Of a DNA stretch of 64,000 bases, positions 1 to 64,000 are shown piece after piece. The notes beneath the pieces are model-generated. The model worked only from the letters and a program-made list of their open reading frames with translations. It was not told where the DNA came from and ran no database searches. The stretch is from assembly GCA_020723485.1 (NCBI GenBank), contig DYIU01000002.1:405543-469542 (forward strand), in the 5' to 3' direction. Origin of the DNA: Acidimicrobium ferrooxidans. GTDB taxonomy: Bacteria > Actinomycetota > Geothermincolia > Fen-727 > Anoxymicrobiaceae. A program made the position numbers and the translations under genes. Numbering within the stretch: position 1 is the stretch's first letter; the number at the start of each line of letters is the position of its first letter.

Positions 1-1378
1 CCGGGCTGCCCGTGACGTAGATGTCGGTCGGGGTCGGGGCGGCGGCCGTTATGGTGAATTTATAGAGGTCGCTGTGCAGGGATATCGTGTTGCCGTCGGC
101 GACGGGCACCGTGTTGTTGACGCAGTTCACTATCTCTACGTAGTACGTGCCGGCGGTGGTGTTCCTGAAGTCGAAGTTCGCGGTTACCGTGTTATACACA
201 CCGTAGCCGCCGGATGCCCCGTAGGTAATGGCCCTGTCGGACCTGGGGGTGAGGATGAGCTCGGGGTTATCGTCTTTCACCAGGCGTATGGTCGCGCCGC
301 AGTAAGAGGTGTAAGGGGACGATCCGCTCCCGAGGTTGAGCACGTTGTTCCCCCCCGCGGTGACGGCGAAGTCGCTCCTGGTGTCCTTGGCGGTAACCGG
401 GTTGAGGTAGCTTATCGTCGGGCGCGGCAGTTCGACCGTGAACGCGTCGTAGCCGTACGCGAAGGCGCTGCCGATGGTCACCCTGGCGGTCCACTTGCCG
501 GGAACCAGCCTCGGCTGCCACGGGGCCGCGGCCGGGCCCCCGGTGTCCAGGTTGACGTACCCGGTGAGGGTGTTCCCGTCGACCAGGGTGAGGCTAGTCA
601 CGTTGACGTCGGTCATACCGGTCCTCATGAGCTTCGCCGTGCAGCCGGCCTTGAACCCGTAGCCGGTTATCCTGATGGCGAGGCTGTTGGCTGTGTGAGG
701 CGCGGTGTTCGAGAACTGCCCCCCGGTGCCCCACTTCGAGGAGTTGGAGTCTATGTTGATGACCGCTGTCACGCCCAGGTTTGCCTGGAACTGCGTGCTC
801 GTCATCAGGGTCGTGTAGGAGTAGCTCGAGGCGCTCGCGTTCTCCGGCTTCACTTTCCAGGAGACCTTGACCTCGTACTGGATGACGTTGAACATGTCGT
901 TGTCGACGCTCACCGGCTTGTCGAGACCCTGCTGAGCCCCGTTGGCGCTCGGTATCCAGGTAGCCTTCATGTTCTTGGTGGCGAGGTTGTCCAGGACGTA
1001 GGCCATCTTGACCTGGCAGGTGAACCTGGGGTCGGTCACCAGCGTGCAGTCCACGTACGGGTTGGTGCTCCAGTTGTTGGTGGTGATGTCACCCCCGTGC
1101 TGTTCGGCCGTCCCCCAGAAATAGTCGTCCACGTCCCTCGGCGTGTAGTTGTGCGGCTCGTAGAACGGCAGGGACCTGATGCGCTCGGAGACCTGGCGGG
1201 CGTACTGCTGGGCGTCCTTGGTCTCGCGGGAGACCCCGGCGAGCTGGACGGAGCTGTTGAACAGGCTGAGAAGGCCCATTGATGCCATGACCATCAGGAG
1301 CGAGCCGACGAACACCTCGGCGATGGTAAAACCCGCCTGGCCCTTCGACATGCGCTTGAACTTGCCCATCCTTTTCAT
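1..1378 (-). CDS. Large pilin-like protein with prepilin N-terminus, C-terminus beyond window
   Basis: The reading frame is open through the left edge, giving at least 459 codons from ATG at 1378. A basic leader is followed by a prepilin cleavage site, G16 before F17-T-I-A-E21, with the conserved Glu at +5, and then a hydrophobic helix. The rest (from about residue 45) is a long, polar, Thr/Asn/Gly-rich, beta-looking region, with a stretch near residues 225-330 that resembles an IPT/Ig-like fold. Pilins this large are usually minor or tip pilins that prime assembly or act in adhesion; that role is inferred. AAGGAG at 1391-1396 overlaps the stop of the upstream pilin gene, so the two are probably cotranscribed. 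An alternative start is Met4 (1369). The pilin N-terminus is clear; the adhesive function is not shown. Confidence 0.8.
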   Translation of the reverse strand, partial: MKRMGKFKRMSKGQAGFTIAEVFVGSLLMVMASMGLLSLFNSSVQLAGVSRETKDAQQYARQVSERIRSLPFYEPHNYTPRDVDDYFWGTAEQHGGDITTNNWSTNPYVDCTLVTDPRFTCQVKMAYVLDNLATKNMKATWIPSANGAQQGLDKPVSVDNDMFNVIQYEVKVSWKVKPENASASSYSYTTLMTSTQFQANLGVTAVINIDSNSSKWGTGGQFSNTAPHTANSLAIRITGYGFKAGCTAKLMRTGMTDVNVTSLTLVDGNTLTGYVNLDTGGPAAAPWQPRLVPGKWTARVTIGSAFAYGYDAFTVELPRPTISYLNPVTAKDTRSDFAVTAGGNNVLNLGSGSSPYTSYCGATIRLVKDDNPELILTPRSDRAITYGASGGYGVYNTVTANFDFRNTTAGTYYVEIVNCVNNTVPVADGNTISLHSDLYKFTITAAAPTPTDIYVTGSP

Positions 1379-1395
1379 GTCAGCCGCACGCTCCT

Positions 1396-2055
1396 TCAGG
1401 GATATACCTCACCCTCTTCGTTGACGGTCACGGTCCTGCTGGCGAGGCTGGAATGCGCCAGTGTGATCGTATAGTTCGTCGGTGTCCCCGCGGCGTCCAC
1501 GCACATCGTGGACGCTCCCATGGGCTTGAAGTAGACGGTCACGGCCGTGGGGATGGTCGGCTGCGGGCCGCCGTCGAGCAGTTTGCAATAATAGTGAGTA
1601 ACGCCGCTCACATCTGCCGTCGTGAACTTGACCCCGATTGGAGGGTGCATAGGCTCGTTGGTCGCTCCGCGGAACACCTCGTAGGAGTTCCGCTTCGCCT
1701 CGGTGGCGTCATCTGAAGCGTAGAAGCTCACAACCACCTGGACCTTCTCCTGCTGGGCTATCGAGTAAGCGTCCTTCAGCACCCGGCCGACCTGGGTCAC
1801 CGCGCTCTTCATGGTGGTCACGTTGTTCGTCGGCCGGAGCTCGAGGGGAGCCACGATAGCGAGCAGGCCTATGATGAACACCACGATGGCGAGCTCTCCC
1901 ACGGTGAACCCGGGCTGGCCGCGTCGCTGGCCCCGTATGCGCTTCCCCTTTTCTCGCAAGAGCTTCACCTCTCCGTTCAGCGGCTCGACGCGCAAGCCTG
2001 AAACCATTAACGACAACCATGAAGTCGTTTCTGGCTTCGTATATATAACGCTCAC
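1396..2055 (-). CDS. Minor pilin, GspH/FimT-like
   Basis: Encodes 219 residues from GTG at 2055. A basic stretch leads to a prepilin peptidase site, G49 before F50-T-V-G-E54, then a hydrophobic helix and a soluble domain of about 150 residues. The length, early position in a pilin cluster and sequence style fit the GspH/FimT pseudopilin group, which sits at the pilus tip and helps start assembly. The 49-residue leader is long. GGGGAG lies about 4 nt before GTG 2055 and supports that start, but GTG 1968 would give a more usual 20-residue leader and has GGAGAG directly against it. The next gene downstream, also a pilin, starts 17 bases after its stop. A promoter of the T(C/A)AA-N16-CGAT type lies at 2098-2125. 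Confidence 0.8.
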   Translation of the reverse strand: MSVIYTKPETTSWLSLMVSGLRVEPLNGEVKLLREKGKRIRGQRRGQPGFTVGELAIVVFIIGLLAIVAPLELRPTNNVTTMKSAVTQVGRVLKDAYSIAQQEKVQVVVSFYASDDATEAKRNSYEVFRGATNEPMHPPIGVKFTTADVSGVTHYYCKLLDGGPQPTIPTAVTVYFKPMGASTMCVDAAGTPTNYTITLAHSSLASRTVTVNEEGEVYP

Positions 2056-2097
2056 CTGCTCCCCGGAGTTTACACCCGGAAATTCCTGCCAATTACA

Positions 2098-2125
2098 TTA
2101 TCGACGCGCCGGGCGCCGGAGTTGA
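2098..2125 (-). promoter_or_regulatory. FliA/SigD/WhiG-like promoter of the GspH-like minor pilin gene
   Basis: On the minus strand TCAA (2122-2125) is followed by exactly 16 nt and then GTCGATAA (2098-2105). The FliA-class consensus is TAAA, 15-16 nt, GCCGATAA. The -10 box lies 43 nt before the GTG at 2055. The same spacing recurs before pilA2, pilA3 and pilC. Confidence 0.55.
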
Positions 2126-2170
2126 GTCTGAAAGCGGCGGTTTCCGAATGAAAATGCGGCTTCCGGGGCT

Positions 2171-2824
2171 CTAGATGACGTGTTCCAGGTCCATCGGAGC
2201 CGCGGGGAGCGGCTCGTCGAGTTCGATCATGCGCGAGAAGCGCTGTGAGCGGTCCCCGGTTTCGAGCCATATCTTCACGCGCACGGAGCCCACCTTGAGC
2301 TGCGGGTCTCCCACGCGGGCTGGACCGAGTGCCTCTCCGCCAGGCGCAAGGTATTCAACCGTGAAGGGAACCGCGCGGTCAGTGTCGAGCATGGTTGTGA
2401 GAGTCGATGGCCCGGCACCGCCGGTGCCGCCGTTAACCAGTACTTCCAGCCGGGGGGTGATATCGGTATACCTGACCTCGACGACCTCGTTCTCGCGCAG
2501 GTCGAGCACCCCGCTCATCGGACCTGTGCCGTCGAGCTCGGCGATGAACACGAGCCTTGTCCGGTTGAAAGAAGGGTCGAGCCCTGGCTGCTCGAGCGAG
2601 ACCGCCCTGGCCGAGCCCAGCAGCGCCTCCAGGCCGTCGAAGACCCTGTCGGCCTCGGCGGAGAGCCCGCTGTCGCCTTCCCGCGAGTCGAACGTGGAGA
2701 CGCCGTCGTCCACCAGTAAGACAACGCCCGCCAGGAACGCCACGAGCATGAGTATGAGGAGGACCATCTCCGCCGGTATAAAACCCATTCCCCGCGCCCT
2801 CGTCCCGCGTCCGGTTCTCCTCAT
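2171..2824 (-). CDS. Minor pilin-like protein (PulJ/GspJ-position pseudopilin)
   Basis: Encodes 217 residues. The short basic leader ends in a prepilin-type site, G14 before F15-I-P-A-E19, with Glu at +5, followed by a hydrophobic helix (about 20-42). The soluble domain (about 45-217) is acidic and contains a Gly/Thr-rich loop near residues 130-140. It is the first gene of the three-pilin run and is separated from the next by 115 nt holding a promoter, so it may be a separate transcript. Assignment to the GspJ-like group rests on size and position only. It is divergent from the sigma-factor gene. Confidence 0.7.
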   Translation of the reverse strand: MRRTGRGTRARGMGFIPAEMVLLILMLVAFLAGVVLLVDDGVSTFDSREGDSGLSAEADRVFDGLEALLGSARAVSLEQPGLDPSFNRTRLVFIAELDGTGPMSGVLDLRENEVVEVRYTDITPRLEVLVNGGTGGAGPSTLTTMLDTDRAVPFTVEYLAPGGEALGPARVGDPQLKVGSVRVKIWLETGDRSQRFSRMIELDEPLPAAPMDLEHVI

Positions 2825-2970
2825 CGTCGACCTCCAGCCCTGGTGACTATTAACCGATGTTATAACAGGTCGCTACAAGATTATAGGCGAAGTAAGTCTC
2901 AAGCAGGCCTGCACGGTTAAAACATGGCGATTGTTAACAAATCCGCGGCGTACTTCGTTTCAAAGGGTAG
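2825..2970. promoter_or_regulatory. Divergent intergenic region between pilin-like gene and sigma factor
   Basis: This 146-nt AT-richer spacer should hold two outward promoters. A minus-strand TATAAT lies at 2880-2885, 56 nt before the pilin ATG, but its -35 region is poor. The palindrome TTGTTAACAA at 2931-2940 lies upstream of the sigma gene and could be an operator. No clear plus-strand promoter is visible. Confidence 0.3.
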
Positions 2971-3585
2971 GTGAAGATGGGCAGAGCCCCCGAGGAGGAG
3001 CTCCTCAAGGACCTCATCGCCCGGGCCAGGGACGGCGACCGCCGGGCCTACGGCAAGGTCTTCAGGCTGTGCTACGAGGATATCTTCGACTACATAGCGC
3101 GGAGGGTCGGCAACCGTACCGACGCGGAGGACCTTACCATGCACGTCTTCGCCAAGGGGCTGAAGGCCGTTGCCTCGTACGAGGACCGCGGCCACTCGGT
3201 CAAGGCGTGGTTGTACCGGATAGCGCACAACGCGGTGGTGGACCACTTCAGGACCGTCAGGCAGTCCGTGGACCTCGAGGACGTGCCTGAGATAGCGGAC
3301 GGGAGCGACGTGGAGGCGATGGTGGCCTCCCGCCAGGAGCTGGCCGGCCTGTACCGGGAGATAGCCGGTCTGCCGGTGGCCCAGGCGGAGGTCCTGATAC
3401 TCAGGTTCATAGAGGACCGCAGCGTGTCCGAGACGGCGATGATACTGGAGAAGAAGGAAGTGACGGTGAGGGCTCTTCAGTTCAAGGGGATCAAGAACCT
3501 AAGGGCAAGGCTCGCCCCCGGCGGCGATGCCGCGGGAGCCGGGGTAGAGGGCCTCACCTCGGAATTCGAGACCGGAAGGCAGTGA
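2971..3585 (+). CDS. Sigma-70 family (ECF-like) RNA polymerase sigma factor
   Basis: A protein of 204 residues with only sigma regions 2 and 4, the layout of ECF sigma factors. Region 2 spans about residues 12-95 and includes the DAEDLTMHVF segment and a tryptophan-containing AWLYRIAHNAVVDHFR segment. Region 4 (about 125-185) carries a helix-turn-helix around SVSETAMILEKKEVTVRALQ. It would direct RNA polymerase to a small promoter set and be held inactive by the membrane protein encoded next, whose start overlaps its stop. GTG 2971 is the longest start, but ATG 2977 has better spacing (9 nt) from AAAGGG at 2962-2967. The target regulon is unknown, and this is not a FliA/WhiG-class sigma factor, since it lacks region 3. 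Confidence 0.88.
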   Translation: MKMGRAPEEELLKDLIARARDGDRRAYGKVFRLCYEDIFDYIARRVGNRTDAEDLTMHVFAKGLKAVASYEDRGHSVKAWLYRIAHNAVVDHFRTVRQSVDLEDVPEIADGSDVEAMVASRQELAGLYREIAGLPVAQAEVLILRFIEDRSVSETAMILEKKEVTVRALQFKGIKNLRARLAPGGDAAGAGVEGLTSEFETGRQ

Positions 3586-5687
3586 TGTCGGACAGCACCG
3601 AACGGGGAGCCGAAACCGGACCGGCCGGGCCTGAGGACGTGCTCGCGGTCGTCGAGCGCATCCGGTCCGTCCCGCGCGCGCGGCCGAGCGCCGCTTTCAG
3701 GATGCGGATGTCCCTCTACTCGAGGCTGCCTTCCCTTGGCTACCGCCTGGTCAACCGGCGCGAAGCGTCCCTCATCGAACGCCGCATTCTTGGCAATGAG
3801 TACGGCAGCCGTCCCGGGTGGGCCGTCTCCGCCGCGCGGGTCGCCGCGGCCGTGGCGCTTATCGTTGTGCTCGCGGTAGGGACCTTCGGCGTACTGACCG
3901 TCGCGGCCAGGAACAGCAACCCCGGCGACGCCCTGTATTCGATAAAGCGTATGAGCGAGGACCTCGAACTGGCGTTCACGTGGGACAACGCGAGCAGGGT
4001 CGAGAAGAGCCTCCTGCTGGCCCAGAAGCGCCTGTCCGAGCTCGACTATCTCATATCCCGGAAGGAGCTCGACGCGTCGAGGGTGGCGGAAGTCGCAGGC
4101 GACTACAGCGAGAAGACGCGCACCGTGGAGGACATCCTGCTGTCGGACGGCCGTCTCGAGAACGCGAAGGGAGTCGCCGCTCAGCTCAAGGAAGTGAAGA
4201 GCGCCGAGAAAAAGATCGAGAAGAGGCTGGCCGCCGCCGGAACGGTCGCCACGCTCGCCCCCGCCGGGGGCGCAGGCGTCACGATAAGAGACGTGAGCGG
4301 GCGGAAGTCATTCGGCGGTCGTGACTACTATTCCGCGAAGGCGGGTGCCGACGGGAAACTCTCGTTCCCGGCCGACCTCGAGGGTCCTGCCGCGGTGGAC
4401 TCCCTCGAGGTCTCCATCGAGCTGGACGGACGGCGTGAAGTGCTGCCGGTGTACCGAGCGGCCGCCCCCGCGGGCGGTCCATTGAAGGCCACCGTCACCC
4501 CGGCGGTGGAGTCCCTTCTCCTCGATAGCCCGCAGCTGTTCACCATGACCCTGGTCTCCGAGACCGGCGCGCGGATAAGGGGGCTCTCGCTGAGGCTCAG
4601 GGACACCAGTGGGACCGGCTACGTGAACGGGACCTCCGGTGAGGCCGCCCTCCTGACCGATAGCGAGGGCAGGTGCTCCTTCACCGTCGAGAAGAAGTCC
4701 CTTGAGCGGGTAAGCCGGATATCCGCAAGGGTGCTGGACGGAGCGGGGCAGGACCTCGGGGAGGTCCTCGTTCTCGGAGGCCTCGAGGCGCCCGGTGCCG
4801 GTCGGGCGCAAGCGGGCGGCGTCACCGCCCGCGCTTCCGGGCCCGCGGGCGGGCCCCAGACCATCGAGCTGGACAACGGGCTGGTGCGCGTCGCGGTGTC
4901 GGCCGCGGCTGAGCCCGGGACCGTCGTCGGGAGCGTCACCCGGACCGGCGAGCCGGGGGCGGCCGGGCCCCTCCGCGAACCGGCGTACGGAATCCGGGGA
5001 ACGGTCCCGGTGTCGACGGCAGGCCCTTACCTGGCGTACAGCGGTCCCGCGGCTGCCGGCTACGATGTCTCGTTCAGGTTCGACGCGGGCGGTGCCGTAT
5101 TCAGCAAGACCTACCGCGTCTCGCTGTCCAGGGACGACCGTTTCGCGACGGTCGAGTGCAGGATGGCGGTGGAGGGTGAACCCGGAGCGGGGAGCCTTTC
5201 CGGGATGCTTGATTTCGCGCTGATGGAGGCGGCCCCGAGCCGGGAGGTGGTCGCGTCAGGGAAGAGCGTGGTTCCGTCCCAGGGCGAGGCGAGCCTCGTC
5301 AGGTTCGACGTCGCCGAGCCCTACGCGGTGTTCGACTCCGGCGCGGCCAGTGTGTTCTATGCGTGCCCCCTTGGCTCCGAGGCGTATCCATCGGCATGGG
5401 CGGTCGACACGAGCGGTGTCGCGCTGCGCCTTTCGGAATCGGAACTGCGGAGCGGGAAAGAGCTGACCGTCACCGCCATCCTCTCAGTAACCGGTGCCGA
5501 TGGGGTCGGCCGGCTCGAGGGCACCGCGCTCAGGGGCGTCGCCGGCGGGTCCACGGCGTCCTCGGGGGAGACGGCAAGCGACGGGTTCCTGCTGACAGTG
5601 AGCCCGGCGGCGCCCGAGATGCGCGAGGGCGAGCAGTACATGACGCTGGGCGTCTACAAGCGCTACCAGAAGGTCTTCGGTGACTGA
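3582..5687 (+). CDS. DUF5667-type membrane anti-sigma-like protein with large extracytoplasmic region
   Basis: A protein of 701 residues translated from GTG 3582 or ATG 3585, overlapping the sigma-factor stop by 1-4 nt, so the pair is translationally coupled. About 82 cytoplasmic residues (presumed sigma-binding) precede one membrane helix (about 83-109). Next comes a charged helical segment beginning NPGDALYSIKRMSEDLEL (about 113-220), typical of the actinobacterial DUF5667 domain found beside ECF sigma factors. Some 480 further residues look beta-rich with Pro/Gly/Ala linkers and would lie outside the membrane, perhaps as a sensor. No zinc-binding anti-sigma (HxxxCxxC) motif is visible. The anti-sigma role is inferred from position and the DUF5667-like region. 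The following aroQ gene is convergent. Confidence 0.75.
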   Translation: MMSDSTERGAETGPAGPEDVLAVVERIRSVPRARPSAAFRMRMSLYSRLPSLGYRLVNRREASLIERRILGNEYGSRPGWAVSAARVAAAVALIVVLAVGTFGVLTVAARNSNPGDALYSIKRMSEDLELAFTWDNASRVEKSLLLAQKRLSELDYLISRKELDASRVAEVAGDYSEKTRTVEDILLSDGRLENAKGVAAQLKEVKSAEKKIEKRLAAAGTVATLAPAGGAGVTIRDVSGRKSFGGRDYYSAKAGADGKLSFPADLEGPAAVDSLEVSIELDGRREVLPVYRAAAPAGGPLKATVTPAVESLLLDSPQLFTMTLVSETGARIRGLSLRLRDTSGTGYVNGTSGEAALLTDSEGRCSFTVEKKSLERVSRISARVLDGAGQDLGEVLVLGGLEAPGAGRAQAGGVTARASGPAGGPQTIELDNGLVRVAVSAAAEPGTVVGSVTRTGEPGAAGPLREPAYGIRGTVPVSTAGPYLAYSGPAAAGYDVSFRFDAGGAVFSKTYRVSLSRDDRFATVECRMAVEGEPGAGSLSGMLDFALMEAAPSREVVASGKSVVPSQGEASLVRFDVAEPYAVFDSGAASVFYACPLGSEAYPSAWAVDTSGVALRLSESELRSGKELTVTAILSVTGADGVGRLEGTALRGVAGGSTASSGETASDGFLLTVSPAAPEMREGEQYMTLGVYKRYQKVFGD

Positions 5688-5759
5688 TGAGATACGGCCG
5701 TTTCCTGACCAGGACCCCCGCGAACGGACCGGCTTAATAATCAGGCCTGACCCCGGCTT

Positions 5760-6200
5760 TTAAGTCCCCCTTAGGTGCTCCACCAGCCCTCTCAGGGCTT
5801 CGAGGTATCCGGCGGGACCTTTTCCCACCACGCTGAACAGGGCTACCGGCTCGATCACCGAGTGCCTGCGCCACTCCTCCCTCGAGTAGATATCCGAGAG
5901 GTGGACCTCCACGACCGGAATCGCTACGGCCTCAAGTGCGTCGCGCAGCGAATAGCTGTAGTGGGTAAGCGCGCCAGGGTTTATGACGATTCCCTGGCAG
6001 CGCTTCCTCTCGGCATGTATGGTGTCGATGAGGTCCCCTTCGTGGTTCGACTGGAAGAAGGCGACCTCGACCGAGAGCTCGCGCGCCAGGCTCGATATGT
6101 CGCTGTTTATCTCCTCGAGGGTCATTGACCCGTAATGCCCGCGGTCGCGCTCTCCCAGCAGGTTCAGGTTGGGGCCGTTGACGACCAGGATCCTCTCCAT
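5760..6200 (-). CDS. aroQ: 3-dehydroquinate dehydratase, type II
   Basis: Catalyses dehydration of 3-dehydroquinate to 3-dehydroshikimate, step three of the shikimate pathway, in the cytoplasm. The 146-residue length is standard for the dodecameric type II enzyme. The N-terminal GPNLNLLGER motif (9-18), catalytic Tyr23, Asn74 and His80 in NPGALTHYSYSLRDAL, and His100 in VEVHLSDIYSRE are all present. It is the last gene of the aroC-aroK-aroB-aroQ run, 1 nt after aroB, and ends facing the anti-sigma gene. A lone GGGGTCA (minus strand, starting at 5754) sits 5 nt past its stop, like the palindromic elements found later in the window but without a partner arm. Confidence 0.96.
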   Translation of the reverse strand: MERILVVNGPNLNLLGERDRGHYGSMTLEEINSDISSLARELSVEVAFFQSNHEGDLIDTIHAERKRCQGIVINPGALTHYSYSLRDALEAVAIPVVEVHLSDIYSREEWRRHSVIEPVALFSVVGKGPAGYLEALRGLVEHLRGT

Positions 6201-6201
6201 C

Positions 6202-7317
6202 TCAGGCTCCCTTCACGAGGCGGGCGTAGCACTCAGCCAGCGTCCTGGGGTGGAGCTGCCCCCGGACCAGGGGGCGTCCCTCGGCTTCAAGCAGTACCAT
6301 CTTGGTTCCCCCACTGCTCTTCTTGTCCTGCAGGATGTGGTCCCACAGCACCTCGAAGCCTGGCGCCGGGTCCAGCGGGGCAACCGGAAGCCCGAACCGC
6401 TCCAGGGCGGCCCGGTGCCGCGCGGCCAGCCCCCCGGCCGCCACCTCGAGCTCTTCCGCCACCAGGGCCGCGAAGAGCATGCCGACGGCGACGGCCTCAC
6501 CGTGGGTATAGGTCCCCTCGTACTCCGTCACGGCCTCCAGGGCGTGGCCCAGCGTATGCCCGTAGTTCAGGTGCGTGCGCACACCCCGGTCGAACTCGTC
6601 AGCCGAGACAGTCCCGGCCTTGATCCCGGCGCAAGCGGGCACGACGTCGAGGAGCGCCTCGGTTCCCCGGGAGGCGAGGCGGTCCGCCGTCCCCTCGAAC
6701 GGTCGCGGGAACCTGTCGGGCTCGAGGAACGTATACTTCGCGACCTCCGCGAGGCCCGACCGGTACTCGCGTTCGGTAAGAGTCGACAGGAGCTCCACGT
6801 CGCATACCACCGCGACGGGCTGGTGGAAAGTCCCAGCGAGGTTCTTCCCCACCTCGAGGTTGACCGCTGTTTTACCGCCTATCGCGGAATCGACCTGGGC
6901 CATCAGGGTGGTCGGAAGCTGGACCAGGTCGACACCCCTCTTGTAGACGGATGCGGCGAAGCCCGCCAGGTCGCCCACCACTCCTCCTCCCAGAGCGACG
7001 ACGAGGTCGGACCTCTCCAGGAGCGAGGTGGCCATGGAATCGACCAGCCGGAGCGCGGTCTCGGGGCTCTTCGACCGCTCGCCCGGCTCCACCAGGACCT
7101 CCGAGACCTCGACGCCCAGCCGGCGCAGGCCGGCCTCAGCCATCTCCGAGTACAGCAAGCCCACGTTGTCGTCGGATATAAGCAGTGCGTGGTTCCACCC
7201 GGCGGCCTCGCGCAGGTCCGCCAGGACCTCGTCGACGTGTTCGAGCAACCCCGCTCCAACCATGACCCCGTACGTGCGGTCGCCCAGCTCGACCGTGACC
7301 CTCCGGGCGTCGATCAC
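6202..7317 (-). CDS. aroB: 3-dehydroquinate synthase
   Basis: Converts DAHP to 3-dehydroquinate using NAD+ and a divalent metal. The 371 residues match the usual length. Visible signatures are the NAD-binding segment ALGGGVVGDLAGFAASVYKRGV (about 108-129), the substrate-binding DSAIGGKTAVNL (about 143-154) with a following GKN, and the metal-ligand region NYGHTLGHALE (about 250-260) followed by THGEAVAVGM. It starts 10 nt after the aroK stop and ends 1 nt before aroQ, so the block is almost certainly one transcript. Confidence 0.96.
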   Translation of the reverse strand: MIDARRVTVELGDRTYGVMVGAGLLEHVDEVLADLREAAGWNHALLISDDNVGLLYSEMAEAGLRRLGVEVSEVLVEPGERSKSPETALRLVDSMATSLLERSDLVVALGGGVVGDLAGFAASVYKRGVDLVQLPTTLMAQVDSAIGGKTAVNLEVGKNLAGTFHQPVAVVCDVELLSTLTEREYRSGLAEVAKYTFLEPDRFPRPFEGTADRLASRGTEALLDVVPACAGIKAGTVSADEFDRGVRTHLNYGHTLGHALEAVTEYEGTYTHGEAVAVGMLFAALVAEELEVAAGGLAARHRAALERFGLPVAPLDPAPGFEVLWDHILQDKKSSGGTKMVLLEAEGRPLVRGQLHPRTLAECYARLVKGA

Positions 7318-7327
7318 CGTTCACCCC

Positions 7328-7849
7328 TCATGTGGCCTCACTCCTGGATCGGAAATCCGAGATGATGTCCCGGGCCACGTCAAGCGGCTCGCGGCCCGTG
7401 GTCGGCACCACCACGTCCGCGGCTTCGAGGTATGGCCCGCTCCTCTCGCTCATCAGGCGTTCGACTTCCCCGGGACCTTCCGGGAGCAGGGGCCTCCCTC
7501 CATCCGCGCCCACGCGGTCCGCGACCTCGCCCGCTGTCACATCGAGGAGGTACAGCACTCCCCCGCGCCTGAGCTCCGCGACGTTCCGGGGGTCGAGCAC
7601 CGCGCCTCCCCCCACGGCCAGCACAACTCCGTCGCGGGCCGACTCCCTGGCGATCATCTGGCGTTCCAGCCGGCGGAACCCCTCCTCGCCACCGGTCTCG
7701 AAGATCTCTCTCACCGCCATGCCGGCGGACTCCTCAACGAGGATATCCGTGTCGACCAGCGGCATGCCGGTGGCCTCGGATACGAGCCGCCCAACGGTTG
7801 TCTTGCCTGAGGCCATGAAGCCGCACAGAACGATGTTGCTCCTCCTCAC
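7328..7849 (-). CDS. aroK: Shikimate kinase
   Basis: Phosphorylates shikimate with ATP. The 173 residues contain the Walker A loop GFMASGKTT (10-18), the shikimate-binding Asp in LVDTDILVEE (about 31-40), FRRLE, and the conserved AVGGGAV. The lid region around GGRPLLPEG is present. It is 6 nt downstream of aroC and 10 nt upstream of aroB in the same run. Confidence 0.95.
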   Translation of the reverse strand: MRRSNIVLCGFMASGKTTVGRLVSEATGMPLVDTDILVEESAGMAVREIFETGGEEGFRRLERQMIARESARDGVVLAVGGGAVLDPRNVAELRRGGVLYLLDVTAGEVADRVGADGGRPLLPEGPGEVERLMSERSGPYLEAADVVVPTTGREPLDVARDIISDFRSRSEAT

Positions 7850-7855
7850 CGCGCT

Positions 7856-9031
7856 TCATACCTCTCGCTTCCAGAGGCGCCCGATCCTCTCGAGGTAGGC
7901 GCGCATGCCGAGCTCGACGTCAGCCATCGAATCGCCGCCGAACTTCTCCAGCACGGCGTCCGCCAGGACCAGCGCCACCACCCCCTCGCCGACCACTGCG
8001 GCCGCGGGCACCGCGCAGGTGTCTGCCCTCTCCTTGAACGCCACCGTTGGCTCCAGCGTCTCGACGTCGACCGTGGACAGCGGCCTGGCCAGGGTCGGGA
8101 TGGGTTTCATCGCCGCCCTCAGGACGAGCGGCTCGCCGTTCGTCATGCCCGCCTCCAGCCCGCCCGCGCGGTTGGTCGGCCTGGATATCCCCGGACCGGA
8201 CTCGAAGAATATCTCGTCGTGAGACTCTGAGCCGCGCGACACCGCGAGGGCGAACCCCTCACCGACCTCAACGCCCTTCACCCCCGGGATTGACGCGAGC
8301 GCCCCGCACAGCCTCGCGTCCAGGCGCGCATCGGCCTGCGCCGCCGAGCCGAGGCCGGGGACCAGACCGAATGCGGCGACCTCGAAGACTCCCCCGAGGG
8401 TATCGCCGTCGGACGCGGCCAGGTCTATCTCCTCCATCATCGCCCGGGAGCTCTCCGCGTCGGCGCATCTCACGGGGTCACGCTCGGCTGGAGCGAAGGA
8501 CGCGGCGTCCTGGTCGGCGCGCGGCGCGGATGCACCGCCGATGCGTACGACCCTGCTCGCAACCGTGATCCCGAGCACCCTCAGCAGGCACCGCGCGACG
8601 GCGCCGGCCGCCGTGCGCGCCGCCGTCTCCCTCGCGCTTGCACGCTCGAGCACGTCCCTCGCGTCGCCGGTCCCGTACTTGAGCATCCCCGCGAGGTCGC
8701 CGTGGCCCGGCCGGGGCCTGGTCTCCCGGGGGAACTGCCTTCCCTCGACCTCCTCCACCGACATTACCTCGCTCCAGTTGGCATGGTCGCGGTTCTCGAT
8801 GAGCACGGTGATGGGGCTTCCGAGAGTGCGCCCGAGCCTCACGCCGGAGATGATGCGCGCGCGGTCCGCCTCAATGCTCATCCTGCCGCCCCTGCCGTGG
8901 CCGCCCTGCCTGCGCGCGAGGTCGCGGTCGATGTCCTCGGCGGACACCGCAAGCCCCGCCGGAAGGCCGTCGATGGTCACGGCCAACGCCGGGCCGTGCG
9001 ATTCTCCTGATGTCAGGACTCTCAGCCGCAT
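7856..9031 (-). CDS. aroC: Chorismate synthase
   Basis: Converts EPSP to chorismate with reduced FMN, the last shikimate-pathway step. The 391-residue protein starts MRLRVLTSGESHGP, the standard N-terminus. Further signatures are RRQGGHGRGGRMSIE (about 45-59), the RPRPGHGDLAG region and ASARETAARTAAGAVAR. The start is ATG 9031, because GGAAGGG lies 4-5 nt before it; an in-frame TTG at 9049 would place that ribosome site inside the gene. It follows the pilus alignment genes on the same strand after a 110-nt gap with a weak hairpin, so the aro block may be partly driven by the pilus transcript. Confidence 0.96.
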   Translation of the reverse strand: MRLRVLTSGESHGPALAVTIDGLPAGLAVSAEDIDRDLARRQGGHGRGGRMSIEADRARIISGVRLGRTLGSPITVLIENRDHANWSEVMSVEEVEGRQFPRETRPRPGHGDLAGMLKYGTGDARDVLERASARETAARTAAGAVARCLLRVLGITVASRVVRIGGASAPRADQDAASFAPAERDPVRCADAESSRAMMEEIDLAASDGDTLGGVFEVAAFGLVPGLGSAAQADARLDARLCGALASIPGVKGVEVGEGFALAVSRGSESHDEIFFESGPGISRPTNRAGGLEAGMTNGEPLVLRAAMKPIPTLARPLSTVDVETLEPTVAFKERADTCAVPAAAVVGEGVVALVLADAVLEKFGGDSMADVELGMRAYLERIGRLWKREV

Positions 9032-9093
9032 GTTTCCCTTCCTAATCAAAAAGACGACACCCGGTTCGCGGTGGTGCCGCCTTTTCCGTCCTC

Positions 9094-9111
9094 CCCCGGT
9101 CGCCGCCGGGG
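9094..9111 (-). terminator. Possible weak terminator hairpin after the pilM-pilN-pilO run
   Basis: Inverted repeat CCCCGG-TCGCCG-CCGGGG lies between the PilP-position gene and aroC. It has no T-tract on the minus strand, so readthrough into aroC is plausible. Confidence 0.3.
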
Positions 9112-9141
9112 CGCTGGTGTCACCCGAAAGCCGCTACCACC

Positions 9142-9765
9142 TCACCAGTATAGCGATTGACCGGCGAAGATGGTGAACCGCTCGTCCCCGTACAGCACAG
9201 TGGCGCTGGAATCCTTGCCCAGGGACAGCAGCTTGTAGTTACCGCCGAACACGTCGCCTTCGGCGACCTTCTCGAAGAGCGTGTCCCCGATCCGCAGCCT
9301 CGCAAAGAGCTTTCCTCCCTGCTCGACGACTCCCTCGAGCGTAAGCGCGGTTGAGATCACGCTCCCAGCTTCCCTGCCGCTCGGGTCGAGCTCGGGCGGA
9401 AGCGTTATCACGCTGGGCCCGGCGCCGCCGGTCCCGGCGGTCGTCGTGCCGGTCGTCACCTGCTGCCCCGCCTCCATGTTGACCAGCGGCTTGAAGATGT
9501 TCCTGCGCCGATAGACCGACAGCGGTGGCACCTGCACGGACTCGATGGTCTCCTGCTGCGCCGGCGCGCTGGTGGTGGCAGGGGCGCTCGTCTGCGCCTT
9601 GATCTGGGTCTTCTTGCTCTTGCTGGAGCCCGTCGCGAGCACAATGCCGACCACCATCACCAGGCACACTACCGCTATTACCGCGATGGTCTTCAGCCTC
9701 CGTTCGGAGCCGTCGTCGGCGGCCCTCCTGGGCTTCATCTTCTTGAGCTCTCGAGGCATCTTCAA
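9142..9765 (-). CDS. Membrane-anchored pilus alignment protein in the PilP position
   Basis: A protein of 207 residues with a basic cytoplasmic start, one membrane helix (about 26-45), a Thr/Ala/Gln linker, and an extracytoplasmic domain. That domain contains VYRRRNIFKPL (about 85-95) and a C-terminal beta-rich part with LTLEGVVEQGG and GDTLFEKVAEGDVFGGNYKLLSL, a pattern seen in PilP/GspC-like small domains. PilP in diderms links PilNO to the secretin; no secretin gene is seen here, so in a monoderm it may brace the PilNO complex. TTG 9765 has GAGGGG 5 nt upstream; ATG 9759 is an alternative. It follows pilO by 27 nt. Confidence 0.6.
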   Translation of the reverse strand: MKMPRELKKMKPRRAADDGSERRLKTIAVIAVVCLVMVVGIVLATGSSKSKKTQIKAQTSAPATTSAPAQQETIESVQVPPLSVYRRRNIFKPLVNMEAGQQVTTGTTTAGTGGAGPSVITLPPELDPSGREAGSVISTALTLEGVVEQGGKLFARLRIGDTLFEKVAEGDVFGGNYKLLSLGKDSSATVLYGDERFTIFAGQSLYW

Positions 9766-9792
9766 CAGGTCCCCTCGTTGTCCGTTCAGGAC

Positions 9793-10461
9793 TCAGGTGC
9801 CCTCGCTGGGCTGGGTCTCGGGCTGGCTGCCGGGCGCGGGCGTCGTCGAAGGCGCCGACGGGGCCGCCGCCCCGGTCGGCGTCGCGAACGTGAACGCCTT
9901 TGCCTGTATCTCCGCCTGGACGACGCCCAGGTTCTGGCTGTAGGTCCTCTGCAGGAATCCGGTGCTGGATGTTATGTTGACGTTGTTTATCACTACGGCT
10001 CTCGGGAACCGCTCGATCCTGTAGATGAGGTCCACCACCTGGTCGTAGAAACCGCCCACCCTCATGGAGAACGTGTACGACGAGTATGTGGCGCCGGCCA
10101 CGTCGGTCGTTATCTCCGCGGGGGTGAACGAGAGCCACGGCAGTCCGGCCCCGGTCCCGGGGTCGGCGGCCGCCTGGAGGTTCCTTATGAGTGAAGGCAG
10201 CCCCGGGTCCTCTGGGATGATCGACTGCAGGTACGCGAGCTTTGCCTCGTACTCCGCGGAACGGTTCTTTATGTCCAGGAGCTCCCGGTAGGTGGCCTTC
10301 TCCGTCTGGATCTTCTGGTCGACCGCCTCGATCTCTTTCTGCTTCTTGTCGATCGCGCCCTTTTTAGGGCCGACCAGCAGGAAGTACATGGCGGCCGCGA
10401 CCAGCACCGCCGCGAGCACCGCGATGAGGAGCGCTATGGGCGCGCGCTTGAATATCTGCAT
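9793..10461 (-). CDS. pilO: Type IV pilus assembly protein PilO
   Basis: A protein of 222 residues: a single N-terminal membrane helix (9-30), a coiled coil of charged residues (about 33-80), a ferredoxin-like extracytoplasmic domain (about 85-195) and a Pro/Thr/Ala-rich tail. PilO pairs with PilN to form the inner-membrane alignment complex that joins the cytoplasmic PilM ring to the pilus fibre. Its ATG overlaps the pilN stop as TAATG, so the two are translationally coupled. Confidence 0.88.
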   Translation of the reverse strand: MQIFKRAPIALLIAVLAAVLVAAAMYFLLVGPKKGAIDKKQKEIEAVDQKIQTEKATYRELLDIKNRSAEYEAKLAYLQSIIPEDPGLPSLIRNLQAAADPGTGAGLPWLSFTPAEITTDVAGATYSSYTFSMRVGGFYDQVVDLIYRIERFPRAVVINNVNITSSTGFLQRTYSQNLGVVQAEIQAKAFTFATPTGAAAPSAPSTTPAPGSQPETQPSEGT

Positions 10462-11222
10462 TACGTGCCCCCCTCCGTGCCCTCTTCAGGCGTCGTGCTG
10501 GGAGCAGGGGCGGCCGCGGGCGCCGCCGTCCTGGGCGTCCCGATGGCCGCTGTCTGCATGTTGAGCGTCGCCGTCGAGCTGAACCTTATCACCCAGTTGC
10601 CGGTCGCGGAGGTGACTATCCGAGCAGGGTCCGCCCCCTCCGGGACGGCTCCTATGAATTCGGGCTCGGCGTTCGAGAGCCACACCCTCGAGAACTGCTC
10701 TATCTGGGCCATGCGGTCGAGCCAGCCCGCAACCGGCCTGAAGTCCGGGTGGTAATCGAGCATGCCCGGGAAGAAACCGCCGAGCAGCCTGTTCGGGCAC
10801 TGCGTGGCGCGGGCCTCGAAGGTGACGGTACCTTCAGTCCCGGAGGTGGTGCCGTTCAGGGAGAAGAGCCAGACGTTGAGCGGGCACATGATAGCCACGT
10901 TGTTCAGAATCCTCGCCCAGTACACTCGGCCGGAAAGGGCCTGGACCACCGTCGCCTCTATCGACTTGATCTCCTCCTGGCGGTCCTGGTACTGCTTGAG
11001 CGCCGCGGTCTTGGCCTGTATGTCGGCGAGCTCGGCGTTCTTCTGCTGGAGCTCCTCGTCCTTGCTGTTGAGCTGCCCGCTCATCGAGAACCACCAGAAT
11101 CCCATCAGCAGGAGGGCGATCAGCGGCAGGGCTATGACCAGCCACAGGTAGCTCCTCTCCGCCGGGGCCCGGCCCCGCTTCTCCTTAATCCTTTCCGGTG
11201 GTAGAAGGTTTATCCTCGTCAA
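10461..11222 (-). CDS. pilN: Type IV pilus assembly protein PilN
   Basis: A protein of 253 residues. The cytoplasmic N-terminal INLLPPE motif (4-10), which docks into PilM, is intact. A membrane helix (about 25-47), coiled coil (about 50-85) and extracytoplasmic domain follow, ending in a Pro/Ala/Thr-rich tail. The start is TTG 11222, supported by GAGGAG 7 nt upstream and by the required position of the INLLPPE motif. It lies 4 nt after pilM and overlaps pilO by 1 nt. Confidence 0.9.
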   Translation of the reverse strand: MTRINLLPPERIKEKRGRAPAERSYLWLVIALPLIALLLMGFWWFSMSGQLNSKDEELQQKNAELADIQAKTAALKQYQDRQEEIKSIEATVVQALSGRVYWARILNNVAIMCPLNVWLFSLNGTTSGTEGTVTFEARATQCPNRLLGGFFPGMLDYHPDFRPVAGWLDRMAQIEQFSRVWLSNAEPEFIGAVPEGADPARIVTSATGNWVIRFSSTATLNMQTAAIGTPRTAAPAAAPAPSTTPEEGTEGGT

Positions 11223-11226
11223 GCCG

Positions 11227-12288
11227 CTACTCCTCGGTGTCCCTCAGAGCGAGTCCGACCGAGACCGCTATCGAAGCCTCGAGCTCCGCGAGCTCCTCCG
11301 GCGTATAAGGGAGCTTGCCCAGCTGAACGTTCTGCAGCGGGTGGCCTATCTCTATCGGCAGCCGCAGCCCCCTGTTCAGTTCCAGCGGCAGGTTTATCAT
11401 CTTCGAGCCGCTGCCCGACAGTATGACCTTGTTCAGGTCTCTCTCCTGGCTCTGCGAGATGTAGTACTCGAGGGACCTGCGCACCTCGCCCACGAAGGCC
11501 TGTATCTCCCGCTGGAGCAGGGCGTTGGCGTTCGCGTCGGTGCTCCTTCCTCCCTTTATCTCCTCGGCGTCAGCCGGGGAGATGTTCAGGTGGTCCACCA
11601 GCAGCTTGGTGAAGAAGTCCCCGCCGCGCATCAGCATGCGCACGAAGCGCGGAGTCCCTTCCTTGACTATGCAGATGTTGCAGATGCCCGCGCCGATGTT
11701 CACGAGGCAGACGCTGCCCGGCGATTCGGCCTCCTCCTCGAGGAACTGGTACTCATTCTTCACGAGGGAACGCGCCATGGCGAACGCCTTGAGCTCTACC
11801 GCCGCCGGCGACAGCCCCGCGCCGACCACCGCGTCGATGAAGGCGGATATCATCTCGCGATGGGCCGCCGCGAGGAGGATGGTCTGCATGCGCTCTTCCT
11901 CGCCAGTCATGTACTCGTCCACGACCTCGTAGTCCACTATCGCATCGTCGATGGGGATAGGGATAAACTCCTGCACCTGGTACTTGACGGCGTTCTCGAG
12001 CTCGTCTTCAGGCATGTACGGAAGGTCCATAGGCCTCACGATGACCTTCTGGTTGGAGACCCCTACGATGACACGGCGCTTGCTGATCTTGTTCTGCTTC
12101 CAGAGTTCCTTCAGGTAGCTGGAGACGGTCGCCGCGTCGTCTATCTCCCCTTCACGCACCACGCCTTCGGGGAGCATTATTATCCCGAGGTTGGTAAGGA
12201 CAGGCTCTCGCCTGGATATGTTGACCTCTGCTACCTTGATCGAACCTGTGCTTATGTCCAAGCCGATGGCTATTCCGCCCTTAGCCAC
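11227..12288 (-). CDS. pilM: Type IV pilus assembly protein PilM (actin-like ATPase)
   Basis: A cytoplasmic actin-fold protein of 353 residues that binds the PilN N-terminus. The phosphate-1 loop IGLDISTGSIKVAEV (about 8-22) and the second nucleotide loop LVNIGAGICNICIV (about 195-208) are clear, and the length is typical. The GTG start has GGGGAGA 5 nt upstream. The small HTH gene ends 54 nt upstream on the same strand, and the promoter at 12601-12630 probably serves both. Confidence 0.93.
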   Translation of the reverse strand: MAKGGIAIGLDISTGSIKVAEVNISRREPVLTNLGIIMLPEGVVREGEIDDAATVSSYLKELWKQNKISKRRVIVGVSNQKVIVRPMDLPYMPEDELENAVKYQVQEFIPIPIDDAIVDYEVVDEYMTGEEERMQTILLAAAHREMISAFIDAVVGAGLSPAAVELKAFAMARSLVKNEYQFLEEEAESPGSVCLVNIGAGICNICIVKEGTPRFVRMLMRGGDFFTKLLVDHLNISPADAEEIKGGRSTDANANALLQREIQAFVGEVRRSLEYYISQSQERDLNKVILSGSGSKMINLPLELNRGLRLPIEIGHPLQNVQLGKLPYTPEELAELEASIAVSVGLALRDTEE

Positions 12289-12342
12289 TAGCGTCTCCCC
12301 TGCTCGCAGTGAGATAGACTTCGCCGATACTGCCTGTAAGAG

Positions 12343-12513
12343 CTACTCAGAGCCCCGGTTTAAATACCGGTCCACATCAGTTTCCTTGATCCGGTAGTTC
12401 TTGCCTACACGGATCGCAGGAAGCTGTTTGCTCTTAACAAGCCTGTACACGGTCATGTTCGAGACCCGTAGGATCTTCGCCACTTCATTGACCGTGAGTA
12501 ACTTGTTGCTCAC
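12343..12513 (-). CDS. 56-residue excisionase/BldC-like helix-turn-helix protein
   Basis: A short gene on the minus strand: GTG 12513 to TAG 12343, 56 residues, starting MSNKLLTVNEVAKILRVS. An in-frame stop lies three codons upstream, so the GTG is the only reasonable start. Almost the whole protein is one winged-helix HTH_17/MerR-type DNA-binding domain: helix 1 TVNEVAKILRV, turn, recognition helix MTVYRLVKSKQL, wing PAIRVGKNYRI, then ETDVDRYL. Stand-alone domains of this type include BldC and phage excisionases. No phage genes are nearby, and it is the first gene before pilM-pilN-pilO, so a regulator of this pilus transcript is the best guess. Tandem AAGTGAGC repeats 10 nt apart overlap the start region and may be binding sites. 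Confidence 0.8.
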   Translation of the reverse strand: MSNKLLTVNEVAKILRVSNMTVYRLVKSKQLPAIRVGKNYRIKETDVDRYLNRGSE

Positions 12514-12563
12514 TTCCGCTCACTTTCATCATGGAGGCTTCAACTGTGAATCTTTTTCACTAC

Positions 12564-12588
12564 TTAAGACAGTTACCTTCTGTCTTAA
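12564..12588. promoter_or_regulatory. Perfect inverted repeat (operator-like) in the HTH/pilM leader
   Basis: TTAAGACAG - 7 nt - CTGTCTTAA, with perfect 9-bp arms. It lies a few nt downstream of the predicted transcription start of the promoter at 12601-12630 and 51 nt before the HTH start codon. That position suits a repressor operator, possibly autoregulatory, although an RNA hairpin is also possible. Confidence 0.55.
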
Positions 12589-12600
12589 CGTGAGAATCAA

Positions 12601-12630
12601 ATTATGAACTATTCGAAATCTTCTTGTCAA
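12601..12630 (-). promoter_or_regulatory. Strong sigma-70-type promoter for the HTH-pilM-pilN-pilO run
   Basis: On the minus strand TTGACA (12625-12630) is followed by 18 nt and CATAAT (12601-12606), in an AT-rich island of about 250 nt that contrasts with the GC-rich surroundings. The predicted start is near 12594, leaving a leader of about 80 nt. The rest of the gap (12631-12779) shows no other clear feature. Confidence 0.65.
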
Positions 12631-12779
12631 TATCCTCTTTCGTCAACAAATGTCACAAACTTGAGCAGATTTAGTCAATTTATGACATTATTATCAGTAA
12701 TTGCCCGTAATTGGCAATCAGCCGAAGGTGGGAAAAACCCTAAACCATATGGTAGAGAATGCGGTAACCTGCCTTATTC

Positions 12780-13886
12780 TCACCTTGAGAGTTTGAAAAA
12801 CCAGTCAAGGAGCGCCTGGCCCCAGACAAGCGCGAAAATGGCCCCTACGACGAGAAACGGGCCGAACGCTATCGGTTCTTTAGACCCGCGACCGAGCAGG
12901 AGCGCCGCAAGAATGCCAAGAGCCGAACCTATCAGCAGCTGCGGCAGCACGAGCTGCCAGTTGAAGAAGCCAAGTGCCAGCCCCGTGAAGAAGAGCAGCC
13001 TGATGTCCCCGAATCCCATGCCCGTCTTGAGGTCTTCGGCTTCCTCCTCGTGCTCGTCCTCTTCGAGCGCGTTGAGCAACAAGCCCAGCGATAGGAAGAA
13101 AGCTCCCCCCGCGACCGCGACAAGCGTTGAAACGACTATCCTGTAGGAATCGTCCCGGTAAAAGGAGAACGCGAGCACGACCGCTCCCGCCAGGACGGCG
13201 CCCGTCACGAGCGTGAGGACGACCGACTTCGTCCTCCCGATGTTCAGTCCCTGGTGTTCCTCGTACTCGGCACCCATGCTGTACTCTTCGGGCCTGGGCT
13301 GCTCCCGGTCCTGCATGCGGAGCCGCCCGTACAGGGCTCCGAGGGCGAAGAATAGCGCCGCCGCTCCGACGGCGAGCCCGAGAGCGGAGGCGATCCTGAC
13401 CGGCTCCTGCCTGTAGAACGCGAGGCCCAGCACCAGCGCCAGCATAAACGTATTACCGGTGAACGCAACGCGGGTAGGGATGATACCGTAGACGATGTCC
13501 GTAGCCGAGACCACCACCGCGACGGAGACGAGGACCAGACCGATGAAGAGCTCGGGAACGAGATCGCCGGCCCCCTGTATGTCGAGCATCCCCGGGACCA
13601 CGTTGATGCTCCACCAGTACATCAGGACGAAAAGGAGTGAGGTCGCGGCTTCCACCAGGGGGTACTGCCACGAGATGCTTTCTCCGCACCGTCGGCACCG
13701 GCCCCTCAGGAGTACGAAGCTCAGGACAGGCACGTTGTCGTACCAGTGGATCATCTCACCGCACCTGGGGCACCTCGAGCGGTCGACCAGCGACTCCCCC
13801 CGTGGCACCCTGCAGATGACCACGTTGAAGAAGCTGCCGAACACCAGCCCGAAGGTCGCCGCGGCAAGGTAGTACCACCAGGTCAT
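12780..13886 (-). CDS. pilD: Prepilin peptidase / N-methyltransferase (PilD, A24 family)
   Basis: An integral membrane aspartic protease that cuts prepilin leaders after the conserved Gly and methylates the new N-terminus. The 368 residues carry the N-terminal domain with two CxxC pairs (C39/C42 and C64/C67) and the two catalytic aspartates, D130 in SATDIVYGIIP and D294 in GMGFGDIRLL. Between the two catalytic halves lies an unusually long section (about 183-287) with an acidic, cytoplasmic-looking stretch (about 192-215) and a second acidic loop (EEDEHEEEAED) just before the second active Asp. It would process all pilins in this window and is divergent from the next gene. Confidence 0.95.
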   Translation of the reverse strand: MTWWYYLAAATFGLVFGSFFNVVICRVPRGESLVDRSRCPRCGEMIHWYDNVPVLSFVLLRGRCRRCGESISWQYPLVEAATSLLFVLMYWWSINVVPGMLDIQGAGDLVPELFIGLVLVSVAVVVSATDIVYGIIPTRVAFTGNTFMLALVLGLAFYRQEPVRIASALGLAVGAAALFFALGALYGRLRMQDREQPRPEEYSMGAEYEEHQGLNIGRTKSVVLTLVTGAVLAGAVVLAFSFYRDDSYRIVVSTLVAVAGGAFFLSLGLLLNALEEDEHEEEAEDLKTGMGFGDIRLLFFTGLALGFFNWQLVLPQLLIGSALGILAALLLGRGSKEPIAFGPFLVVGAIFALVWGQALLDWFFKLSR

Positions 13887-13938
13887 CCGCCGGCTCCGTC
13901 CAAGTCGTTCCCCCTGTCTATCCAGGTCGAGACGAGTT

Positions 13939-13944
13939 TATAAT
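13939..13944 (+). promoter_or_regulatory. -10 element suggesting a leaderless transcript
   Basis: TATAAT ends 7 nt before the ATG at 13952, so transcription would begin at or next to the start codon. There is no ribosome-binding site upstream of that ATG. The -35 region (around 13915-13921, TGTCTAT) is weak. Leaderless mRNAs are common in actinobacteria. Confidence 0.5.
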
Positions 13945-13951
13945 CATTGCC

Positions 13952-16222
13952 ATGAAAAAGAAAACGCCCGCGGCGCGCCCGGCCGCTCGCGATCGCGGCT
14001 TCCTCCAGCGCCTCCAGAGAAAGCCCGACCTGGTGGCGCTCCCCCTCCTCTTCGCGCTCACCTTTTCACTGAACGTCTCCGCGGCGGCCCGTACGGTGAC
14101 CTTCTCGGACTCCGGCGACTTCCTCATGGGCATCTGGTCCGTCGGCAACATCCACGGCCCCGGGTACCCCCTCTACCTGATGACGGCCAAGGTCTTCGGA
14201 TGGCTGCTTCCGTTCGGCTCGCCGGCCTTGAAGGCTAGCATCTACTCGGGGCTCTTCTCGGCGTTGACCGCCTGTCTCCTCTACTGGATCGTATACCGCC
14301 TTACCTCGAGCCGACTGTCCGGTGCGGTGGCCGGGCTCGCGTACGCGTTCTCGTTCACCTTCTGGTACCAGTCGGTCATCCCGGAGACGTACAGCCTGAA
14401 CGGGTTCTTCATCTCGCTCATGGTGGTGCTGGCCCTCAGGTGGGAGAAGGCGCTCAAGGACGGCAGGACAGACAAGGCGGACAACACGTTGTGCGCATTC
14501 GCGCTTGTCCTCGGGCTGGCCCTCACCAACCACGTCAGCGTGCTGTTCCTCCTTCCCGCGTTCGTCTTCTTCGCGCTGGACACCGACTGGCGCAGCGTCC
14601 TCGCTCCCCGCAACGTCCTGAGAATGATAGCCTTCCTGGCGCTGGGTCTCCTTCCGTACATCTATCAGCCGGCGGCGGCATTCAGGGGGCCCGCCTATAA
14701 CTACGGAGACCCTTCCACTCCCCTTAGATGGTTCCGGCACATGACCGCTTACTACCAGCGTGAAGGCCTTTTCGAGTACCCCTACATGTTCCTCCCGGGG
14801 AGGTTCCTGCGCTACTTCTCGACACTGCTCACCGAGTACCCCTATTCCTGGTGGCTGGCGGCCGTCGGGGTGCTCTCCTCACTTACGAAAAGAAAGAGGA
14901 AATACGGGCTCTTCCTGCTGCTGCTGTTCCTCCTCGCGCTCGTGCCTATAATGACCTACAGGCAGAGCGAGCCGGTCCTGCGGGCCCACTTCTACTACGA
15001 GAGCTACCTGGTTGTGGCCATATGGCTCGGCATGGGAGCCGCGCTCATCCTGAAACTCGCCGGGCGCCTGGCGGAGCGCTACGACAGGCTTGTGGGGCGC
15101 GCCGTGACAGCCGTCCTCGCAGCACTTCTCGTGCTTGTTCCCCTCGCCGGTTTCGTAGAGCATTACCAGAGGGTAGACAAGAGCGATTACACGTACGCCA
15201 GGGACATGGCGCTGGAGATGCTCGGCACGGCTCGTGAGCCGGGCTCGGTGATACTAGTGGACGACGACAACGTCATCTTCCCGCTCGAGTACATGCAGGT
15301 GGTGGAAGGCAGGAGGCCGGACGTCCGGGTCGTCAGCACCGTCTCTGCCGGCGTGCCGGGCTTCCAGGGAATGGACCTGCGTGTATATACGCCGCCCGGC
15401 TACGTAGCAAGCGGAAGCGATACGTACACGGAGATAGTCGAGCGCAATCACGAGCGCCTGCCGCTGTATACGGCGATACCTACGGTGATCAAGTACAGCT
15501 GGCCCCAGCAGTGGCTGGGGCACCTTACCCGGCTCTTCCCTCCGGAGACCGCCACCTCGAAGAATCCGACGCGCCGTAAGGCGCAGGTGTACGCGAGTAG
15601 AGTAAACAGGTACATGGACTCGGACGCGCGCTGGGCCGTCCTCTTCCCGGGGGCTATGGAGGCATCATTCCTGTACTCGGGAAGGGATTACCCGGGCGCC
15701 GATTCGGTCTATTCGGAGATCCTGCCCGCCTTCCACGACGACATATACGTCTCGACGCTCTACGGCGCCTCTTTCTTCGCCTCCCAGTACGAGTTCTGGG
15801 GGGCGGTTCTGAACCAGCAGGGGAAGTTCCGCGAGACGGCACGTGAAGTTCCCAAGGGAAGGGACATCGACCCCGATTTCCATTCGCTGTACCTGGCAAG
15901 GGCCTACGGCTCACTGGGTGACTTCGAGGCGGCACGCGACGAGCTGGAAATATACGTTGCCTTCGAGAGCGACAACGTCCAGGCGAGAGTCGACCTCGCC
16001 GAGATGTACTTCAGGCTGGAGGACTACCCACGCGCCGAGCAGGAAGTCGAGAACGCCCTGCGCATAAGCTCGGACAACGCGAACGCCCACCTGCTGAAGG
16101 GAGTCATACTCCTCAGGCTCGACCGCAGCGATGAGGCCAGGGCGGAGTTCGAGGAGGTCATCAAGCTGGACCCGCAGGGACCTGCGAGTAAACCCGCCGC
16201 TGAATACCTCGAAAGCATGTGA
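13952..16222 (+). CDS. DUF2723-like GT-C membrane protein with C-terminal TPRs
   Basis: A protein of 756 residues. The N-terminal half has about ten membrane helices and begins with an acidic motif typical of GT-C glycosyltransferases and DUF2723 proteins (FSDSGDFLMGIWSVGNIHGPGYPLYL, about 50-75, with SGD and GHPPGYP-like elements). A soluble extracytoplasmic middle part follows from about residue 410. The final 125 residues hold three TPR repeats (DPDFHSLYLARAYGSLGDFE onward). It may transfer a sugar from a lipid carrier to a protein or glycan outside the membrane. Its place inside the pilus locus, next to pilD and pilA, makes pilin glycosylation an attractive guess, but no substrate is shown. 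A leaderless promoter precedes it, and it ends convergent with pilA1. Confidence 0.7.
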   Translation: MKKKTPAARPAARDRGFLQRLQRKPDLVALPLLFALTFSLNVSAAARTVTFSDSGDFLMGIWSVGNIHGPGYPLYLMTAKVFGWLLPFGSPALKASIYSGLFSALTACLLYWIVYRLTSSRLSGAVAGLAYAFSFTFWYQSVIPETYSLNGFFISLMVVLALRWEKALKDGRTDKADNTLCAFALVLGLALTNHVSVLFLLPAFVFFALDTDWRSVLAPRNVLRMIAFLALGLLPYIYQPAAAFRGPAYNYGDPSTPLRWFRHMTAYYQREGLFEYPYMFLPGRFLRYFSTLLTEYPYSWWLAAVGVLSSLTKRKRKYGLFLLLLFLLALVPIMTYRQSEPVLRAHFYYESYLVVAIWLGMGAALILKLAGRLAERYDRLVGRAVTAVLAALLVLVPLAGFVEHYQRVDKSDYTYARDMALEMLGTAREPGSVILVDDDNVIFPLEYMQVVEGRRPDVRVVSTVSAGVPGFQGMDLRVYTPPGYVASGSDTYTEIVERNHERLPLYTAIPTVIKYSWPQQWLGHLTRLFPPETATSKNPTRRKAQVYASRVNRYMDSDARWAVLFPGAMEASFLYSGRDYPGADSVYSEILPAFHDDIYVSTLYGASFFASQYEFWGAVLNQQGKFRETAREVPKGRDIDPDFHSLYLARAYGSLGDFEAARDELEIYVAFESDNVQARVDLAEMYFRLEDYPRAEQEVENALRISSDNANAHLLKGVILLRLDRSDEARAEFEEVIKLDPQGPASKPAAEYLESM

Positions 16223-16260
16223 CGGGAGTGCGGTCGAAAACAGCCTGGCTTCAGCAGGTC

Positions 16261-16284
16261 GACGGCCGCCCTCCACCGGCCGTC
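16261..16284. terminator. Terminator hairpin between DUF2723 gene and pilA1
   Basis: GACGGCCG - 8 nt - CGGCCGTC, perfect 8-bp arms, lying between two convergent genes and able to stop both. No T-tract. It is the 3' hairpin of pilA1; the other two pilA copies have equivalent hairpins. Confidence 0.55.
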
Positions 16285-16310
16285 ACTCTCCCAACATGAA
16301 CAGGCGACGC

Positions 16311-16661
16311 CTAGATCGTATGGTTCGCGGTGGTCGTGCAGGAGATGTACGGCGGCGTGCCGTCGACCCAGCCGTAGGAGGCGTCCCCCACCGGGCATAC
16401 CGGTATAGACTTCAGCGTCTTGTTTCCCGAGCCCGTCATGTCCTCCAGGCTCGTCGGATACGCCACGTCCTGGCTGGCCGCCTGGTAAGACTGTATGGCA
16501 CCGTCTACCGTCCTCTGGTTCGACTGGCACGTCCTTCGCTGGGCATTGGAACGGGCGTTCAGGAACACCGGGACCGCTATCGCGACGAGGATTGCGATGA
16601 TAAGTATGACTATCATGAGTTCGATGAGCGTGAAACCCCCGTCTCCACTGACCTGCTCCAT
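16311..16661 (-). CDS. pilA: Type IV major-type pilin, divergent copy
   Basis: A protein of 116 residues from ATG 16661. GGGGGTGA lies 5 nt upstream, whereas the longer GTG start at 16670 has its ribosome site directly against it. A 9-residue leader ends in GG before FTLIELMIVILIIAILVAIAVPVF, the canonical pilin helix, with Glu at +5. The short globular part has three Cys (one near the helix end, two near the C-terminus) and the family ending TTANHTI. It is clearly homologous to the two downstream-numbered pilins but differs at many positions (SQDVAYPTSLEDMTGSG against SDTAAYPTSLADMTAAA). A short glycine-rich stretch precedes the cleavage site. It is flanked by hairpins on both sides and has no clear promoter. 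Confidence 0.93.
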   Translation of the reverse strand: MEQVSGDGGFTLIELMIVILIIAILVAIAVPVFLNARSNAQRRTCQSNQRTVDGAIQSYQAASQDVAYPTSLEDMTGSGNKTLKSIPVCPVGDASYGWVDGTPPYISCTTTANHTI

Positions 16662-16750
16662 CAATGTCACCCCCTTGATGCCGCCACGGCTGACGCCAGC
16701 CAGGAGCCCGCAGCCCGGGACAGGTGATTTCCTTCAGGCTCCTGTTATCG

Positions 16751-16782
16751 AGAGAGCCGGCCCTCAACTGGGCCGGCTCTCT
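16751..16782. terminator. Terminator hairpin between pilA2 and pilA1
   Basis: AGAGAGCCGGCCC - 6 nt - GGGCCGGCTCTCT, 13-bp perfect arms, 25 nt past the pilA2 stop. No T-tract follows on the minus strand. It would limit readthrough into pilA1. Confidence 0.7.
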
Positions 16783-16805
16783 TCGAAACTCTCAGGCCTG
16801 GTAAG

Positions 16806-17175
16806 CCTAGATCGTATGGTTCGCAGTCGTCGGGCAAGAGATCGACGGCGGAGTGCCATTGACCCAGGCATAGCTGGCGCCGCCATTCGGGCAGAGCGGA
16901 ACAGACTTCAGGGTCTTGTTAGCCGCTGCCGTCATGTCGGCGAGGCTGGTCGGATAGGCGGCGGTGTCGCTGTTAGCCTGGTAAGACTGTATGGCACCGT
17001 CTACCGTCCTCTGGTTCGCCTGGCACGTCCTTCTCTGGGCGTTGGAACGGGCGTTCAGGAAGACCGGGACCGCTATCGCTACAAGGATTGCGATAATCAG
17101 GATGACGATCATCAGCTCGATCAGCGTGAAGCCCTCAGCCCGGTGAATCAGCTTTCTCACTATTCTTCACCTCCC
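16806..17175. repeat. 370-bp direct repeat, copy 1 (pilA2 unit)
   Basis: Identical to 17360-17729 except for one base (T at 16860, C at 17414). The repeat begins one base before the stop codon and ends in the ribosome-binding site, so it copies the gene and RBS but not the promoter or terminator. Confidence 0.95.
16807..17160 (-). CDS. pilA: Type IV major pilin, copy 2
   Basis: A protein of 117 residues from GTG 17160 with a strong GGAGGTGA ribosome site 6-7 nt upstream. Leader MRKLIHRAEG is cleaved before FTLIELMIVILIIAILVAIAVP. The C-terminal domain is small, with the motif CQANQRTVDGAIQSYQ after the helix and two Cys near the end (LCPNGGAS and ISCPT), likely one disulfide. It differs from copy 3 by a single residue (Asn here, Asp there, in YAWV-N/D-GTPP). 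It has its own FliA-like promoter (17223-17250) and terminator (16751-16782). With copy 3 it is probably the main pilus subunit. Confidence 0.95.
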   Translation of the reverse strand: MRKLIHRAEGFTLIELMIVILIIAILVAIAVPVFLNARSNAQRRTCQANQRTVDGAIQSYQANSDTAAYPTSLADMTAAANKTLKSVPLCPNGGASYAWVNGTPPSISCPTTANHTI

Positions 17176-17222
17176 TCCGGACAGTCAGCGTGTCTCCAGA
17201 AATATTTACTACTCAGACGTTG

Positions 17223-17250
17223 ATTCGGCATTTCTCGGTTCCTTCTTTAG
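17223..17250 (-). promoter_or_regulatory. FliA/SigD/WhiG-like promoter of pilA2
   Basis: Minus strand: TAAA (17247-17250), 16 nt, GCCGAATC (17223-17230). The -10 box is 63 nt before the GTG. The surrounding 130 nt differ from the sequence upstream of pilA3, so the match is not a by-product of the gene duplication. Confidence 0.6.
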
Positions 17251-17306
17251 CTTTTAGGGGGATTTTCGCCTTCTTTAGGAAGATGCCCCATAGCATCCAG
17301 ATGCAC

Positions 17307-17335
17307 GAAGCCGGCCCCACAGGGGGGCCGGCTTC
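17307..17335. terminator. Terminator hairpin after pilA3
   Basis: GAAGCCGGCCCC - 5 nt - GGGGCCGGCTTC, perfect 12-bp arms, 26 nt past the pilA3 stop. Its GCCGGCCC core resembles the hairpin after pilA2, though the flanks differ. Confidence 0.7.
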
Positions 17336-17359
17336 CCATTTGTTCGGCAGCCTTATACC

Positions 17360-17729
17360 CCTAGATCGTATGGTTCGCAGTCGTCGGGCAAGAGATCGAC
17401 GGCGGAGTGCCATCGACCCAGGCATAGCTGGCGCCGCCATTCGGGCAGAGCGGAACAGACTTCAGGGTCTTGTTAGCCGCTGCCGTCATGTCGGCGAGGC
17501 TGGTCGGATAGGCGGCGGTGTCGCTGTTAGCCTGGTAAGACTGTATGGCACCGTCTACCGTCCTCTGGTTCGCCTGGCACGTCCTTCTCTGGGCGTTGGA
17601 ACGGGCGTTCAGGAAGACCGGGACCGCTATCGCTACAAGGATTGCGATAATCAGGATGACGATCATCAGCTCGATCAGCGTGAAGCCCTCAGCCCGGTGA
17701 ATCAGCTTTCTCACTATTCTTCACCTCCC
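17360..17729. repeat. 370-bp direct repeat, copy 2 (pilA3 unit)
   Basis: Matches 16806-17175 at 369 of 370 positions, offset 554 nt. Such identity in GC-rich coding DNA points to very recent duplication or ongoing gene conversion. Confidence 0.95.
17361..17714 (-). CDS. pilA: Type IV major pilin, copy 3
   Basis: A protein of 117 residues, GTG start at 17714, with the same GGAGGTGA-type ribosome site, leader MRKLIHRAEG and FTLIEL helix as copy 2. The only protein difference is Asp for Asn in the C-terminal YAWVDGTPP loop. It has the best FliA-like promoter of the set (17774-17801) and its own terminator. Being the first pilin after pilC on this strand, with an independent promoter and terminator, it can be expressed separately from the assembly genes, as expected for an abundant subunit. 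Confidence 0.95.
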   Translation of the reverse strand: MRKLIHRAEGFTLIELMIVILIIAILVAIAVPVFLNARSNAQRRTCQANQRTVDGAIQSYQANSDTAAYPTSLADMTAAANKTLKSVPLCPNGGASYAWVDGTPPSISCPTTANHTI

Positions 17730-17773
17730 CTCACGGCCGCATGCGAGAGAATCTGAACAACTCCAATTAATAG

Positions 17774-17801
17774 TTATCGGCAAATTGCAGGAAATCCTTG
17801 A
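17774..17801 (-). promoter_or_regulatory. FliA/SigD/WhiG-like promoter of pilA3
   Basis: Minus strand: TCAA (17798-17801), 16 nt, GCCGATAA (17774-17781). The -10 box matches the FliA/WhiG consensus exactly and lies 60 nt before the GTG. It sits in the 108-nt gap after pilC. Confidence 0.7.
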
Positions 17802-17822
17802 ACCGGTGCGGTGTACCCGCGC

Positions 17823-19040
17823 CTACTTGATCATGCTGATGACCTTGAATATCGGCAGGTAGAGCGCGACGACTATGATGCCGACGCTGCCCCCGAGGAA
17901 TACGATGAGGATAGGCTCGAGCATGGAGGTGAGACCATCCACAGCGTTGTTGACCTCGGTGTCGTAGAATTCGCTGACCTTGTTGAGCATGACGTCCAGG
18001 GCACCGGTCTCCTCGCCTATCGCTATCATCTGGGTGACCATGGGAGGGAACACGTTCGCTTCCTCGAGTGGCTTGGCGATGGTCTGGCCTTCCTTGACGC
18101 TGTCGCGAACGTCATCGAGTGCCCTGGTTATCACGGCGTTGCCGGTTGTCTCCCCCGTGATCTCGAGCGCTCCCAGTATGGGCACGCCGGAAGAGAGCAG
18201 TGTCCCGAGCGTCCTCGAGAACTTGGACATGGCGGTCTTGTGGAACAGCACCCCCACCACGGGGAGCTTCAGCTTTATCTTGTCGATCACCAGGCGACCC
18301 TTGGCCGTTGCCTTGAAGCGTCGGAAGAAGATCACCGAGCCGATGATGACGGCAAGGAGCACCAGGCCTCCCCATCCGCCTATGAAATGGCTGATATTCA
18401 CAAGGACCTGGGTGAACGTCGGCAGAGCGCCGCCCATCTGCTCGAACATGGCAGCGAAGCGAGGGACCACGAAGATTATCATCGCGGAAAGGAGGACAAT
18501 GGTGATTCCGAAGACGGCTATCGGGTAGGTGCTGGCCGATTTCACCTTGGCGCGGATCTCGGCTTCGCGCTCCATCTGGTTGGCCACGCGGAGCAGGACG
18601 TCGTCGAGCATTCCACCGAGCTCGCCCGCGCGGACCATGCTCACATAGAGGCTGTTGAACGCCTCGGGGTGCTTGCCCAGCGCCTCGGAAAGCGAGCGCC
18701 CGGCTTCGACCTCGCGCTGGCAATCGGTGATAACGTCGGCGAGCGTGGTGGATTCTGTCTGCTGGGCGAGGATGCTCAGGCACTTGATGAGGGGAAGGCC
18801 CGCGTTGATCATCGTGGCGAACTGGCGGGTGAAGATCGTCACATCCTGAACCCCCACCTTGGCTCCGAAGATGTGGATCTCCTTCTTGGCCATGGAGACC
18901 TTCTGCTCGTCTATGGAGACGACGAAGTAACCCATCTGCCTGAGCTTGCCGGCGAGGACGTCCGCGTTGTCCGCCTCGAGCGAGCCGGTTATCTCGCGGC
19001 CTGTCCTGTCCCGGACGGTGTAGGTGAATGACGCTGGCAC
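17823..19040 (-). CDS. pilC: Type IV pilus inner-membrane platform protein PilC
   Basis: A protein of 405 residues of the GspF/PilC family. An N-terminal region (about 1-65, FTYTVRDRTGREITGSLEADN) precedes two T2SSF repeats, each ending in membrane helices (about 170-190, 210-240 and 375-400), with the family signature TLLSSGVPILGALEITGETTGN near residue 270. PilC couples rotation by PilB or PilT to pilin insertion or removal. GTG 19040 has AGGAGGG 8 nt upstream. Its promoter region at 19085-19121 separates it from pilT. Confidence 0.95.
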   Translation of the reverse strand: MPASFTYTVRDRTGREITGSLEADNADVLAGKLRQMGYFVVSIDEQKVSMAKKEIHIFGAKVGVQDVTIFTRQFATMINAGLPLIKCLSILAQQTESTTLADVITDCQREVEAGRSLSEALGKHPEAFNSLYVSMVRAGELGGMLDDVLLRVANQMEREAEIRAKVKSASTYPIAVFGITIVLLSAMIIFVVPRFAAMFEQMGGALPTFTQVLVNISHFIGGWGGLVLLAVIIGSVIFFRRFKATAKGRLVIDKIKLKLPVVGVLFHKTAMSKFSRTLGTLLSSGVPILGALEITGETTGNAVITRALDDVRDSVKEGQTIAKPLEEANVFPPMVTQMIAIGEETGALDVMLNKVSEFYDTEVNNAVDGLTSMLEPILIVFLGGSVGIIVVALYLPIFKVISMIK

Positions 19041-19084
19041 TTCAAAACCCTCCTGGTGCGACCCGCGCTGGAGCTCCTACTTGA

Positions 19085-19121
19085 TTATCGAAATAATAGC
19101 ACCAATTCTTGACATCAACAA
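19085..19121 (-). promoter_or_regulatory. Promoter region of pilC with overlapping FliA-like and sigma-70-like boxes
   Basis: Two promoters can be read on the minus strand. FliA-like: TCAA (19109-19112), 16 nt, TTCGATAA (19085-19092), 45 nt before the GTG. Sigma-70-like: TTGTTG (19116-19121), 17 nt, TATTAT (19093-19098). They predict starts only about 8 nt apart, so the gene could be read by either polymerase form. Confidence 0.55.
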
Positions 19122-19155
19122 TACTTAACTGAACACACTGTAATTAACAATTCAA

Positions 19156-19167
19156 GTAATGCATTAC
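19156..19167. repeat. Palindrome in the pilT-pilC gap
   Basis: GTAATGCATTAC is a perfect 12-nt palindrome, followed at 19173-19187 by TGGCA-TTAAT-TGCCA. Both lie between the pilT stop and the pilC promoter. They could be operators or a weak terminator; nothing decides. Confidence 0.3.
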
Positions 19168-19193
19168 ACGTGCCATGGCATTAATTGCCACTT

Positions 19194-20270
19194 CTATCGC
19201 CCGACGAGCCTCCTGAAGTCGTCCTTGTTGTGCGCCCGGGCGAGCCCGGTCTCGTAAGTTATCTGCCCGGCCCTGTACAGAGCGGCGAGCGAGGCGTCCA
19301 TCGTCTGCATCCTGAGCTGACCCCCCGACTGCATGGCGGAATATATCTGGTGGACCTTGGCGTCGCGGACCATGTTGCGTATGGCGGAGGTGGCGATCAT
19401 TACCTCGACCGCGGGGACCCTGGCCCTGCGGTCCTTGGTCGGAACCAGCTGCTGAGTGACTATCGCCTGTATGGTCGAAGCGAGCTGAAGGCGGACCTGC
19501 TGCTGCTGGAAGGTCGGGAAGACGTCTATTATGCGGTCGATGCTCTGGGGCGCGTCCTGGGTGTGAAGGGTCGCGAAGACAAGGTGGCCCGTCTCGGCGG
19601 CGGTCAGCGCGGTCGATATTGTCTCGAGGTCCCTCATCTCGCCCACCAGGACTATGTCGGGGTCCTGGCGCAGCGCGTACTTGAGCGCGTTGGCAAAGGA
19701 GTGTGTGTCCGACCCCACCTCCCTCTGGTTTACTATGCACTTCTTGTGGAGGTGGAGGAACTCGATGGGGTCCTCGATGGTTATGATGTGCTCCTCGCGG
19801 GTGGAGTTGATCAGGTCCATGATGGCGGCGAGGGTGGTCGACTTGCCCTGCCCCGTCGGGCCGGTGACGAGGATGAACCCCCTCGGCAGGCGCGCGAACT
19901 CTTTTATGACCAGCGGCAGCATCAGCTCCTCACAGGTCTTGATGCGGTAGGGGATGATCCTGAAAGCCGCGCCGACGCTGTTTCGCTGGAAGTACGCGTT
20001 GACCCTGAACCTCGCGCTGCCGGGGACGGAGTAAGAGAGGTCGAACTCGAGGTTGGTCTCGAGCGACTCGCGCTGACGGGCCGTCAGGATGCTGTAGACC
20101 ATCTCGCGCGTGTCGTTGCTCATCAGCTTGGGAAGGTCCATCCTCTGAAGCACACCGTTTATGCGAAGAACGGGCGGGACCCCGACCGTTATGTGCAGGT
20201 CGGACGCCCCCCGCTTGATAACTTCCTCGAGAAGCTCGTTGATGTCGAGCTTCACTCCCTGCGTGGCCAT
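19194..20270 (-). CDS. pilT: Type IV pilus retraction ATPase PilT
   Basis: A hexameric ATPase that powers pilus retraction and hence twitching and DNA uptake. The 358 residues show the PilT N-terminus with RGASDLHITVG (20-30), Walker A GPTGQGKST (137-145), the Asp-box IITIEDPIE (162-170), Walker B DPDIVLVGEMRD (203-214), the His-box TGHLVFATLHTQDA and the C-terminal AIRNMVRD motif typical of PilT and absent from PilB. It is 45 nt downstream of pilB. Confidence 0.96.
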   Translation of the reverse strand: MATQGVKLDINELLEEVIKRGASDLHITVGVPPVLRINGVLQRMDLPKLMSNDTREMVYSILTARQRESLETNLEFDLSYSVPGSARFRVNAYFQRNSVGAAFRIIPYRIKTCEELMLPLVIKEFARLPRGFILVTGPTGQGKSTTLAAIMDLINSTREEHIITIEDPIEFLHLHKKCIVNQREVGSDTHSFANALKYALRQDPDIVLVGEMRDLETISTALTAAETGHLVFATLHTQDAPQSIDRIIDVFPTFQQQQVRLQLASTIQAIVTQQLVPTKDRRARVPAVEVMIATSAIRNMVRDAKVHQIYSAMQSGGQLRMQTMDASLAALYRAGQITYETGLARAHNKDDFRRLVGR

Positions 20271-20314
20271 ATCTACACCTCCGTGGATAAGTGAACGGCC
20301 GCCTTCTGAATATA

Positions 20315-22006
20315 CTACATCACGACTCTCAGCACTTCCTCTATCGAGGTCAAGCCCTGCCTGACTTTCACGAAACCGTCCTGGCGAAGGGTCTTCATGC
20401 CCTTCTCCTGGGCCGCCTGGCCCAGCACGTGGGCGGTGGAAACGTTCACGATGAGCTTCTCGATCTCTTCGTCGAGAGCGAAGACCTCGTACAGCCCTAT
20501 GCGTCCGCGGAAGCCGGTGCTGTTACAATACGGACAACCTCCCGGCTTCGCCTTGAACAGCTGTACCTCCCCCTCATCGCCTTGGGAGAAGCCTACGCTG
20601 TCGAGATATTCCTGCTCGTAGTCCGCCTCCTGCCTGCAACGGGTGCAGAGCCGGCGGGCCAGTCTCTGGCTGACCACGCTGTCCACCGCGGACGCGATGA
20701 GGAACGGCTCGATGCCCATCTCCGTCAGCCGGGTTATGGCCGACGGCGCGTCGTTTGTGTGCAGTGTGCAGAGGACCAGGTGGCCGGTGAGGGCGGACTC
20801 GATGGCCATCTTCGCGCTTTCCGCGTCTCGGACCTCCCCGATCATGACTATGTCCGGGTCGCATCTGAGTATTGACCTGAGGGTCGCGGCGAAGGTCAGC
20901 CCGACCCTGGTGTTCACCATCACCTGGTTGAGCCCCTTCATCTGGTACTCTACGGGGTCCTCGACCGTGATGACGTTGACCTCGCGGCGGTTGAGCTCCT
21001 GGAGCGCGGCGTACAGCGTCGTGGTCTTTCCGGAGCCCGTAGGCCCGGTTACGACTACCGTACCGTAAGGCTTGGTGAAAGACTCGCTGAAAGTCCCCAG
21101 GGGGGCGGGTTCCATGCCAAGGTCCTTGAGGCCGATGAGGATAGCGGACCGGTCGAGGATACGGAGGACGATCTTCTCCCCGTGGACGGTGGGAAGCGAA
21201 GCCACGCGCAGGTCGACCACCTGGCCCCCGGCCTCGAGGTTGAAACGCCCGTCCTGAGGGACGCGGCGCTCGGCTATGTTCATGCTGGCCAGGATCTTTA
21301 TCCTGGAGACGAGACCGGGGTGTATCTTGCGGGGCGACCGCCTTATCTCGTGGAGCACCCCGTCGATGCGGTAGCGGATGCGCACGTCCTTCTCCCCAGG
21401 CTCTATGTGTATGTCACTCGCGTGCTCCTGGACCGCCTCGGTGATGAGAAGGTTGACGTACTTGACTATCGGGGCGTCCTCTCCAGCCTCCTTGAGGTCC
21501 GCCTCGTCCTCCTCTTCGTCCTCGTACTCCAGGGCGGGCATCTCGTCGAGTGTCTCGTCCATGTCGACGGCGCTGTGGAGGTAGCGGTCTATAGCCCCCT
21601 TGATGTCGTCCCTGGTGCTGACGACAGGGAGGATATCCATTCCGGTCATGATCCTCAGGTCGTCGAGGGCGAAGACGTTGGTGGGGTCCGCCATGGCGAC
21701 CAGAAGCTTGCCGTCCTGGAACTCGATGGGCACGACCGTGTACCTCCGGGCGAGGTTTGCGTCCACCAGGTTGGCGGCCTCCGGGTCGACCGCGTACGAG
21801 GTCAGGTCGACGTAGCGTATCCCTATCTGTTCGGCGAGCACCGACGTGAGCTGGCCCTCGGTGAGCATCCCCTTGTCGATGAAGACGCGGCCCAGGGACT
21901 TGCCCGAACCCTGCTGCTCGGCCAGCGCTTCCTCGAGCTGGGCTTCGTTTATAAGGTTGTTCTCAAGAAGAAGCCGCCCCAGGCGGTCCTGTTTCGGTTT
22001 CTCCAT
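20315..22006 (-). CDS. pilB: Type IV pilus extension ATPase PilB
   Basis: A protein of 563 residues. The N-terminal MshEN-type domain (about 1-150, with LGRLLLENNLINEAQLEEAL and GYV/IGIRYVDL elements) is of a kind that binds cyclic di-GMP in some family members; whether it does here is untested. The ATPase core has SDIHIEPGE, Walker A GPTGSGKTT, Walker B DPDIVMIGEVRD and TGHLVLCTLHTNDA. A tetracysteine zinc site is present: CTRC near residue 467 and CPYC about 35 residues later. An acidic linker (EYEDEEEDEADL) joins the halves. It lies between aroE and pilT on one strand. Confidence 0.96.
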   Translation of the reverse strand: MEKPKQDRLGRLLLENNLINEAQLEEALAEQQGSGKSLGRVFIDKGMLTEGQLTSVLAEQIGIRYVDLTSYAVDPEAANLVDANLARRYTVVPIEFQDGKLLVAMADPTNVFALDDLRIMTGMDILPVVSTRDDIKGAIDRYLHSAVDMDETLDEMPALEYEDEEEDEADLKEAGEDAPIVKYVNLLITEAVQEHASDIHIEPGEKDVRIRYRIDGVLHEIRRSPRKIHPGLVSRIKILASMNIAERRVPQDGRFNLEAGGQVVDLRVASLPTVHGEKIVLRILDRSAILIGLKDLGMEPAPLGTFSESFTKPYGTVVVTGPTGSGKTTTLYAALQELNRREVNVITVEDPVEYQMKGLNQVMVNTRVGLTFAATLRSILRCDPDIVMIGEVRDAESAKMAIESALTGHLVLCTLHTNDAPSAITRLTEMGIEPFLIASAVDSVVSQRLARRLCTRCRQEADYEQEYLDSVGFSQGDEGEVQLFKAKPGGCPYCNSTGFRGRIGLYEVFALDEEIEKLIVNVSTAHVLGQAAQEKGMKTLRQDGFVKVRQGLTSIEEVLRVVM

Positions 22007-22044
22007 TATCGATGATGCTCCATGCTTTGATCACCGCGCGGCCT

Positions 22045-22908
22045 TTAGATGTGCGCCTCCTCGAGTGCCCGGAGAAGCGCCACGCGCATTACCTCAACCG
22101 GCGCCTCGAGCCCCGTCCAGATCTCAAAAGCGGCCGCCGCCTGGTAGAGCAGCATCCCCTTTCCGTCCATGACCTGCGCCCCTCGCGCCTCCGCCTCCTG
22201 CAGCAGCGGCGGCTGGTAGAGCGAGTAGTTGAGGTCGCAGACGAGCTGGTTCTTGTTGAGCAGCGAAACCGGCACCCGCAGGTCCCCGTTGAAGGTCGTG
22301 AGCGGCGTCGCGTTTATGATCACGTCGGACTCCGCGACCACGATATCGTAATTGTCCTCGGGGGAAAGCCACGAGACCTCTATGTCGGGCGCGCTCTTCA
22401 CGATTATCTCGGCCAGCTGCCTGCTCCGCTCCGGGGACCTGTTGACTATCACGATGGACCCGCAACCGGCCAGTGCGAGGGAGACAGTCACGCTGCGCGA
22501 GGCCCCGCCCGCTCCCAGCACCAGCACCCTGCGCCCCTTCACCTCGTAAGAGAGGTCGCGGACCAGGGCGGTGTAGAATCCGCGCCCGTCCGTGTTATAG
22601 CCGATCAGCCTTCCCTTATCGATGAGGATCGTGTTCACTGCGCCGACCGACTCCGCGAACATTGCGACCTCGTCGAGCAGGGGGATGATGTCCGTCTTGA
22701 ACGGCATCGTGATGTTGACGCCGGTGAAGCGCAGAGCCTTGATCCCGTCGACCGCCTGCTGGAGGAAGCCGGGGTCGACCGGGAGAGGCACGTAGCACCA
22801 GTTCAGTCCGAGGTAATCGAAGGCGGCGTTATGAATGACGGGCGAGAGCGTATGCTCGAGCGGGCTGCCTATGATTCCGACCATCCTGGTGGTTCCGTCG
22901 ATATGCAT
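22045..22908 (-). CDS. aroE: Shikimate dehydrogenase
   Basis: Reduces 3-dehydroshikimate to shikimate with NADPH. The 287 residues include the substrate-binding GSPLEHTLSPVIHNAAF (about 15-31), the catalytic Lys in NITMPFKTDI (about 64-73), NTD in YNTDGRGF, and the nucleotide-binding GAGGASRSV (about 132-140). The other aro genes of this window are 13 kb away, so aroE is embedded alone between the GTPase gene and pilB, 48 and 38 nt away respectively. Confidence 0.95.
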   Translation of the reverse strand: MHIDGTTRMVGIIGSPLEHTLSPVIHNAAFDYLGLNWCYVPLPVDPGFLQQAVDGIKALRFTGVNITMPFKTDIIPLLDEVAMFAESVGAVNTILIDKGRLIGYNTDGRGFYTALVRDLSYEVKGRRVLVLGAGGASRSVTVSLALAGCGSIVIVNRSPERSRQLAEIIVKSAPDIEVSWLSPEDNYDIVVAESDVIINATPLTTFNGDLRVPVSLLNKNQLVCDLNYSLYQPPLLQEAEARGAQVMDGKGMLLYQAAAAFEIWTGLEAPVEVMRVALLRALEEAHI

Positions 22909-22956
22909 CTGCGACTCCAGTACTTACCCGTCCGGCCCGGCCCGGCGGCGCGGCCG

Positions 22957-23505
22957 TCATCCCGCCTCCGCCTCCTCCACATCCGCCGCCCGCTCCAGCA
23001 CCCTCTCCAGCAGGGCCAGGAGGACGTTCTTTACGTCGTTTACCTTCCTTGCGTCACAACTGACGACATCGATGTCGCTGCGGCCGAAGACGAGGTCACG
23101 CACCGCCTCGGGCCTCATGCAGTCCCTGCGGTCAGCCCTGGTGAGGCCTACTACGAACGGGGCCCCCGACATCCTCTCGAACGCCTCTATTATCTTTCCG
23201 GCTTCCACAAACGTCGCCGGGTCCGTCCCGTTCACCAGCACCACGTACCCGAGCATGCCTTCACTCAGTATCTCCCACATGAAGTCGAAGCGCTGCTGCC
23301 CGGGTGTGCCGTAGAGGTGGAGCACGTCCCCGTCCCTCAGTGTTATACGGCCGAAATCCATAGCGACCGTGGTGCTCGACACCTCACCCGACGAGATGGT
23401 GCTCCGCTCGGTGGATACCACTTCTATCTCGCTTATCGAACGGATGAAGGTGGTCTTCCCCGAGTTGAAAGGTCCGCCCACGAGGATCTTGAAAGCCCGC
23501 GCCAA
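22957..23505 (-). CDS. Small Ras-like GTPase (MglA/CvnD-like)
   Basis: A protein of 182 residues with a G1 loop GGPFNSGKT (10-18), switch Thr45/46, a G3 region reading YGTPGQ (65-70) instead of the Ras DxxGQ, and a G4 motif TRAD (122-125) in place of NKxD. These features match the actinobacterial conservon D-type GTPases and relatives of MglA. Such GTPases switch state with the help of roadblock proteins and set polarity or regulate membrane processes. Two roadblock genes lie upstream in the same run, pilB-pilT downstream. It is 21 nt after the DUF4388 gene. Confidence 0.85.
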   Translation of the reverse strand: MARAFKILVGGPFNSGKTTFIRSISEIEVVSTERSTISSGEVSSTTVAMDFGRITLRDGDVLHLYGTPGQQRFDFMWEILSEGMLGYVVLVNGTDPATFVEAGKIIEAFERMSGAPFVVGLTRADRRDCMRPEAVRDLVFGRSDIDVVSCDARKVNDVKNVLLALLERVLERAADVEEAEAG

Positions 23506-23526
23506 GCACCCTCCCGCATCAGGCCG

Positions 23527-26500
23527 TCACTTGTTCTTCAGGTCATTAATAATCTTCTTAACCGACCCCTTGTCCACCTCTTTTCCCTTCGAGCGGCCGG
23601 CCCGGCCATTCTTCTTCTTCTCCTCTTCCACGGGCTGCGTCTTGTCTACCGCTACCTTGTGCTTCTTCTGCTGTACTCCGCCCGCCAGTTCGAGCAGTTC
23701 CTGCTCCAACTCGAAAGTCTCCAGGTCCACGAGGCTGGTGCCTTTACCGCGCTTGCCGCTGACCTTGAGAGACCCCATCAGCCCGCGGTCGTCCTCGACC
23801 TCCTCCTCCTCCTCCTCGTAGAGAGACTCCTCCTCGACGGCTTCAGCCTCGACCTCGAGCTCGGGTTCCTCTTCGACGACCTGCTCGGCGGCCGCCTCGA
23901 CCTGCCCGGCCTCCACCGCATGTCCCAGGGTGATGTCTCTCAGGTCCTCCATGTGGTCGTAGTCGAACTCGGTCTCGGCCGCCGCGGCATGCGCCTCGGG
24001 CAGTGGGGCGGCCTCCTCATCCGTTTCGTCCCAGTCCGCAACCGTCTGAGCGTCCGCGGCGCCGGACGTGACTATGGGTTCCTGCTCGTAAGTCTCGATC
24101 GTCCCGGTCTCGATGTCCGCCAGGTCATCAGCGATCGCCGGTTCCTCGTCGGCGCTCCGGCCCGCCAGGACCTCCCCGGCTTCTCCCGCTTCGTCAAGGG
24201 CCGTCCCGTACACCTGGAAGGCCTCGTCGCCGGGACCCTCTTCCGCGGCCGACCGCTTCTCCGGGGACTCGGGCGGCGCGACATTCAGCTCTTCCGCCGA
24301 CCTCAGCCTTCCCGCGTCCAGCGGGATGATTTCGGCGCCTGCATCCTCGAGCCCCACTATCTCCAGCACTGACTCGGTCTCCGGCTCGTCGTCCGCCTGG
24401 AAAGCGGGCGCCTCCGGGACCTCACCCACTTCAGCGCTCAGCGCCGCGGTCTCGTGGTCGTCAGGCCGTTCCGCCTCTGACTCCTGGAGAACGGGGTCCG
24501 CCCGCCCCAGGACCTCTTCGATGACCGGGACCTCCAGGTCCTCCGCGATGGAGAGGATCTCGACCACGGTGGACGTCACTATCGGTTCAGGATGTTCGAG
24601 GACCACTTCGACGTCGGCCTCGCCCCTGATGCTGCTGAAGCTTATTACCTGCCCCGCGGGTTCGCCTCCAGCGACCTGCGCGTCTGCGGCCTGCGCCCGG
24701 GAAGCGGTCCCCTCGAGCTCGGCTTCAGTATGTTCTGCGGCGGCCGGCTCCACCTCGAACTCCGGCGCGACCTCTCCCTGAGGCGGGCCGGCGTCTCGCG
24801 ACTCCTGGATCGCGTAGGTCGGCTGGTCGAAGGCCAGGAGCTCCTCCCTGCTCAGGTCTCCCCTGGCGGGAGGATTGACCTGGATAAGCCTTTCTATGTC
24901 CTCCTCGGTCGGCAGTGACGCGTCGTCGATGGCAGCGGACTCGTCGATGGTCGGTACCAGGGGGACCTCCTCGGCGGCCTGAACGGCATGCTCGACGACC
25001 GCGTCCGTCTCCACGGCCTCTTGCACTTCATCCTCGCCCTCGAGCGCCGCTTCCTCCGCGTCCTCGAGTTCAGCCGCCTCCGTTTCGACTTGCTCCTCTT
25101 CGGTTGGCTCCTCGACACCTGTCCCGGCTTCCTCGACACTCGCCGGCTCATCCGACAGGGGCTCTGCAGCCACGGGCTCCCCGGCGGCCCCTCCCGCGAC
25201 AGGACTACCCGCGATTGCCTCGAGCGCGCCGGCCATTATGTCGTCCGCGAGCGCGGGCTCGTCCAGCAGCTCCGGCCTCGGTTCCACTTCAACGCTTTCA
25301 TCCAGAGCGGTGGGCTCGGTATCCATCACTTCGCTCGCCGGTTCTCGGGCCTCCGCGTGCTCGGAAGCCGTCTCATCCTCGAGCTGTGCGGCCTCCTCTC
25401 TCGCAGCGGCGAAGGCATCCAGCTCGACCACCTCCGCCTCCGGCTCGGCGCCTTCTTCCTCCCGGGCTGCCTTCTGTGCCCTGCTGCGCGACGGCTGAGA
25501 GGACCGGCCCCTCAACCTCGTAAGGTGCCCGGCCCACTCGAGCGGTATGTCTTGAGGCTCCTCGCTCAGCGCGGCGGATTCCTCCTGCCCGTCGGAGCCG
25601 ACAATCTCGAACTCGCGCTCCTCCTCGCCTTCGAGCTCGCCGCGGTCGGCCTGCTCTATGAAAGCCCTTCGCTCCTCGGTCTCGCGGTATATCTCACTGT
25701 CGCCGAAATCCCGCAGCGCGAGCGACTTGTAGTAGTCGACCAGGCTCTGGCCCGGCGCGGGCGAATCGTCGGGACCCGATTCGTCGGGTGGCTCCTGTTC
25801 CCCGGCAACCTCGACGGCCTCTTCCTCGACCGCCAAGGCCTCGCTCTTGACGGGCTCCTCTTCGAGCGTTTCCTCGGCCTTCTTCCCCCTGCGGCGCAAT
25901 TTCGAGCGCCGCGGGGCCTCCGGTGTCGCGTCTTCTACCGCGACCTCCTCCACGGTCACGCCCTCGTCCGCGTCATCACCGAAGCTGATGACCTCGTCTT
26001 CGGACTCAGCAGCTTTCTTCTTCGACCTGGCCATCCGCTTGCGCCGCTTCGCCCCTTCGTCGGTCTCCCCGCCTGCTTCCTCGACAGCGACTTCTTCCTC
26101 CGCCCCTTCAGGCTCGCGTTCCGTGTCGGGGGCCGCGGCCGCTTCTTCCTCCAGCATGACCCCGACCTCGTCCTCGAGGCCCGCGGCCGCTCCGGTGACC
26201 TCCGCGGGCTCGCTCGCCAGCACCACCAGGCCCGCCGTCACAAGGCCGTAGAGCGCCTTGCAGGTGACGAGCGCGCTCTGGCCCGACCTGGAGATTATGT
26301 CGCGGACGGTGCTCTCACCGTCCACGTGGTACATGACGAGCCACTCCTCGCTCGTCAGGTTCATCTCGCTCGCGTCCTTCCCGGGAACCTTTGTCACCTT
26401 GAAGACCGCATCCAGGGACGGCACCTTCTTCTCTATCTGGAACCATTCGTCGAGACGCCTGCTGCCCTCCATGATAAGGTCCTCGGTGCTCATGGAGAGT

Positions 26501-26922
26501 CCTATGTCCTCTTCAGGAAATATCTGGTCCGGGTCGAAATCGAAGTCGCCCTCGTTCCAGCGCAGGAGGTTGAAGACCGCATCCCTGATGTGCTCCTCCA
26601 CGAAGACCTCGAGGGACTCCCTGCCGAGGTGGCCGAGCTCAACCAGGATGTTTCCAATGCGCTGGTCGCCATGGGTGGTGTTCTGGAGTTCCAGTGCCTC
26701 GTCGAGCTGTTCCTGCGTTATCATCCCGGCCTCGATGAGGCGCTGTCCGAGGGGAGCACGCTTCCAGTTATGGGTGGCGAAGAAAACGTTACCGTTGCGG
26801 AAGCAGACGTAGCCCATCATATCGCCGTTGGCGATTACCAGGGTTCCGTTCTTCTTCCCGAAGTGTATCAGCTGAAACAGGTCGGGAAGGCTGAAGTCCC
26901 TCAGGGCTCCCTTCAGCGGCAT
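23527..26922 (-). CDS. Giant acidic DUF4388 protein
   Basis: A protein of 1131 residues. The first 110 form a DUF4388 domain (MPLKGALRDFSLPDLFQLIHFGKKNGTLVI), followed by a helical part containing LGQRLIEAGMITQEQLDEALELQ, which resembles the PilB N-terminal fold, and a winged-helix-like stretch (about 185-240). From about 250 to 1080 the chain is low-complexity, dominated by Glu, Ala, Asp, Val and Pro, and almost certainly disordered. The last 50 residues are Lys-rich (GRAGRSKGKEVDKGSVKKI). DUF4388 proteins often neighbour roadblock/GTPase pairs. The long tail could be a scaffold or spacer; its function is unknown. It lies 15 nt after a roadblock gene. Confidence 0.8.
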   Translation of the reverse strand: MPLKGALRDFSLPDLFQLIHFGKKNGTLVIANGDMMGYVCFRNGNVFFATHNWKRAPLGQRLIEAGMITQEQLDEALELQNTTHGDQRIGNILVELGHLGRESLEVFVEEHIRDAVFNLLRWNEGDFDFDPDQIFPEEDIGLSMSTEDLIMEGSRRLDEWFQIEKKVPSLDAVFKVTKVPGKDASEMNLTSEEWLVMYHVDGESTVRDIISRSGQSALVTCKALYGLVTAGLVVLASEPAEVTGAAAGLEDEVGVMLEEEAAAAPDTEREPEGAEEEVAVEEAGGETDEGAKRRKRMARSKKKAAESEDEVISFGDDADEGVTVEEVAVEDATPEAPRRSKLRRRGKKAEETLEEEPVKSEALAVEEEAVEVAGEQEPPDESGPDDSPAPGQSLVDYYKSLALRDFGDSEIYRETEERRAFIEQADRGELEGEEEREFEIVGSDGQEESAALSEEPQDIPLEWAGHLTRLRGRSSQPSRSRAQKAAREEEGAEPEAEVVELDAFAAAREEAAQLEDETASEHAEAREPASEVMDTEPTALDESVEVEPRPELLDEPALADDIMAGALEAIAGSPVAGGAAGEPVAAEPLSDEPASVEEAGTGVEEPTEEEQVETEAAELEDAEEAALEGEDEVQEAVETDAVVEHAVQAAEEVPLVPTIDESAAIDDASLPTEEDIERLIQVNPPARGDLSREELLAFDQPTYAIQESRDAGPPQGEVAPEFEVEPAAAEHTEAELEGTASRAQAADAQVAGGEPAGQVISFSSIRGEADVEVVLEHPEPIVTSTVVEILSIAEDLEVPVIEEVLGRADPVLQESEAERPDDHETAALSAEVGEVPEAPAFQADDEPETESVLEIVGLEDAGAEIIPLDAGRLRSAEELNVAPPESPEKRSAAEEGPGDEAFQVYGTALDEAGEAGEVLAGRSADEEPAIADDLADIETGTIETYEQEPIVTSGAADAQTVADWDETDEEAAPLPEAHAAAAETEFDYDHMEDLRDITLGHAVEAGQVEAAAEQVVEEEPELEVEAEAVEEESLYEEEEEEVEDDRGLMGSLKVSGKRGKGTSLVDLETFELEQELLELAGGVQQKKHKVAVDKTQPVEEEKKKNGRAGRSKGKEVDKGSVKKIINDLKNK

Positions 26923-26937
26923 GTCATACCTGCCAGT

Positions 26938-27336
26938 CTACTCGTACTCCACCTGTAAGTGCGACTCGATTATCGCCGCGATGTCCTTCGCGGCGTTCCT
27001 GATGTCATACAGGACAAGCCCCAGCTTGCTGCCGCGCTTCACGATCGCGTTGAGCACGGCGTCCTCGCCCGCGGCCAGAAGGAACACATAGCCCTGTGTG
27101 CCCTCGACGAACACCTGGGCCAGCTCCCCGCGCCCCAGCTCCGATGCGGTCCTCTCGCCAAGGCTCAGAAGTGCGGCGGACATGGCACCCAGACGGTCTT
27201 CCTCGTACCCATCGGGGAGGGCGGACGCCATGACGAACCCGTCCATGCTGACCACCGCGGCGGCGTCGATATCCGTCGATTTTTCCAGGAGCTGCCGGAG
27301 AGCGCCCTGCAGCTCGTTTTCCTGGCCAGCATCCAA
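26938..27336 (-). CDS. Roadblock/LC7 domain protein 1
   Basis: A protein of 132 residues from TTG 27336. AAGGAGG (27345-27351) stands 8 nt before this TTG, which decides against the longer GTG at 27372 that has no ribosome site. One roadblock fold covers nearly the whole chain: AAAVVSMDGFVMASALP, a central helix ending LGERTASELGRGEL, AQVFVEGTQGYVFLLAAG, and C-terminal helix AAKDIAAIIESHL. Roadblock proteins act as GTPase-activating or exchange partners of MglA-like GTPases. The GTPase gene is two genes downstream. Confidence 0.85.
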   Translation of the reverse strand: MDAGQENELQGALRQLLEKSTDIDAAAVVSMDGFVMASALPDGYEEDRLGAMSAALLSLGERTASELGRGELAQVFVEGTQGYVFLLAAGEDAVLNAIVKRGSKLGLVLYDIRNAAKDIAAIIESHLQVEYE

Positions 27337-27405
27337 GCCAGCAACCTCCTTGCCCCCTGCGATGGCACCCACGGCCTGCCTCGCCTGCAGATCTGAACGG
27401 GCGCC

Positions 27406-27777
27406 TCAGATGATCTCCGAGAGCCGCTGGGCGCAGCGGCTCACCTCCAGGAGGGTCATGCCCATCTTGGCCTGATGGTCGACCATGCAGGCCAGTATCG
27501 CGGCCTCATTTACCTTGACCACTACCAGGTCGCCTTCGTCCCCTCTCAGGTAGAGCTGGTCTATGTCGCCCCTGGAAAGGTCGCACGCGACCTTCTCACC
27601 CGCTGAGACGAGCGTTGACGCAGTGGCGCTCAGCATCTCCTCGTCCAGGGAGTCCGAGAGGTCCGATGCGAGCGGCATTGCATCAGAGCTTATGAGCACG
27701 GCCGCCTCGACGCCGGAGCACTCTGCCCTGAGCGTCCTCAACATCTCCAGCATCATCTGTTCCCTTGAACCCGGCAA
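27406..27777 (-). CDS. Roadblock/LC7-like protein 2
   Basis: A protein of 123 residues from TTG 27777, with GAGGAG 5 nt upstream. Its fold order parallels the first roadblock protein: EAAVLISSDAMPLASDL, then LSATASTLVSAGEKVACDLSRGDIDQLYLRGDEGDLVVVKVNEAAILACMV, and a C-terminal helix. It is the first gene of the GTPase/pilus run and probably pairs with the other roadblock protein as homo- or heterodimer. An ATG at 27756 is an alternative start, with AAGGGA just upstream. Confidence 0.8.
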   Translation of the reverse strand: MPGSREQMMLEMLRTLRAECSGVEAAVLISSDAMPLASDLSDSLDEEMLSATASTLVSAGEKVACDLSRGDIDQLYLRGDEGDLVVVKVNEAAILACMVDHQAKMGMTLLEVSRCAQRLSEII

Positions 27778-27807
27778 TGCTTCTCCTCGTTCGTATTTCC
27801 GGGCGAC

Positions 27808-27847
27808 CCGATATCATTAATATCGGAATGTTGCCGCGACTTGATGA
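27808..27847 (-). promoter_or_regulatory. Operator-like inverted repeat and weak FliA-like promoter before the roadblock/GTPase/pilB run
   Basis: CCGATAT-5 nt-ATATCGG forms a perfect repeat at 27808-27826. Read on the minus strand, TCAT (27844-27847), 16 nt, TCCGATAT (27820-27827) is a one-mismatch-per-box relative of the pilus promoters, 43 nt before the TTG. This is a weaker match than the others. Confidence 0.35.
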
Positions 27848-27865
27848 GAATATCGCCTGAAAGAA

Positions 27866-28147
27866 TCAGATAATTTTGTTGGCCGGCCTTGAGCGCCTGA
27901 TGGCGATCTCCACGTCCAGCGGCCTGAAATCCTGAGCGATCGTGATGGCTGCCGCCCTGCAGAACTCTACGCAGGTATAGCAGGCGATGCAGTTCTCGAC
28001 GTGTGACACGCGTACGTCCGCGCCCTCGCCGGATATGCTGAATATGGACCGGTCGTTGCCGGGCCCGCTCTGGGGGCAGAGCTCCAGGCAGTCGCCGCAG
28101 TGCACGCAGCGCTCCCGCATAATCCGCATCTCGCCGGCATTTGCCAT
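27866..28147 (-). CDS. 2[4Fe-4S] ferredoxin-like protein of the hydrogenase cluster
   Basis: A protein of 93 residues from ATG 28147, supported by AGGAG 7-8 nt upstream. Two cluster motifs are complete: C14-x2-C17-x2-C20-x3-C24 and C53-x2-C56-x2-C59-x3-C63. The second cluster is followed by AAAITI, as in polyferredoxin folds. An insert of about 28 residues separates the motifs. It starts 10 nt after the large-subunit stop and probably passes electrons to or from the hydrogenase. Confidence 0.88.
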   Translation of the reverse strand: MANAGEMRIMRERCVHCGDCLELCPQSGPGNDRSIFSISGEGADVRVSHVENCIACYTCVEFCRAAAITIAQDFRPLDVEIAIRRSRPANKII

Positions 28148-28157
28148 GCAATCGCTC

Positions 28158-29525
28158 CTAGTGTGTGCCGCACGGTACGCACGGGCTGAAGGCCCTGAGC
28201 GCGAACTGCAGGTTCTGCGCCGCACCCTCCGAGAGCTCCATCCCTCCGACCGTTTTCCGCGCGCACCCTGTCAGGTGTTGGTTGAGCATCGCGAAGTTGA
28301 ACTGCAGGGGGCTCACGATCCTGTAGGAGGTGATGAAGCCCTCGGCGTCCATCCGGAGACTGTGGACGAGCGTGCCGCGGGGCGATTCCACGACCGCCAT
28401 CCCCTCCGAGTCAACGAGCTTGGGCCGCACGCAGGGTTCCATCACCTTCGGTCGCTGCTCGAGGAGGAGCAGGGCGTTCTCCCAGGCCCTTATCACCTCG
28501 AGGATCAGCGCCACCAGGAACAGAAACTCGCGGTCAAGGGGATGTCCCCAGATCTCGGTGGTCCTGGCCCTCTCCAGCTCGGCCCAGGGCGCCTGGGTGT
28601 CGAAGCCGAGGTTGACGCGCGCGAGCGGGCCCACGAGCACCGGCCCCATGTCCCCTACCGCCGCCTCCACCAGGTAGGACCACGGCACCGGCTTCTCCAC
28701 GATGGAATCGTAGAAGTCGCGTGCGGGCATCTCCCTGGTCTCCCCCTGCTGGAAAGGAGCGGCCGTTACGGTCTCACCCACCAGCGCCTGGCGCCCGGCC
28801 ACGGTCGAAGCCATGTAGTGTCCCCTGAACGGCATGGCACTCTCTATCATCTGGGCGTTCCGCTTGGTGATCATCTCGACAAGGCGGAGGATCTCGCGCA
28901 GTTCGTGTTCGCACCCGCTGAGCAGGACGGAGGCCTTGGTGCAAGCCGACCAGTCAGGCAGGTAGCTGACACCCCCGGGGACGACTACAGCCGGGTGCAC
29001 CGGCAGGCCGGCCAGCATGTCTAGCGCCTCCGAAAAAGCCGCCAGGACTGTCGTCAGCCTGTGTACCGTTTCGTGTTCGACAGCGTAGATCCCCACGACG
29101 TTCCTGACCGCCGGGTCGGACATCGGCAGCACGAAGTCGGGGAGCGCCAGGTAGGTGATGTTAACGAGGTGGCTCTGTCCAAGCCACAGCCAGGCAAGCA
29201 ACTCGCGGAACCATCCGGCGGCCTTCGGGACGTCGGTGGAGCAGCCGTTCTCTACCGCGATGCAAGCCGCCAGCTGGTGAAACGGCCCGCACGCCCCGCA
29301 GATCCTCGAAAGCATCGACGGCACCCTGAATGCCGGCATGCCGAGCACCATCTGCTCGAAGCCGCGGTACTCGAGGGCCCTGAACCGCGCCTCGCCGACC
29401 TGCCCTTCGCCTGAGATCGACACCTCGATATCGGCACGGCCCATTACGCGCGTGAGGGGGTAAAGGCGCACCCTGCCGCCCCCAAGGTCCGACGCGTCCG
29501 TGAGTCCCACCCCGGTGTCAACCAC
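28158..29525 (-). CDS. [NiFe]-hydrogenase large subunit, group 3-like, without C-terminal extension
   Basis: A protein of 455 residues from GTG 29525, overlapping the small-subunit stop by 8 nt. The first nickel motif is RICGACGPFHQLAA, with C76 and C79. The second, C449-x2-C452, stands in SPCVPCGTH at the extreme C-terminus. The canonical motif is DPCxxCxxH, so the Asp is replaced by Ser, and His455 is the last residue. Most large subunits are made with an extra C-terminal peptide removed by a maturation protease; this one already ends at the usual cut site. Overall layout and the partner resemble MvhA/sulfhydrogenase-type group 3 enzymes. No hyp maturation genes are in the window. Confidence 0.9.
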   Translation of the reverse strand: MVDTGVGLTDASDLGGGRVRLYPLTRVMGRADIEVSISGEGQVGEARFRALEYRGFEQMVLGMPAFRVPSMLSRICGACGPFHQLAACIAVENGCSTDVPKAAGWFRELLAWLWLGQSHLVNITYLALPDFVLPMSDPAVRNVVGIYAVEHETVHRLTTVLAAFSEALDMLAGLPVHPAVVVPGGVSYLPDWSACTKASVLLSGCEHELREILRLVEMITKRNAQMIESAMPFRGHYMASTVAGRQALVGETVTAAPFQQGETREMPARDFYDSIVEKPVPWSYLVEAAVGDMGPVLVGPLARVNLGFDTQAPWAELERARTTEIWGHPLDREFLFLVALILEVIRAWENALLLLEQRPKVMEPCVRPKLVDSEGMAVVESPRGTLVHSLRMDAEGFITSYRIVSPLQFNFAMLNQHLTGCARKTVGGMELSEGAAQNLQFALRAFSPCVPCGTH

Positions 29526-30369
29526 CCGCCACCTTCTCTCCCACCCTGGCCCTGGTCACGGGGTCGCGCCTGGTGAACATGTACAAGCTCTTGAGCATCG
29601 ACATCATCTGCCCCGCCGTCTTCTCCTCCCTGTTTCCCGTTGTAAGGGAGACGAACTTGACCATGTCGGAGAACATCGAATGGAGCTGGGAAGAGAGCAC
29701 CATCGCCGAGGGGCCGCGGCATCCTATGCACACGGCACCCTTCGAGGTACAGACCGCGTGGCATCCTCCGCGGGTTACCGGGCCCAGGCAGAGCAGGCCC
29801 CTGTTGAGCAGGCAGAGCATGCTCGGGACCCCGCAGCCCGGATGGTGGTTCCAGGCCTTCACTCCCTTATGCTCCACACCCCTGGTGCACTCGGAACACA
29901 CCGTGCCGTCAAAGCTCGGGTGCCCGTAACCCTCGAGTACGGACCTGAGTGCCTCGAATATCAGGTTCGGCGGAGGGGGGCATCCGGGGATGTACAATTC
30001 TATATCGATGCGGCTGTCCAGCGGCTGCACCTCGTCCAGCAGTCCCGGTATCAGAGCTTCGCCGGTCTCCGGCCGGGGGGGCTCGATGTCCCTCGCACCG
30101 GGTACGCCGCCGTAGACGGCGCAGGAGCCCACCGCAATCACCTTCCGCGAAGTCCTGCCTATCTCGTCGGCTATCTCGAGCTCCTCATAGTTCCTTATGG
30201 CCCCGGTCGCGAGCACCACGTCGGACGGAGATATCGACCTCGCGTCAACCATGTAGTTCGAGAACGAGATGTTGTTGTCGCAGAGCATGGCGATAAGGGG
30301 CTCCCCCGCCAGGAAAAGCGACTGGTGGCAGCCACCGCAGGAGCTGAGGGCGACCGTGGCGATGTACAT
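29518..30369 (-). CDS. [NiFe]-hydrogenase small subunit, group 3-like
   Basis: A protein of 283 residues from ATG 30369, which overlaps the upstream stop as TGATG. It has no Tat signal, so it is cytoplasmic. Proximal cluster ligands are visible as C11-x2-C14 (LSSCGGCHQSL), VGSCAVYGG and PGCPPPP. Further Cys groups in the C-terminal half (VCSECTRG, HPGCGVPSMLC, GGCHAVC, CIGCRGP) supply medial and distal clusters. This is the MvhG/group 3 pattern. It carries electrons from the NiFe site of the large subunit, probably to the ferredoxin encoded downstream. Confidence 0.92.
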   Translation of the reverse strand: MYIATVALSSCGGCHQSLFLAGEPLIAMLCDNNISFSNYMVDARSISPSDVVLATGAIRNYEELEIADEIGRTSRKVIAVGSCAVYGGVPGARDIEPPRPETGEALIPGLLDEVQPLDSRIDIELYIPGCPPPPNLIFEALRSVLEGYGHPSFDGTVCSECTRGVEHKGVKAWNHHPGCGVPSMLCLLNRGLLCLGPVTRGGCHAVCTSKGAVCIGCRGPSAMVLSSQLHSMFSDMVKFVSLTTGNREEKTAGQMMSMLKSLYMFTRRDPVTRARVGEKVAGG

Positions 30370-30851
30370 CAGCTTCTCAGCTCCATCATGACCTTGCACG
30401 CCCGCGGCCCGCAGTGTTCCACCCTGAGGTCGACCCGCCTGTCAATCATTGTCTCCATCGAACCGGCAATGTACCCGTGAAGCGCCTGGCACAGCATGCC
30501 TCCCGGGGTGGAGCCCGCGCTCCTTGCCAGGGTCAGCAGAGGACACTGTGTGAACACCAGGCAGGCCGAGAGGACGTCGCCCTCCTCAGTCCAGTCGCCC
30601 TGCGCCGCCTGCTCTCGCCACGTCTCGACCTGCCAGACCTCGTCCCCATCGTCGAGGACACACCTCAGCGCCTGCAGGGCGTCGGCCGTCCGGCGCCGCA
30701 TCCCGCCCTCGGCCAGACCGGCGTCGCGGCCCGCCTGGTACATCAGGGCGGGGGCCCCCTTTCCGAGTACGTTCTCTCCTGCCGTGTCCAGGATGAACGA
30801 GAGCTTCATGAGACTCCTGAGCTGTGCCTCTGTCCGCTCCGCCCTCGCCAA
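30369..30851 (-). CDS. Cys-containing V4R-like protein heading the hydrogenase run
   Basis: A protein of 160 residues. The first half (KLSFILDTAGENVLGKGAPALMYQAGRDAG, about 17-46) resembles the start of V4R (4-vinyl-reductase/small-molecule-binding) domains. The second half has Cys in FTQCPLL, GGMLCQAL and EHCGPRACKV, a spacing also seen in the metal- or Fe-S-binding C-terminal part of SufR-like regulators. No helix-turn-helix is obvious. Coupling to the hydrogenase small subunit by TGATG suggests a sensor, assembly factor or redox partner. I do not recognise a specific family with confidence. Confidence 0.45.
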   Translation of the reverse strand: MARAERTEAQLRSLMKLSFILDTAGENVLGKGAPALMYQAGRDAGLAEGGMRRRTADALQALRCVLDDGDEVWQVETWREQAAQGDWTEEGDVLSACLVFTQCPLLTLARSAGSTPGGMLCQALHGYIAGSMETMIDRRVDLRVEHCGPRACKVMMELRS

Positions 30852-30855
30852 GATC

Positions 30856-31743
30856 CTAACCCCCGTTCTGAGGCTGACTGGAGTTCTGCTGCTCTTTCCA
30901 GCGAAGGAACTGCTGGTAGTCGGAGGTGAAACTGTGACTGCCGTCTTCGCCCGTCAGAATAAAGTAGAGGTAGTCGGTAGAGGCCGGGTACAGCGCCGCC
31001 CGTATGGATTCGAAACCCGGGTTGCATATCGGCGCCGGCGGGAGTCCCTCTATCTTGTAGGTATTGTACGGAGAGTCAATCTCCAGGTCCTTGTTGGTGA
31101 GCACCGGCTTCGGTTCACCGAGCGCGTACTGGACCGTCGAGCACATTCCCAGCTTCATTCCCTTTCCGAGCCTGTTGTATATGACGGAAGCGACAAGTGG
31201 CCGGTCCCCGGGTACCTTGGCCTCCTTCTCGATTATCGACGCGATGACCACGGCCTGGTACGGAGTCACCCCAAGAGCCTGAGCCCTGTTCCATTCGAGT
31301 TCTTCGGTCTCGATGCCGAACTGCTTTAACAGCTTCTGGACCAGTGACCTGGCGGAGGACCGTGACGTGACCTCATAGGTCTTCGGGAACAGGAATCCCT
31401 CCAGGTTCCCGTTCGCGCCCTCGAGGTAATCGTAATCGTAGCCGCCAGCCCTTGTCGCCGCGCCGAACTCCTCTGCAGAGATGTTCCCCTTCGTCGCTTC
31501 ATCGACCTTCCCCGCCATCTGCTCGAGGTCGAGGCCCTCCGGCAGGGTGACTTTGTACACAGTGAGCGGCGGCGGACGTTCCTGTATCCTGCGGTAGACG
31601 AGCCAGGCGCCGACGGCAAGGCACGCGACCACGACGAAGGACGCGGCGGAGATTATCACGAGGTTCCGTCTGCGGCGCGCGCGCGCCCGCTTCCTGGCAT
31701 GTCGGATGTGGGTCCTGGACGCGTTCTCTGGCCGGTCAGGCAA
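30856..31743 (-). CDS. mltG: Endolytic peptidoglycan transglycosylase MltG (YceG)
   Basis: A protein of 295 residues with a strongly basic cytoplasmic N-terminus, one membrane helix (about 28-50) and an extracytoplasmic YceG domain. It cleaves nascent glycan strands to end synthesis. The catalytic Glu lies in IIEKEAKVPGDRPLVASVIYNRL (about 165-187), and PYNTYKIEGLPPAPICNPG near 235 is a family signature. It is 2 nt downstream of ruvX, the common actinobacterial and firmicute neighbour. Confidence 0.94.
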   Translation of the reverse strand: MPDRPENASRTHIRHARKRARARRRRNLVIISAASFVVVACLAVGAWLVYRRIQERPPPLTVYKVTLPEGLDLEQMAGKVDEATKGNISAEEFGAATRAGGYDYDYLEGANGNLEGFLFPKTYEVTSRSSARSLVQKLLKQFGIETEELEWNRAQALGVTPYQAVVIASIIEKEAKVPGDRPLVASVIYNRLGKGMKLGMCSTVQYALGEPKPVLTNKDLEIDSPYNTYKIEGLPPAPICNPGFESIRAALYPASTDYLYFILTGEDGSHSFTSDYQQFLRWKEQQNSSQPQNGG

Positions 31744-31745
31744 CT

Positions 31746-32156
31746 CTATTCCTCCGGATGGCTGTCCAGGTAAGCCCGGAGTATCAGCGCCGCGGCCAGC
31801 CGGTCGGACGCCTCTTTCCTGCCGCTTCTTCTCGCGCGGCCGCCGGCCAGCACCGCTTCCGCCTGCCTGGTTGTCAGTCGCTCGTCGACGAACTCGAGCG
31901 GGAGCCCGATCGATTCGGCGAGCGGACCGGCGAACTCCCTGACGAGGCGGGCCTGCGAACCCTCACGGCCGTCAAGCAGCAGCGGCATGCCGACCACCAG
32001 GAGCTCCGTCTCCCTGTCCGCCGCTATCCTGGAGATGCGCCCGGAGGCGTGTTCATCGTTCCTGATCGTCTCCAGCGGCTGGGCGGTCATGCCCAGCTCG
32101 TCTGTCACTGCGATACCTATGCGGCTTTCACCTATATCGAGACCGAGCAATCTCAA
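31746..32156 (-). CDS. ruvX: Putative pre-16S rRNA nuclease / Holliday-junction resolvase-like RuvX (YqgF)
   Basis: A protein of 136 residues with RNase H-fold motifs: LGLDIGESRIGIAVTDELG (4-22) with the first catalytic Asp, VVGMPLLLDGREG (about 54-66) and FVDERLTTRQAE (about 93-104). YqgF proteins trim the 16S rRNA 5' end in E. coli. Its ATG overlaps the alaS stop by 4 nt, so the alaS-ruvX-mltG block is one operon. Confidence 0.94.
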   Translation of the reverse strand: MRLLGLDIGESRIGIAVTDELGMTAQPLETIRNDEHASGRISRIAADRETELLVVGMPLLLDGREGSQARLVREFAGPLAESIGLPLEFVDERLTTRQAEAVLAGGRARRSGRKEASDRLAAALILRAYLDSHPEE

Positions 32157-34789
32157 CTGATTCCTTCCAGCGTCTCGCGGACGGCCCTCTTCACCTCGTC
32201 GAGCGACTCGGCGAGCCCACCGACGTTGGAGCCTCCGGCTACCGCCATGTCCTCGCGTCCGCCCCCTCCGCCACCGAGAGCCCGGCCTCCGGCCCCCGCG
32301 ATCTCTCGCGCGTTCAGGCCCCGCTCGACGAGGGACCTGTCGACCTTGACCACGAGCTGGGCCTTTCCCCCGGCCGCCCCGGCGAGGCCCACGATCCCGA
32401 ACCCGCCCCTGCTCATTATGACGTCGGCAAGGTCCCGGAGTTCTTTCTGGCCCTGCCCGGAGACCTCGGCCAGGATGAGCTTCACCCCGGAGACCTCCAC
32501 CGTCGAGCCGTTCCTGATGACATCCTCTGCTGTCGCCCCGACCGCGAGCGAGGACTCTCGAGCGGCCGCCCGCTCGAGCTCCCTCAGCCTGCCGAGCAGT
32601 TCCTCCACGCGCCCCGGGACCATGTCTCCCTTGACCTTCAGCATCTGTCCCGTCAGCTCCATCACCTCGTCCAGGTGCCTGTAATATCGCAGCGTCTCGA
32701 GCCCGCTCGTCGCTTCGATCCTCCTTAGGCCGGCGCCGATGCCGCTCTCACTGATTATCCTTATCGGTCCTATGCGGCCCGATCTCTCCACGTGGATGCC
32801 CCCGCAGAGCTCCTTGGAGAAATCGCCCATCTCCACCACCCGGACCCGCTCGCCGTACTTCTCACCGAACAGCGCCATCGCACCTCCCGAGGTGGCCTCC
32901 TCCCTGGACATCACGCTCGTGAACACCGGGACGTCCTCGAGGACGCGCGCGTTTGAGAGGCGCTCGATCTCGTCGAGCTCGTCGGCGGACAGCGCCTGAA
33001 AATGCGTGAAGTCGAATCTCAACCTCTCCGGGGTCACCAGTGAGCCGGACTGCTTGGCGTGCGAACCGAGCACGGTGCGAAGCGCCCAGTGCAGTAAATG
33101 GGTAGCGCTGTGGTTCCGGCTGATAGCCTCGCGCCTGGCCGTATCGGCCTCTGCCTCGACCTCTTCGCCGACCCTCAGCGTGCCGTCCAGGCGGCCGCGG
33201 TGCACTATCAGCCCGGAGGCGCCGTAGTATGTGTCCTCGACCTGCACCGTGCCCGACGCTCCCCTCAGGGTGCCGGTATCCCCGACCTGCCCCCCGGACT
33301 CGGCGTAGAACGGGGTGCTCTCGAGCACGACCTCCACCTCCGGCTCGTCGGTGGCTTCCTCGCTCCGCGAGGTTCCGACCAGGAGCGCGGTCACCGTGGA
33401 GGTGAGCTTCACGCACTCGTATCCCTCGAAACATGTAGGCCCGGTCTGGCGGCCGATCTCGGAGAAGATGTCCGTTTCGACCTGCGTGTCATACTCGCGT
33501 GACAGGCGCGCGCGCTCGCGCTGCGCTTCCATGAGGCGCTCGAAAGACTCGCGGTCGATGCCCATTCCCTGGTCCGCCGCGATCTCCTCGGTGACCTCGA
33601 GAGGGAATCCCAGGGTATCGTGCAGGTAGAACGCCGTCTTGCCGTCAATCACGGCCTTGCCTTCGGCCGCGTGCTCACGGATCACGTCGCGCAGCAGCTC
33701 TATACCCTGCTCGAGGGTCTGCCCGAACCTTTCCTCCTCTGCCCTGATCACCCCCGTCACCAGCTTGTGGTGCTCAACCAGGTCCGGATAAGCGTCACCC
33801 AGCAGCTCCACCACGACGTCAGCCAGGCCGTCGATGAAGTTGCTCTCGACGCCGAGCAGCCTGCCGTGGCGGACCGCTCTCCGCAGCAGCCTTCTCAAGA
33901 TATACCCGCGGCCTTCGTTCGAAGGGATTACGCCGTCGGATATCAGGAAAGTCGCCGCACGGGAATGGTCGGCCACGACCTTGATGGAAACGTCCGAGGT
34001 TTCACCGTCGCCCAGCCTGATGCCGCACAGCGCGCTTATCGCGTCGACCACCGGCACCAGCCCGTCCGTCTCGAATATCGTGGCGACGCCCTGCTTGAGC
34101 GCCGCGACCCGCTCGAGGCCCATCCCCGTATCGATGTTCTTCTTGGGCAGGGGCACGAGCTGCCGGTCCGGCTGCCGGTCGTACTGCATGAACACCAGGT
34201 TCCAGAGCTCGAGAAACCGGTCGCAGTCGCATCCCGCCCTGCACCCGGGCCCGCATGCATAGCGCTCGCCGCGGTCGTAGAGTATCTCTGAGCATGGGCC
34301 GCAGGGGCCGGTAGCTCCCATGTCCCAGAAGTTGTCATCAGCGCCCAGCCTTATCACTCGGGCGGGATCGACCCCCGCGGTAGCCTTCCAGATGTCCGCG
34401 GCCTCATCGTCCTCTTCGTAGACGGACATCCACAGCGAGCCCGGGTCGATGCCCAGGACCCCCGTTACGAGCTCCCAGGCCCACGGGATGACGCTCTCCT
34501 TGTAGTAATCACCGAAAGAGAAGTTGCCGAGCATCTCGAAGAACGTGTTGTGGCGCGCGGTGATGCCCACCGATTCTATGTCGGTCGTGCGCAGGCACTT
34601 CTGGACCGAGGTCGCGCGCGTGTACGGAGGGGGCTCTTCGCCGAGGAAATACGGCTTGAACTGGACCATCCCGGCGTTGGTGAGCAGGAGAGTGGGGTCG
34701 TTCGGGACCAGGGAGGAGCTAGGCACCACCCGGTGTCCCCTCTCCTCGAAGAACTCTATGAAGGTCTTTCGGATCTCCTCGCTCTTCAA
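32153..34789 (-). CDS. alaS: Alanyl-tRNA synthetase
   Basis: A protein of 878 residues, full length. The class II core has RHNTFFEMLGNFSFGDYYKE (about 78-97). A Cys-rich insert (CGPGCRAGCDCD) precedes LWNLVFMQY. The editing domain has the metal-binding HSATHLLHWAL (about 562-572) and LCGGIHVERSG (about 666-676), and the C-terminal DHHA1 oligomerisation part is present with a Gly-rich stretch (GGGGGGREDMA). The 157-nt gap upstream carries hairpins that end the DUF948 gene; a T-box was considered and rejected. Confidence 0.97.
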   Translation of the reverse strand: MKSEEIRKTFIEFFEERGHRVVPSSSLVPNDPTLLLTNAGMVQFKPYFLGEEPPPYTRATSVQKCLRTTDIESVGITARHNTFFEMLGNFSFGDYYKESVIPWAWELVTGVLGIDPGSLWMSVYEEDDEAADIWKATAGVDPARVIRLGADDNFWDMGATGPCGPCSEILYDRGERYACGPGCRAGCDCDRFLELWNLVFMQYDRQPDRQLVPLPKKNIDTGMGLERVAALKQGVATIFETDGLVPVVDAISALCGIRLGDGETSDVSIKVVADHSRAATFLISDGVIPSNEGRGYILRRLLRRAVRHGRLLGVESNFIDGLADVVVELLGDAYPDLVEHHKLVTGVIRAEEERFGQTLEQGIELLRDVIREHAAEGKAVIDGKTAFYLHDTLGFPLEVTEEIAADQGMGIDRESFERLMEAQRERARLSREYDTQVETDIFSEIGRQTGPTCFEGYECVKLTSTVTALLVGTSRSEEATDEPEVEVVLESTPFYAESGGQVGDTGTLRGASGTVQVEDTYYGASGLIVHRGRLDGTLRVGEEVEAEADTARREAISRNHSATHLLHWALRTVLGSHAKQSGSLVTPERLRFDFTHFQALSADELDEIERLSNARVLEDVPVFTSVMSREEATSGGAMALFGEKYGERVRVVEMGDFSKELCGGIHVERSGRIGPIRIISESGIGAGLRRIEATSGLETLRYYRHLDEVMELTGQMLKVKGDMVPGRVEELLGRLRELERAAARESSLAVGATAEDVIRNGSTVEVSGVKLILAEVSGQGQKELRDLADVIMSRGGFGIVGLAGAAGGKAQLVVKVDRSLVERGLNAREIAGAGGRALGGGGGGREDMAVAGGSNVGGLAESLDEVKRAVRETLEGIS

Positions 34790-34882
34790 CTGACGTTACT
34801 CCCCTCTTAAAGCGGCACAAAAACACATTTTAGCCCAACTGGGGGCTCCAGAGAACGACCGCGGTCATGCCCCCATGCGAAT

Positions 34883-34946
34883 CCACCTCCCCGGCGGGGG
34901 GAGGTGGAAGAAGGTCAGGATTGCCCCTGTGCGGGCCCGCCGCACA
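34883..34946. terminator. Two hairpins between the DUF948 gene and alaS
   Basis: TGTGCGG-GCCCG-CCGCACA (34928-34946) abuts the DUF948 stop codon. CCACCTCCCC-GGCGG-GGGGAGGTGG (34883-34907) follows. Both have perfect arms and probably end the DUF948 transcript. A third, short hairpin (AGCCC-6 nt-GGGCT, 34832-34847) followed on the minus strand by TGTTTTT lies 42 nt before alaS. Confidence 0.6.
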
Positions 34947-35300
34947 TTACTTCTTCTTCCACTTGCCGTACGCCTTTCCGGCCCCGGCGCCTATCCCGAT
35001 GAGCTTCACCAGCGGCGAGGTGACGACCTCCTGGACCACCTTCGTCGCGGCGTTCGCCTTCTGGGTCATGCCCTCTACCGCCGTCAGTATCCCGTCCACC
35101 CGGTCGAGCTCCGTGTTCACGTGGTCCATGGTGGTCTGAAGCCGCGTCATGAGCGGTATGGTCTCCACACGGACCTCGTCCAGGAATTTGTTGGTAATCC
35201 CCAGCATCTGGACCAGCTTGTAGAGCACCCAGGCCGTGAATACCGCGCTGACTGCGAACGCTACAGCCGCTATCAACCCGGCGACGTGACCCACACTCAT
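34947..35300 (-). CDS. DUF948-family small membrane protein
   Basis: A protein of 117 residues: one N-terminal membrane helix (about 5-29), then a long amphipathic helix or coiled coil (about 35-90, with TTMDHVNTELDRVDGILTAVEGMTQKANAATKVVQEVV), a short hydrophobic glycine-rich segment (KLIGIGAGAGKAYGK) and a basic end. DUF948 proteins are common in Gram-positive bacteria; their function is not established, and this one has no catalytic motif. It is isolated by hairpins downstream and a palindromic element upstream. Confidence 0.8.
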   Translation of the reverse strand: MSVGHVAGLIAAVAFAVSAVFTAWVLYKLVQMLGITNKFLDEVRVETIPLMTRLQTTMDHVNTELDRVDGILTAVEGMTQKANAATKVVQEVVTSPLVKLIGIGAGAGKAYGKWKKK

Positions 35301-35373
35301 CAGGACTCCTTTCTGCGCGCACCCGGTCCATGTCGCAGACTAATATAACACAAGCGTTTTCTCGTAATAATAA

Positions 35374-35454
35374 GGGGTCACGTCTTATTCTATTACATGT
35401 GGACTCCGCCCGGTAAAGAGCGCGCCAGCGTGCAATAGAATAAGACGTGACCCC
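35374..35454. repeat. Palindromic GGGGTCA element A
   Basis: An 81-nt element with perfect 21-bp inverted ends (35374-35394 and 35434-35454), beginning GGGGTCACGTCTTATTC, around a 39-nt centre. It starts 6 nt after the aspS stop codon. Related ends occur at 46295-46388, 47956-48062 and 49706-49736. Confidence 0.85.
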
Positions 35455-35460
35455 ACTTTA

Positions 35461-37248
35461 TTACTTGAGGCCGAGGTCCCGCATCTGTGCCGGAGTCACC
35501 TCGTCGGGCGCTCCGGTCATGAGGTCCGAGGCCGACTGCGTCTTCGGGAACGCGATGACGTCCCGGATAGTCTGCCGGCCCGCGAGCAGCATCGCCAGCC
35601 TATCGAGCCCCAGCGCTATGCCGCCGTGCGGTGGGGCGCCGAACTGCAGGGCGTCGAGCAGGAACCCGAACTTGGTCCTGTACTCGGACTCCGTGATCCC
35701 GAGCAGGCTGAACATCCTCTCCTGCACGTCCCGGCGGTGGATCCTTATCGAGCCGCCGCCCAGCTCGGTGCCGTTCATCACTATGTCGTAGGCACGGGCC
35801 CTGGCCGAGAGCGGGTCTTCCTCGAGCGACCGGAGAGAGTCATCGGTCGGGCTCGTGAAAGGGTGGTGGAGGGGCTTGTACCTCTTCTCCACGAGGTCGT
35901 ACTCGAGCAGTGGGAAATCCACTATCCACGTCAGCTCGAAGTCGCCCTCGCGGATAAGGCCCATGGATCCGGCGACCTGCGAGCGCAGGCTGTGCATGAT
36001 ATCGTCGCAGGCCCGGCGCGGGCCCGCCAGTATGAAGGCCGCGTCGCCCGGCTCGAGCGCAAGCCTCTCCCTGAGCCCCGCGAGCTCCAGCTCCGAGAGG
36101 AACTTCGCCACCGGCGAGCGCAGCCCCGACTCCTCGAGTATGAGCCAGACCAGGCCGCCGGCCCCCAGTTCCTGCGCCTTGCTGTTCCAGGAATCAAGCT
36201 CGGAGCGCGACATCGAGCCGGCGCGCTCGACCCTCATGCCCCGCACGCTGCCGCCCGAGCCCAGCGCCTCGGCGAACACCTTGAACCCCGTCTCCCCGAA
36301 AAGCTCGTCGAGGGTGGCCATCCTCATCCCGAAGCGCAGGTCAGGCCTGTCGCTGCCGTAGGTCTCCATCGCTTCGTCGTATGACATGCGGCCGACAGGG
36401 AGCTCGAGCTTGATTCCCAGCGCGGCGGAGAACACCGCCGCGAGCAGCCCGTCGATGAGCGAGATTATGTCCTCCTCGTCGATGAACGACATCTCGAGGT
36501 CGACCTGGGTGAACTCCGGCTGGCGGTCGGCCCTGAGGTCCTCGTCCCTGAAGCACCTCGCGATCTGGTAGTAACGGTCGAATCCCGACACCATCAGGAC
36601 CTGCTTGAAGAGCTGGGGGGACTGCGGGAGCGCGTAGAAGCGACGGGGCTGCAGGCGGCTTGGCACAAGGAAGTCGCGCGCCCCCTCCGGCGTGCTCTTG
36701 CACAGCTGAGGGGTCTCTATCTCGGTGAAGGAATGGGAGTCCAGGTAGTCGTGCGTCGCTTTGGTCACGCGGTGGCGGAGCTTCAGGGACTCCTGCATCT
36801 CGTCCCGGCGCAGGTCGAGGAACCTGTACTCGAGCCTGACGCGCTCGTCTACCTTCGTGTCATCCCTTATCTCGAAAGGCGGGGTCTCGGCGGGGTTGAG
36901 CACCTCCACGTCGCTTGCAAGCACCTCCACCTCGCCCGTCTTCATGTCAGGGTTCCGGGTGCCCTCGGGTCTCAGCCTTACCGCGCCCTTGATCCCGAGC
37001 ACGTATTCAGGCCGGGCCGCCTCGGCCACCCTGTGCGCCTCCTCGGACGCGCGAGGGTCGAACACGACCTGCACAATACCGCTCGTGTCGCGGAGGTCGA
37101 TGAATATGAGCCCCCCGTGGTCGCGCCGCCTGGCGGCCCAGCCGTTCAGGACGACCTCCCTGCCCTCAGCGGAAGCGTCGAGCAGGCCGCACATCTCGGT
37201 TCTTTTCAACCGGAACGTCGCCCGGAGGTCCCCGCCTGTCTCATCCAT
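35461..37248 (-). CDS. aspS: Aspartyl-tRNA synthetase
   Basis: A protein of 595 residues. The N-terminal OB fold (about 25-115) contains LNGWAARRRDHGGLIFIDLRD. The class II catalytic core has motif 2 FRDEDLRADRQPEFTQVD (about 232-249), the bacterial GAD insert (about 300-430) and motif 3 GAPPHGGIALGLDRLAMLLAG near the end. ATG 37248 is supported by GGAGGG 9 nt upstream, which lies within the end of hisS; the genes overlap by 8 nt. Whether it is Asp-specific or also charges tRNA-Asn cannot be told here. Confidence 0.96.
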   Translation of the reverse strand: MDETGGDLRATFRLKRTEMCGLLDASAEGREVVLNGWAARRRDHGGLIFIDLRDTSGIVQVVFDPRASEEAHRVAEAARPEYVLGIKGAVRLRPEGTRNPDMKTGEVEVLASDVEVLNPAETPPFEIRDDTKVDERVRLEYRFLDLRRDEMQESLKLRHRVTKATHDYLDSHSFTEIETPQLCKSTPEGARDFLVPSRLQPRRFYALPQSPQLFKQVLMVSGFDRYYQIARCFRDEDLRADRQPEFTQVDLEMSFIDEEDIISLIDGLLAAVFSAALGIKLELPVGRMSYDEAMETYGSDRPDLRFGMRMATLDELFGETGFKVFAEALGSGGSVRGMRVERAGSMSRSELDSWNSKAQELGAGGLVWLILEESGLRSPVAKFLSELELAGLRERLALEPGDAAFILAGPRRACDDIMHSLRSQVAGSMGLIREGDFELTWIVDFPLLEYDLVEKRYKPLHHPFTSPTDDSLRSLEEDPLSARARAYDIVMNGTELGGGSIRIHRRDVQERMFSLLGITESEYRTKFGFLLDALQFGAPPHGGIALGLDRLAMLLAGRQTIRDVIAFPKTQSASDLMTGAPDEVTPAQMRDLGLK

Positions 37249-38536
37249 CTCTCTTTACACCCTCCAGGAAATCCCTCAGCTCGGACATCATCATCGAAAG
37301 TGAGACCTGCCACTGCCGTGACTGGTCCAGGTCTCGGAAAGTGACCTCCCCGCGCTCGAGCTCGTCCTTCCCCACTATCAGGACCAGGCGGGCGTCGAGG
37401 CGGTCGGCCTGCTTCATCTGCGCCTTCAGCCCCCGCTCCATGAAGTCCGAGTCGGCGCTTATCCCGGCGTTACGGACCGCGGTCATGATGTCGAGCACCC
37501 GGCCGCGGTCCGCCCCGGGAGCCCCGGCGACGAACACGTCGAGCCTGAGGCCGGGAAACGGGTCGAGGCCCTGCGCGTCCACCGCCATCAGCAGGCGCTC
37601 GATGCCGAGGCTGAAACCGACTCCGGGTGTGGCCGGGCCGCCGAGCTGCTCGGCGAGGTAGTCGTAGCGCCCGCCCCCGGAGACCGTGTTCTGCGCCCCC
37701 AGGCCCTCGAACTGGAACTCGAAGGTCGTGTTGGTATAGTAGTCGAGCCCGCGCACCATGCGCTCGTCCACCCTGAACCTTATCCCCAGCCGGTCCAGGT
37801 GGCCGCAGGTAGCGGTGAAGTGCTCCCTGCATGCAGGGCAGAGCTGCTCTCCGATGGCCGGGGCGCTCTCCAGCGCCTGGCGGCATGATTCTTTCTTGCA
37901 GTCGAACGTGCGAAGGGGGTTCTCCCTCGAGCGCCGCCGGCACTCGTCACACAGCTGCTGCGAGACTCCCTCCAGGAAGCTCGAGAGCATCCGGACGTAG
38001 CTAGGCCTGCACTCGCGGCAGCCGACGCTGTTGACCACCAGCTCGTACCCCCGCAGGCCGAGCCTGGCGAAGAGCGCTTCCGAGATGGATATTATCTCTG
38101 CGTCGATGAAAGGATCGGGGCTGCCTATCGCCTCCGCACCGATCTGGTGGAACTGCCTGTACCTACCTGCCTGCGGCCGCTCCCTGCGGAACATCGGTCC
38201 GAGATAGTAAAGCTTCTGCGGGAGCCCCCGGGCGTGCAGCGACCTCTCGAGGTAAGCCCTGACGACCGGGGCGGTCCCCTCGGGCCTCAGGGTCAGCGAC
38301 TCCCCGCCCTGGTCTTCGAACGTGTACATCTCCTTGGCGACAATGTCCGTCGCCTCCCCGATGCTGCGCCGGAAGAGGTCGGTGTTCTCGATTATCGGCG
38401 TGCTTATCCGTCGGTACCCGCGGAGCTCGAGCTCCGCCGCGGCAACCCGGAGAATGCCCTCGACCTTCTCGGACTCGGGGTATACCAGGTCCGAGGTGCC
38501 TCTTGGCGCCTTGTACTTGAGTGCCAGGTCAGACAC
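37241..38536 (-). CDS. hisS: Histidyl-tRNA synthetase
   Basis: A protein of 431 residues. Motif 2 region LRPEGTAPVVRAYLE (about 81-95), the histidine-binding RGLDYYTNTTFEF (about 263-275) and motif 3 region SLGIERLLMAV are present, with the anticodon-binding domain at the C-terminus. A central CxxC-rich section (CDECRRRSRENPLRTFDCKKESC ... CPAC) may bind zinc, as in many actinobacterial relatives. It overlaps the upstream hydrolase by 8 nt, giving the order rel-dtd-hydrolase-hisS-aspS. Confidence 0.96.
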   Translation of the reverse strand: MSDLALKYKAPRGTSDLVYPESEKVEGILRVAAAELELRGYRRISTPIIENTDLFRRSIGEATDIVAKEMYTFEDQGGESLTLRPEGTAPVVRAYLERSLHARGLPQKLYYLGPMFRRERPQAGRYRQFHQIGAEAIGSPDPFIDAEIISISEALFARLGLRGYELVVNSVGCRECRPSYVRMLSSFLEGVSQQLCDECRRRSRENPLRTFDCKKESCRQALESAPAIGEQLCPACREHFTATCGHLDRLGIRFRVDERMVRGLDYYTNTTFEFQFEGLGAQNTVSGGGRYDYLAEQLGGPATPGVGFSLGIERLLMAVDAQGLDPFPGLRLDVFVAGAPGADRGRVLDIMTAVRNAGISADSDFMERGLKAQMKQADRLDARLVLIVGKDELERGEVTFRDLDQSRQWQVSLSMMMSELRDFLEGVKRDG

Positions 38537-39179
38537 CCCCTCTTATCCCGCGGAGGAAAGGGTTGGACGACCTCTCCGCGCCGACGGTCGTGGCCGGGCC
38601 GTGCCCCGGGAAGATGCGTGCGTCGTCGGGCAGCGTGAACACGTGCCTGCGCACCGATTCCAGAAGCTCGTCGAACGAGCCTCCACGGAGGTCGGTGCGC
38701 CCGACCGAACCCTGGAACACCAGGTCGCCGCAGAACAGGTTGCCCTCGCACAGGAAGCTCAAAGACCCGGTCGTGTGGCCCGGCGTTGCCAGGACATCGA
38801 TTGCGTGCCCTGAGAACTTCAGCGTGTCGCCCTCCGCGAGCAGCCGGAACTCCCCGGGCCTGGAGACCACCAGCGAGCCCAGGCGGGCGGCCACACCGCG
38901 CCCGCCGCCCGCGAGCGCGCTCGAATCCGCCCCCGAGATGAACACCGGGGCCGCGAGCGACTCAGCCACCTTCCCTGCCGCTCCCACGTGGTCCATGTGG
39001 CCGTGCGTGCAGAGAATCCCGAGGCAGTCGAGGCCCGCCTCACGCGCGGCGGAGGCGACCTTGCCGGCCTCTCCCCCGGGATCGATGACGTAGCCCTCGC
39101 CTGTCTCTTCGTCCATCAGTATGTAGCAGTTGGTGCCGAGCATCCCGACCGGGAGCATCTTGACCGAAAGTCGTCCCAC
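38529..39179 (-). CDS. Metallo-beta-lactamase fold hydrolase (glyoxalase II-like)
   Basis: A protein of 216 residues from GTG 39179, with AGGGGA 5 nt upstream. It starts VKMLPVGMLGTNCYIL, has the dinuclear metal motif CTHGHMDHVG (about 57-66), TPGHTTGSL and a late FPGHGPATTVG, all as in the YcbL/GloB-like group of small hydrolases that split thioesters such as S-lactoylglutathione. The C-terminal glutathione-binding domain of true glyoxalase II is absent, so the substrate is unknown. Its place between dtd and hisS is a common conserved order. Confidence 0.88.
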   Translation of the reverse strand: MGRLSVKMLPVGMLGTNCYILMDEETGEGYVIDPGGEAGKVASAAREAGLDCLGILCTHGHMDHVGAAGKVAESLAAPVFISGADSSALAGGGRGVAARLGSLVVSRPGEFRLLAEGDTLKFSGHAIDVLATPGHTTGSLSFLCEGNLFCGDLVFQGSVGRTDLRGGSFDELLESVRRHVFTLPDDARIFPGHGPATTVGAERSSNPFLRGIRGGV

Positions 39180-39243
39180 TATAGTCCCCTCAGTGCGGAT
39201 ACCTGAAGAATAATACCATTAAGGAACGAACGGCGGGCCTCTG

Positions 39244-39690
39244 TCAGCCGCGGGGAGTATCTATGACCAGCGTAACAGGGCCCCAGTTCTCAAGCTCAAC
39301 GGACATCATCGCCCCGAACTCGCCGGTCTGGACCTTCAGGCCGGATTCGGCGAGGGCTCCGGCCAGCTCGAGGTACAACCGCTCGGCTGCCTCGGGCTCC
39401 TCGGCGCCGACGAACGAGGGCCGCCTGCCCTTGCGGCAGTCGCCCAGAAGCGTGAACTGGCTGACCACCATCAGCTCTCCGTCGATGTCCAGCACGGACA
39501 GGTTCATCTTGCCGTCGCCGTCCGGGAACACGCGGAGGTTCAGTACCTTGTCGGCCATGAACGAAGTCTCAGCGGGCCCGTCGCCCCGGGCCACCGCGAC
39601 CAGGACCAGCAGCCCCCTGCCGATCTCGGAGATGGTCTGTCCGTCGACAGATACGCTGCAGGAGTTGACCCTCTGGATTACAGCTCTCAT
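39244..39690 (-). CDS. dtd: D-aminoacyl-tRNA deacylase
   Basis: A protein of 148 residues that frees tRNA from wrongly attached D-amino acids. The two signature loops are present: SQFTLLGD (about 77-84) and the C-terminal NWGPVTLVID (about 134-143), where a cis Gly-Pro enforces chirality. MRAVIQRV is the standard N-terminus. It starts 1 nt after the rel stop. Confidence 0.95.
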   Translation of the reverse strand: MRAVIQRVNSCSVSVDGQTISEIGRGLLVLVAVARGDGPAETSFMADKVLNLRVFPDGDGKMNLSVLDIDGELMVVSQFTLLGDCRKGRRPSFVGAEEPEAAERLYLELAGALAESGLKVQTGEFGAMMSVELENWGPVTLVIDTPRG

Positions 39691-39691
39691 C

Positions 39692-41893
39692 TCAGCCCTG
39701 GGTGTCCTCTCGGGCCAGCACCTCGTAGCCGTCTATGACGGAGTCGACCTTCTTGACCTCTTTGAGTATCTCCTCGAGGTGGACGTCCGAGCCGATCTCG
39801 AACACGAAGTTGCTCTTTGAGAGGTTCTGGCGGTCGGCGGAGAACGAAGCCGACAGCAGGTTGATGTGCTGGTCGCCCAGGACCGTGGTGATGTCGCGCA
39901 CGAGCTTGGGCCGGTCCCAGGCCTCGACGCAGATCTCCGCCACCCTCACCTTCGGCTCGGGCTTCTCCCAGCTGACCTCTATCATGCGGTCGGCCTCGCG
40001 GGACAGGCCCTGGACGTTGCTGCAGTCATCGCGGTGCACGGACACGCCGCGCCCCCGGGTGACGAAGCCTACAATGGGATCGCCCGGCGCGGGATAGCAG
40101 CAGCGGGCGACCTGCACCAGTGCGTTGTCTATGCCGTGCACCTTGATGCGCTGGCCCAGCCTCTGCTCCTCGGCCTCCGCCTCGGGCCTCGGGCGCACCG
40201 GGAGCTCGCTCTCGGGTACTATGACACCTTCGGATTTCGGGGGGGGCTCCAGGTACTGGGCTACCTTGTTGGCGACCTGGTTAGGCGATATGTTTCCCGC
40301 CCCGATTATGCGGTAGAGGTCCTCGAGCTTCGAGCAGTGGTTCTCTTCGGCGACCTGCGCGAGGACGCGGGACACCTCTTTTCGCTGGAACGGTATGCCG
40401 CGCTTGCGCATAGCCCGGTCGAGCTCCTCCTTGCCCTCCTGTATCTCGTCCTCGCGACGCTCGCGGCTGAACCACTGCCTTATCTTGTTACGAGCGCGCG
40501 GCGTCTCCACGATGTTCATCCAGTCCTGGCTGGGACCGTTGGAGGTCTTCGACGTCATTATGTCGACGATGTCCCCGTTCTGCAGCCTGTACGCCAGCGG
40601 CACCATCTTGCCGTTGACCCTCGCGCCCACGCAGTGGTGCCCGACCTCCGTGTGGATGCTGTACGCGAAATCGATGGGCGTGGAGCCGCTTGGCAGGGAG
40701 AGCACCTTCCCCTTGGGTGTGAACACGAAGACCTCGTCCTGGAAGAGGTCTATCTTGAGGGTCTTCATGAACTCGGTGGGGTCCTTGAGCTCCTCCTGCC
40801 ACTCCATGACCTGCTTGAGCCAGGCCCTGCCCCCGTGGTCGCGGCGCTTGGTCTCCTTGTACAGCCAGTGGGCCGCAATGCCGTACTCGTCGGTCCGGTG
40901 CATCTCCTGCGTGCGTATCTGTATCTCCAGCGGACGCCCTTCGAGGGCGATGACCACGGTGTGAAGCGAGCGGTACAGGTTGAGCTTGGGCATCGCGATA
41001 TAATCCTTGAACCGGCCGGGGACCGGCATCCACATCGAGTGGATGATACCAAGCGCCGCGTAGCAGTCGCGCACGGAATCGACGATGACCCTGACCGCCG
41101 AGAGGTCCATTATCTCGTCGAACTCCACACCCCTGTTCACCATCTTCTCGTAGATGCTGTAGAAGTGCTTCACGCGTCCGGAGACATCGGCCTTGACCTT
41201 GTGCTTCCTGAGCTCCGCAGAGATCTGGTCGGCCACCTGCTCCATGTACTTCTCACGCTCAGCCCTGCGCTCCGACACCATTCTCTGTATCTGCTGGTAG
41301 CGCTTGGGATACAGCACCTCGAACGACAGGTCCTCCAGCTTCCACTTGAGCTGCGATATCCCGAAGCGGTGCGCGAGGGGCGCGTATATCTCGAGGGTCT
41401 CCTCGGCGATAGCCCTCCTGCGCGCCGGCGGGAGCGCGTCTATGGTCTGCATGTTGTGAAGCCGGTCGGCGAGCTTTATCAGGATGACCCTGACGTCCTT
41501 CGCCATTGCGATGAGCATCTTGCGGATGTTCTCCGACTGCTGTTCCTCGGCTGTGCGGAAGTTGAACCGGTCGAGCTTGGTCACCCCGTCGATTATCTCG
41601 GCGATGGGCTCTCCGAACTCGTCGCGGACGTCGACCAGCGTCAGGGGTGTGTCCTCAACCACATCGTGGAGGAGCGCGGCGCTCAACGTGTCGGAGTCGA
41701 GTTCCAGCTCGGCAAGGGTGCTCGCGACGGCGACCGGGTGCTCTATGTAGCTCTCGCCGGATTTACGGTACTGGTCGGAGTGGGAGCGCAGGGCGAACCG
41801 GTACGCCTTCTCCAGCTGGCGCTGCCCGCTCTTCGAGAGAAAGCGCCTTGTCATCGAGAAGAGCTTGTCCGCTCCCTGCGAGGCTTGCGTCAT
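39692..41893 (-). CDS. rel: Bifunctional (p)ppGpp synthetase/hydrolase Rel
   Basis: A protein of 733 residues controlling the stringent response. The HD hydrolase domain is intact: H52 and HDVVED (76-81). The synthetase has PVPGRFKDYIAMPKLNLYRSLHTVV (about 283-307) and EIQIRT. A TGS domain (FTPKGKVLSLPSGSTPIDFAYSIHTEVG, about 400-427) and a C-terminal ACT domain follow. The start is ATG 41893, which overlaps the secF stop as ATGA. A longer in-frame reading exists upstream but runs antisense-frame through the secF tail and is not coding. In one operon with sec and tRNA-quality genes. Confidence 0.96.
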   Translation of the reverse strand: MTQASQGADKLFSMTRRFLSKSGQRQLEKAYRFALRSHSDQYRKSGESYIEHPVAVASTLAELELDSDTLSAALLHDVVEDTPLTLVDVRDEFGEPIAEIIDGVTKLDRFNFRTAEEQQSENIRKMLIAMAKDVRVILIKLADRLHNMQTIDALPPARRRAIAEETLEIYAPLAHRFGISQLKWKLEDLSFEVLYPKRYQQIQRMVSERRAEREKYMEQVADQISAELRKHKVKADVSGRVKHFYSIYEKMVNRGVEFDEIMDLSAVRVIVDSVRDCYAALGIIHSMWMPVPGRFKDYIAMPKLNLYRSLHTVVIALEGRPLEIQIRTQEMHRTDEYGIAAHWLYKETKRRDHGGRAWLKQVMEWQEELKDPTEFMKTLKIDLFQDEVFVFTPKGKVLSLPSGSTPIDFAYSIHTEVGHHCVGARVNGKMVPLAYRLQNGDIVDIMTSKTSNGPSQDWMNIVETPRARNKIRQWFSRERREDEIQEGKEELDRAMRKRGIPFQRKEVSRVLAQVAEENHCSKLEDLYRIIGAGNISPNQVANKVAQYLEPPPKSEGVIVPESELPVRPRPEAEAEEQRLGQRIKVHGIDNALVQVARCCYPAPGDPIVGFVTRGRGVSVHRDDCSNVQGLSREADRMIEVSWEKPEPKVRVAEICVEAWDRPKLVRDITTVLGDQHINLLSASFSADRQNLSKSNFVFEIGSDVHLEEILKEVKKVDSVIDGYEVLAREDTQG

Positions 41894-43134
41894 TTCTTCT
41901 TTTTCTTCTTCTTTCCGCTCCCCGGACCCTTGGTCCTGGACTTGGCGAGGCTCTTCGAGGTCGGCTGCGCCGCCTTCCCCGCGGGCGCTTTGGGCTTTGG
42001 CTTGGGCCCGGGCTGCTCCCCGGTGCCCCCGGCGGCCTCGGGCTCCGCCATCGGTGCCGGCGCGGGCTTCGGCCTCGGCGCGGGGGCCGGCTTCTTCTGG
42101 GGCTGGGCCGGCGCGGGTCGGGCCTTCTTGCCCTGGGGGCCCTTCTTCGGTCCTGTCGCGACCTTCGCGGGCACGGCCTTCCCGGCATCGGCCGTCCTGG
42201 GCGCGCCCCTGTCGGCCCGGTCCCTGTAGGCCTTGTACTTGGGCTCGGTCTCCTTCCACTGGGCGAGGATCGGCGGCGCAAGGAATATGCTCGAGTAGAC
42301 CCCGGACAGTATGCCAATGAAGAGCGGGAAGGCGAATGCCTTCAGCGTCTCTCCCCCGAACAGCAGAATACAGACGATCGGGATCAGGGTCGTAAGGGCG
42401 GTGTTTATCGACCTCACAAGCACCTGGTTCACTGAGTCGTTCACAGTCTGCGAGTAGGTCTTTCGGCTCTGCCGCGTCAGCTGGTCGGTGTTCTCCTTCA
42501 CACGGTCGAAGATGACTATAGTGTCGTAGAGGGAGTAACCGAGAATTGTGAGCACGGCGATGACCGTCGCGGGCGTCACCTCCCTGCCCAGCAGGGCGTA
42601 CACACCTATCGTTATCACGAAGTCGTGCAGTATCTCAACCACCGCCGTCATGGCCATCTTGAACTCGAACCGGAAGCTGATGTAGATGATTATGGCGAGG
42701 ATGAACACCGCTAGCGCTATTATCGCCTGCCTGCTCACCTGGGCGCCCCAGCCGGGACCCACGTCCTTGATGTCCGCGACGGGATTGCCGTCCTTGTCCT
42801 TCTGGAGCCCGATATCCTTGTCGAGCGCCTGGACGAGCTCGGTCTTCTGCTGGTCCGTGAGCTCTGGCACCCTGACTATGTAGGTGTTGCCGCCGGACGC
42901 CTGTATCTGGGCGTCCCCGTAGCCGAACTGGGCGGTCACGTCGCGAACCTTGCTTATCGACGTGCCGGACTCGGTCTTGATCGTTATGCTGGTGCCGCCC
43001 GTGAAGTCCACGCCGAAGTTCAGCCCGCTGGTGAAGAGGGCCACTATCGAGACTATGAATAGCACGGCCGAGATCGAGTACCAGATCTTCCAGTGCCCGA
43101 CTATGTTGAGGTAAGGCCTTCTGGGCATCTTCAT
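41890..43134 (-). CDS. secF: Protein translocase subunit SecF with long basic tail
   Basis: A protein of 414 residues. The first 295 residues are a normal SecF: TM1, the extracytoplasmic P1 domain (GVDFTGGTSITIKT near 37-50), then five helices with VLTILGYSLYDTIVIFDRVKEN (about 192-213). The C-terminal tail of about 115 residues is Pro/Ala/Lys-rich, disordered, and ends in seven lysines; normal SecF lacks it. The tail would be cytoplasmic. ATG overlaps secD by 4 nt, and the stop overlaps rel. SecDF uses the proton gradient to help pull exported proteins through SecYEG. Confidence 0.95.
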   Translation of the reverse strand: MKMPRRPYLNIVGHWKIWYSISAVLFIVSIVALFTSGLNFGVDFTGGTSITIKTESGTSISKVRDVTAQFGYGDAQIQASGGNTYIVRVPELTDQQKTELVQALDKDIGLQKDKDGNPVADIKDVGPGWGAQVSRQAIIALAVFILAIIIYISFRFEFKMAMTAVVEILHDFVITIGVYALLGREVTPATVIAVLTILGYSLYDTIVIFDRVKENTDQLTRQSRKTYSQTVNDSVNQVLVRSINTALTTLIPIVCILLFGGETLKAFAFPLFIGILSGVYSSIFLAPPILAQWKETEPKYKAYRDRADRGAPRTADAGKAVPAKVATGPKKGPQGKKARPAPAQPQKKPAPAPRPKPAPAPMAEPEAAGGTGEQPGPKPKPKAPAGKAAQPTSKSLAKSRTKGPGSGKKKKKKK

Positions 43135-44507
43135 CCGGCCTCACCCCCAGGCACTTTCTCCGGGGGTAACCTGACACCCATAGCCCAGGGCTTTCCGATG
43201 AGCTCCCAGTTCGAGAGCAGCGACGTCGTCGGCCGCGTGAAGAAGTAGGATATGTAGACATCGAAGACCGTGGCTATGCCGAGCGTGAGCGCGAAGCCCT
43301 TTACCGCACCTATGGCGAAGATGTAGAGGATGGCGGCCGCCGCGAACGACACGGTGTCCGCCGCCAGGATCGTCCTGAACGCCGACTTGTAGGCTGAGTC
43401 GGCCGACGAGCGGAGCGTGCGGCCCTCTTTCACGTCCTCCTTGACGCGCTCGAAGTACACGATGCTCGAGTCCGCGGCGATGCCTATGGATACTATGATA
43501 CCGGCGATGCCCGCGAGGGTGAGGCTCCAGAACTCGCCGAGTATGCAGATGAGCCCGTAGATGTAGAGGCCGAAGACGATGAGGCCCATGCACGTCACGA
43601 GACCGAGAGCCCTGTAGAAGACGATCATGAACAGCGCGACCAGTATCAGCCCCACTACGCCGGCGACAAGCCCCTGGTTCAGGGAGTCGCGGCCGAGGGT
43701 GGCCGTCACCCTCTGGTCGGTCAGCAGCTTGAGCTCGACCGGCAGGGCGCCCGTGTTGAGGACGATGGAAAGGTCCTTGGCCTCCTTGTCCGTGAAGCTG
43801 CCGGTTATCTCGCCTTTCCCATCGGTGATCGGCTCCTTTATATTGGGGGCCGACTCAACCTCGTAGTCGAGGGCGATGGCGAGCTGCTTGTTCTGGTTCT
43901 CCTGCGTGATGGTCGCGAACTCCTTGGCGCCCGCGGAGCTCATCTCGAAGGAGATCTTGGGGTTGTTAGCCTCGTCATACGTCACCTGGGCCTTCTTGAT
44001 GGCATCGCCGGTGAGGAGTGTCGGCCCGAGCTTCAACATCAGCGTGTCCTTGCCCTCCTTGAGGGGCAGGATGACCACCTTCTCCGGCTTCAGGTTCTCT
44101 TCACCTTCGGTCTCCTCCCAGGCCGGGTCTTCCTTGACGTCCGACTTGTTCTTGGATTCCTGCACGATGCGGAACTGCAGCTGCGCGGTCTGCCCGACAA
44201 GGTTCTTCGCGCGCTCCGGGTCGCTGATGCCGGGGAGCTGCACCTCGATGTTGCGGCTGCCGAGGACGGTGATCTCCGGCTCGGCCACTCCCAGCCTGTC
44301 CACCCTCTTGCGGATGTTCTCGACCGTCCTGTCCAGGACGTCGGGGTCGATGGTCTTCCCCTTGGCCTCGTAGACCAGGCTCACGCCTCCCTTGAGGTCC
44401 AGCCCGAGGCGCGGGTTCAGGTCGAAGACGAACTTGGCGACGTAGATCCCCGCTAGTATCAGGACGACCGCACCGATGGATATCAGGTTCTTTGTGGTCC
44501 GGCTCAT
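43131..44507 (-). CDS. secD: Protein translocase subunit SecD
   Basis: A protein of 458 residues from ATG 44507 (MSRTTKNLISIG); a GTG at 44525 would add six residues but has no ribosome site. One N-terminal helix is followed by the large P1 region, with LGLDLKGGVSLVYEA and IRKRVDRLGVAEPEI, then GSFTDKEAKDLSIVLNTGALPVEL and five membrane helices including GIIVSIGIAADSSIVYFERVKEDV. It is shorter than proteobacterial SecD (about 615) but normal for Gram-positives. Order yajC-secD-secF. Confidence 0.96.
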   Translation of the reverse strand: MSRTTKNLISIGAVVLILAGIYVAKFVFDLNPRLGLDLKGGVSLVYEAKGKTIDPDVLDRTVENIRKRVDRLGVAEPEITVLGSRNIEVQLPGISDPERAKNLVGQTAQLQFRIVQESKNKSDVKEDPAWEETEGEENLKPEKVVILPLKEGKDTLMLKLGPTLLTGDAIKKAQVTYDEANNPKISFEMSSAGAKEFATITQENQNKQLAIALDYEVESAPNIKEPITDGKGEITGSFTDKEAKDLSIVLNTGALPVELKLLTDQRVTATLGRDSLNQGLVAGVVGLILVALFMIVFYRALGLVTCMGLIVFGLYIYGLICILGEFWSLTLAGIAGIIVSIGIAADSSIVYFERVKEDVKEGRTLRSSADSAYKSAFRTILAADTVSFAAAAILYIFAIGAVKGFALTLGIATVFDVYISYFFTRPTTSLLSNWELIGKPWAMGVRLPPEKVPGGEAG

Positions 44508-44579
44508 TTTCACTCGCCCGGCCACGCGCCAATGACGCGCGCGGGTGGGGCTTCCCCTTTCAGGTGGTCTCGACGCCTG

Positions 44580-45101
44580 CTACTTCTTGTCCTCCGGAGC
44601 TTCGGGCTCCCCGGGCTCCTCCTCAACAGACGCCTCGTCGAGCTCTCCGGTTTCCTCGTCCTCGAGCTCGCCCTCGAGCTCCTCGTCCAGGTCCTCGAAC
44701 TCCTCGGGCTCCTCGTAGTCGAGATCCTCCTCTTCTTCCTCTTCCTCATCGGGCTCCGGCTCGTGGACCGTCAGGGACCGAGCTATAGCCGACCGGCTGA
44801 ATGTTATACTCACGCCCTTGTCGACCTCAAGGACGACCGAATCGTCGGTCATGCGCTTGATGGTCCCGTGCATGCCCCCGATGGTCACGACTTCGTCACC
44901 CTTTTCGAGCTTCTGGACCATCTGGTCGTGCTCCTGGGCGCGCTTTCGCTGCGGGCGGATGAGTATGAAGTAGAACACGCCGAGCATCACGGCGATGAGC
45001 ACCCACATTATCCATGTGTTGGTCGAAGTGGTCTTGGTCGTCTTCTCCGCGGCCAGGAATACTCCCGGCCCGGCTGACAGCAGACAGTACAGTGCAGACA
45101 T
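44580..45101 (-). CDS. yajC: Preprotein translocase accessory protein YajC with acidic tail
   Basis: A protein of 173 residues from ATG 45101, with AAGGAGG 10 nt upstream. The first 95 residues are YajC: one membrane helix (about 27-47), FYFILIRPQRKRAQEH, then LEKGDEVVTIGGMHGTIKRM. The remaining 80 residues are extremely acidic (a run of seven Glu and many more Glu/Asp), ending in EDKK; typical YajC stops near 100-110 residues. The acidic tail faces the cytoplasm, as does the basic tail of SecF encoded two genes later. Confidence 0.93.
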   Translation of the reverse strand: MSALYCLLSAGPGVFLAAEKTTKTTSTNTWIMWVLIAVMLGVFYFILIRPQRKRAQEHDQMVQKLEKGDEVVTIGGMHGTIKRMTDDSVVLEVDKGVSITFSRSAIARSLTVHEPEPDEEEEEEEDLDYEEPEEFEDLDEELEGELEDEETGELDEASVEEEPGEPEAPEDKK

Positions 45102-45177
45102 CTGGCACCGTCCTCCTTGGTTTACGGTCAGACCGTGTGTTGAATCCAAATTATCATAAAGGAAGCCGTTGGCTTTG

Positions 45178-46387
<1,210 letters not shown>

Positions 46388-46388
<1 letters not shown>

Positions 46389-47416
46389 TAGAGTATCAGC
46401 ATCGCGTCTCCGAACGAGTAAAACCTGTACCTCTCGCTGACCGCGGCCCGGTAAGCATCGAGTATGAGTTCAGTCCCACCGAAAGCGCAGGCCAGCATGA
46501 GCAGGGTCGACCGCGGGAAGTGGAAGTTGGTCAGAAGGGCGTCAACGGCCCGGAACCTGTAGCCGGGAGTGATGAACAGCCCGGTGCTGCCGGAGCCCGG
46601 CTCGACCGTCCCGTCCTCCCTCGATACGCTCTCCAGGGCCCTCACCACAGTGGTACCCACGGCGGTCACGCGAGAGCCGCCGGAGCGGGCTGCGTTAACG
46701 GCTCTGGCGCATTCGGCAGGAACGTCAAACCTCTCCGAGTGGATGTGGTGGTCCTCGACCCTCTCCTCGCGCACCGGCACGAACGTGTCCATACCGACCG
46801 AGAGCTCGAGGCTCGCGGCCTCGACACCGCTCCGGCGGAGCTCCTCCAGCAGCCTTTCGGTGAAATGCAGGCCTGCCGTGGGCGCGGCGGCGGACGAGGG
46901 GCGCTCAGCATAGACGGTCTGGTACCTCTCGGGGTCGGCAAGCTCGGTGGTTATGTAGGGCGGAAGCGGCACACGCCCTGGCTCGAATATGTCCTCGTCG
47001 CCCGCCGGGGCGCCAGCTCTCGAGAACCTCACCAGCACCCGTCCTTCCGCCGGCCCCTCGACGACGGTGGCGGAGAGGTCGGCCCCGTCGAAAGAGAGGC
47101 TGACGCCGGGCCTGAGCTTTGCGCCTCCAGAAATCGCCGTCCACTCCCCCTCCCCGACCTTCTCCAGGAGCAGGAGCTCCACGACGCCTCCGGTCGGCTC
47201 CTTGCGCGCCCTCAGCCTGCCGGGGAACACCCTGGTGTTGTTGACCACGAGGAGGTCGCCGGCACCGAGCAGCGACGGGAGCTCGTTGAAACGGAGGTGC
47301 GAGATCAGCCCGTCGTCCCGCTCCACCAGCATGAGGCGGCTTGAGTCACGGTCCGCGAGCGGCCGCTGCGCTATGAGGTCCTGTGGCAGTGTGTAGTCGA
47401 ACAGGTCGGTTCTCAT
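46388..47416 (-). CDS. queA: S-adenosylmethionine:tRNA ribosyltransferase-isomerase
   Basis: A protein of 342 residues that adds the cyclopentane ring (from AdoMet) to preQ1 on tRNA. It begins LFDYTLPQDLIAQRPLADRDSSRLM, and carries VVNNTRVFPGRL (about 56-67), AAPTAGLHFTERLL (about 176-189), RVTAVGTTVVRALE and NFHFPRSTLLMLACAFGG, all QueA signatures. ATG overlaps the queH stop as ATGA. Confidence 0.96.
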
Positions 47417-47955
47417 CTGCGCGGTGGATCGCCCCTCTGGTAACGCTCTTTCTCGCTATAGACACAGCCGCAGTAGCCCTGGCGGTACATCCCCCTGCCC
47501 CTGGAGACCTCGACGGATTCCCGGTAGCCGCCCGTCATGTCCTCCGCCAGGAAGAGGACGCCGTGCTCTACGGCGGCGGACTCCCCCGCTGCGCGGACCG
47601 CCGCCTGGTCCTGGTACGGGCTCACCAGCAGCGTCGTGGTGAACTCCCCGATGCCCAGGCGCCGCGCCTCGGCGGCCGCCGAAGAGAGCCTGAGCTCGAA
47701 GCACCTCTCGCAGCGGGCGTCGACCCGGCTGGAGACCTCGCTCAGGAAACGCTCCATCTCATAGGGCCCGGCGCGCAGGTCGATGTCCGCCTCCGCACAG
47801 TAGTCGACGACGGCGAAGTAACGCTCCCGGTACTCGCGGAACGGGTGGATGTTCGGGTTGTAGAAGAAGGCCGTCACCTCGTACCCACGCTCGGTGAGAA
47901 GCCGATGAGGCACTATCAGGCACGGGGCGCAGCACGTGTGCAGGAGAATTCTCAT
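47413..47955 (-). CDS. queH: Epoxyqueuosine reductase QueH
   Basis: A protein of 180 residues. QueH (DUF208) reduces epoxyqueuosine to queuosine, replacing the cobalamin enzyme QueG. Its conserved cysteines are present: HTCCAPC (C8, C9, C12), RCERC (C82, C85) and GYCGC near residue 158, for an Fe-S cluster and a neighbouring metal site. FFYNPNIHP and SPYQDQ are family motifs. With queA and tgt this completes the tRNA-bound steps of queuosine synthesis. Element C directly abuts its start codon, leaving only a poor ribosome-binding site. Confidence 0.94.
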   Translation of the reverse strand: MRILLHTCCAPCLIVPHRLLTERGYEVTAFFYNPNIHPFREYRERYFAVVDYCAEADIDLRAGPYEMERFLSEVSSRVDARCERCFELRLSSAAAEARRLGIGEFTTTLLVSPYQDQAAVRAAGESAAVEHGVLFLAEDMTGGYRESVEVSRGRGMYRQGYCGCVYSEKERYQRGDPPRR

Positions 47956-48062
47956 GGGCTCAGACCGCTTTCGTTACGCTGGACTGCATGACCACAGGCC
48001 TGCTACTTCTGGTACATCGAATGCTACTGGTGTTGCTCATGTAACGAAAGTGGTCTGACCCC
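47956..48062. repeat. Palindromic GGGGTCA element C
   Basis: A 107-nt element filling the gap between ruvB and queH. Arms 47956-47977 and 48041-48062 pair at 20 of 22 positions (minus-strand end reads GGGGTCAGACCACTTTCG). It begins 2 nt after the ruvB stop and ends at the queH ATG. Confidence 0.8.
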
Positions 48063-48064
48063 GA

Positions 48065-49093
48065 TCAGAACAGGGTCTCGCCTTCGTTCCGCGTGTACTC
48101 GCGGCCCAGGTGCTTGAACGCCCGGGGGGTGGCGACGCGGCCGCGGGGGGTTCTCTTGAGGAAGCCGACCTGCATGAGGTACGGCTCGTAGACCTCCTCC
48201 AGCGTGTCGGGCTCTTCGCCCACGGCGGCGGCCAGCGTCTTGAGGCCCACCGGGCCCCCGGAGAACTTGTCTATCACGGCTCCGAGGATAGCCTGGTCGA
48301 GGACGTCGAGCCCCATCTCGTCAACCTGGAGCATGGCCATCGCCCGCACGGCGACGTCGCCGGTGACGGCCTTGTCGGCCTCGACCTCGGCGTAGTCGCG
48401 GACGCGCTTGAGGAGCCGGTTGGCCACCCGCGGCGTGCCGCGGGCCCGCCTGGCGATCTCGTGACAGCCGCCTCCGTCGATCTCTATGTCGAGGATGCCG
48501 GCCGCCCGGTGGACTATTTCCTCCATCTCCTCGACGGGGTAGTAGTCGAGCCGCAGCGAGACCCCGAACCTCGTGAGGAGCGGCCCGGTCATCAGGCCGA
48601 CCCGGGTAGTGGCCCCGATGAGGGTGTAGCGCGGCAGTTCGAGCCTTACCGAGCGTGCGCCCGGCCCCCTGCCGATGATTATGTCTATCTTGAAGTCCTC
48701 CATGGCGGGGTAGAGTATCTCCTCGACGGTCCTGGGCAGACGGTGTATCTCGTCAATGAACAGCACCTCGCCCGCTTCCAGGTTGGTCAGTATCGCGGCG
48801 AGGTCGCCCTGCCTCTCGAGCGCGGGCCCGCTGGTGGCCCTGGTGTTCACCCCCAGTTCCGCGGCGATGATACTGGCGAGCGTCGTTTTCCCGAGCCCCG
48901 GCGGGCCGGAAAGCAGGACGTGGTCCAGGACGTCGCCGCGGTTCCTGGCCGCCTCGATGAAGATGCGGAGTTGCTCCTTGTTGGCCGCCTGGCCGATGAA
49001 CTCACCCAGCGTGCGGGGACGGAGAGTCAGGTCCAGAGCCTTCTCCTCCGGCGAGAGCGCCCCCGACGCCACCCCTGGTCTTTCGTCCGCCAA
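48065..49093 (-). CDS. ruvB: Holliday junction branch migration helicase RuvB
   Basis: A protein of 342 residues from TTG 49093 with AGGAG 9 nt upstream. Walker [10 protein letters not shown] (about 64-72), Walker B FIDEIHRL (about 112-119), the sensor-1 region [19 protein letters not shown] and the C-terminal winged helix with [17 protein letters not shown] are all present. It moves Holliday junctions with RuvA. It follows ruvA by 5 nt. Confidence 0.97.
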
Positions 49094-49098
49094 GGGGC

Positions 49099-49692
49099 TC
49101 AGCTCCTGTCCATGTTCTTGAGCGCGAACTGCAGGAGGTCTTCCACCGGCGCCTCCCTTCCCGCGAACGGGTACTTCTTGAGGGCTTCGTGGGCTTCCAG
49201 CCGCGTGTAGCCGAGCTGTACGAGGGCCTCGGCGGCTTCCTGGAACGGGCCGAGTCCTTCGGCGGGGAGGCCGCTCACGTCCTCGCCGGATGGCTCGACC
49301 TTGTCCTTCATCTCGAGGAGCAGGCGCTCGGCCCCCTTCTTCCCGACACCCTTTATTATGGTGAGCGCGTCCGCGTCACCTCGTTGAATGACCGCGTCGA
49401 ATCCCTCCGGGGAGAAGACGGACAGCACCGCGAGCGCCTTCTGCGAGCCGAACCCGGATACGGACATGAGCTTGGTGAAGAGGTCGCGCGCACGCGGAGA
49501 GTCGAAGCCGTAGAGTTGGAGCGCGTCTTCCCTGACGTACAGGTGGGTGAACAGCGCGATTTCTCCACCCGCCTCGGGAGCCTTGTCGATAGTGCCGGCC
49601 GGCGCGCGGACCTCCAGGCCGATGCCTCCGACCAGCACCACCATGTGCTCTGCGGTCTTCTCGATGAGCTCGCCCTTGAGGTAAGAGATCAT
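49099..49692 (-). CDS. ruvA: Holliday junction DNA helicase subunit RuvA
   Basis: A protein of 197 residues from ATG 49692 ([25 protein letters not shown]), the position matching other RuvA proteins; GGATGG lies 5 nt upstream. Longer starts at 49701 and 49713 have no better ribosome site. The N-terminal OB fold, two helix-hairpin-helix motifs ([16 protein letters not shown] and [16 protein letters not shown]) and the C-terminal RuvB-contact domain are intact. Palindromic element D covers the gap and reaches the longest possible start. Confidence 0.95.
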
Positions 49693-49705
49693 TTCACCCA
49701 TCCGC

Positions 49706-49736
49706 GGGGTCACCTGACGAAATCAGCCTTGACCCC
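49706..49736. repeat. Palindromic GGGGTCA element D (minimal)
   Basis: A 31-nt sequence with GGGGTCA (49706-49712) and TGACCCC (49730-49736) ends and an inner CTGA-CGAAA-TCAG. On the minus strand GGGGTCA starts 8 nt after the ruvC stop, the same placement as elements A-C. With only 7-bp outer arms it is the weakest full member. Confidence 0.5.
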
Positions 49737-49744
49737 CGTTTCTG

Positions 49745-50233
49745 TTATCCGGTCAACTCCCGGATGCGGCGGGACTGCAGGTGGCAGATCGCCATCGCCA
49801 GTGCGTCGCACGCGTGAAGCGTCGCCGGCCGGTCCTTCATGCCGAGCACGGCCCCCACCATGTAGGCGACCTGCTCTTTCCCGGCGTTGCCGTTGCCCAC
49901 AACCGACATCTTCACCTGGAGTGGCGTGTACTCGGCCCATGGGGCGCCGGCGTGCCTGCAGGCGAGCAGGATGACCCCCCTCGCCTGCCCAACCGCCATG
50001 GCGGTCTTCCGGTTGGTGTTGAAGAAGAGCTGCTCGAGCACAACCACGTCGGGCTCGAGCTCAGATATCACCCTGGAGACCTCGGTGTAGAGTATATCGA
50101 GGCGCTCGGACATGTCCGCGGAGCCCGGGGTCTTGATGTCCCCGTGTCCGAGGGCCCTCATCTTTCCGGAGGCCTCTTCGACGAGGCCGTACCCCGTGTT
50201 GGTGATGCCGGGATCGATGCCCAGGACTCTCAA
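49745..50233 (-). CDS. ruvC: Holliday junction resolvase RuvC
   Basis: A protein of 162 residues from TTG 50233, overlapping the yebC stop as TTGA. The RNase H-fold active site is intact: D7 in LGIDPGITNTGYG, Glu in VVLEQLFF (about 64-71) and the C-terminal HACDALAMAICH acidic residue. It cuts four-way junctions handled by RuvAB. The yebC-ruvC-ruvA-ruvB order is the classic one. Confidence 0.96.
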   Translation of the reverse strand: MRVLGIDPGITNTGYGLVEEASGKMRALGHGDIKTPGSADMSERLDILYTEVSRVISELEPDVVVLEQLFFNTNRKTAMAVGQARGVILLACRHAGAPWAEYTPLQVKMSVVGNGNAGKEQVAYMVGAVLGMKDRPATLHACDALAMAICHLQSRRIRELTG

Positions 50234-50991
50234 AGGGACGCGGCCTCCTCCTCGAGTATCTCGTCGGGGATATCGAAGTTCGCGTAGACGTCGCTGACGT
50301 CGTCGAGCTCCTCCAGGGCGTCAATCAGCTTGAGCAGTTTCCGGGCTCCCTCGCGGTTGAGCTTGATCGTGTTCTTGGGCACCATCGTTATCTCGGCGCT
50401 CTCCGCCTCTATGCCGTGAGACGCCAGGCCGTCACGCACGCTGCGGAACTGCTCCACGTCGCAGACTATCTCCCAGTAGTCTTCACCCTCGGCTTTCAGG
50501 TCGTCTGCACCGGCTTCAAGGGCTATTTCGAGAAGCTCCTCCTCGTCGTGCTCCGGGTCCTGCTTCACCAGGAAAACGCCCTTGCGCTCGAATATCCAGG
50601 CGACCGACCCGGTCTCCCCGAGACGCGCTCCCGCTTTGGTGAAGACGTGCCTGACCTCGCTCGAGGCCCTGTTGCGGTTGTCGGTCAGCACCTCCACGAT
50701 AACAGCCACCCCGTCCGCGGCGTACCCCTCGAAGCTCATCTGCTCGAGCTGGCCGCCCTTCAGTTCCCCCGTGCCCTTGGCGATGGCGCGCTTGATGTTG
50801 TCCATCGGGAGGCTGTACTTGCGGGCGGTCTCAATAGCGGTAGCGAGCGCGGGATTGGCGTCTGGGTTTCCTCCGCCTTCCCGGGCGGCGACGGTTATCT
50901 TCTGCGAGAGCTTGCCGAAGAGCTTGCCGCGCTTGGCGTCCTCCTTGCCCTTCTTGTGCTTGATGGAGTGCCACTTGGAGTGTCCGGACAT
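50230..50991 (-). CDS. yebC: YebC/PmpR-family protein
   Basis: A protein of 253 residues starting MSGHSKWHSIKHKKGKEDAKRGKLFGKL, the unmistakable family N-terminus. The acidic middle and C-terminal domains include GYAADGVAVIVEVLTDNRNRA (about 89-109). YebC proteins have been described as transcription regulators and more recently as ribosome-associated factors easing translation of difficult motifs such as polyproline; which applies here is not visible. It is translationally coupled to ruvC. Confidence 0.95.
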   Translation of the reverse strand: MSGHSKWHSIKHKKGKEDAKRGKLFGKLSQKITVAAREGGGNPDANPALATAIETARKYSLPMDNIKRAIAKGTGELKGGQLEQMSFEGYAADGVAVIVEVLTDNRNRASSEVRHVFTKAGARLGETGSVAWIFERKGVFLVKQDPEHDEEELLEIALEAGADDLKAEGEDYWEIVCDVEQFRSVRDGLASHGIEAESAEITMVPKNTIKLNREGARKLLKLIDALEELDDVSDVYANFDIPDEILEEEAASL

Positions 50992-51012
50992 CTCGTACCT
51001 CCGTTGTGCCCG

Positions 51013-51618
51013 CTACCCCGGCCGCCGCGCTTCGGCCACCATCTCTACGAAGTAGCGGTGAATCCTCTCGTCGTCGGTCAGCTCCGGGTGGAAAGCGCCC
51101 AGGAGCAGCGTGCCCTGGCGCGCCATGACCGCCCCCTCCTCGAGGCTCGCCATGACCTCGACAGGCGGCCCGGTCTCTTCCATCACCGGGGCCCTGATGA
51201 ACACGGCCCTGAACGGGCGTCCCTCGTCGGCGATCCCCTCGACCGCCAGGTCGCGCTCGAACGAGTCGACCTGGCGCCCGAAAGCGTTGCGCTCCACTGT
51301 GACGTCGGCCAGCCCCAGCACGGTCCCATGCCGGCCCTTTACCCTCGCTGAAAGGATTATGAGCCCTGCGCACGTGCCGAAAACGGGCATGCCGGCGGCC
51401 CCAAACCTCTTCAGCTCCGGGGTGAAGCCGTACTCATCAATTAGTTTTCCAATGGTGGTGCTTTCTCCTCCAGGGATGATGAGCCCGCTTACGTCGTTGA
51501 GCCCGGATGGGCGCTTTATCGCGACCCCCCGGGCCCCGCATCGCTCGACCATCTCGAGGTGCTCCCGGACGGCTCCCTGGAGAGCAAGAACCCCGATGGT
51601 TGTGTTGTTACCAGCCAC
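51013..51618 (-). CDS. pdxT: Pyridoxal 5'-phosphate synthase glutaminase subunit PdxT
   Basis: A protein of 201 residues that frees ammonia from glutamine for PdxS. The class I glutaminase triad is present: C83 in FGTCAGLI, and His/Glu in [10 protein letters not shown] (about 174-183). [10 protein letters not shown] (50-59) is the family oxyanion-side motif. Its GTG lies inside the last codons of pdxS (11-nt overlap), so translation depends on pdxS. Confidence 0.96.
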
Positions 51619-52501
51619 GGAACTGTATCAGGTTCTCCTTGCCTATCTCGCCCATCTCGAGCCCACGCATCGCCTCTCCAAGCCCGCGCGAGACTTCGGC
51701 GACAAGCGCGGCGTCCTCGTAGTGGGTGGTGGCCTGGACGATAGCCCTCGCGCGCAGGGCAGGGTCTTCGGACTTGAAGATCCCGGAGCCAACGAACACG
51801 CCGTCGGCCCCAAGCTGCATCATGAGGGCCGCGTCAGCCGGTGTCGCTATGCCGCCGGCGGAGAAGTTGACCACGGGGAGCTTTCCGGCGCGAGCCACCT
51901 CGACAACAAGGTCGTAGGGCGCGCGTAGCTCCTTCGCCGCGCTCATCAGCTCCTCGGCCGGGAGGGTTGTCAACCCGGCTATCTCACCGTTGATCGTGCG
52001 CATGTGGCGGACAGCCTCGACTACGTTTCCGGTGCCGGCCTCGCCTTTCGTGCGGATCATGGCCGCCCCCTCGCCGATGCGGCGGAGAGCCTCGCCCAGG
52101 TTGATCGCCCCGCAGACAAACGGGACCGTGAACTCGCGCTTGTTGACGTGGTTGGCTTCGTCGGCGGGCGTGAGCACCTCGCTCTCGTCGACGTAGTCGA
52201 CGCCCAGGGCCTCGAGGGCCTGCGCCTCGACGAAATGCCCTATGCGGCACTTGGCCATCACCGGGATGGTCACGGCCTCCATGATAGCCGAGATTATCTC
52301 GGGGTCTGCCATCCGCGCCACTCCGCCCGACGCCCTGATGTCCGCCGGCACGCGCTCGAGCGCCATGACAGCCACCGCGCCGGCTTCCTCGGCGATCCTG
52401 GCGTGCTCGACGCAGGTGACGTCCATTATCACCCCGCCCTTGAGCATCTCAGCGAAGCCTCTCTTAACGGTATCGGTGCCTTTTTCCGCTCTGTTTTCCA
52501 C
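51608..52501 (-). CDS. pdxS: Pyridoxal 5'-phosphate synthase lyase subunit PdxS
   Basis: A protein of 297 residues from GTG 52501, supported by AAGGG 7 nt upstream and by the family N-terminus. It builds PLP from ribose 5-phosphate, glyceraldehyde 3-phosphate and ammonia. Visible signatures: [68 protein letters not shown] and [31 protein letters not shown]. Reading upstream of the GTG is open but not homologous to anything and lacks a ribosome site. Confidence 0.97.
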
Positions 52502-52593
52502 GATTTTCCCTTCGTACCGGCGTCTGGAATCATCATAGCGAATAGGGTGAACCGCTGCAAATGAAGGAGAGATCGGTCGGCGGCGGTGCCGGT

Positions 52594-53688
52594 CTAGAGA
52601 TTGGCGGCGGCCCTCAGTCCCGTGCGCGGTAGCACCTCCACCCGGAGTTCGCCGCCGTCGGTCAGCTCCCAGTCGACGTCCGACTCGACGTCGAGCGCCA
52701 TCTCGAACAGGCCCTGGGCCATCCCCACCAGTATCAGGTGGCACGCGGCGTTGTCGATGCTGACTTCCATGCCCTCAGTGCCCATCTTCACCTTGCGCAG
52801 GTTGCCGAGCCCGCGAAGGGCGAGCTGGGTGCGGAAGTCCCCCTCGTTGCCGACGTGCTCGAAGGAGTAAAAGCCGGTCTTGACGAAGCGCCTCTGAGCC
52901 TCCACGACCACCCTGGGGATGGCGTCCCCAAGCTCGTTCTCGAGGGCACAGAGGACCGAGTCCAGCAGCTCGTGGCCCAGCAGGGTCATCCGCCTGCCGG
53001 TGTACCCGTTGATGATGACGCCCTTGTCAAGGTACCAGTGATACTCCGAGAAGGCCTTCGGCGAGCCGCAGCTCTTGCAGCACTCGAGCTCCAGGCCCCC
53101 GTCCACGTGGCGGTAGCTGTAGATCTGTATCTTCTCCTTGAGGACGTCGGGGTACCTGGTCCACCGGGAGGTGTACTCCCACAGGTCGGGCGCTACCTCC
53201 ACGTACGAGATCTCGTGTTCCCCGCCTATGACCGCGGACTCCGCCCCGGCGAACGCCCCCGCGGCTTCGGGAACCGAGAACGGGTGCAGTATCCGCATCT
53301 TCGCGAAGTCGTCCTCGTCCTTCTCGTACCTGTAGTCCATGAACTCGTACTTACCGAAACCGACGACCTCGCAATACGTCGTAATGGAGTCAATGAATAT
53401 GTCGAGACCCAGTGCCCTCTTCTGAACGAGCTCCTTGATCTCTTTCGGTATGAGACCATCCATGTAGAGCTTGGTCCCTCTCGCGGTGATGTTGGTCACG
53501 AGGTGATCGATGGGGAGCCCAATGATAGCCGAGATGTTTCGGAACAGCGGGTCGAGGTTCTCGCACTCGATGAAACCAAGCCTGGCCGCCGGGTTTGCGG
53601 CCTGTACGATATCTCCGTTGTTCAGCCACTTCTGCCCCTGATAGAAAGGCTCGGGGACGCCGCACTCCTCGCACAGCTCGACTTGCAT
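52594..53688 (-). CDS. Unknown protein with two tandem CxxC-headed domains
   Basis: A protein of 364 residues that I do not recognise. It is an internal duplication: unit 1 (about 4-195) begins [20 protein letters not shown], and unit 2 (about 201-355) begins [20 protein letters not shown]. Each has a CxxCG(V/S)P zinc-ribbon-like head, a short strand pair ending in a ...GYTGRR/NPAARLG segment, and an amphipathic helix ([13 protein letters not shown] against [14 protein letters not shown]). No membrane helix or signal peptide. A promoter with the pilus-type T(C/A)AA-N16-CGAT spacing lies 58 nt before its ATG, which hints at co-regulation with the pilins. The C-terminus is acidic. Confidence 0.75.
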
Positions 53689-53745
53689 TGTTCCGACCTC
53701 CGGCTCTCATTCTCCCGTCCAAGCGGCACGGGCCGTCGTAATGCA

Positions 53746-53773
53746 TAATCGGTCTTTTGTCTGCTCAGCTTGA
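53746..53773 (-). promoter_or_regulatory. FliA-like promoter before the duplicated unknown gene
   Basis: Minus strand: TCAA (53770-53773), 16 nt, ACCGATTA (53746-53753), 58 nt before the ATG at 53688. The -10 box matches GCCGATAA at 6 of 8 positions. Spacing within the promoter and to the gene parallels pilA2 and pilA3. Confidence 0.4.
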
Positions 53774-53839
53774 ACACCCCCGCCGGGTAGCGGGCGCTGC
53801 GGAATGATGTCCACGCGTTCGGGGGAAGAACCGGAACAG

Positions 53840-54973
53840 TCAGTCGAAGGTCGCCTGCTTCGTGGTGGGCACCAGCTCAATCCAGGTGATGCCCGGCTTG
53901 AGCTCCACTGCCTTTCCGTCGTTGTCGGTGTACCGCGTATGCTCGGCCCGCGTCCCCTTCGACCAGTTCGCGTCGACGAGCCTGCCGCGGACGAACACCT
54001 GCGCGCGCCCTGTCCCGAGGACCCCGAGGTCCGGCGAATCCACGCCGTTGACGTCCACTATGCCTGAAGGCACCTCGGTCACGTACTGTACGATGACGCT
54101 GTCGGCCGCGAGCTGTCCCGACGTCGCCCTGTCGATATGGGGCTTGCCCGCCACGAAACGCATGAACCGGCCTGAGCCGGAGTCGTAGGAATACTGAACC
54201 GCGCAGACCGCCGTATAAGGTATATAGATGTTGTTCACCACCGTCATCGAGGGAGCGTACCCGGGGTCGGGGCTCGACTGCTGCGCCGCGGCCTTCTTTA
54301 TCTCCCGCGCCCGCTCGGACTCCATCCTGGCCTGCTGCCTGTCCGACAGGAACTCGAACGGCGAGGCTACTTCTCCGTGGAAGGGGAAGGCGGGATCGCC
54401 GGAGGCCCGCAGCCTGGCAGTCGAGGTATACAGGTTGTGCGGCGCCCGCCTGTCGCGGGTGCGCCAGTAGGCACCGGGCCACGCGAACTGGTCGAGGTCG
54501 GCGATGCCGGATGCCTGTATCGCGGCAAGCGTGGGCTCTCCCCCGCCGCAGTGCGCGAAGATGGCGTTGTACGGGAACACCAGGTCTATGTCCGCCGGCC
54601 GTGCGCTCCTCACCGGGCCTATCGGGTCGGCCTCCCGGCAGAGGTAGACCGCCATGAACCTGGTTATGCCTCCTTCGGTCACCTCCTCGTAGACGACGCA
54701 CGCCTTGTCGAGGCCGGACTGCGGCCTCGCGGCGGGGTCGTTCTCGACCTTGACGGCGAGCGGCCTCCTGTCTATCGCCGGAAGGCCGGAGACCGCCAGG
54801 CCGCAGAGCGGGCAGGTCACCAGCTCCGGCTCCTCCACGGCAATCGCCTTCCTGGAGACCTCTTTTTCCCCGCCGCCGAACCATGAGCAGCCGGGAACGG
54901 CCAGGACGAGCAGCGGCAGCGCCGCGCAGAGCAGTAATGAGACGGCTTTCCTGGATAGAGTCATAAAGCTCAT
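53840..54973 (-). CDS. YerB-like DUF3048 lipoprotein
   Basis: A protein of 377 residues with a lipoprotein signal ending in AVPGC (Cys29 as the lipidated residue). An early CPLCG pair (about 57-61) precedes the DUF3048 region: RRPLAVKVENDPAARPQSGLDKACVVYEE, GGITRFMAVYLC, GPVRSARPADIDL, FAHCGGGEPTLAAI and a C-terminal part with TRYTDNDGKAVELKPGITWIEL. This matches YerB-type proteins of Gram-positives, whose role is not settled. ATG 54973 and ATG 54964 are both possible starts. Confidence 0.85.
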   Translation of the reverse strand: MSFMTLSRKAVSLLLCAALPLLVLAVPGCSWFGGGEKEVSRKAIAVEEPELVTCPLCGLAVSGLPAIDRRPLAVKVENDPAARPQSGLDKACVVYEEVTEGGITRFMAVYLCREADPIGPVRSARPADIDLVFPYNAIFAHCGGGEPTLAAIQASGIADLDQFAWPGAYWRTRDRRAPHNLYTSTARLRASGDPAFPFHGEVASPFEFLSDRQQARMESERAREIKKAAAQQSSPDPGYAPSMTVVNNIYIPYTAVCAVQYSYDSGSGRFMRFVAGKPHIDRATSGQLAADSVIVQYVTEVPSGIVDVNGVDSPDLGVLGTGRAQVFVRGRLVDANWSKGTRAEHTRYTDNDGKAVELKPGITWIELVPTTKQATFD

Positions 54974-54999
54974 GGTCCAATTCTAGCCCACATGAGAAG

Positions 55000-55025
55000 G
55001 AGCCGGGGTTCCTCCGCCCCGGCTC
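55000..55025. terminator. Terminator hairpin after htpX
   Basis: GAGCCGGGG - 8 nt - CCCCGGCTC, perfect 9-bp arms, 26 nt past the htpX stop and before the DUF3048 gene on the same strand. The following CTTCTC gives only a weak pyrimidine tail. Confidence 0.6.
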
Positions 55026-55050
55026 AACTACAAGTCCGCGCTCTCGCGGG

Positions 55051-56028
55051 TCACTGCGAAGGGGCCTCGCCCGGCTGTACCTCCTGGAAGCCGCCGGCCA
55101 TCTCGTTCAGCCTCCGTATGCGCTCCTCGATGGGCGGGTGGGTGTCGAAGAGGCTGTTGAGCCTGCCTCCCTTCTGACCCTTCTCGGTCTTCAGGGGCTG
55201 GGCTATGTACAGGTGAGCGGTCGCCTTGTTGGCCCGGCGCAGCTGACGGTTGTCCCCGCCTATCTTGGCCAGGGCGTTCGCCAGCCCCGGCGGGTACCGA
55301 GTCAACAGCGCGCCGTTGGCGTCGGCCAGGTACTCACGCTTGCGGCCGATGGCGAGCTTTATGAGCTGGGCGATGATCGGGGAGAGTATCGCGAAGATTA
55401 TCGCGATCACCAGCATTATCACCCCGGCCCCGCCGGAGTCGGAGTCGCTGTCGCCGAACCAGAACGTCCTCAGGAAGATGTCCGACATGAGGATAACGGT
55501 GCCGACAAGCACTATGGTCATAGTCTGAATCAGGATGTCGTAGTTCTTGATGTGGGACATCTCGTGGCCGATGACCCCCTGGAGCTCCTGGTCGTTCATC
55601 ATGGTCAGCAGGCCCGTGGTAGCGGCTATCGCTGAGTGTTCGGGGTTGCGGCCGGTGGCGAAGGCGTTCGGAGCGTCGTCATAGATGACGTAAACCGCGG
55701 GCTTGGGAAGGCCCGCCGCTATAGCCAGTCCCTCGACTGCGTTGTCGTACCTGATGGCCAGCGCCCTCCAGTTGGGGTCGTTCACGTACTGCTCGACCGG
55801 GACCGCGCCCGAAACCCGCAGCGCGACCTTGTCGCTGCGGTAGTATGAGACCAGGCTCATGATGAGCGCGACTGTCATGCCTATCGCAAGCCCGATGAAC
55901 CCGTAAGCGGGATTGCTGGTGCCACCCCACGCAAGCCCGATGATATACCCCAGGGCGACGACGAACGCCACGAAGAAGAGCATCATCAGGCCGGACCGCC
56001 ACTTGTTGGAGCTTATCTGCTCGTACAC
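55051..56028 (-). CDS. htpX: HtpX-like M48 membrane metalloprotease
   Basis: A protein of 325 residues from GTG 56028 with GGAGGAA 5 nt upstream. Two N-terminal membrane helices (about 13-33 and 41-61) precede the zinc protease motif H155-E-M-S-H159, and a second helix pair follows it (about 170-220). NAFATGRNPEHSAIA is a family signature, and DTHPPIEERIRRL lies near the C-terminus. HtpX degrades damaged membrane proteins. It is 66 nt after lemA, a frequent partner. Confidence 0.95.
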   Translation of the reverse strand: MYEQISSNKWRSGLMMLFFVAFVVALGYIIGLAWGGTSNPAYGFIGLAIGMTVALIMSLVSYYRSDKVALRVSGAVPVEQYVNDPNWRALAIRYDNAVEGLAIAAGLPKPAVYVIYDDAPNAFATGRNPEHSAIAATTGLLTMMNDQELQGVIGHEMSHIKNYDILIQTMTIVLVGTVILMSDIFLRTFWFGDSDSDSGGAGVIMLVIAIIFAILSPIIAQLIKLAIGRKREYLADANGALLTRYPPGLANALAKIGGDNRQLRRANKATAHLYIAQPLKTEKGQKGGRLNSLFDTHPPIEERIRRLNEMAGGFQEVQPGEAPSQ

Positions 56029-56094
56029 GTCAGTTCCTCCGGTAAGGCGCCGGGCCGTCGCCGGCCCGGCTGGTCACCGCTATCGAATCGAGGT

Positions 56095-56715
56095 CTACTG
56101 GGCCGGCGGAGTCGGAGGCGCTGAAGGCGCCGGCGGCTCGGGCGTCGATGAGGCCCCGAACGAGACCTTGGGGACGGCCCGCGCCTCGGGGGTCTCCGGC
56201 TCGAAGTACTCGCGCGGCTCCTTGAAGCCGAACATCCCGGCGATGATGTTCGTGGGGAACGCCTGGCGCGCAATGTCGTAGGCCATCACCGAGTCGTTGT
56301 AGAACTGGCGCGCGTAGGCGATCTTGTTCTCGGTGCCGGCCAGCTCCTCCTGCAGGGCCAGGAAGTTCTGGTTCGCCTTCAGGTCGGGGTACGCCTCAGC
56401 CACCGCGAACAGCGACTTCAAGGCCTGCGAGAGCATTCCCTCGGCCTGGGCGCTCTCCCCGACCGACTTGGCGTTCATTATCGCGGCACGGGCCTGAGTC
56501 ACCGCCTCCAGGGTCTCTCGCTCATGCGACGCGTAGCCCTTCACGGTCTCGACCACGTTCGGTATGAGGTCGGCCCGCCGGTTGAGCTGGACGTCTATCT
56601 GGTGCCATGCGTTCTCTACCCGGTTGCGGTAGCGCACGAGCTTGTTGAACATGAGTGCGATACCGCCGGCGATCAGCACGACCACCCCAACGATTATGAT
56701 GATGACCCATACCAT
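56095..56715 (-). CDS. lemA: LemA family protein
   Basis: A protein of 206 residues: one N-terminal membrane helix (1-23), then the helical bundle with [37 protein letters not shown] (about 29-65) and [27 protein letters not shown] (about 141-167), then a Pro/Ala tail. LemA proteins accompany HtpX-type proteases widely; function unknown. Strong GGAGG 7 nt before the ATG, and a TATAAT at 56751-56756 upstream. Confidence 0.94.
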
Positions 56716-56750
56716 TGGAGCCCTCCTTTGTCTCCTAGGGATCGAGACCT

Positions 56751-56756
56751 ATTATA
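56751..56756 (-). promoter_or_regulatory. -10 element upstream of lemA-htpX
   Basis: TATAAT on the minus strand, 36 nt before the lemA ATG. No TTGACA-like box stands 16-18 nt upstream (GTCCCG there), so only the -10 supports it. Confidence 0.35.
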
Positions 56757-56824
56757 GCAACTGGCGGCCGCGCCGGGACGTCGGGCGTCAAACACGGCCC
56801 TGACTTGGAATCGGCCGGTGCGGC

Positions 56825-57466
56825 TCAGGCCTTGAGAACGGTCATCACTCCGTTGACGATGAACAGGACGGCAAAGCCCAGCACCAGGACCGCGCAGGCA
56901 TACAGGAGCACGTGATACACCCGATCGCTGATGCGTCCGCGGCCGCGGGAGACCAGGAAGCTCACCAGGGAGTACCAGATGAGGTCGGCCATCTCGTGAC
57001 CCACGAAAAAGAAGGCGAGGCCTATTATGCCGTGCTCGAGCGAGAGGAGTATGTAACGGGCCCCGATGGTCGCCCACCAGATTATCCAGCCGGGATTGGA
57101 GACGCTCGTCCACACCCCGGCCACCACCGGGCCCCAGCCCACCTCCTGCTTCGCGGTCAGGTCGATTGTTATCCCCTGCCTGACCTCGAGGAATATCTTC
57201 ACCCCGAGCCAGCCCAGGAACGCCCCGCCCACTATGCCGATGATGCCAACAGCGGTCTCGTTGTCCGCGAACCTGTTGAGACCCAGGCTGAAGAGGACCA
57301 TCAGGATGAACTCGGGGATCGCGTGCCCCAGGACGATGAGCGGACCGGCCCAGAAACCTTTCTTGTAGGACTCCGCTATCGTCACCGAGAGCATAGGCCC
57401 GGGCATGAGGGCCCCGGAGAAGCCGATGCCCATCGAGGAGAAGAAGATCCCGAGGAGTACGCCCAA
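56825..57466 (-). CDS. LysE/RhtB-type exporter
   Basis: A protein of 213 residues with six membrane helices. The N-terminal SGALMPGPMLSVTIAESYKKG (about 15-35), where PGP is the LysE-family signature, and the later SNPGWIIWWATIG are diagnostic. Members export amino acids or similar small molecules; the substrate is not evident. The start is probably TTG 57466, which overlaps the upstream stop and has a GGGGG run upstream; the frame is open further up but the protein there is not membrane-like. An ATG at residue 12 is the alternative. Confidence 0.85.
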   Translation of the reverse strand: MGVLLGIFFSSMGIGFSGALMPGPMLSVTIAESYKKGFWAGPLIVLGHAIPEFILMVLFSLGLNRFADNETAVGIIGIVGGAFLGWLGVKIFLEVRQGITIDLTAKQEVGWGPVVAGVWTSVSNPGWIIWWATIGARYILLSLEHGIIGLAFFFVGHEMADLIWYSLVSFLVSRGRGRISDRVYHVLLYACAVLVLGFAVLFIVNGVMTVLKA

Positions 57467-57467
57467 C

Positions 57468-58460
57468 TCAACGACCCCCGCCGCCGTACCGGTCCGCCAG
57501 CCTCTCCATCCCGCGGTCGAGCTTCTCCAGGACCGCCTCGTGCAGGACGCTGTTGGCGCTGACGAGAGATGACAACTGGCCGCCGCTCCCCGACGGCAGG
57601 AGCGCGTACGCATCCAGGGAGCCCCCGTACGCGTCGCTGACGCAGGCCCCCGCCTCTCCGGCTATCAGCGCGGCTGCGGCCAGGTCGTACGGGTAGTTGT
57701 TGAGCAGGTGGCCGTGGCCGACCTCCAGGAACATGTCGCGAACGGGGTCGACCTGCTCGGCCATCCGCTGGCCCGGGTCAACGTAGACGTCCATCTCGCC
57801 CTTGACCACGCGGGTGATGCTGAAGGTCGCGCTCCCCAGGTCGAAGTACCCACCATCGACCGAGGAGAGGTCGATGAGCTCGGCCAGCACCGTCGTAAGC
57901 GGCTCGGCGGGCCTGCCCCTGTATCCCGCCGTCCAGAAGATCCGGTTCAGCTCCTCCTTTGAAGAGAGCCCGGGCTCGCGACGGTCACCGTCGACGTGGA
58001 TGCGCGCTCCCGCCCCCCTTACCGCGGTGAACAGCGCGTCGTTCTTTATCTCGTGGACGGCGCCGAAGAACACGTCGGCCAGTGTCATCTCCGGCTCGCC
58101 GCCCGCGCTGAAAGGCGCCGCGGCGACCGATACGCAGCATGACTCCAGGCCGGCGGCGGCCGGGCGCGTACCGTCAATGGGGTCGATTATGAGCAGGTGC
58201 GTGGCGGTTGGCGGGGCAATGAGTCCCCTGTCCTCGGTATAGTAGGCTATCTCGGCGTGCGGCCTGAGCAATTCTTCGATCCTGGCCTCGGCCACCTCGT
58301 CGATGCCGAACGTCGTGTCTCCCGACGCGCCGCGGCCTTCGACGTACTTCGCCGATGCGCTCCCCAGGTGCGGCCGAACCACCGCCCGCACCTCGGAACA
58401 GAGCTCGAGGACCATCTCGATGATGTATGCGTTGGTCTTCCAGGGATCAGGGGGCGCCAC
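57468..58460 (-). CDS. Inositol monophosphatase-family protein
   Basis: A protein of 330 residues from GTG 58460, with AAGGA about 7-9 nt upstream. Metal-binding residues are visible as E76-D77 and D93-P-I-D96-G-T98. A C-terminal acidic part (LAAAALIAGEAGACVSDAYGGSLDAY) corresponds to the usual WDxAAG region, but the WD pair is changed to YD. That and the length (usual about 260) leave the substrate open: inositol phosphate, fructose bisphosphate or PAP are possible. In a bacterium that may make phosphatidylinositol lipids, inositol phosphate is attractive. Confidence 0.82.
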   Translation of the reverse strand: MAPPDPWKTNAYIIEMVLELCSEVRAVVRPHLGSASAKYVEGRGASGDTTFGIDEVAEARIEELLRPHAEIAYYTEDRGLIAPPTATHLLIIDPIDGTRPAAAGLESCCVSVAAAPFSAGGEPEMTLADVFFGAVHEIKNDALFTAVRGAGARIHVDGDRREPGLSSKEELNRIFWTAGYRGRPAEPLTTVLAELIDLSSVDGGYFDLGSATFSITRVVKGEMDVYVDPGQRMAEQVDPVRDMFLEVGHGHLLNNYPYDLAAAALIAGEAGACVSDAYGGSLDAYALLPSGSGGQLSSLVSANSVLHEAVLEKLDRGMERLADRYGGGGR

Positions 58461-58684
58461 CGTGAATTCCTTTCTGAGGGCTTCCGGCCCGGCCCGCAAG
58501 CCGGGGGCCCGCACTCACCCGGCAAGTATACCAACCGCCGCGCCCGGCTCCAAACTCTCTGCGGAGCTCGCGGGCGCACTTGTGCCAGGCGGCCGCTGTC
58601 ATCTACTATGCAGATAAGCCCGGAAAAACCCGATAGCTAGAAGAAAAGCGCGGTTAAGAGCCGCAGGTTCCATGGGAGAAGCAG
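58461..58684. other. Divergent intergenic region
   Basis: A 224-nt spacer between the phosphatase gene (minus) and the zinc-ribbon gene (plus). It holds the two ribosome-binding sites but I see no convincing promoter or repeat in it. Confidence 0.5.
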
Positions 58685-59932
58685 TTGAGGGAATGCCCGA
58701 GGTGCTCGTTCCTCAATCCTGACAAGGCCGAGCACTGCATAAAATGCAGGTTCGTGATGAGCCGTGTCTACGGCGAAAAGCCGGTCGGCCACATGATGGA
58801 CGAGCACGACGAGAAGAAGCCGACAGGCCTCGAGGACGTCGGCCTGGTGGACGGTGAAGCCGGGCCGGCCGAAGGCGGGGGCTACCTGGACACGCCGCCG
58901 AGCTGGGCCGGTGGGGAGACCGAGCCCAGGGACAGGAGCGACGAGCTGGAAGGCAGGACCTACTTCGAGGTCGGCGGCTACCGCATCGGGGGAATACCGG
59001 GCCAGGATTCTTATTCGGGACCGCCGCCCTCTGACGCTTTCGCGGTGATGCAGAGCCAGGAAGCGCAGAAGCCCGCCAGGAAGTCTCGCAGGAAGAAGAA
59101 AAAGGAGGCGCGCCCCAGTCCCGCCTCCTCTTCCGCGGGACCGGCGCAGAGACCGGCGGCAGCCGCTCGTCCCGAGCGGCCAGCGACCGTGAGGCCGCCT
59201 GTGACCGCTGCGCCTCCAGCGCAGCCCCCGACGGCTTTCAGGCCGCCCGTTGGCACCGCCGAGCCCGCGCCCCCTGCCATCTCTGGCCCCGAATCGTCCC
59301 TCGAGCCGCCGACTCCGCCTGGAGCGGGGACGGCAAGCCCGGTCGTCGAAAAGAAGGCGGTCGTCGAGAAGAAACCTGTTGTCGAGAAGAAGGCGGTCGT
59401 CGAGAAGAAACCTGTGGTCGAGAAGAAGGCGGTCACCCGGAAGGAGCCCGTCCCTCCTGAAGCTCCCCCGGATGCCGCTGCCGAGAGACCTCGAGCCACC
59501 GCTGAGCCGGCGGCACCTCGGCAGCCGGCCCCTCCGCCTCCGTCACCGGCCCCACTCAGAGCTCCCGAGCCGGAGAAACCATCTCGCGCGGCGCCTGAGC
59601 CGCCACCGCGCGAAGCAGGACCTGTCCCGAAGCCGGCGGCTTCGGCGCCGGCAGGTGTAAAGGGCACCCCGAAAGCGGACGCCCAGGCGCCTCCGACGCC
59701 CGTCAAACCGGCTCCCGTCGCCCGGGAGCTCCCGCCCCGGGCCGAACCGGTCAAAGCCGGACCTGCCGCCGCGGCGGGCTTGACGACGGCCCCGACAGCT
59801 TCCAGGAAAAAGGCATCCAGGAAGGGTTCGTCGCGTAAGGGCGCCGACGAGCCCCGACCCGAGGATTTCCCACAGGTCATGCCGGGCAGTGGGGCGCCCC
59901 TGTCTGACAGCGACGATACGACGGCGGGCTGA
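58685..59932 (+). CDS. Zinc-ribbon protein with long Pro/Ala/Lys-rich disordered tail
   Basis: A protein of 415 residues from TTG 58685; GGGAG lies 6 nt upstream and places the ribbon at the very start. C4-x2-C7 and C18-x2-C21 (RECPRCSFLN, EHCIKC) form a zinc ribbon. The middle (about 25-125) is acidic and polar; from about 130 the chain is Pro/Ala-rich and disordered, with basic patches (KSRRKKKKEA and, near the end, SRKKASRKGSSRKG). A 12-residue repeat (VVEKKPVVEKKA) occurs 2.5 times. No membrane segment. Probably a cytoplasmic scaffold or binding protein; function unknown. It ends convergent with the GT4 gene. Confidence 0.7.
   Translation: MRECPRCSFLNPDKAEHCIKCRFVMSRVYGEKPVGHMMDEHDEKKPTGLEDVGLVDGEAGPAEGGGYLDTPPSWAGGETEPRDRSDELEGRTYFEVGGYRIGGIPGQDSYSGPPPSDAFAVMQSQEAQKPARKSRRKKKKEARPSPASSSAGPAQRPAAAARPERPATVRPPVTAAPPAQPPTAFRPPVGTAEPAPPAISGPESSLEPPTPPGAGTASPVVEKKAVVEKKPVVEKKAVVEKKPVVEKKAVTRKEPVPPEAPPDAAAERPRATAEPAAPRQPAPPPPSPAPLRAPEPEKPSRAAPEPPPREAGPVPKPAASAPAGVKGTPKADAQAPPTPVKPAPVARELPPRAEPVKAGPAAAAGLTTAPTASRKKASRKGSSRKGADEPRPEDFPQVMPGSGAPLSDSDDTTAG
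59342..59434 (+). repeat. 36-bp in-frame tandem repeat
   Basis: About 2.5 copies of a 36-nt unit encoding VVEKKPVVEKKA, with few base differences between copies, inside the zinc-ribbon gene. Likely variable in length between strains. Confidence 0.85.
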
Positions 59933-59968
59933 CGCGGAGCAGAGACCTGGTGGGCGTGTAGAGGCGGC

Positions 59969-61066
59969 TTACCCTGAGTAGGCCGACTCCACGCGGACGG
60001 CCAGCCGCTTCCAGGAGAACCCCTCGACGTTCTCGAGTCCTGCCCCCGCGAGCTTGAGGCGTTTGCGTTCGTCACCCAGGAGTTCGACCAGGGCCCCGGC
60101 GAGGCTCGCCGCATCGCCGGCCTTGAAGAGCATCCCGCCGCCGGCCTGCTCCACCACCGCCCTGTATCCCGGGATATCGGACGCGACCACGGGGGTGCCC
60201 GAGGCGATGGATTCCAGGAGCACGATGCCGAAGCTCTCACCTCCCAGGGCAGGCGCGCAGAAGATATCCGCGGCGGCGTAGTACGCCGGCAGCTCATCGT
60301 TGCTGACGAAGCCGGTGACCGTGACGCGGTCCCTGAGCTCGGGCGCCACTCCGCGCTTCACCCTGCCGGCGTCGAAGCCCGCGCCGGCGACTACCAGGTG
60401 ACATCCTCCCACCTGCCGCGCGACCGTGCTGAACGCATCCAGCAGTATGCTGAGGCCTTTCCTGGGCTCGTTCCTCCCGACGAACAGTATGACCGGGCCG
60501 CCGACGGGGAGGCCCGCGGGCCTGGGCGCGCCGGGCGCGAAGCGGCCGGCGTCGAAGCCGTTGGGGATAATCTCGTAGTCGCCGGGGAAATAGCGCGATG
60601 CAGTGGCCCTGGCCGGTTCGGAAACGGCGATGAGGTAGTCGAGCCTGGCGTGCACTCTGCCGAACAGGGCGCGCGCGGAGGCGTAGAAAATGGAGCGGCC
60701 TTCGTCCGCCGCGTGAAAGGTACCCACGACCCTTCCTGGAGCCCCCATCACCGCCGAGGTCGACACGAAAGGGACCAGGGGCTCGTGGACGTGTACCACT
60801 TCGAAATCCCCGCTGGCCAGCATTCCCTTGAGCCGCCGGCCGGCACCCGGTAGCAGAGAAAGGCGGGCGATGGAGCCGTTGGCCGGGACCGGGAAGGAGC
60901 GGCCCGCGGAGACAAAGGTCGTGCCAGCCGGCGCCTGTCCCGAGTCCGGCGCCACGATCGTCACGCTGTGTCCGCGCCTGGCCAGCTCCGAGGAAAGTCC
61001 CTCGACATGGTTGTTGACGCCTCCGGGGTGCGCCCACGAGTATGGGGAGACGATGGCTATCCTCAT
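59969..61066 (-). CDS. GT4 family glycosyltransferase (PimA-like)
   Basis: A protein of 365 residues from ATG 61066 (MRIAIVSPYSWAHPGGVNNHVEGL), the start that matches GT4 relatives; an in-frame ATG 61084 adds six residues. The GT-B fold shows the N-terminal glycine loop GGVNNHV, VVHVHEPLVPF (about 88-98), NGFDAGRFAPG, FVGRNEPRKGLSILLDAF (about 197-214) and the EX7E motif in GESFGIVLLESIASGTPVVASDIPGYR. These fit phosphatidylinositol mannosyltransferase PimA of actinobacteria. The acyltransferase and CDP-alcohol transferase genes nearby support that, but the sugar and acceptor are inferred. Confidence 0.85.
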   Translation of the reverse strand: MRIAIVSPYSWAHPGGVNNHVEGLSSELARRGHSVTIVAPDSGQAPAGTTFVSAGRSFPVPANGSIARLSLLPGAGRRLKGMLASGDFEVVHVHEPLVPFVSTSAVMGAPGRVVGTFHAADEGRSIFYASARALFGRVHARLDYLIAVSEPARATASRYFPGDYEIIPNGFDAGRFAPGAPRPAGLPVGGPVILFVGRNEPRKGLSILLDAFSTVARQVGGCHLVVAGAGFDAGRVKRGVAPELRDRVTVTGFVSNDELPAYYAAADIFCAPALGGESFGIVLLESIASGTPVVASDIPGYRAVVEQAGGGMLFKAGDAASLAGALVELLGDERKRLKLAGAGLENVEGFSWKRLAVRVESAYSG

Positions 61067-61161
61067 GCCTCGGCCGCCATGCATCGAACGGCGAAATCGA
61101 TTAAGATTTCAAAGCCGGGCCCCGGGGGGCCGCAAACAACAGACCGGGAGGCCACGAGCAC

Positions 61162-61806
61162 GTGACTGGTATCGCCCAGTTTCTCATCTATCTCGACAGG
61201 TCGGTGTTTCAAGGCATCAACTCGCTCGCCGGTAAGTTCTTCGTGCTGGACTGGCTGGCGCGCCTCGGCGCGGACGACCACATAATGCCGGTCGCCCTGG
61301 TGCTCCTCACCTTTCTCGTCATACTCATGGCGCGGGACCGCGAAGAGAGGCGGGAAGCCTTCTCCTGCCTGATCTGCGCGGTGCTCGCCGTCGTGATATC
61401 GATGGTCATACTGTACTTCCTCAACTCGGCCTTCTTCAGGCCGAGGCCGTTCACCAGCAGGAGCGTCACCCTGCTTTTCTACAATAACACCGACTCGGCC
61501 TTCCCATCCAACGCCGCCACGCTGAGCTTCGCGCTCGCGTTCTCCGTCCTCTTTTTCAGGCGGAGCGTCGGCGCGGTGATGCTCGCCCTCGCGGCGTTCC
61601 AGGGGTTCGGCCGCGTAATGGTCGGGGTCCACTACCCTCTCGACATCATCGGCGGCGCGCTGCTCGGCGGAGCGGGCGCGATGCTCGCACGTGCCGCCGA
61701 GCCGGCTTACCGGCCGCTGGCGCGCGGGGCCAACGCGGCCCTGGACAGGCTGCTCGCCTCCTGGATGGGGACCCGGTCGGCCCGGGCGGGGAGTGAGGAG
61801 ACGTGA
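61162..61806 (+). CDS. PAP2-family membrane phosphatase
   Basis: A protein of 214 residues from GTG 61162, with about five membrane helices. The three-part phosphatase signature is present: a K/R-rich first part reading FFRPRPF, SAFPSNAA (PSxx with Ser in place of the usual PSGH), and the final RVMVGVHYPLDIIGGALLG with catalytic His. The PSNA form lacks the PSGH histidine, seen in some undecaprenyl-pyrophosphate phosphatases of this class. A lipid-phosphate substrate is likely. It overlaps the next gene as GTGA. Confidence 0.85.
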   Translation: MTGIAQFLIYLDRSVFQGINSLAGKFFVLDWLARLGADDHIMPVALVLLTFLVILMARDREERREAFSCLICAVLAVVISMVILYFLNSAFFRPRPFTSRSVTLLFYNNTDSAFPSNAATLSFALAFSVLFFRRSVGAVMLALAAFQGFGRVMVGVHYPLDIIGGALLGGAGAMLARAAEPAYRPLARGANAALDRLLASWMGTRSARAGSEET

Positions 61807-62876
61807 CCCGGGTCCTGCACGCGCGGGGAGACGTGACGGCCATGTTCCTGTTCTTCCTGGGGCTCTTCCTCGGCGGCTGGCAGCTCCTGGTGGCGTGGCG
61901 ACGGCTTAGCGGACTCTCTCTGACAGGGAACCCGGACCGGAAGTGTTTCAGCCTCGTCCTCGGGGCGGTGCTCGTCGCCGGGTCCTGCTCGTGGTATTTC
62001 TCCACGCCGGGCCATTTCGCTTCCCCGGACGTCGAGGGAATGGAGACACTGCTGCTTCTGGCGGCGGGGCTCGTGACCGCCACGTTGGCCCAGGCCACCC
62101 TCGCCTCGGCGGCCGGTCTCCTGCGGACGACCGGCAGGCGGCGCCAGGCTCTCGTGGACTGGGGAGAGAAGACCGAGATCGACGTCGGCGGCAAGTCGGT
62201 GCCGGGCAGGTTCACGGCCGGCTCCGGTCGGGCCGGGGGGATACCCGTCCTGCTGCTGCATGACTACGGCGGCAGCTCGTCCGACCTCGGGGACCTCGCG
62301 TCGGCGATTGCCGCCGGGGGCCGCCCTGCTCTGGCGGTCGACCTGGACGGACACGGGGCCAATCCGCGGGGCATCTCCGACGCGTCGATGAGCGACCTCC
62401 TCGAGGCTGCGTCCGAAGAGCTCCGGCGCAGGTCGGGCGGTGGGGACCTGGACGCGGCCGGGATCGGCCTGGGCGCCGCGCTGGCCATGGAGCTTCACCG
62501 GGCCGGAAGAACACGCAGGGTCTTTGCCGTAGACCCGCCGCCACGAGACCGGGAGGGCGCCGCGCTGGTGAACGCCCTGCGGGAGCTCGGCCCGGTGGAG
62601 GTGGTCCGCTCCTTCCTGAAGCCTCCCGCACGCCGCGAAGGTGGTGGGCGGCTGAGCCTCGCGAGACTCATCAAGGAGCTCCCAGAGCCGGGCCTGATGG
62701 AGCCCGGGGAGGTAGCGGTCGCCGGCACCGAGGGAGAATGGTTCGTCTCACAGGAGGTGCTGGAGGAGTGGGTGAAGGGCATCGGGCTGCCCGGCGTTAT
62801 CCTGGCGGCCGCGACACATCGGTCCGCCGTGCGGGACGCCGCGCTCCTCGAGGCTTTAACGAGCGCCCTGTCCTGA
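61803..62876 (+). CDS. Membrane-anchored alpha/beta-hydrolase-like protein lacking the nucleophile
   Basis: A protein of 357 residues from GTG 61803, with GAGGAG 2 nt upstream and a 4-nt overlap with the phosphatase gene. Three membrane helices (about 12-32, 48-65, 80-106) precede a domain with alpha/beta-hydrolase features: IPVLLLHDYGGSSSD (about 147-161, an HGx-like oxyanion loop), ALAVDLDGHGANPRG (about 176-190) and an elbow reading GIGLG (220-224). The active Ser of GxSxG is Gly here, so normal hydrolysis is unlikely; it may be a binding or scaffold protein. No known family was recognised. Confidence 0.65.
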   Translation: MTRVLHARGDVTAMFLFFLGLFLGGWQLLVAWRRLSGLSLTGNPDRKCFSLVLGAVLVAGSCSWYFSTPGHFASPDVEGMETLLLLAAGLVTATLAQATLASAAGLLRTTGRRRQALVDWGEKTEIDVGGKSVPGRFTAGSGRAGGIPVLLLHDYGGSSSDLGDLASAIAAGGRPALAVDLDGHGANPRGISDASMSDLLEAASEELRRRSGGGDLDAAGIGLGAALAMELHRAGRTRRVFAVDPPPRDREGAALVNALRELGPVEVVRSFLKPPARREGGGRLSLARLIKELPEPGLMEPGEVAVAGTEGEWFVSQEVLEEWVKGIGLPGVILAAATHRSAVRDAALLEALTSALS

Positions 62877-63752
62877 CTAAGCGCGGTCGGACGGCCAGGC
62901 GGGCATGAACATGTGCCACTGGGACGGGTCCTCGCGGATGAGCTCCTCGAGGTTGTGGGCCACCTGCTGCATCGTCTGCTTTACGACCAGCTCGCGGTCC
63001 GCCGAGCCGTCCGGGTAGATGGGCTCGGTCGCGGTGCCGACCCACCCGTCGCGGGTGTTTTTCACAGTGACGCAGACAATGGGCGCGCCGCTGCGCATGG
63101 AGAGCGTAGCGGGACCGGGGGGCAGCGTGGTGCGCTCGCCGAAGAACTCCACCTCCACCCCCTTGCCTTTGAGGTCCCGGTCACATAACAGGGCGAGCAT
63201 GGTGCCCCGGCCGAGCGCCTCGATCATCGCTTCCCTCGTCTCAGGCTTGTGGTCGTACGGGAAGATGTCGATCCCCACGCCCTTGCGGAGCCGGCAGAAC
63301 AGCTCGAACAGCTCCGGGGGCTTGAGGACCTCGGCAACCGCGGCGAACGGGGCGAGCTCCGAGAGGAAAACGGCGCCGGCCTCCCACGAACCGTAGTGGG
63401 GCAGCACCACCAGGACGCCCTTGCCGTAGTCAATCGCCTTCTGCAGGGCGGGCATGTTGACCTTGCTGAACCTCTCCAGCACGTACTCCCTGGACCGGGT
63501 GGGCAGCCAGATGATGTCCACCCAGTATTCGGCGTAGCAGCGGCATGCCGCCCGCGCGGTCTTCCTGACCTCGCGGTCGCTCGCGGTCGGCCCAAGGGCG
63601 CGGCGCATGTTCCGCTGTATGAGGCGCCGCTTGCGCGGGAACGCGCAGTAGTAGAACAGTGAGCCGGCCCGGGCCAGCCCCTTCGTGAACCTCACCGGCA
63701 GGACTCCCACCACCTTGTCGGCGAGCAGGAACAGGTAGTAGACCGGGCTCAT
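62877..63752 (-). CDS. LpxL/PatA-like acyltransferase
   Basis: A protein of 291 residues from ATG 63752, which overlaps the upstream stop as ATGA and has GGAAGG 10 nt upstream. The acyltransferase dyad H119-x4-E124 stands in VLPHYGSWEAGAVF, with LLCDRDLKGKGVEVEFFGERTTLPPGPATLS (about 205-235) as the second family block. In actinobacteria this family acylates the mannose of phosphatidylinositol mannosides (PatA); in diderms it makes lipid A. Coupling to a CDP-alcohol phosphatidyltransferase favours the first. The gene order pgsA-patA-pimA of mycobacteria is partly kept, with two plus-strand genes interposed. Confidence 0.9.
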   Translation of the reverse strand: MSPVYYLFLLADKVVGVLPVRFTKGLARAGSLFYYCAFPRKRRLIQRNMRRALGPTASDREVRKTARAACRCYAEYWVDIIWLPTRSREYVLERFSKVNMPALQKAIDYGKGVLVVLPHYGSWEAGAVFLSELAPFAAVAEVLKPPELFELFCRLRKGVGIDIFPYDHKPETREAMIEALGRGTMLALLCDRDLKGKGVEVEFFGERTTLPPGPATLSMRSGAPIVCVTVKNTRDGWVGTATEPIYPDGSADRELVVKQTMQQVAHNLEELIREDPSQWHMFMPAWPSDRA

Positions 63753-64000
63753 TCCTTCAGCGCCTTCCAGACCTCGATGAGCCTCTCGATGAGCGTCTCG
63801 ACCAGGAGCACCGCGAGGATCCAGAGCACAACCTTGAGGACCCACGGCGACAGGCCGTTGAAGAAGAGCCCTATCAGGAGGAGTATTGTGCGCGGCGCCC
63901 TGGCCATCAGGCCTGCCTTGCAGTGTACGTCGAGAGATTCGGCCCTGGCGCGGACGTAGCTAATGAGGAACGAGGTCACCAGCACGACGAGGGAGAGCCC
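63749..64000 (-). CDS. CDP-alcohol phosphatidyltransferase, C-terminal part (5' end beyond window)
   Basis: The frame is open to the right edge; 83 C-terminal residues are visible. They include SYVRARAESLDVHCKAGLMARAPRTILLLIGL, typical of the end of CDP-alcohol phosphatidyltransferases (Y-V-RARAE with a later ER/AR pair), and two membrane helices. The catalytic DGxxAR...GxxxDxxxD motif lies outside the window. Phosphatidylinositol-phosphate synthase or phosphatidylglycerophosphate synthase are the options; the acyltransferase coupled downstream favours the former. Confidence 0.8.
   Translation of the reverse strand, partial: GLSLVVLVTSFLISYVRARAESLDVHCKAGLMARAPRTILLLIGLFFNGLSPWVLKVVLWILAVLLVETLIERLIEVWKALKE

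Follow-up and report, generated by a model that had tools for sequence, protein, structure and literature searches.

The gene run described here, from an uncultured actinobacterium, raises the question of why genes for a pair of roadblock proteins, a Ras-like GTPase and a very long protein with DUF4388, the PATAN domain, are found together with genes of the type IV pilus motor. Inspection of the window, that is, the whole stretch of 64,000 nucleotides that was analysed, revealed genes for roadblock-1, roadblock-2, the DUF4388 protein, the Ras-like GTPase, AroE, PilB, PilT and PilC in this order on the minus strand, on which all features given below lie, with intergenic gaps of 33, 15, 21, 48, 38, 44 and 153 nt from roadblock-1 through pilC. 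The order, single strand and small gaps reported in a preliminary description of this DNA are borne out by the minus-strand coordinates and by gaps of 15–48 nt as far as pilT. Since relatives across the phylum keep this arrangement, it is very probably a molecular switch controlling the pilus motor, and the fuller reading, in which a switch built on a Ras-type GTPase acts on the type IV pilus motor through the PATAN protein as output adaptor on PilB, is probable.

Regarding the motor, the run encodes the extension ATPase PilB with its own MshEN domain (20315..22006; Pfam and NCBIfam), the retraction ATPase PilT (19194..20270; TIGR01420, 487 bits, cut-off 319) and the platform protein PilC (17823..19040; Pfam T2SSF), all on one strand as in a type IVa pilus motor operon. 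The aroE gene (22045..22908; Pfam, shikimate dehydrogenase) is a metabolic passenger whose position differs among relatives, and the genes adjoining the switch in the window are [NiFe]-hydrogenase genes, aroE and the pil genes. No further DUF4388 protein, roadblock protein or Ras-like GTPase of the same type is encoded in the genome outside the gene run.

The Ras-like GTPase (182 aa; 22957..23505), recognized by Pfam (Ras-like/ATP_bind_1), alignment and Foldseek, has the motifs GPFNSGKT (G1), GTPGQ (G3), TRAD (G4) and DAR (G5), and its best Foldseek matches are to MglA (6h17, 6izw and 3t1t, E 1e-9). Group 1 MglA proteins are defined by the G3 motif TVPGQ and an intrinsic Arg beside the G2 Thr (PMC4316618), whereas alignment showed GTPGQ as G3 in the window GTPase and its relatives, and the G2 region, TTVAMDFG, has Thr-Thr and no Arg. 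Because these G2/G3 motifs differ, the GTPase is not a Group 1 MglA, and that identity is ruled out; GTPGQ together with Thr replacing the G2 Arg places it, by motifs alone, in Groups 2–5 of the MglA family. The two roadblock proteins both match Robl_LC7 in Pfam (55 and 65 bits, cut-off 23). Roadblock-1 (123 aa; 27406..27777; Pfam 5.6e-15), a paralogue restricted to the window's class, has a TTG start codon, with an ATG seven codons further in as a possible alternative, and lacks the Asp-Gly pair in the alignment, reading SSDA. Roadblock-2 (144 aa; 26938..27372; Pfam 7.7e-18) is the copy found phylum-wide beside PATAN and retains the pair (SMDG) in the alignment, as do the roadblock proteins coupled to MglA Groups 2–5; the solved structures nearest to it are 7f8m, 9jue, CvnB5 (3leq) and MglB.

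The DUF4388/PATAN protein (1131 aa; 23527..26922; Pfam 5e-34) scores 117 bits against a Pfam cut-off of 25 and carries the helical insertion of PATAN. Its folded head (residues 1–240; 26203..26922) was delimited by alignment and an AF2 model (pLDDT 86, pTM 0.69), in which helices lie at residues 58–120. Residues 57–110 (26593..26754), a four-helix insertion of two 24-residue half-motifs, match NCBIfam NF053729, the MshE-related c-di-GMP motif, with 49.5 bits (cut-off 38), a model also matched by the PATAN of 18/19 relatives, and the best Foldseek match to the head is MshE with c-di-GMP (5htl; rmsd 1.2 Å over 56 columns, E 0.034), the search with the whole head fold giving no match at E < 0.001. 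The PilB-N-like helices proposed earlier for this protein are thus confirmed as MshEN-related and, judged by sequence and model, the insertion represents a module of the MshEN type, as in the PilB N-domain, homologous to the four-helix c-di-GMP subdomain of MshE/PilB MshEN, from which it differs in the loss of the half-site-I Arg, in a spacer of 7 rather than 5 residues and in being embedded in PATAN instead of fused to an ATPase. Beyond MshE, the head gave weak matches to winged-helix folds, including GATOR1/SEA subunits (E 0.06–0.4).

The remaining residues 241–1131 (23530..26202) form a low-complexity tail which, by composition and Uversky score, is acidic and disordered, as the preliminary description had it, and which at ~890 residues is slightly longer than the 830 given there. 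Tails elsewhere range from ~60 to 1200 residues, the giant size being a peculiarity of the window's class. The tail contains a short conserved motif, FELEQELLELAGG (23677..23715; phylum consensus xxELxxLxG), and a conserved C-terminal amphipathic helix, VDKGSVKKIINDLKNK (23530..23577; phylum consensus hhxRhIDGhKxh), which is conserved in many pilus-linked PATAN copies and was seen only beside pilus genes. It is the C-terminal helix, not the giant size, that is the conserved part of the tail.

Comparison across Actinomycetota revealed the roadblock-PATAN-GTPase trio directly before pilB-pilT-pilC throughout the class to which the window belongs and also in distantly related families. A random neighbourhood in relatives had been set beforehand as a refuting test of a pilus-control switch; the order is non-random, and pilB/T/C adjoin the trio across the phylum. 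Of the genomes sampled, all 59 that encode a full PATAN head have PilT, and the full head is found in 0 of the 84 that lack PilT, in a sample that favours the pilus-linked subtype because the PATAN head of the window served as the similarity query for collecting loci, the collection scan using a class-level alignment. The full head is missing from 153 of the 212 pilus-bearing members of the phylum, and PATAN is therefore not required for pili as such. An adjoining roadblock and intact GTPase catalytic motifs are both found at 36 loci, neither at 20 and discordantly at 0, with two loci (L132 and L111 copy 2) classed by hand and with joint deletion of neighbouring genes able to mimic dependence where both genes are absent. 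On the tree, roadblock and GTPase integrity each change 10 times, always together (10/10), of which well-supported branches leave only 4 independent pairs for loss concordance (sign test p 0.125). Dead GTPases without an adjoining roadblock occur in ~6 lineages; loss of the roadblock goes with a dead or missing GTPase, yet PATAN remains by pilB, and it is still there after loss of both GTPase and roadblock at L138, L140 and L071. Natural fusions join a roadblock to PATAN (L122) and PATAN to a degenerate GTPase (L117/L136).

Among known systems, the MglA/MglB systems of Myxococcus xanthus and Thermus share with the window a Ras-like GTPase and a roadblock partner, MglB being the GAP/GEF of MglA, as well as the presence of two roadblock paralogues (MglB/MglC), and their output, type IV pilus extension via PilB recruitment, is likened here to that of the window switch. 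The systems differ in gene location, the window switch being encoded within the pil motor operon, and in the effector, which is the PATAN protein in the window and SgmX/FrzS/SopA for MglA/MglB. Makarova is said to have noted, in 2006, occasional adjacency of PATAN genes to MglA or MglB genes. The accessible part of Wuichet and Sogaard-Andersen (2014) likewise reports that PATAN genes occasionally adjoin Group 1 and 5 MglA or MglB genes, and within that part the pilBTC linkage, the loss in step, the fusions and the MshEN identity of the insertion are not described. Literature searches found nothing on DUF4388 together with roadblock or on pili in Thermoleophilia, and PMC4316618 was the sole match for roadblock/GTPase with pili/pilB in Actinobacteria. 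In Synechocystis, pilus polarity is set by PATAN regulators that bind PilB1/PilC (PMC12288463, PMC10519157); the PATAN-REC regulators (PixG, PixE and others) share the PATAN domain and bind PilB1, PixG also binding PilC, but they take their input from a CheY-like receiver in fusion with PATAN whereas the input of the window is a separate GTPase/roadblock pair, and unlike them the window protein has a long tail.

By analogy, the best reading is a switch that would resemble MglA/MglB in its working, although it is not a Group 1 MglA system and not a conservon either. We infer the contacts among PATAN, GTPase, roadblocks and PilB and the direction of regulation: the PATAN protein would dock on the extension motor PilB and/or on PilC as output adaptor, the roadblock partner(s) would cycle the GTPase, and the GTPase would bind PATAN in one nucleotide state, a step that would decide if the motor is engaged, or at which place. 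With its apparent copy of the N-terminal helical bundle of PilB, the MshEN-type insertion would be the surface that likely faces the motor. The long acidic tail may act as a flexible tether, and its small terminal helix may bind a pilus-base component or the membrane. The support counted for the switch model comprises linkage, co-occurrence with PilT, roadblock/GTPase concordance, fusions, PATAN retention beside pilB, also with CheR/CheY as input, the PilB1/PilC binding of PATAN regulators in Synechocystis, sole copies in the genome and the MglA-like fold. The pilus-control switch suggested previously is favoured by the non-random linkage, by the fusions, by roadblock and GTPase being lost in step and by the PATAN-PilB1 binding described in the literature, and as a whole interpretation it is partly supported.

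Gene linkage could also result merely from conserved chromosomal order, with the GTPase module serving an unrelated purpose, for instance control of the cell envelope or of polarity, since the alaS-ruvX-mltG-aroE-pil-aroC stretch is conserved and alaS, ruvX, mltG, aroE and aroC are clearly not pilus genes. This is unlikely, given that the module stays linked to pilB/T/C even where aroE is found at another place, that two pilB genes flank it at five loci (L056, L057, L074, L108 and L132), that the full PATAN head is restricted to PilT genomes and that PATAN is by experiment a PilB ligand elsewhere. Streptomyces conservons (CvnABCD), with which a parallel had been drawn, also belong to Actinomycetota and combine roadblock and small GTPase, but the window has PATAN instead of their DUF742 protein and adjoining CvnA kinase. 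The analogy fails because both are absent, the DUF742 protein (CvnC, PF05331) from the window's genome, which rules out conservon identity, and a CvnA-type histidine kinase from the genes adjoining the switch. A conservon-like signalling operon for transcription or development that lies beside the pil genes would agree with the GTPGQ G3, unusual G4 and DAR G5, which resemble the description of Group 2/3 MglA (PMC4316618), and with the resemblance of roadblock-2 to CvnB5; it is nevertheless very unlikely in view of the same two absences, and no DNA-binding partner was found.

Alternatively, the module might chiefly sense c-di-GMP, the PATAN insertion binding the nucleotide and the GTPase/roadblock pair tuning this binding, a quite improbable reading for which the score of the insertion above the curated cut-off of an MshE-related c-di-GMP model and the 8 GGDEF domains in the genome can be cited. 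However, the MshEN c-di-GMP receptor has Arg and Gln in both half-motifs with a 5-residue spacer, whereas the window PATAN has Pro at half-site I, His instead of the Gln ending half-site II and a spacer of 7 residues, and nearly all pilus-linked PATAN copies carry Pro/Ser/Ala in place of the half-site-I Arg (R in 1/48). Loss of such residues abolishes c-di-GMP binding by the PilF N-domain (PMC12002112). Because key residues are replaced, c-di-GMP binding by the window PATAN looks doubtful and a simple receptor is unlikely. There is a very slight chance that the insertion mimics the PilB N-domain and becomes part of the MshEN ring of the PilB hexamer, with a switch-gated, composite c-di-GMP pocket. 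Among relatives of the window, PilB has retained Arg/Lys/Gln at half-site I only and has Ser at II, and the retained Arg of PATAN is found mainly at half-site II, with Pro/Ser at I; these complementary half-sites could therefore form one composite pocket, in which case the Ras-type switch would gate its assembly and GTPase and c-di-GMP signals would meet at PilB.

To our knowledge, pilus polarity control has been little studied in Gram-positive-type bacteria. In this locus the genes for a probable Ras-type switch on the pilus motor, for its roadblock partner and for a domain with known PilB binding are packed closely together with those of the motors, and with only four or five proteins as the minimum the question can be tested directly in vitro. 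How a small GTPase acts on the pilus motor has not been settled even for Myxococcus, in which neither MglA nor SgmX is known to touch PilB directly (PMC11580455). At four loci (L058, L059, L061 and L118) CheR/CheY lie next to PATAN and pilB as input in place of the GTPase, an indication that PATAN serves as a general plug through which different signalling systems connect to PilB.

On the minus strand, positions 28151-17823 of the window carry, in this order, a ferredoxin-like ORF, two Robl_LC7 genes (roadblock-1 and roadblock-2), the gene of the 1131-aa DUF4388 (PATAN) protein, a Ras-like GTPase gene, aroE, pilB, pilT and pilC, each name being confirmed by Pfam and NCBIfam. Intergenic gaps measure 15-48 nt from roadblock-1 through pilT, so that the order, single strand and close spacing reported in the preliminary description were borne out. 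The only DUF4388 protein, the only two roadblock domains and the only MglA-like GTPase of this genome, derived from an uncultured actinobacterium, lie inside this stretch; Candidatus Solincola and Candidatus Geothermincola are the named relatives in which the PATAN head (residues 1-240) was found. Away from this stretch, at G000:C5:833561-833722, the window's genome codes for a second PilB/GspE-like ATPase (567-aa frame) whose N-terminal helices resemble those of PATAN.

In the alignment, the motifs of the window GTPase (G1 GPFNSGKT, G3 GTPGQ, G4 TRAD, G5 DAR) share the pattern of MglA Groups 2-5, with G4 and G5 as in Groups 2 and 3, following the definitions of Wuichet and Sogaard-Andersen (PMC4316618), and MglA is the nearest match to its modelled fold. 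Roadblock-2 retains the Asp-Gly pair that the same authors note for coupled MglB proteins (PMC4316618). Roadblock-1, which has Asp-Ala, was limited in the alignment to the class of the window, Geothermincolia; by analogy, the two roadblock proteins recall the MglB/MglC pair of Myxococcus.

The PATAN head was searched for in 296 genomes across the phylum, and at 80 loci the neighbouring genes, within stretches of up to 20 kb, were labelled with profiles made from the window genes. Gene order is nearly constant within the class; distant families, too, have the trio roadblock-PATAN-GTPase immediately 5' of pilB-pilT-pilC (e.g., L062, L063, L064, L069, L121, L129, L130) or have it flanked by a pilB gene on either side, aroE being found farther upstream (L056, L057, L074, L108, L132), and the survey thus upheld the proposed linkage to the motor genes. 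The conserved stretch also takes in aroE, mltG, ruvX and alaS, so that adjacency among close relatives is of little weight; the survival of the linkage through rearrangement carries more. PilT was present in 59/59 genomes with a full PATAN head, which occurred in none of 84 genomes lacking PilT (Fisher p 1.8e-10, with no correction for relatedness). In relatives of Solincola and Geothermincola the two roadblock genes are preceded by a third (e.g., L042:3429, L043:16006). Many distant relatives encode, between GTPase and pilB, a small protein that has a V-x-L-x-F-x-DGS domain at its C-terminal end and, in many cases, a hydrophobic N-terminus (L056:11751-12530; L057:11519-12343; L062:12691-13143; L064:7242-7670; L074:6719-6937); it was not found in the window, and two tested copies had no Pfam match.

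Each pilus-linked or GTPase-linked PATAN copy was scored for an adjoining roadblock and for a neighbouring GTPase with P-loop and GTPGQ motifs. With L132 (GLPGQ) classed as intact and the roadblock located after the GTPase in L111 counted as adjoining, 36 loci had both, 20 had neither and none was discordant. Each trait changed 10 times on the PATAN tree; only four independent pairs fall on well-supported branches, all concordant (p 0.125), and the concordance is therefore strong in count and modest in statistics. Most telling are the loci where the GTPase gene is kept with broken catalytic motifs (L055, L061, L066/L068, L110, L073/L120/L125 and the fused L117/L136), none of which has an adjoining roadblock; in L055, L066 and L068 roadblock domains are absent from the entire genome. 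GTPase and roadblock are both gone at L138, L140 and L071, leaving PATAN alone before the motor genes, and at L058, L059, L061 and L118 a CheR(-TPR) protein and a CheY-like receiver fill the interval between PATAN and pilB, L061 retaining its dead GTPase alongside. Through these losses and replacements PATAN thus keeps its place beside the motor, and it is the input that can be exchanged. The four CheR/CheY loci, a chemosensory version of the PATAN-pilB locus, also have a larger REC-containing protein downstream. Natural fusions join the same partners: roadblock and PATAN form one 676-aa protein in L122, with an intact GTPase and pil genes downstream, and PATAN is fused to a degenerate GTPase half in L117 and L136 (profile E about 5e-10), a half that Pfam did not detect.

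The fold of the PATAN head was predicted with confidence (pLDDT 86, pTM 0.69). The insertion in the head (residues 57-110) is a homologue of the MshEN c-di-GMP motif: the NF053729 model scored above its curated cut-off in the window protein and matched 18/19 relatives, and the best Foldseek match was MshE with c-di-GMP (rmsd 1.2 A over 56 columns, probability 1.00, E only 0.034), which gives substance to the PilB-N-like helices of the preliminary description. In nearly all pilus-linked copies half-site I has Pro, Ser or Ala where MshEN has Arg (Arg in 1/48), the Arg of half-site II being kept in 30/48, and the window protein has His in place of the last Gln of half-site II. PilB at the same loci shows the reverse, with Arg, Lys or Gln at half-site I and mostly Ser at II (20 copies with a readable motif pair). 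Because similar replacements abolish c-di-GMP binding by the N-domain of Thermus PilF (PMC12002112), binding by the PATAN insertion is not claimed.

The tail (residues 241-1131) is acidic and scores as disordered, as previously described, and ranges from about 60 to 1200 residues among relatives. Conservation in it is confined to two short motifs, xxELxxLxG and an amphipathic helix at the C-terminus (hhxRhIDGhKxh), whose strict pattern misses the variant of the window's family, SVKKIIDDLKKM. This pattern occurred in 18/28 pilus-linked copies with an intact GTPase, 5/7 with a dead one and 3/10 with none, in 0/20 unlinked copies without an intact GTPase and in 6/496 other genes. The helix therefore tracks the pilus operon, not the GTPase, a distribution that suggests a putative site for docking to the base of the pilus or to the membrane.

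Occasional adjacency of PATAN and MglA/MglB genes is said to have been noted already in a 2006 study. A 2014 study also notes it (PMC4316618). In Synechocystis, PATAN regulators bind PilB1 (PixG binds PilC as well) and determine the polarity of pili (PMC12288463, PMC10519157); in Myxococcus, MglA-GTP recruits PilB via SgmX, FrzS and SopA through contacts not yet known, and two PATAN proteins co-occur with this system (PMC11580455). Combining PATAN-PilB1 binding with recruitment of PilB by MglA-GTP, PATAN would be a motor-facing adaptor, and the GTPase/roadblock cycle would set when or where it engages PilB. The GTPase/roadblock/PATAN module probably controls the pilus motor through PATAN, any particular protein contact within it being held with less confidence. 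A literature search, of incomplete coverage and not proof, returned no description of the pilBTC-linked operon, the concerted loss of roadblock and GTPase, the fusions, the terminal helix or the relation of the insertion to MshEN.

Immediately ahead of the roadblock genes (27861-30851, minus strand) lie genes for the large and small subunits of a [NiFe]-hydrogenase, the ferredoxin-like ORF and a conserved 160-aa protein, the hydrogenase being of the F420-non-reducing type by best matches, all under NCBIfam cut-offs. The GTPase/roadblock switch might conceivably receive a redox or H2 input. Nearly every class member whose contig is long enough has the same set in this position, and a hydrogenase pair also precedes PATAN in the distant lineage of L061.
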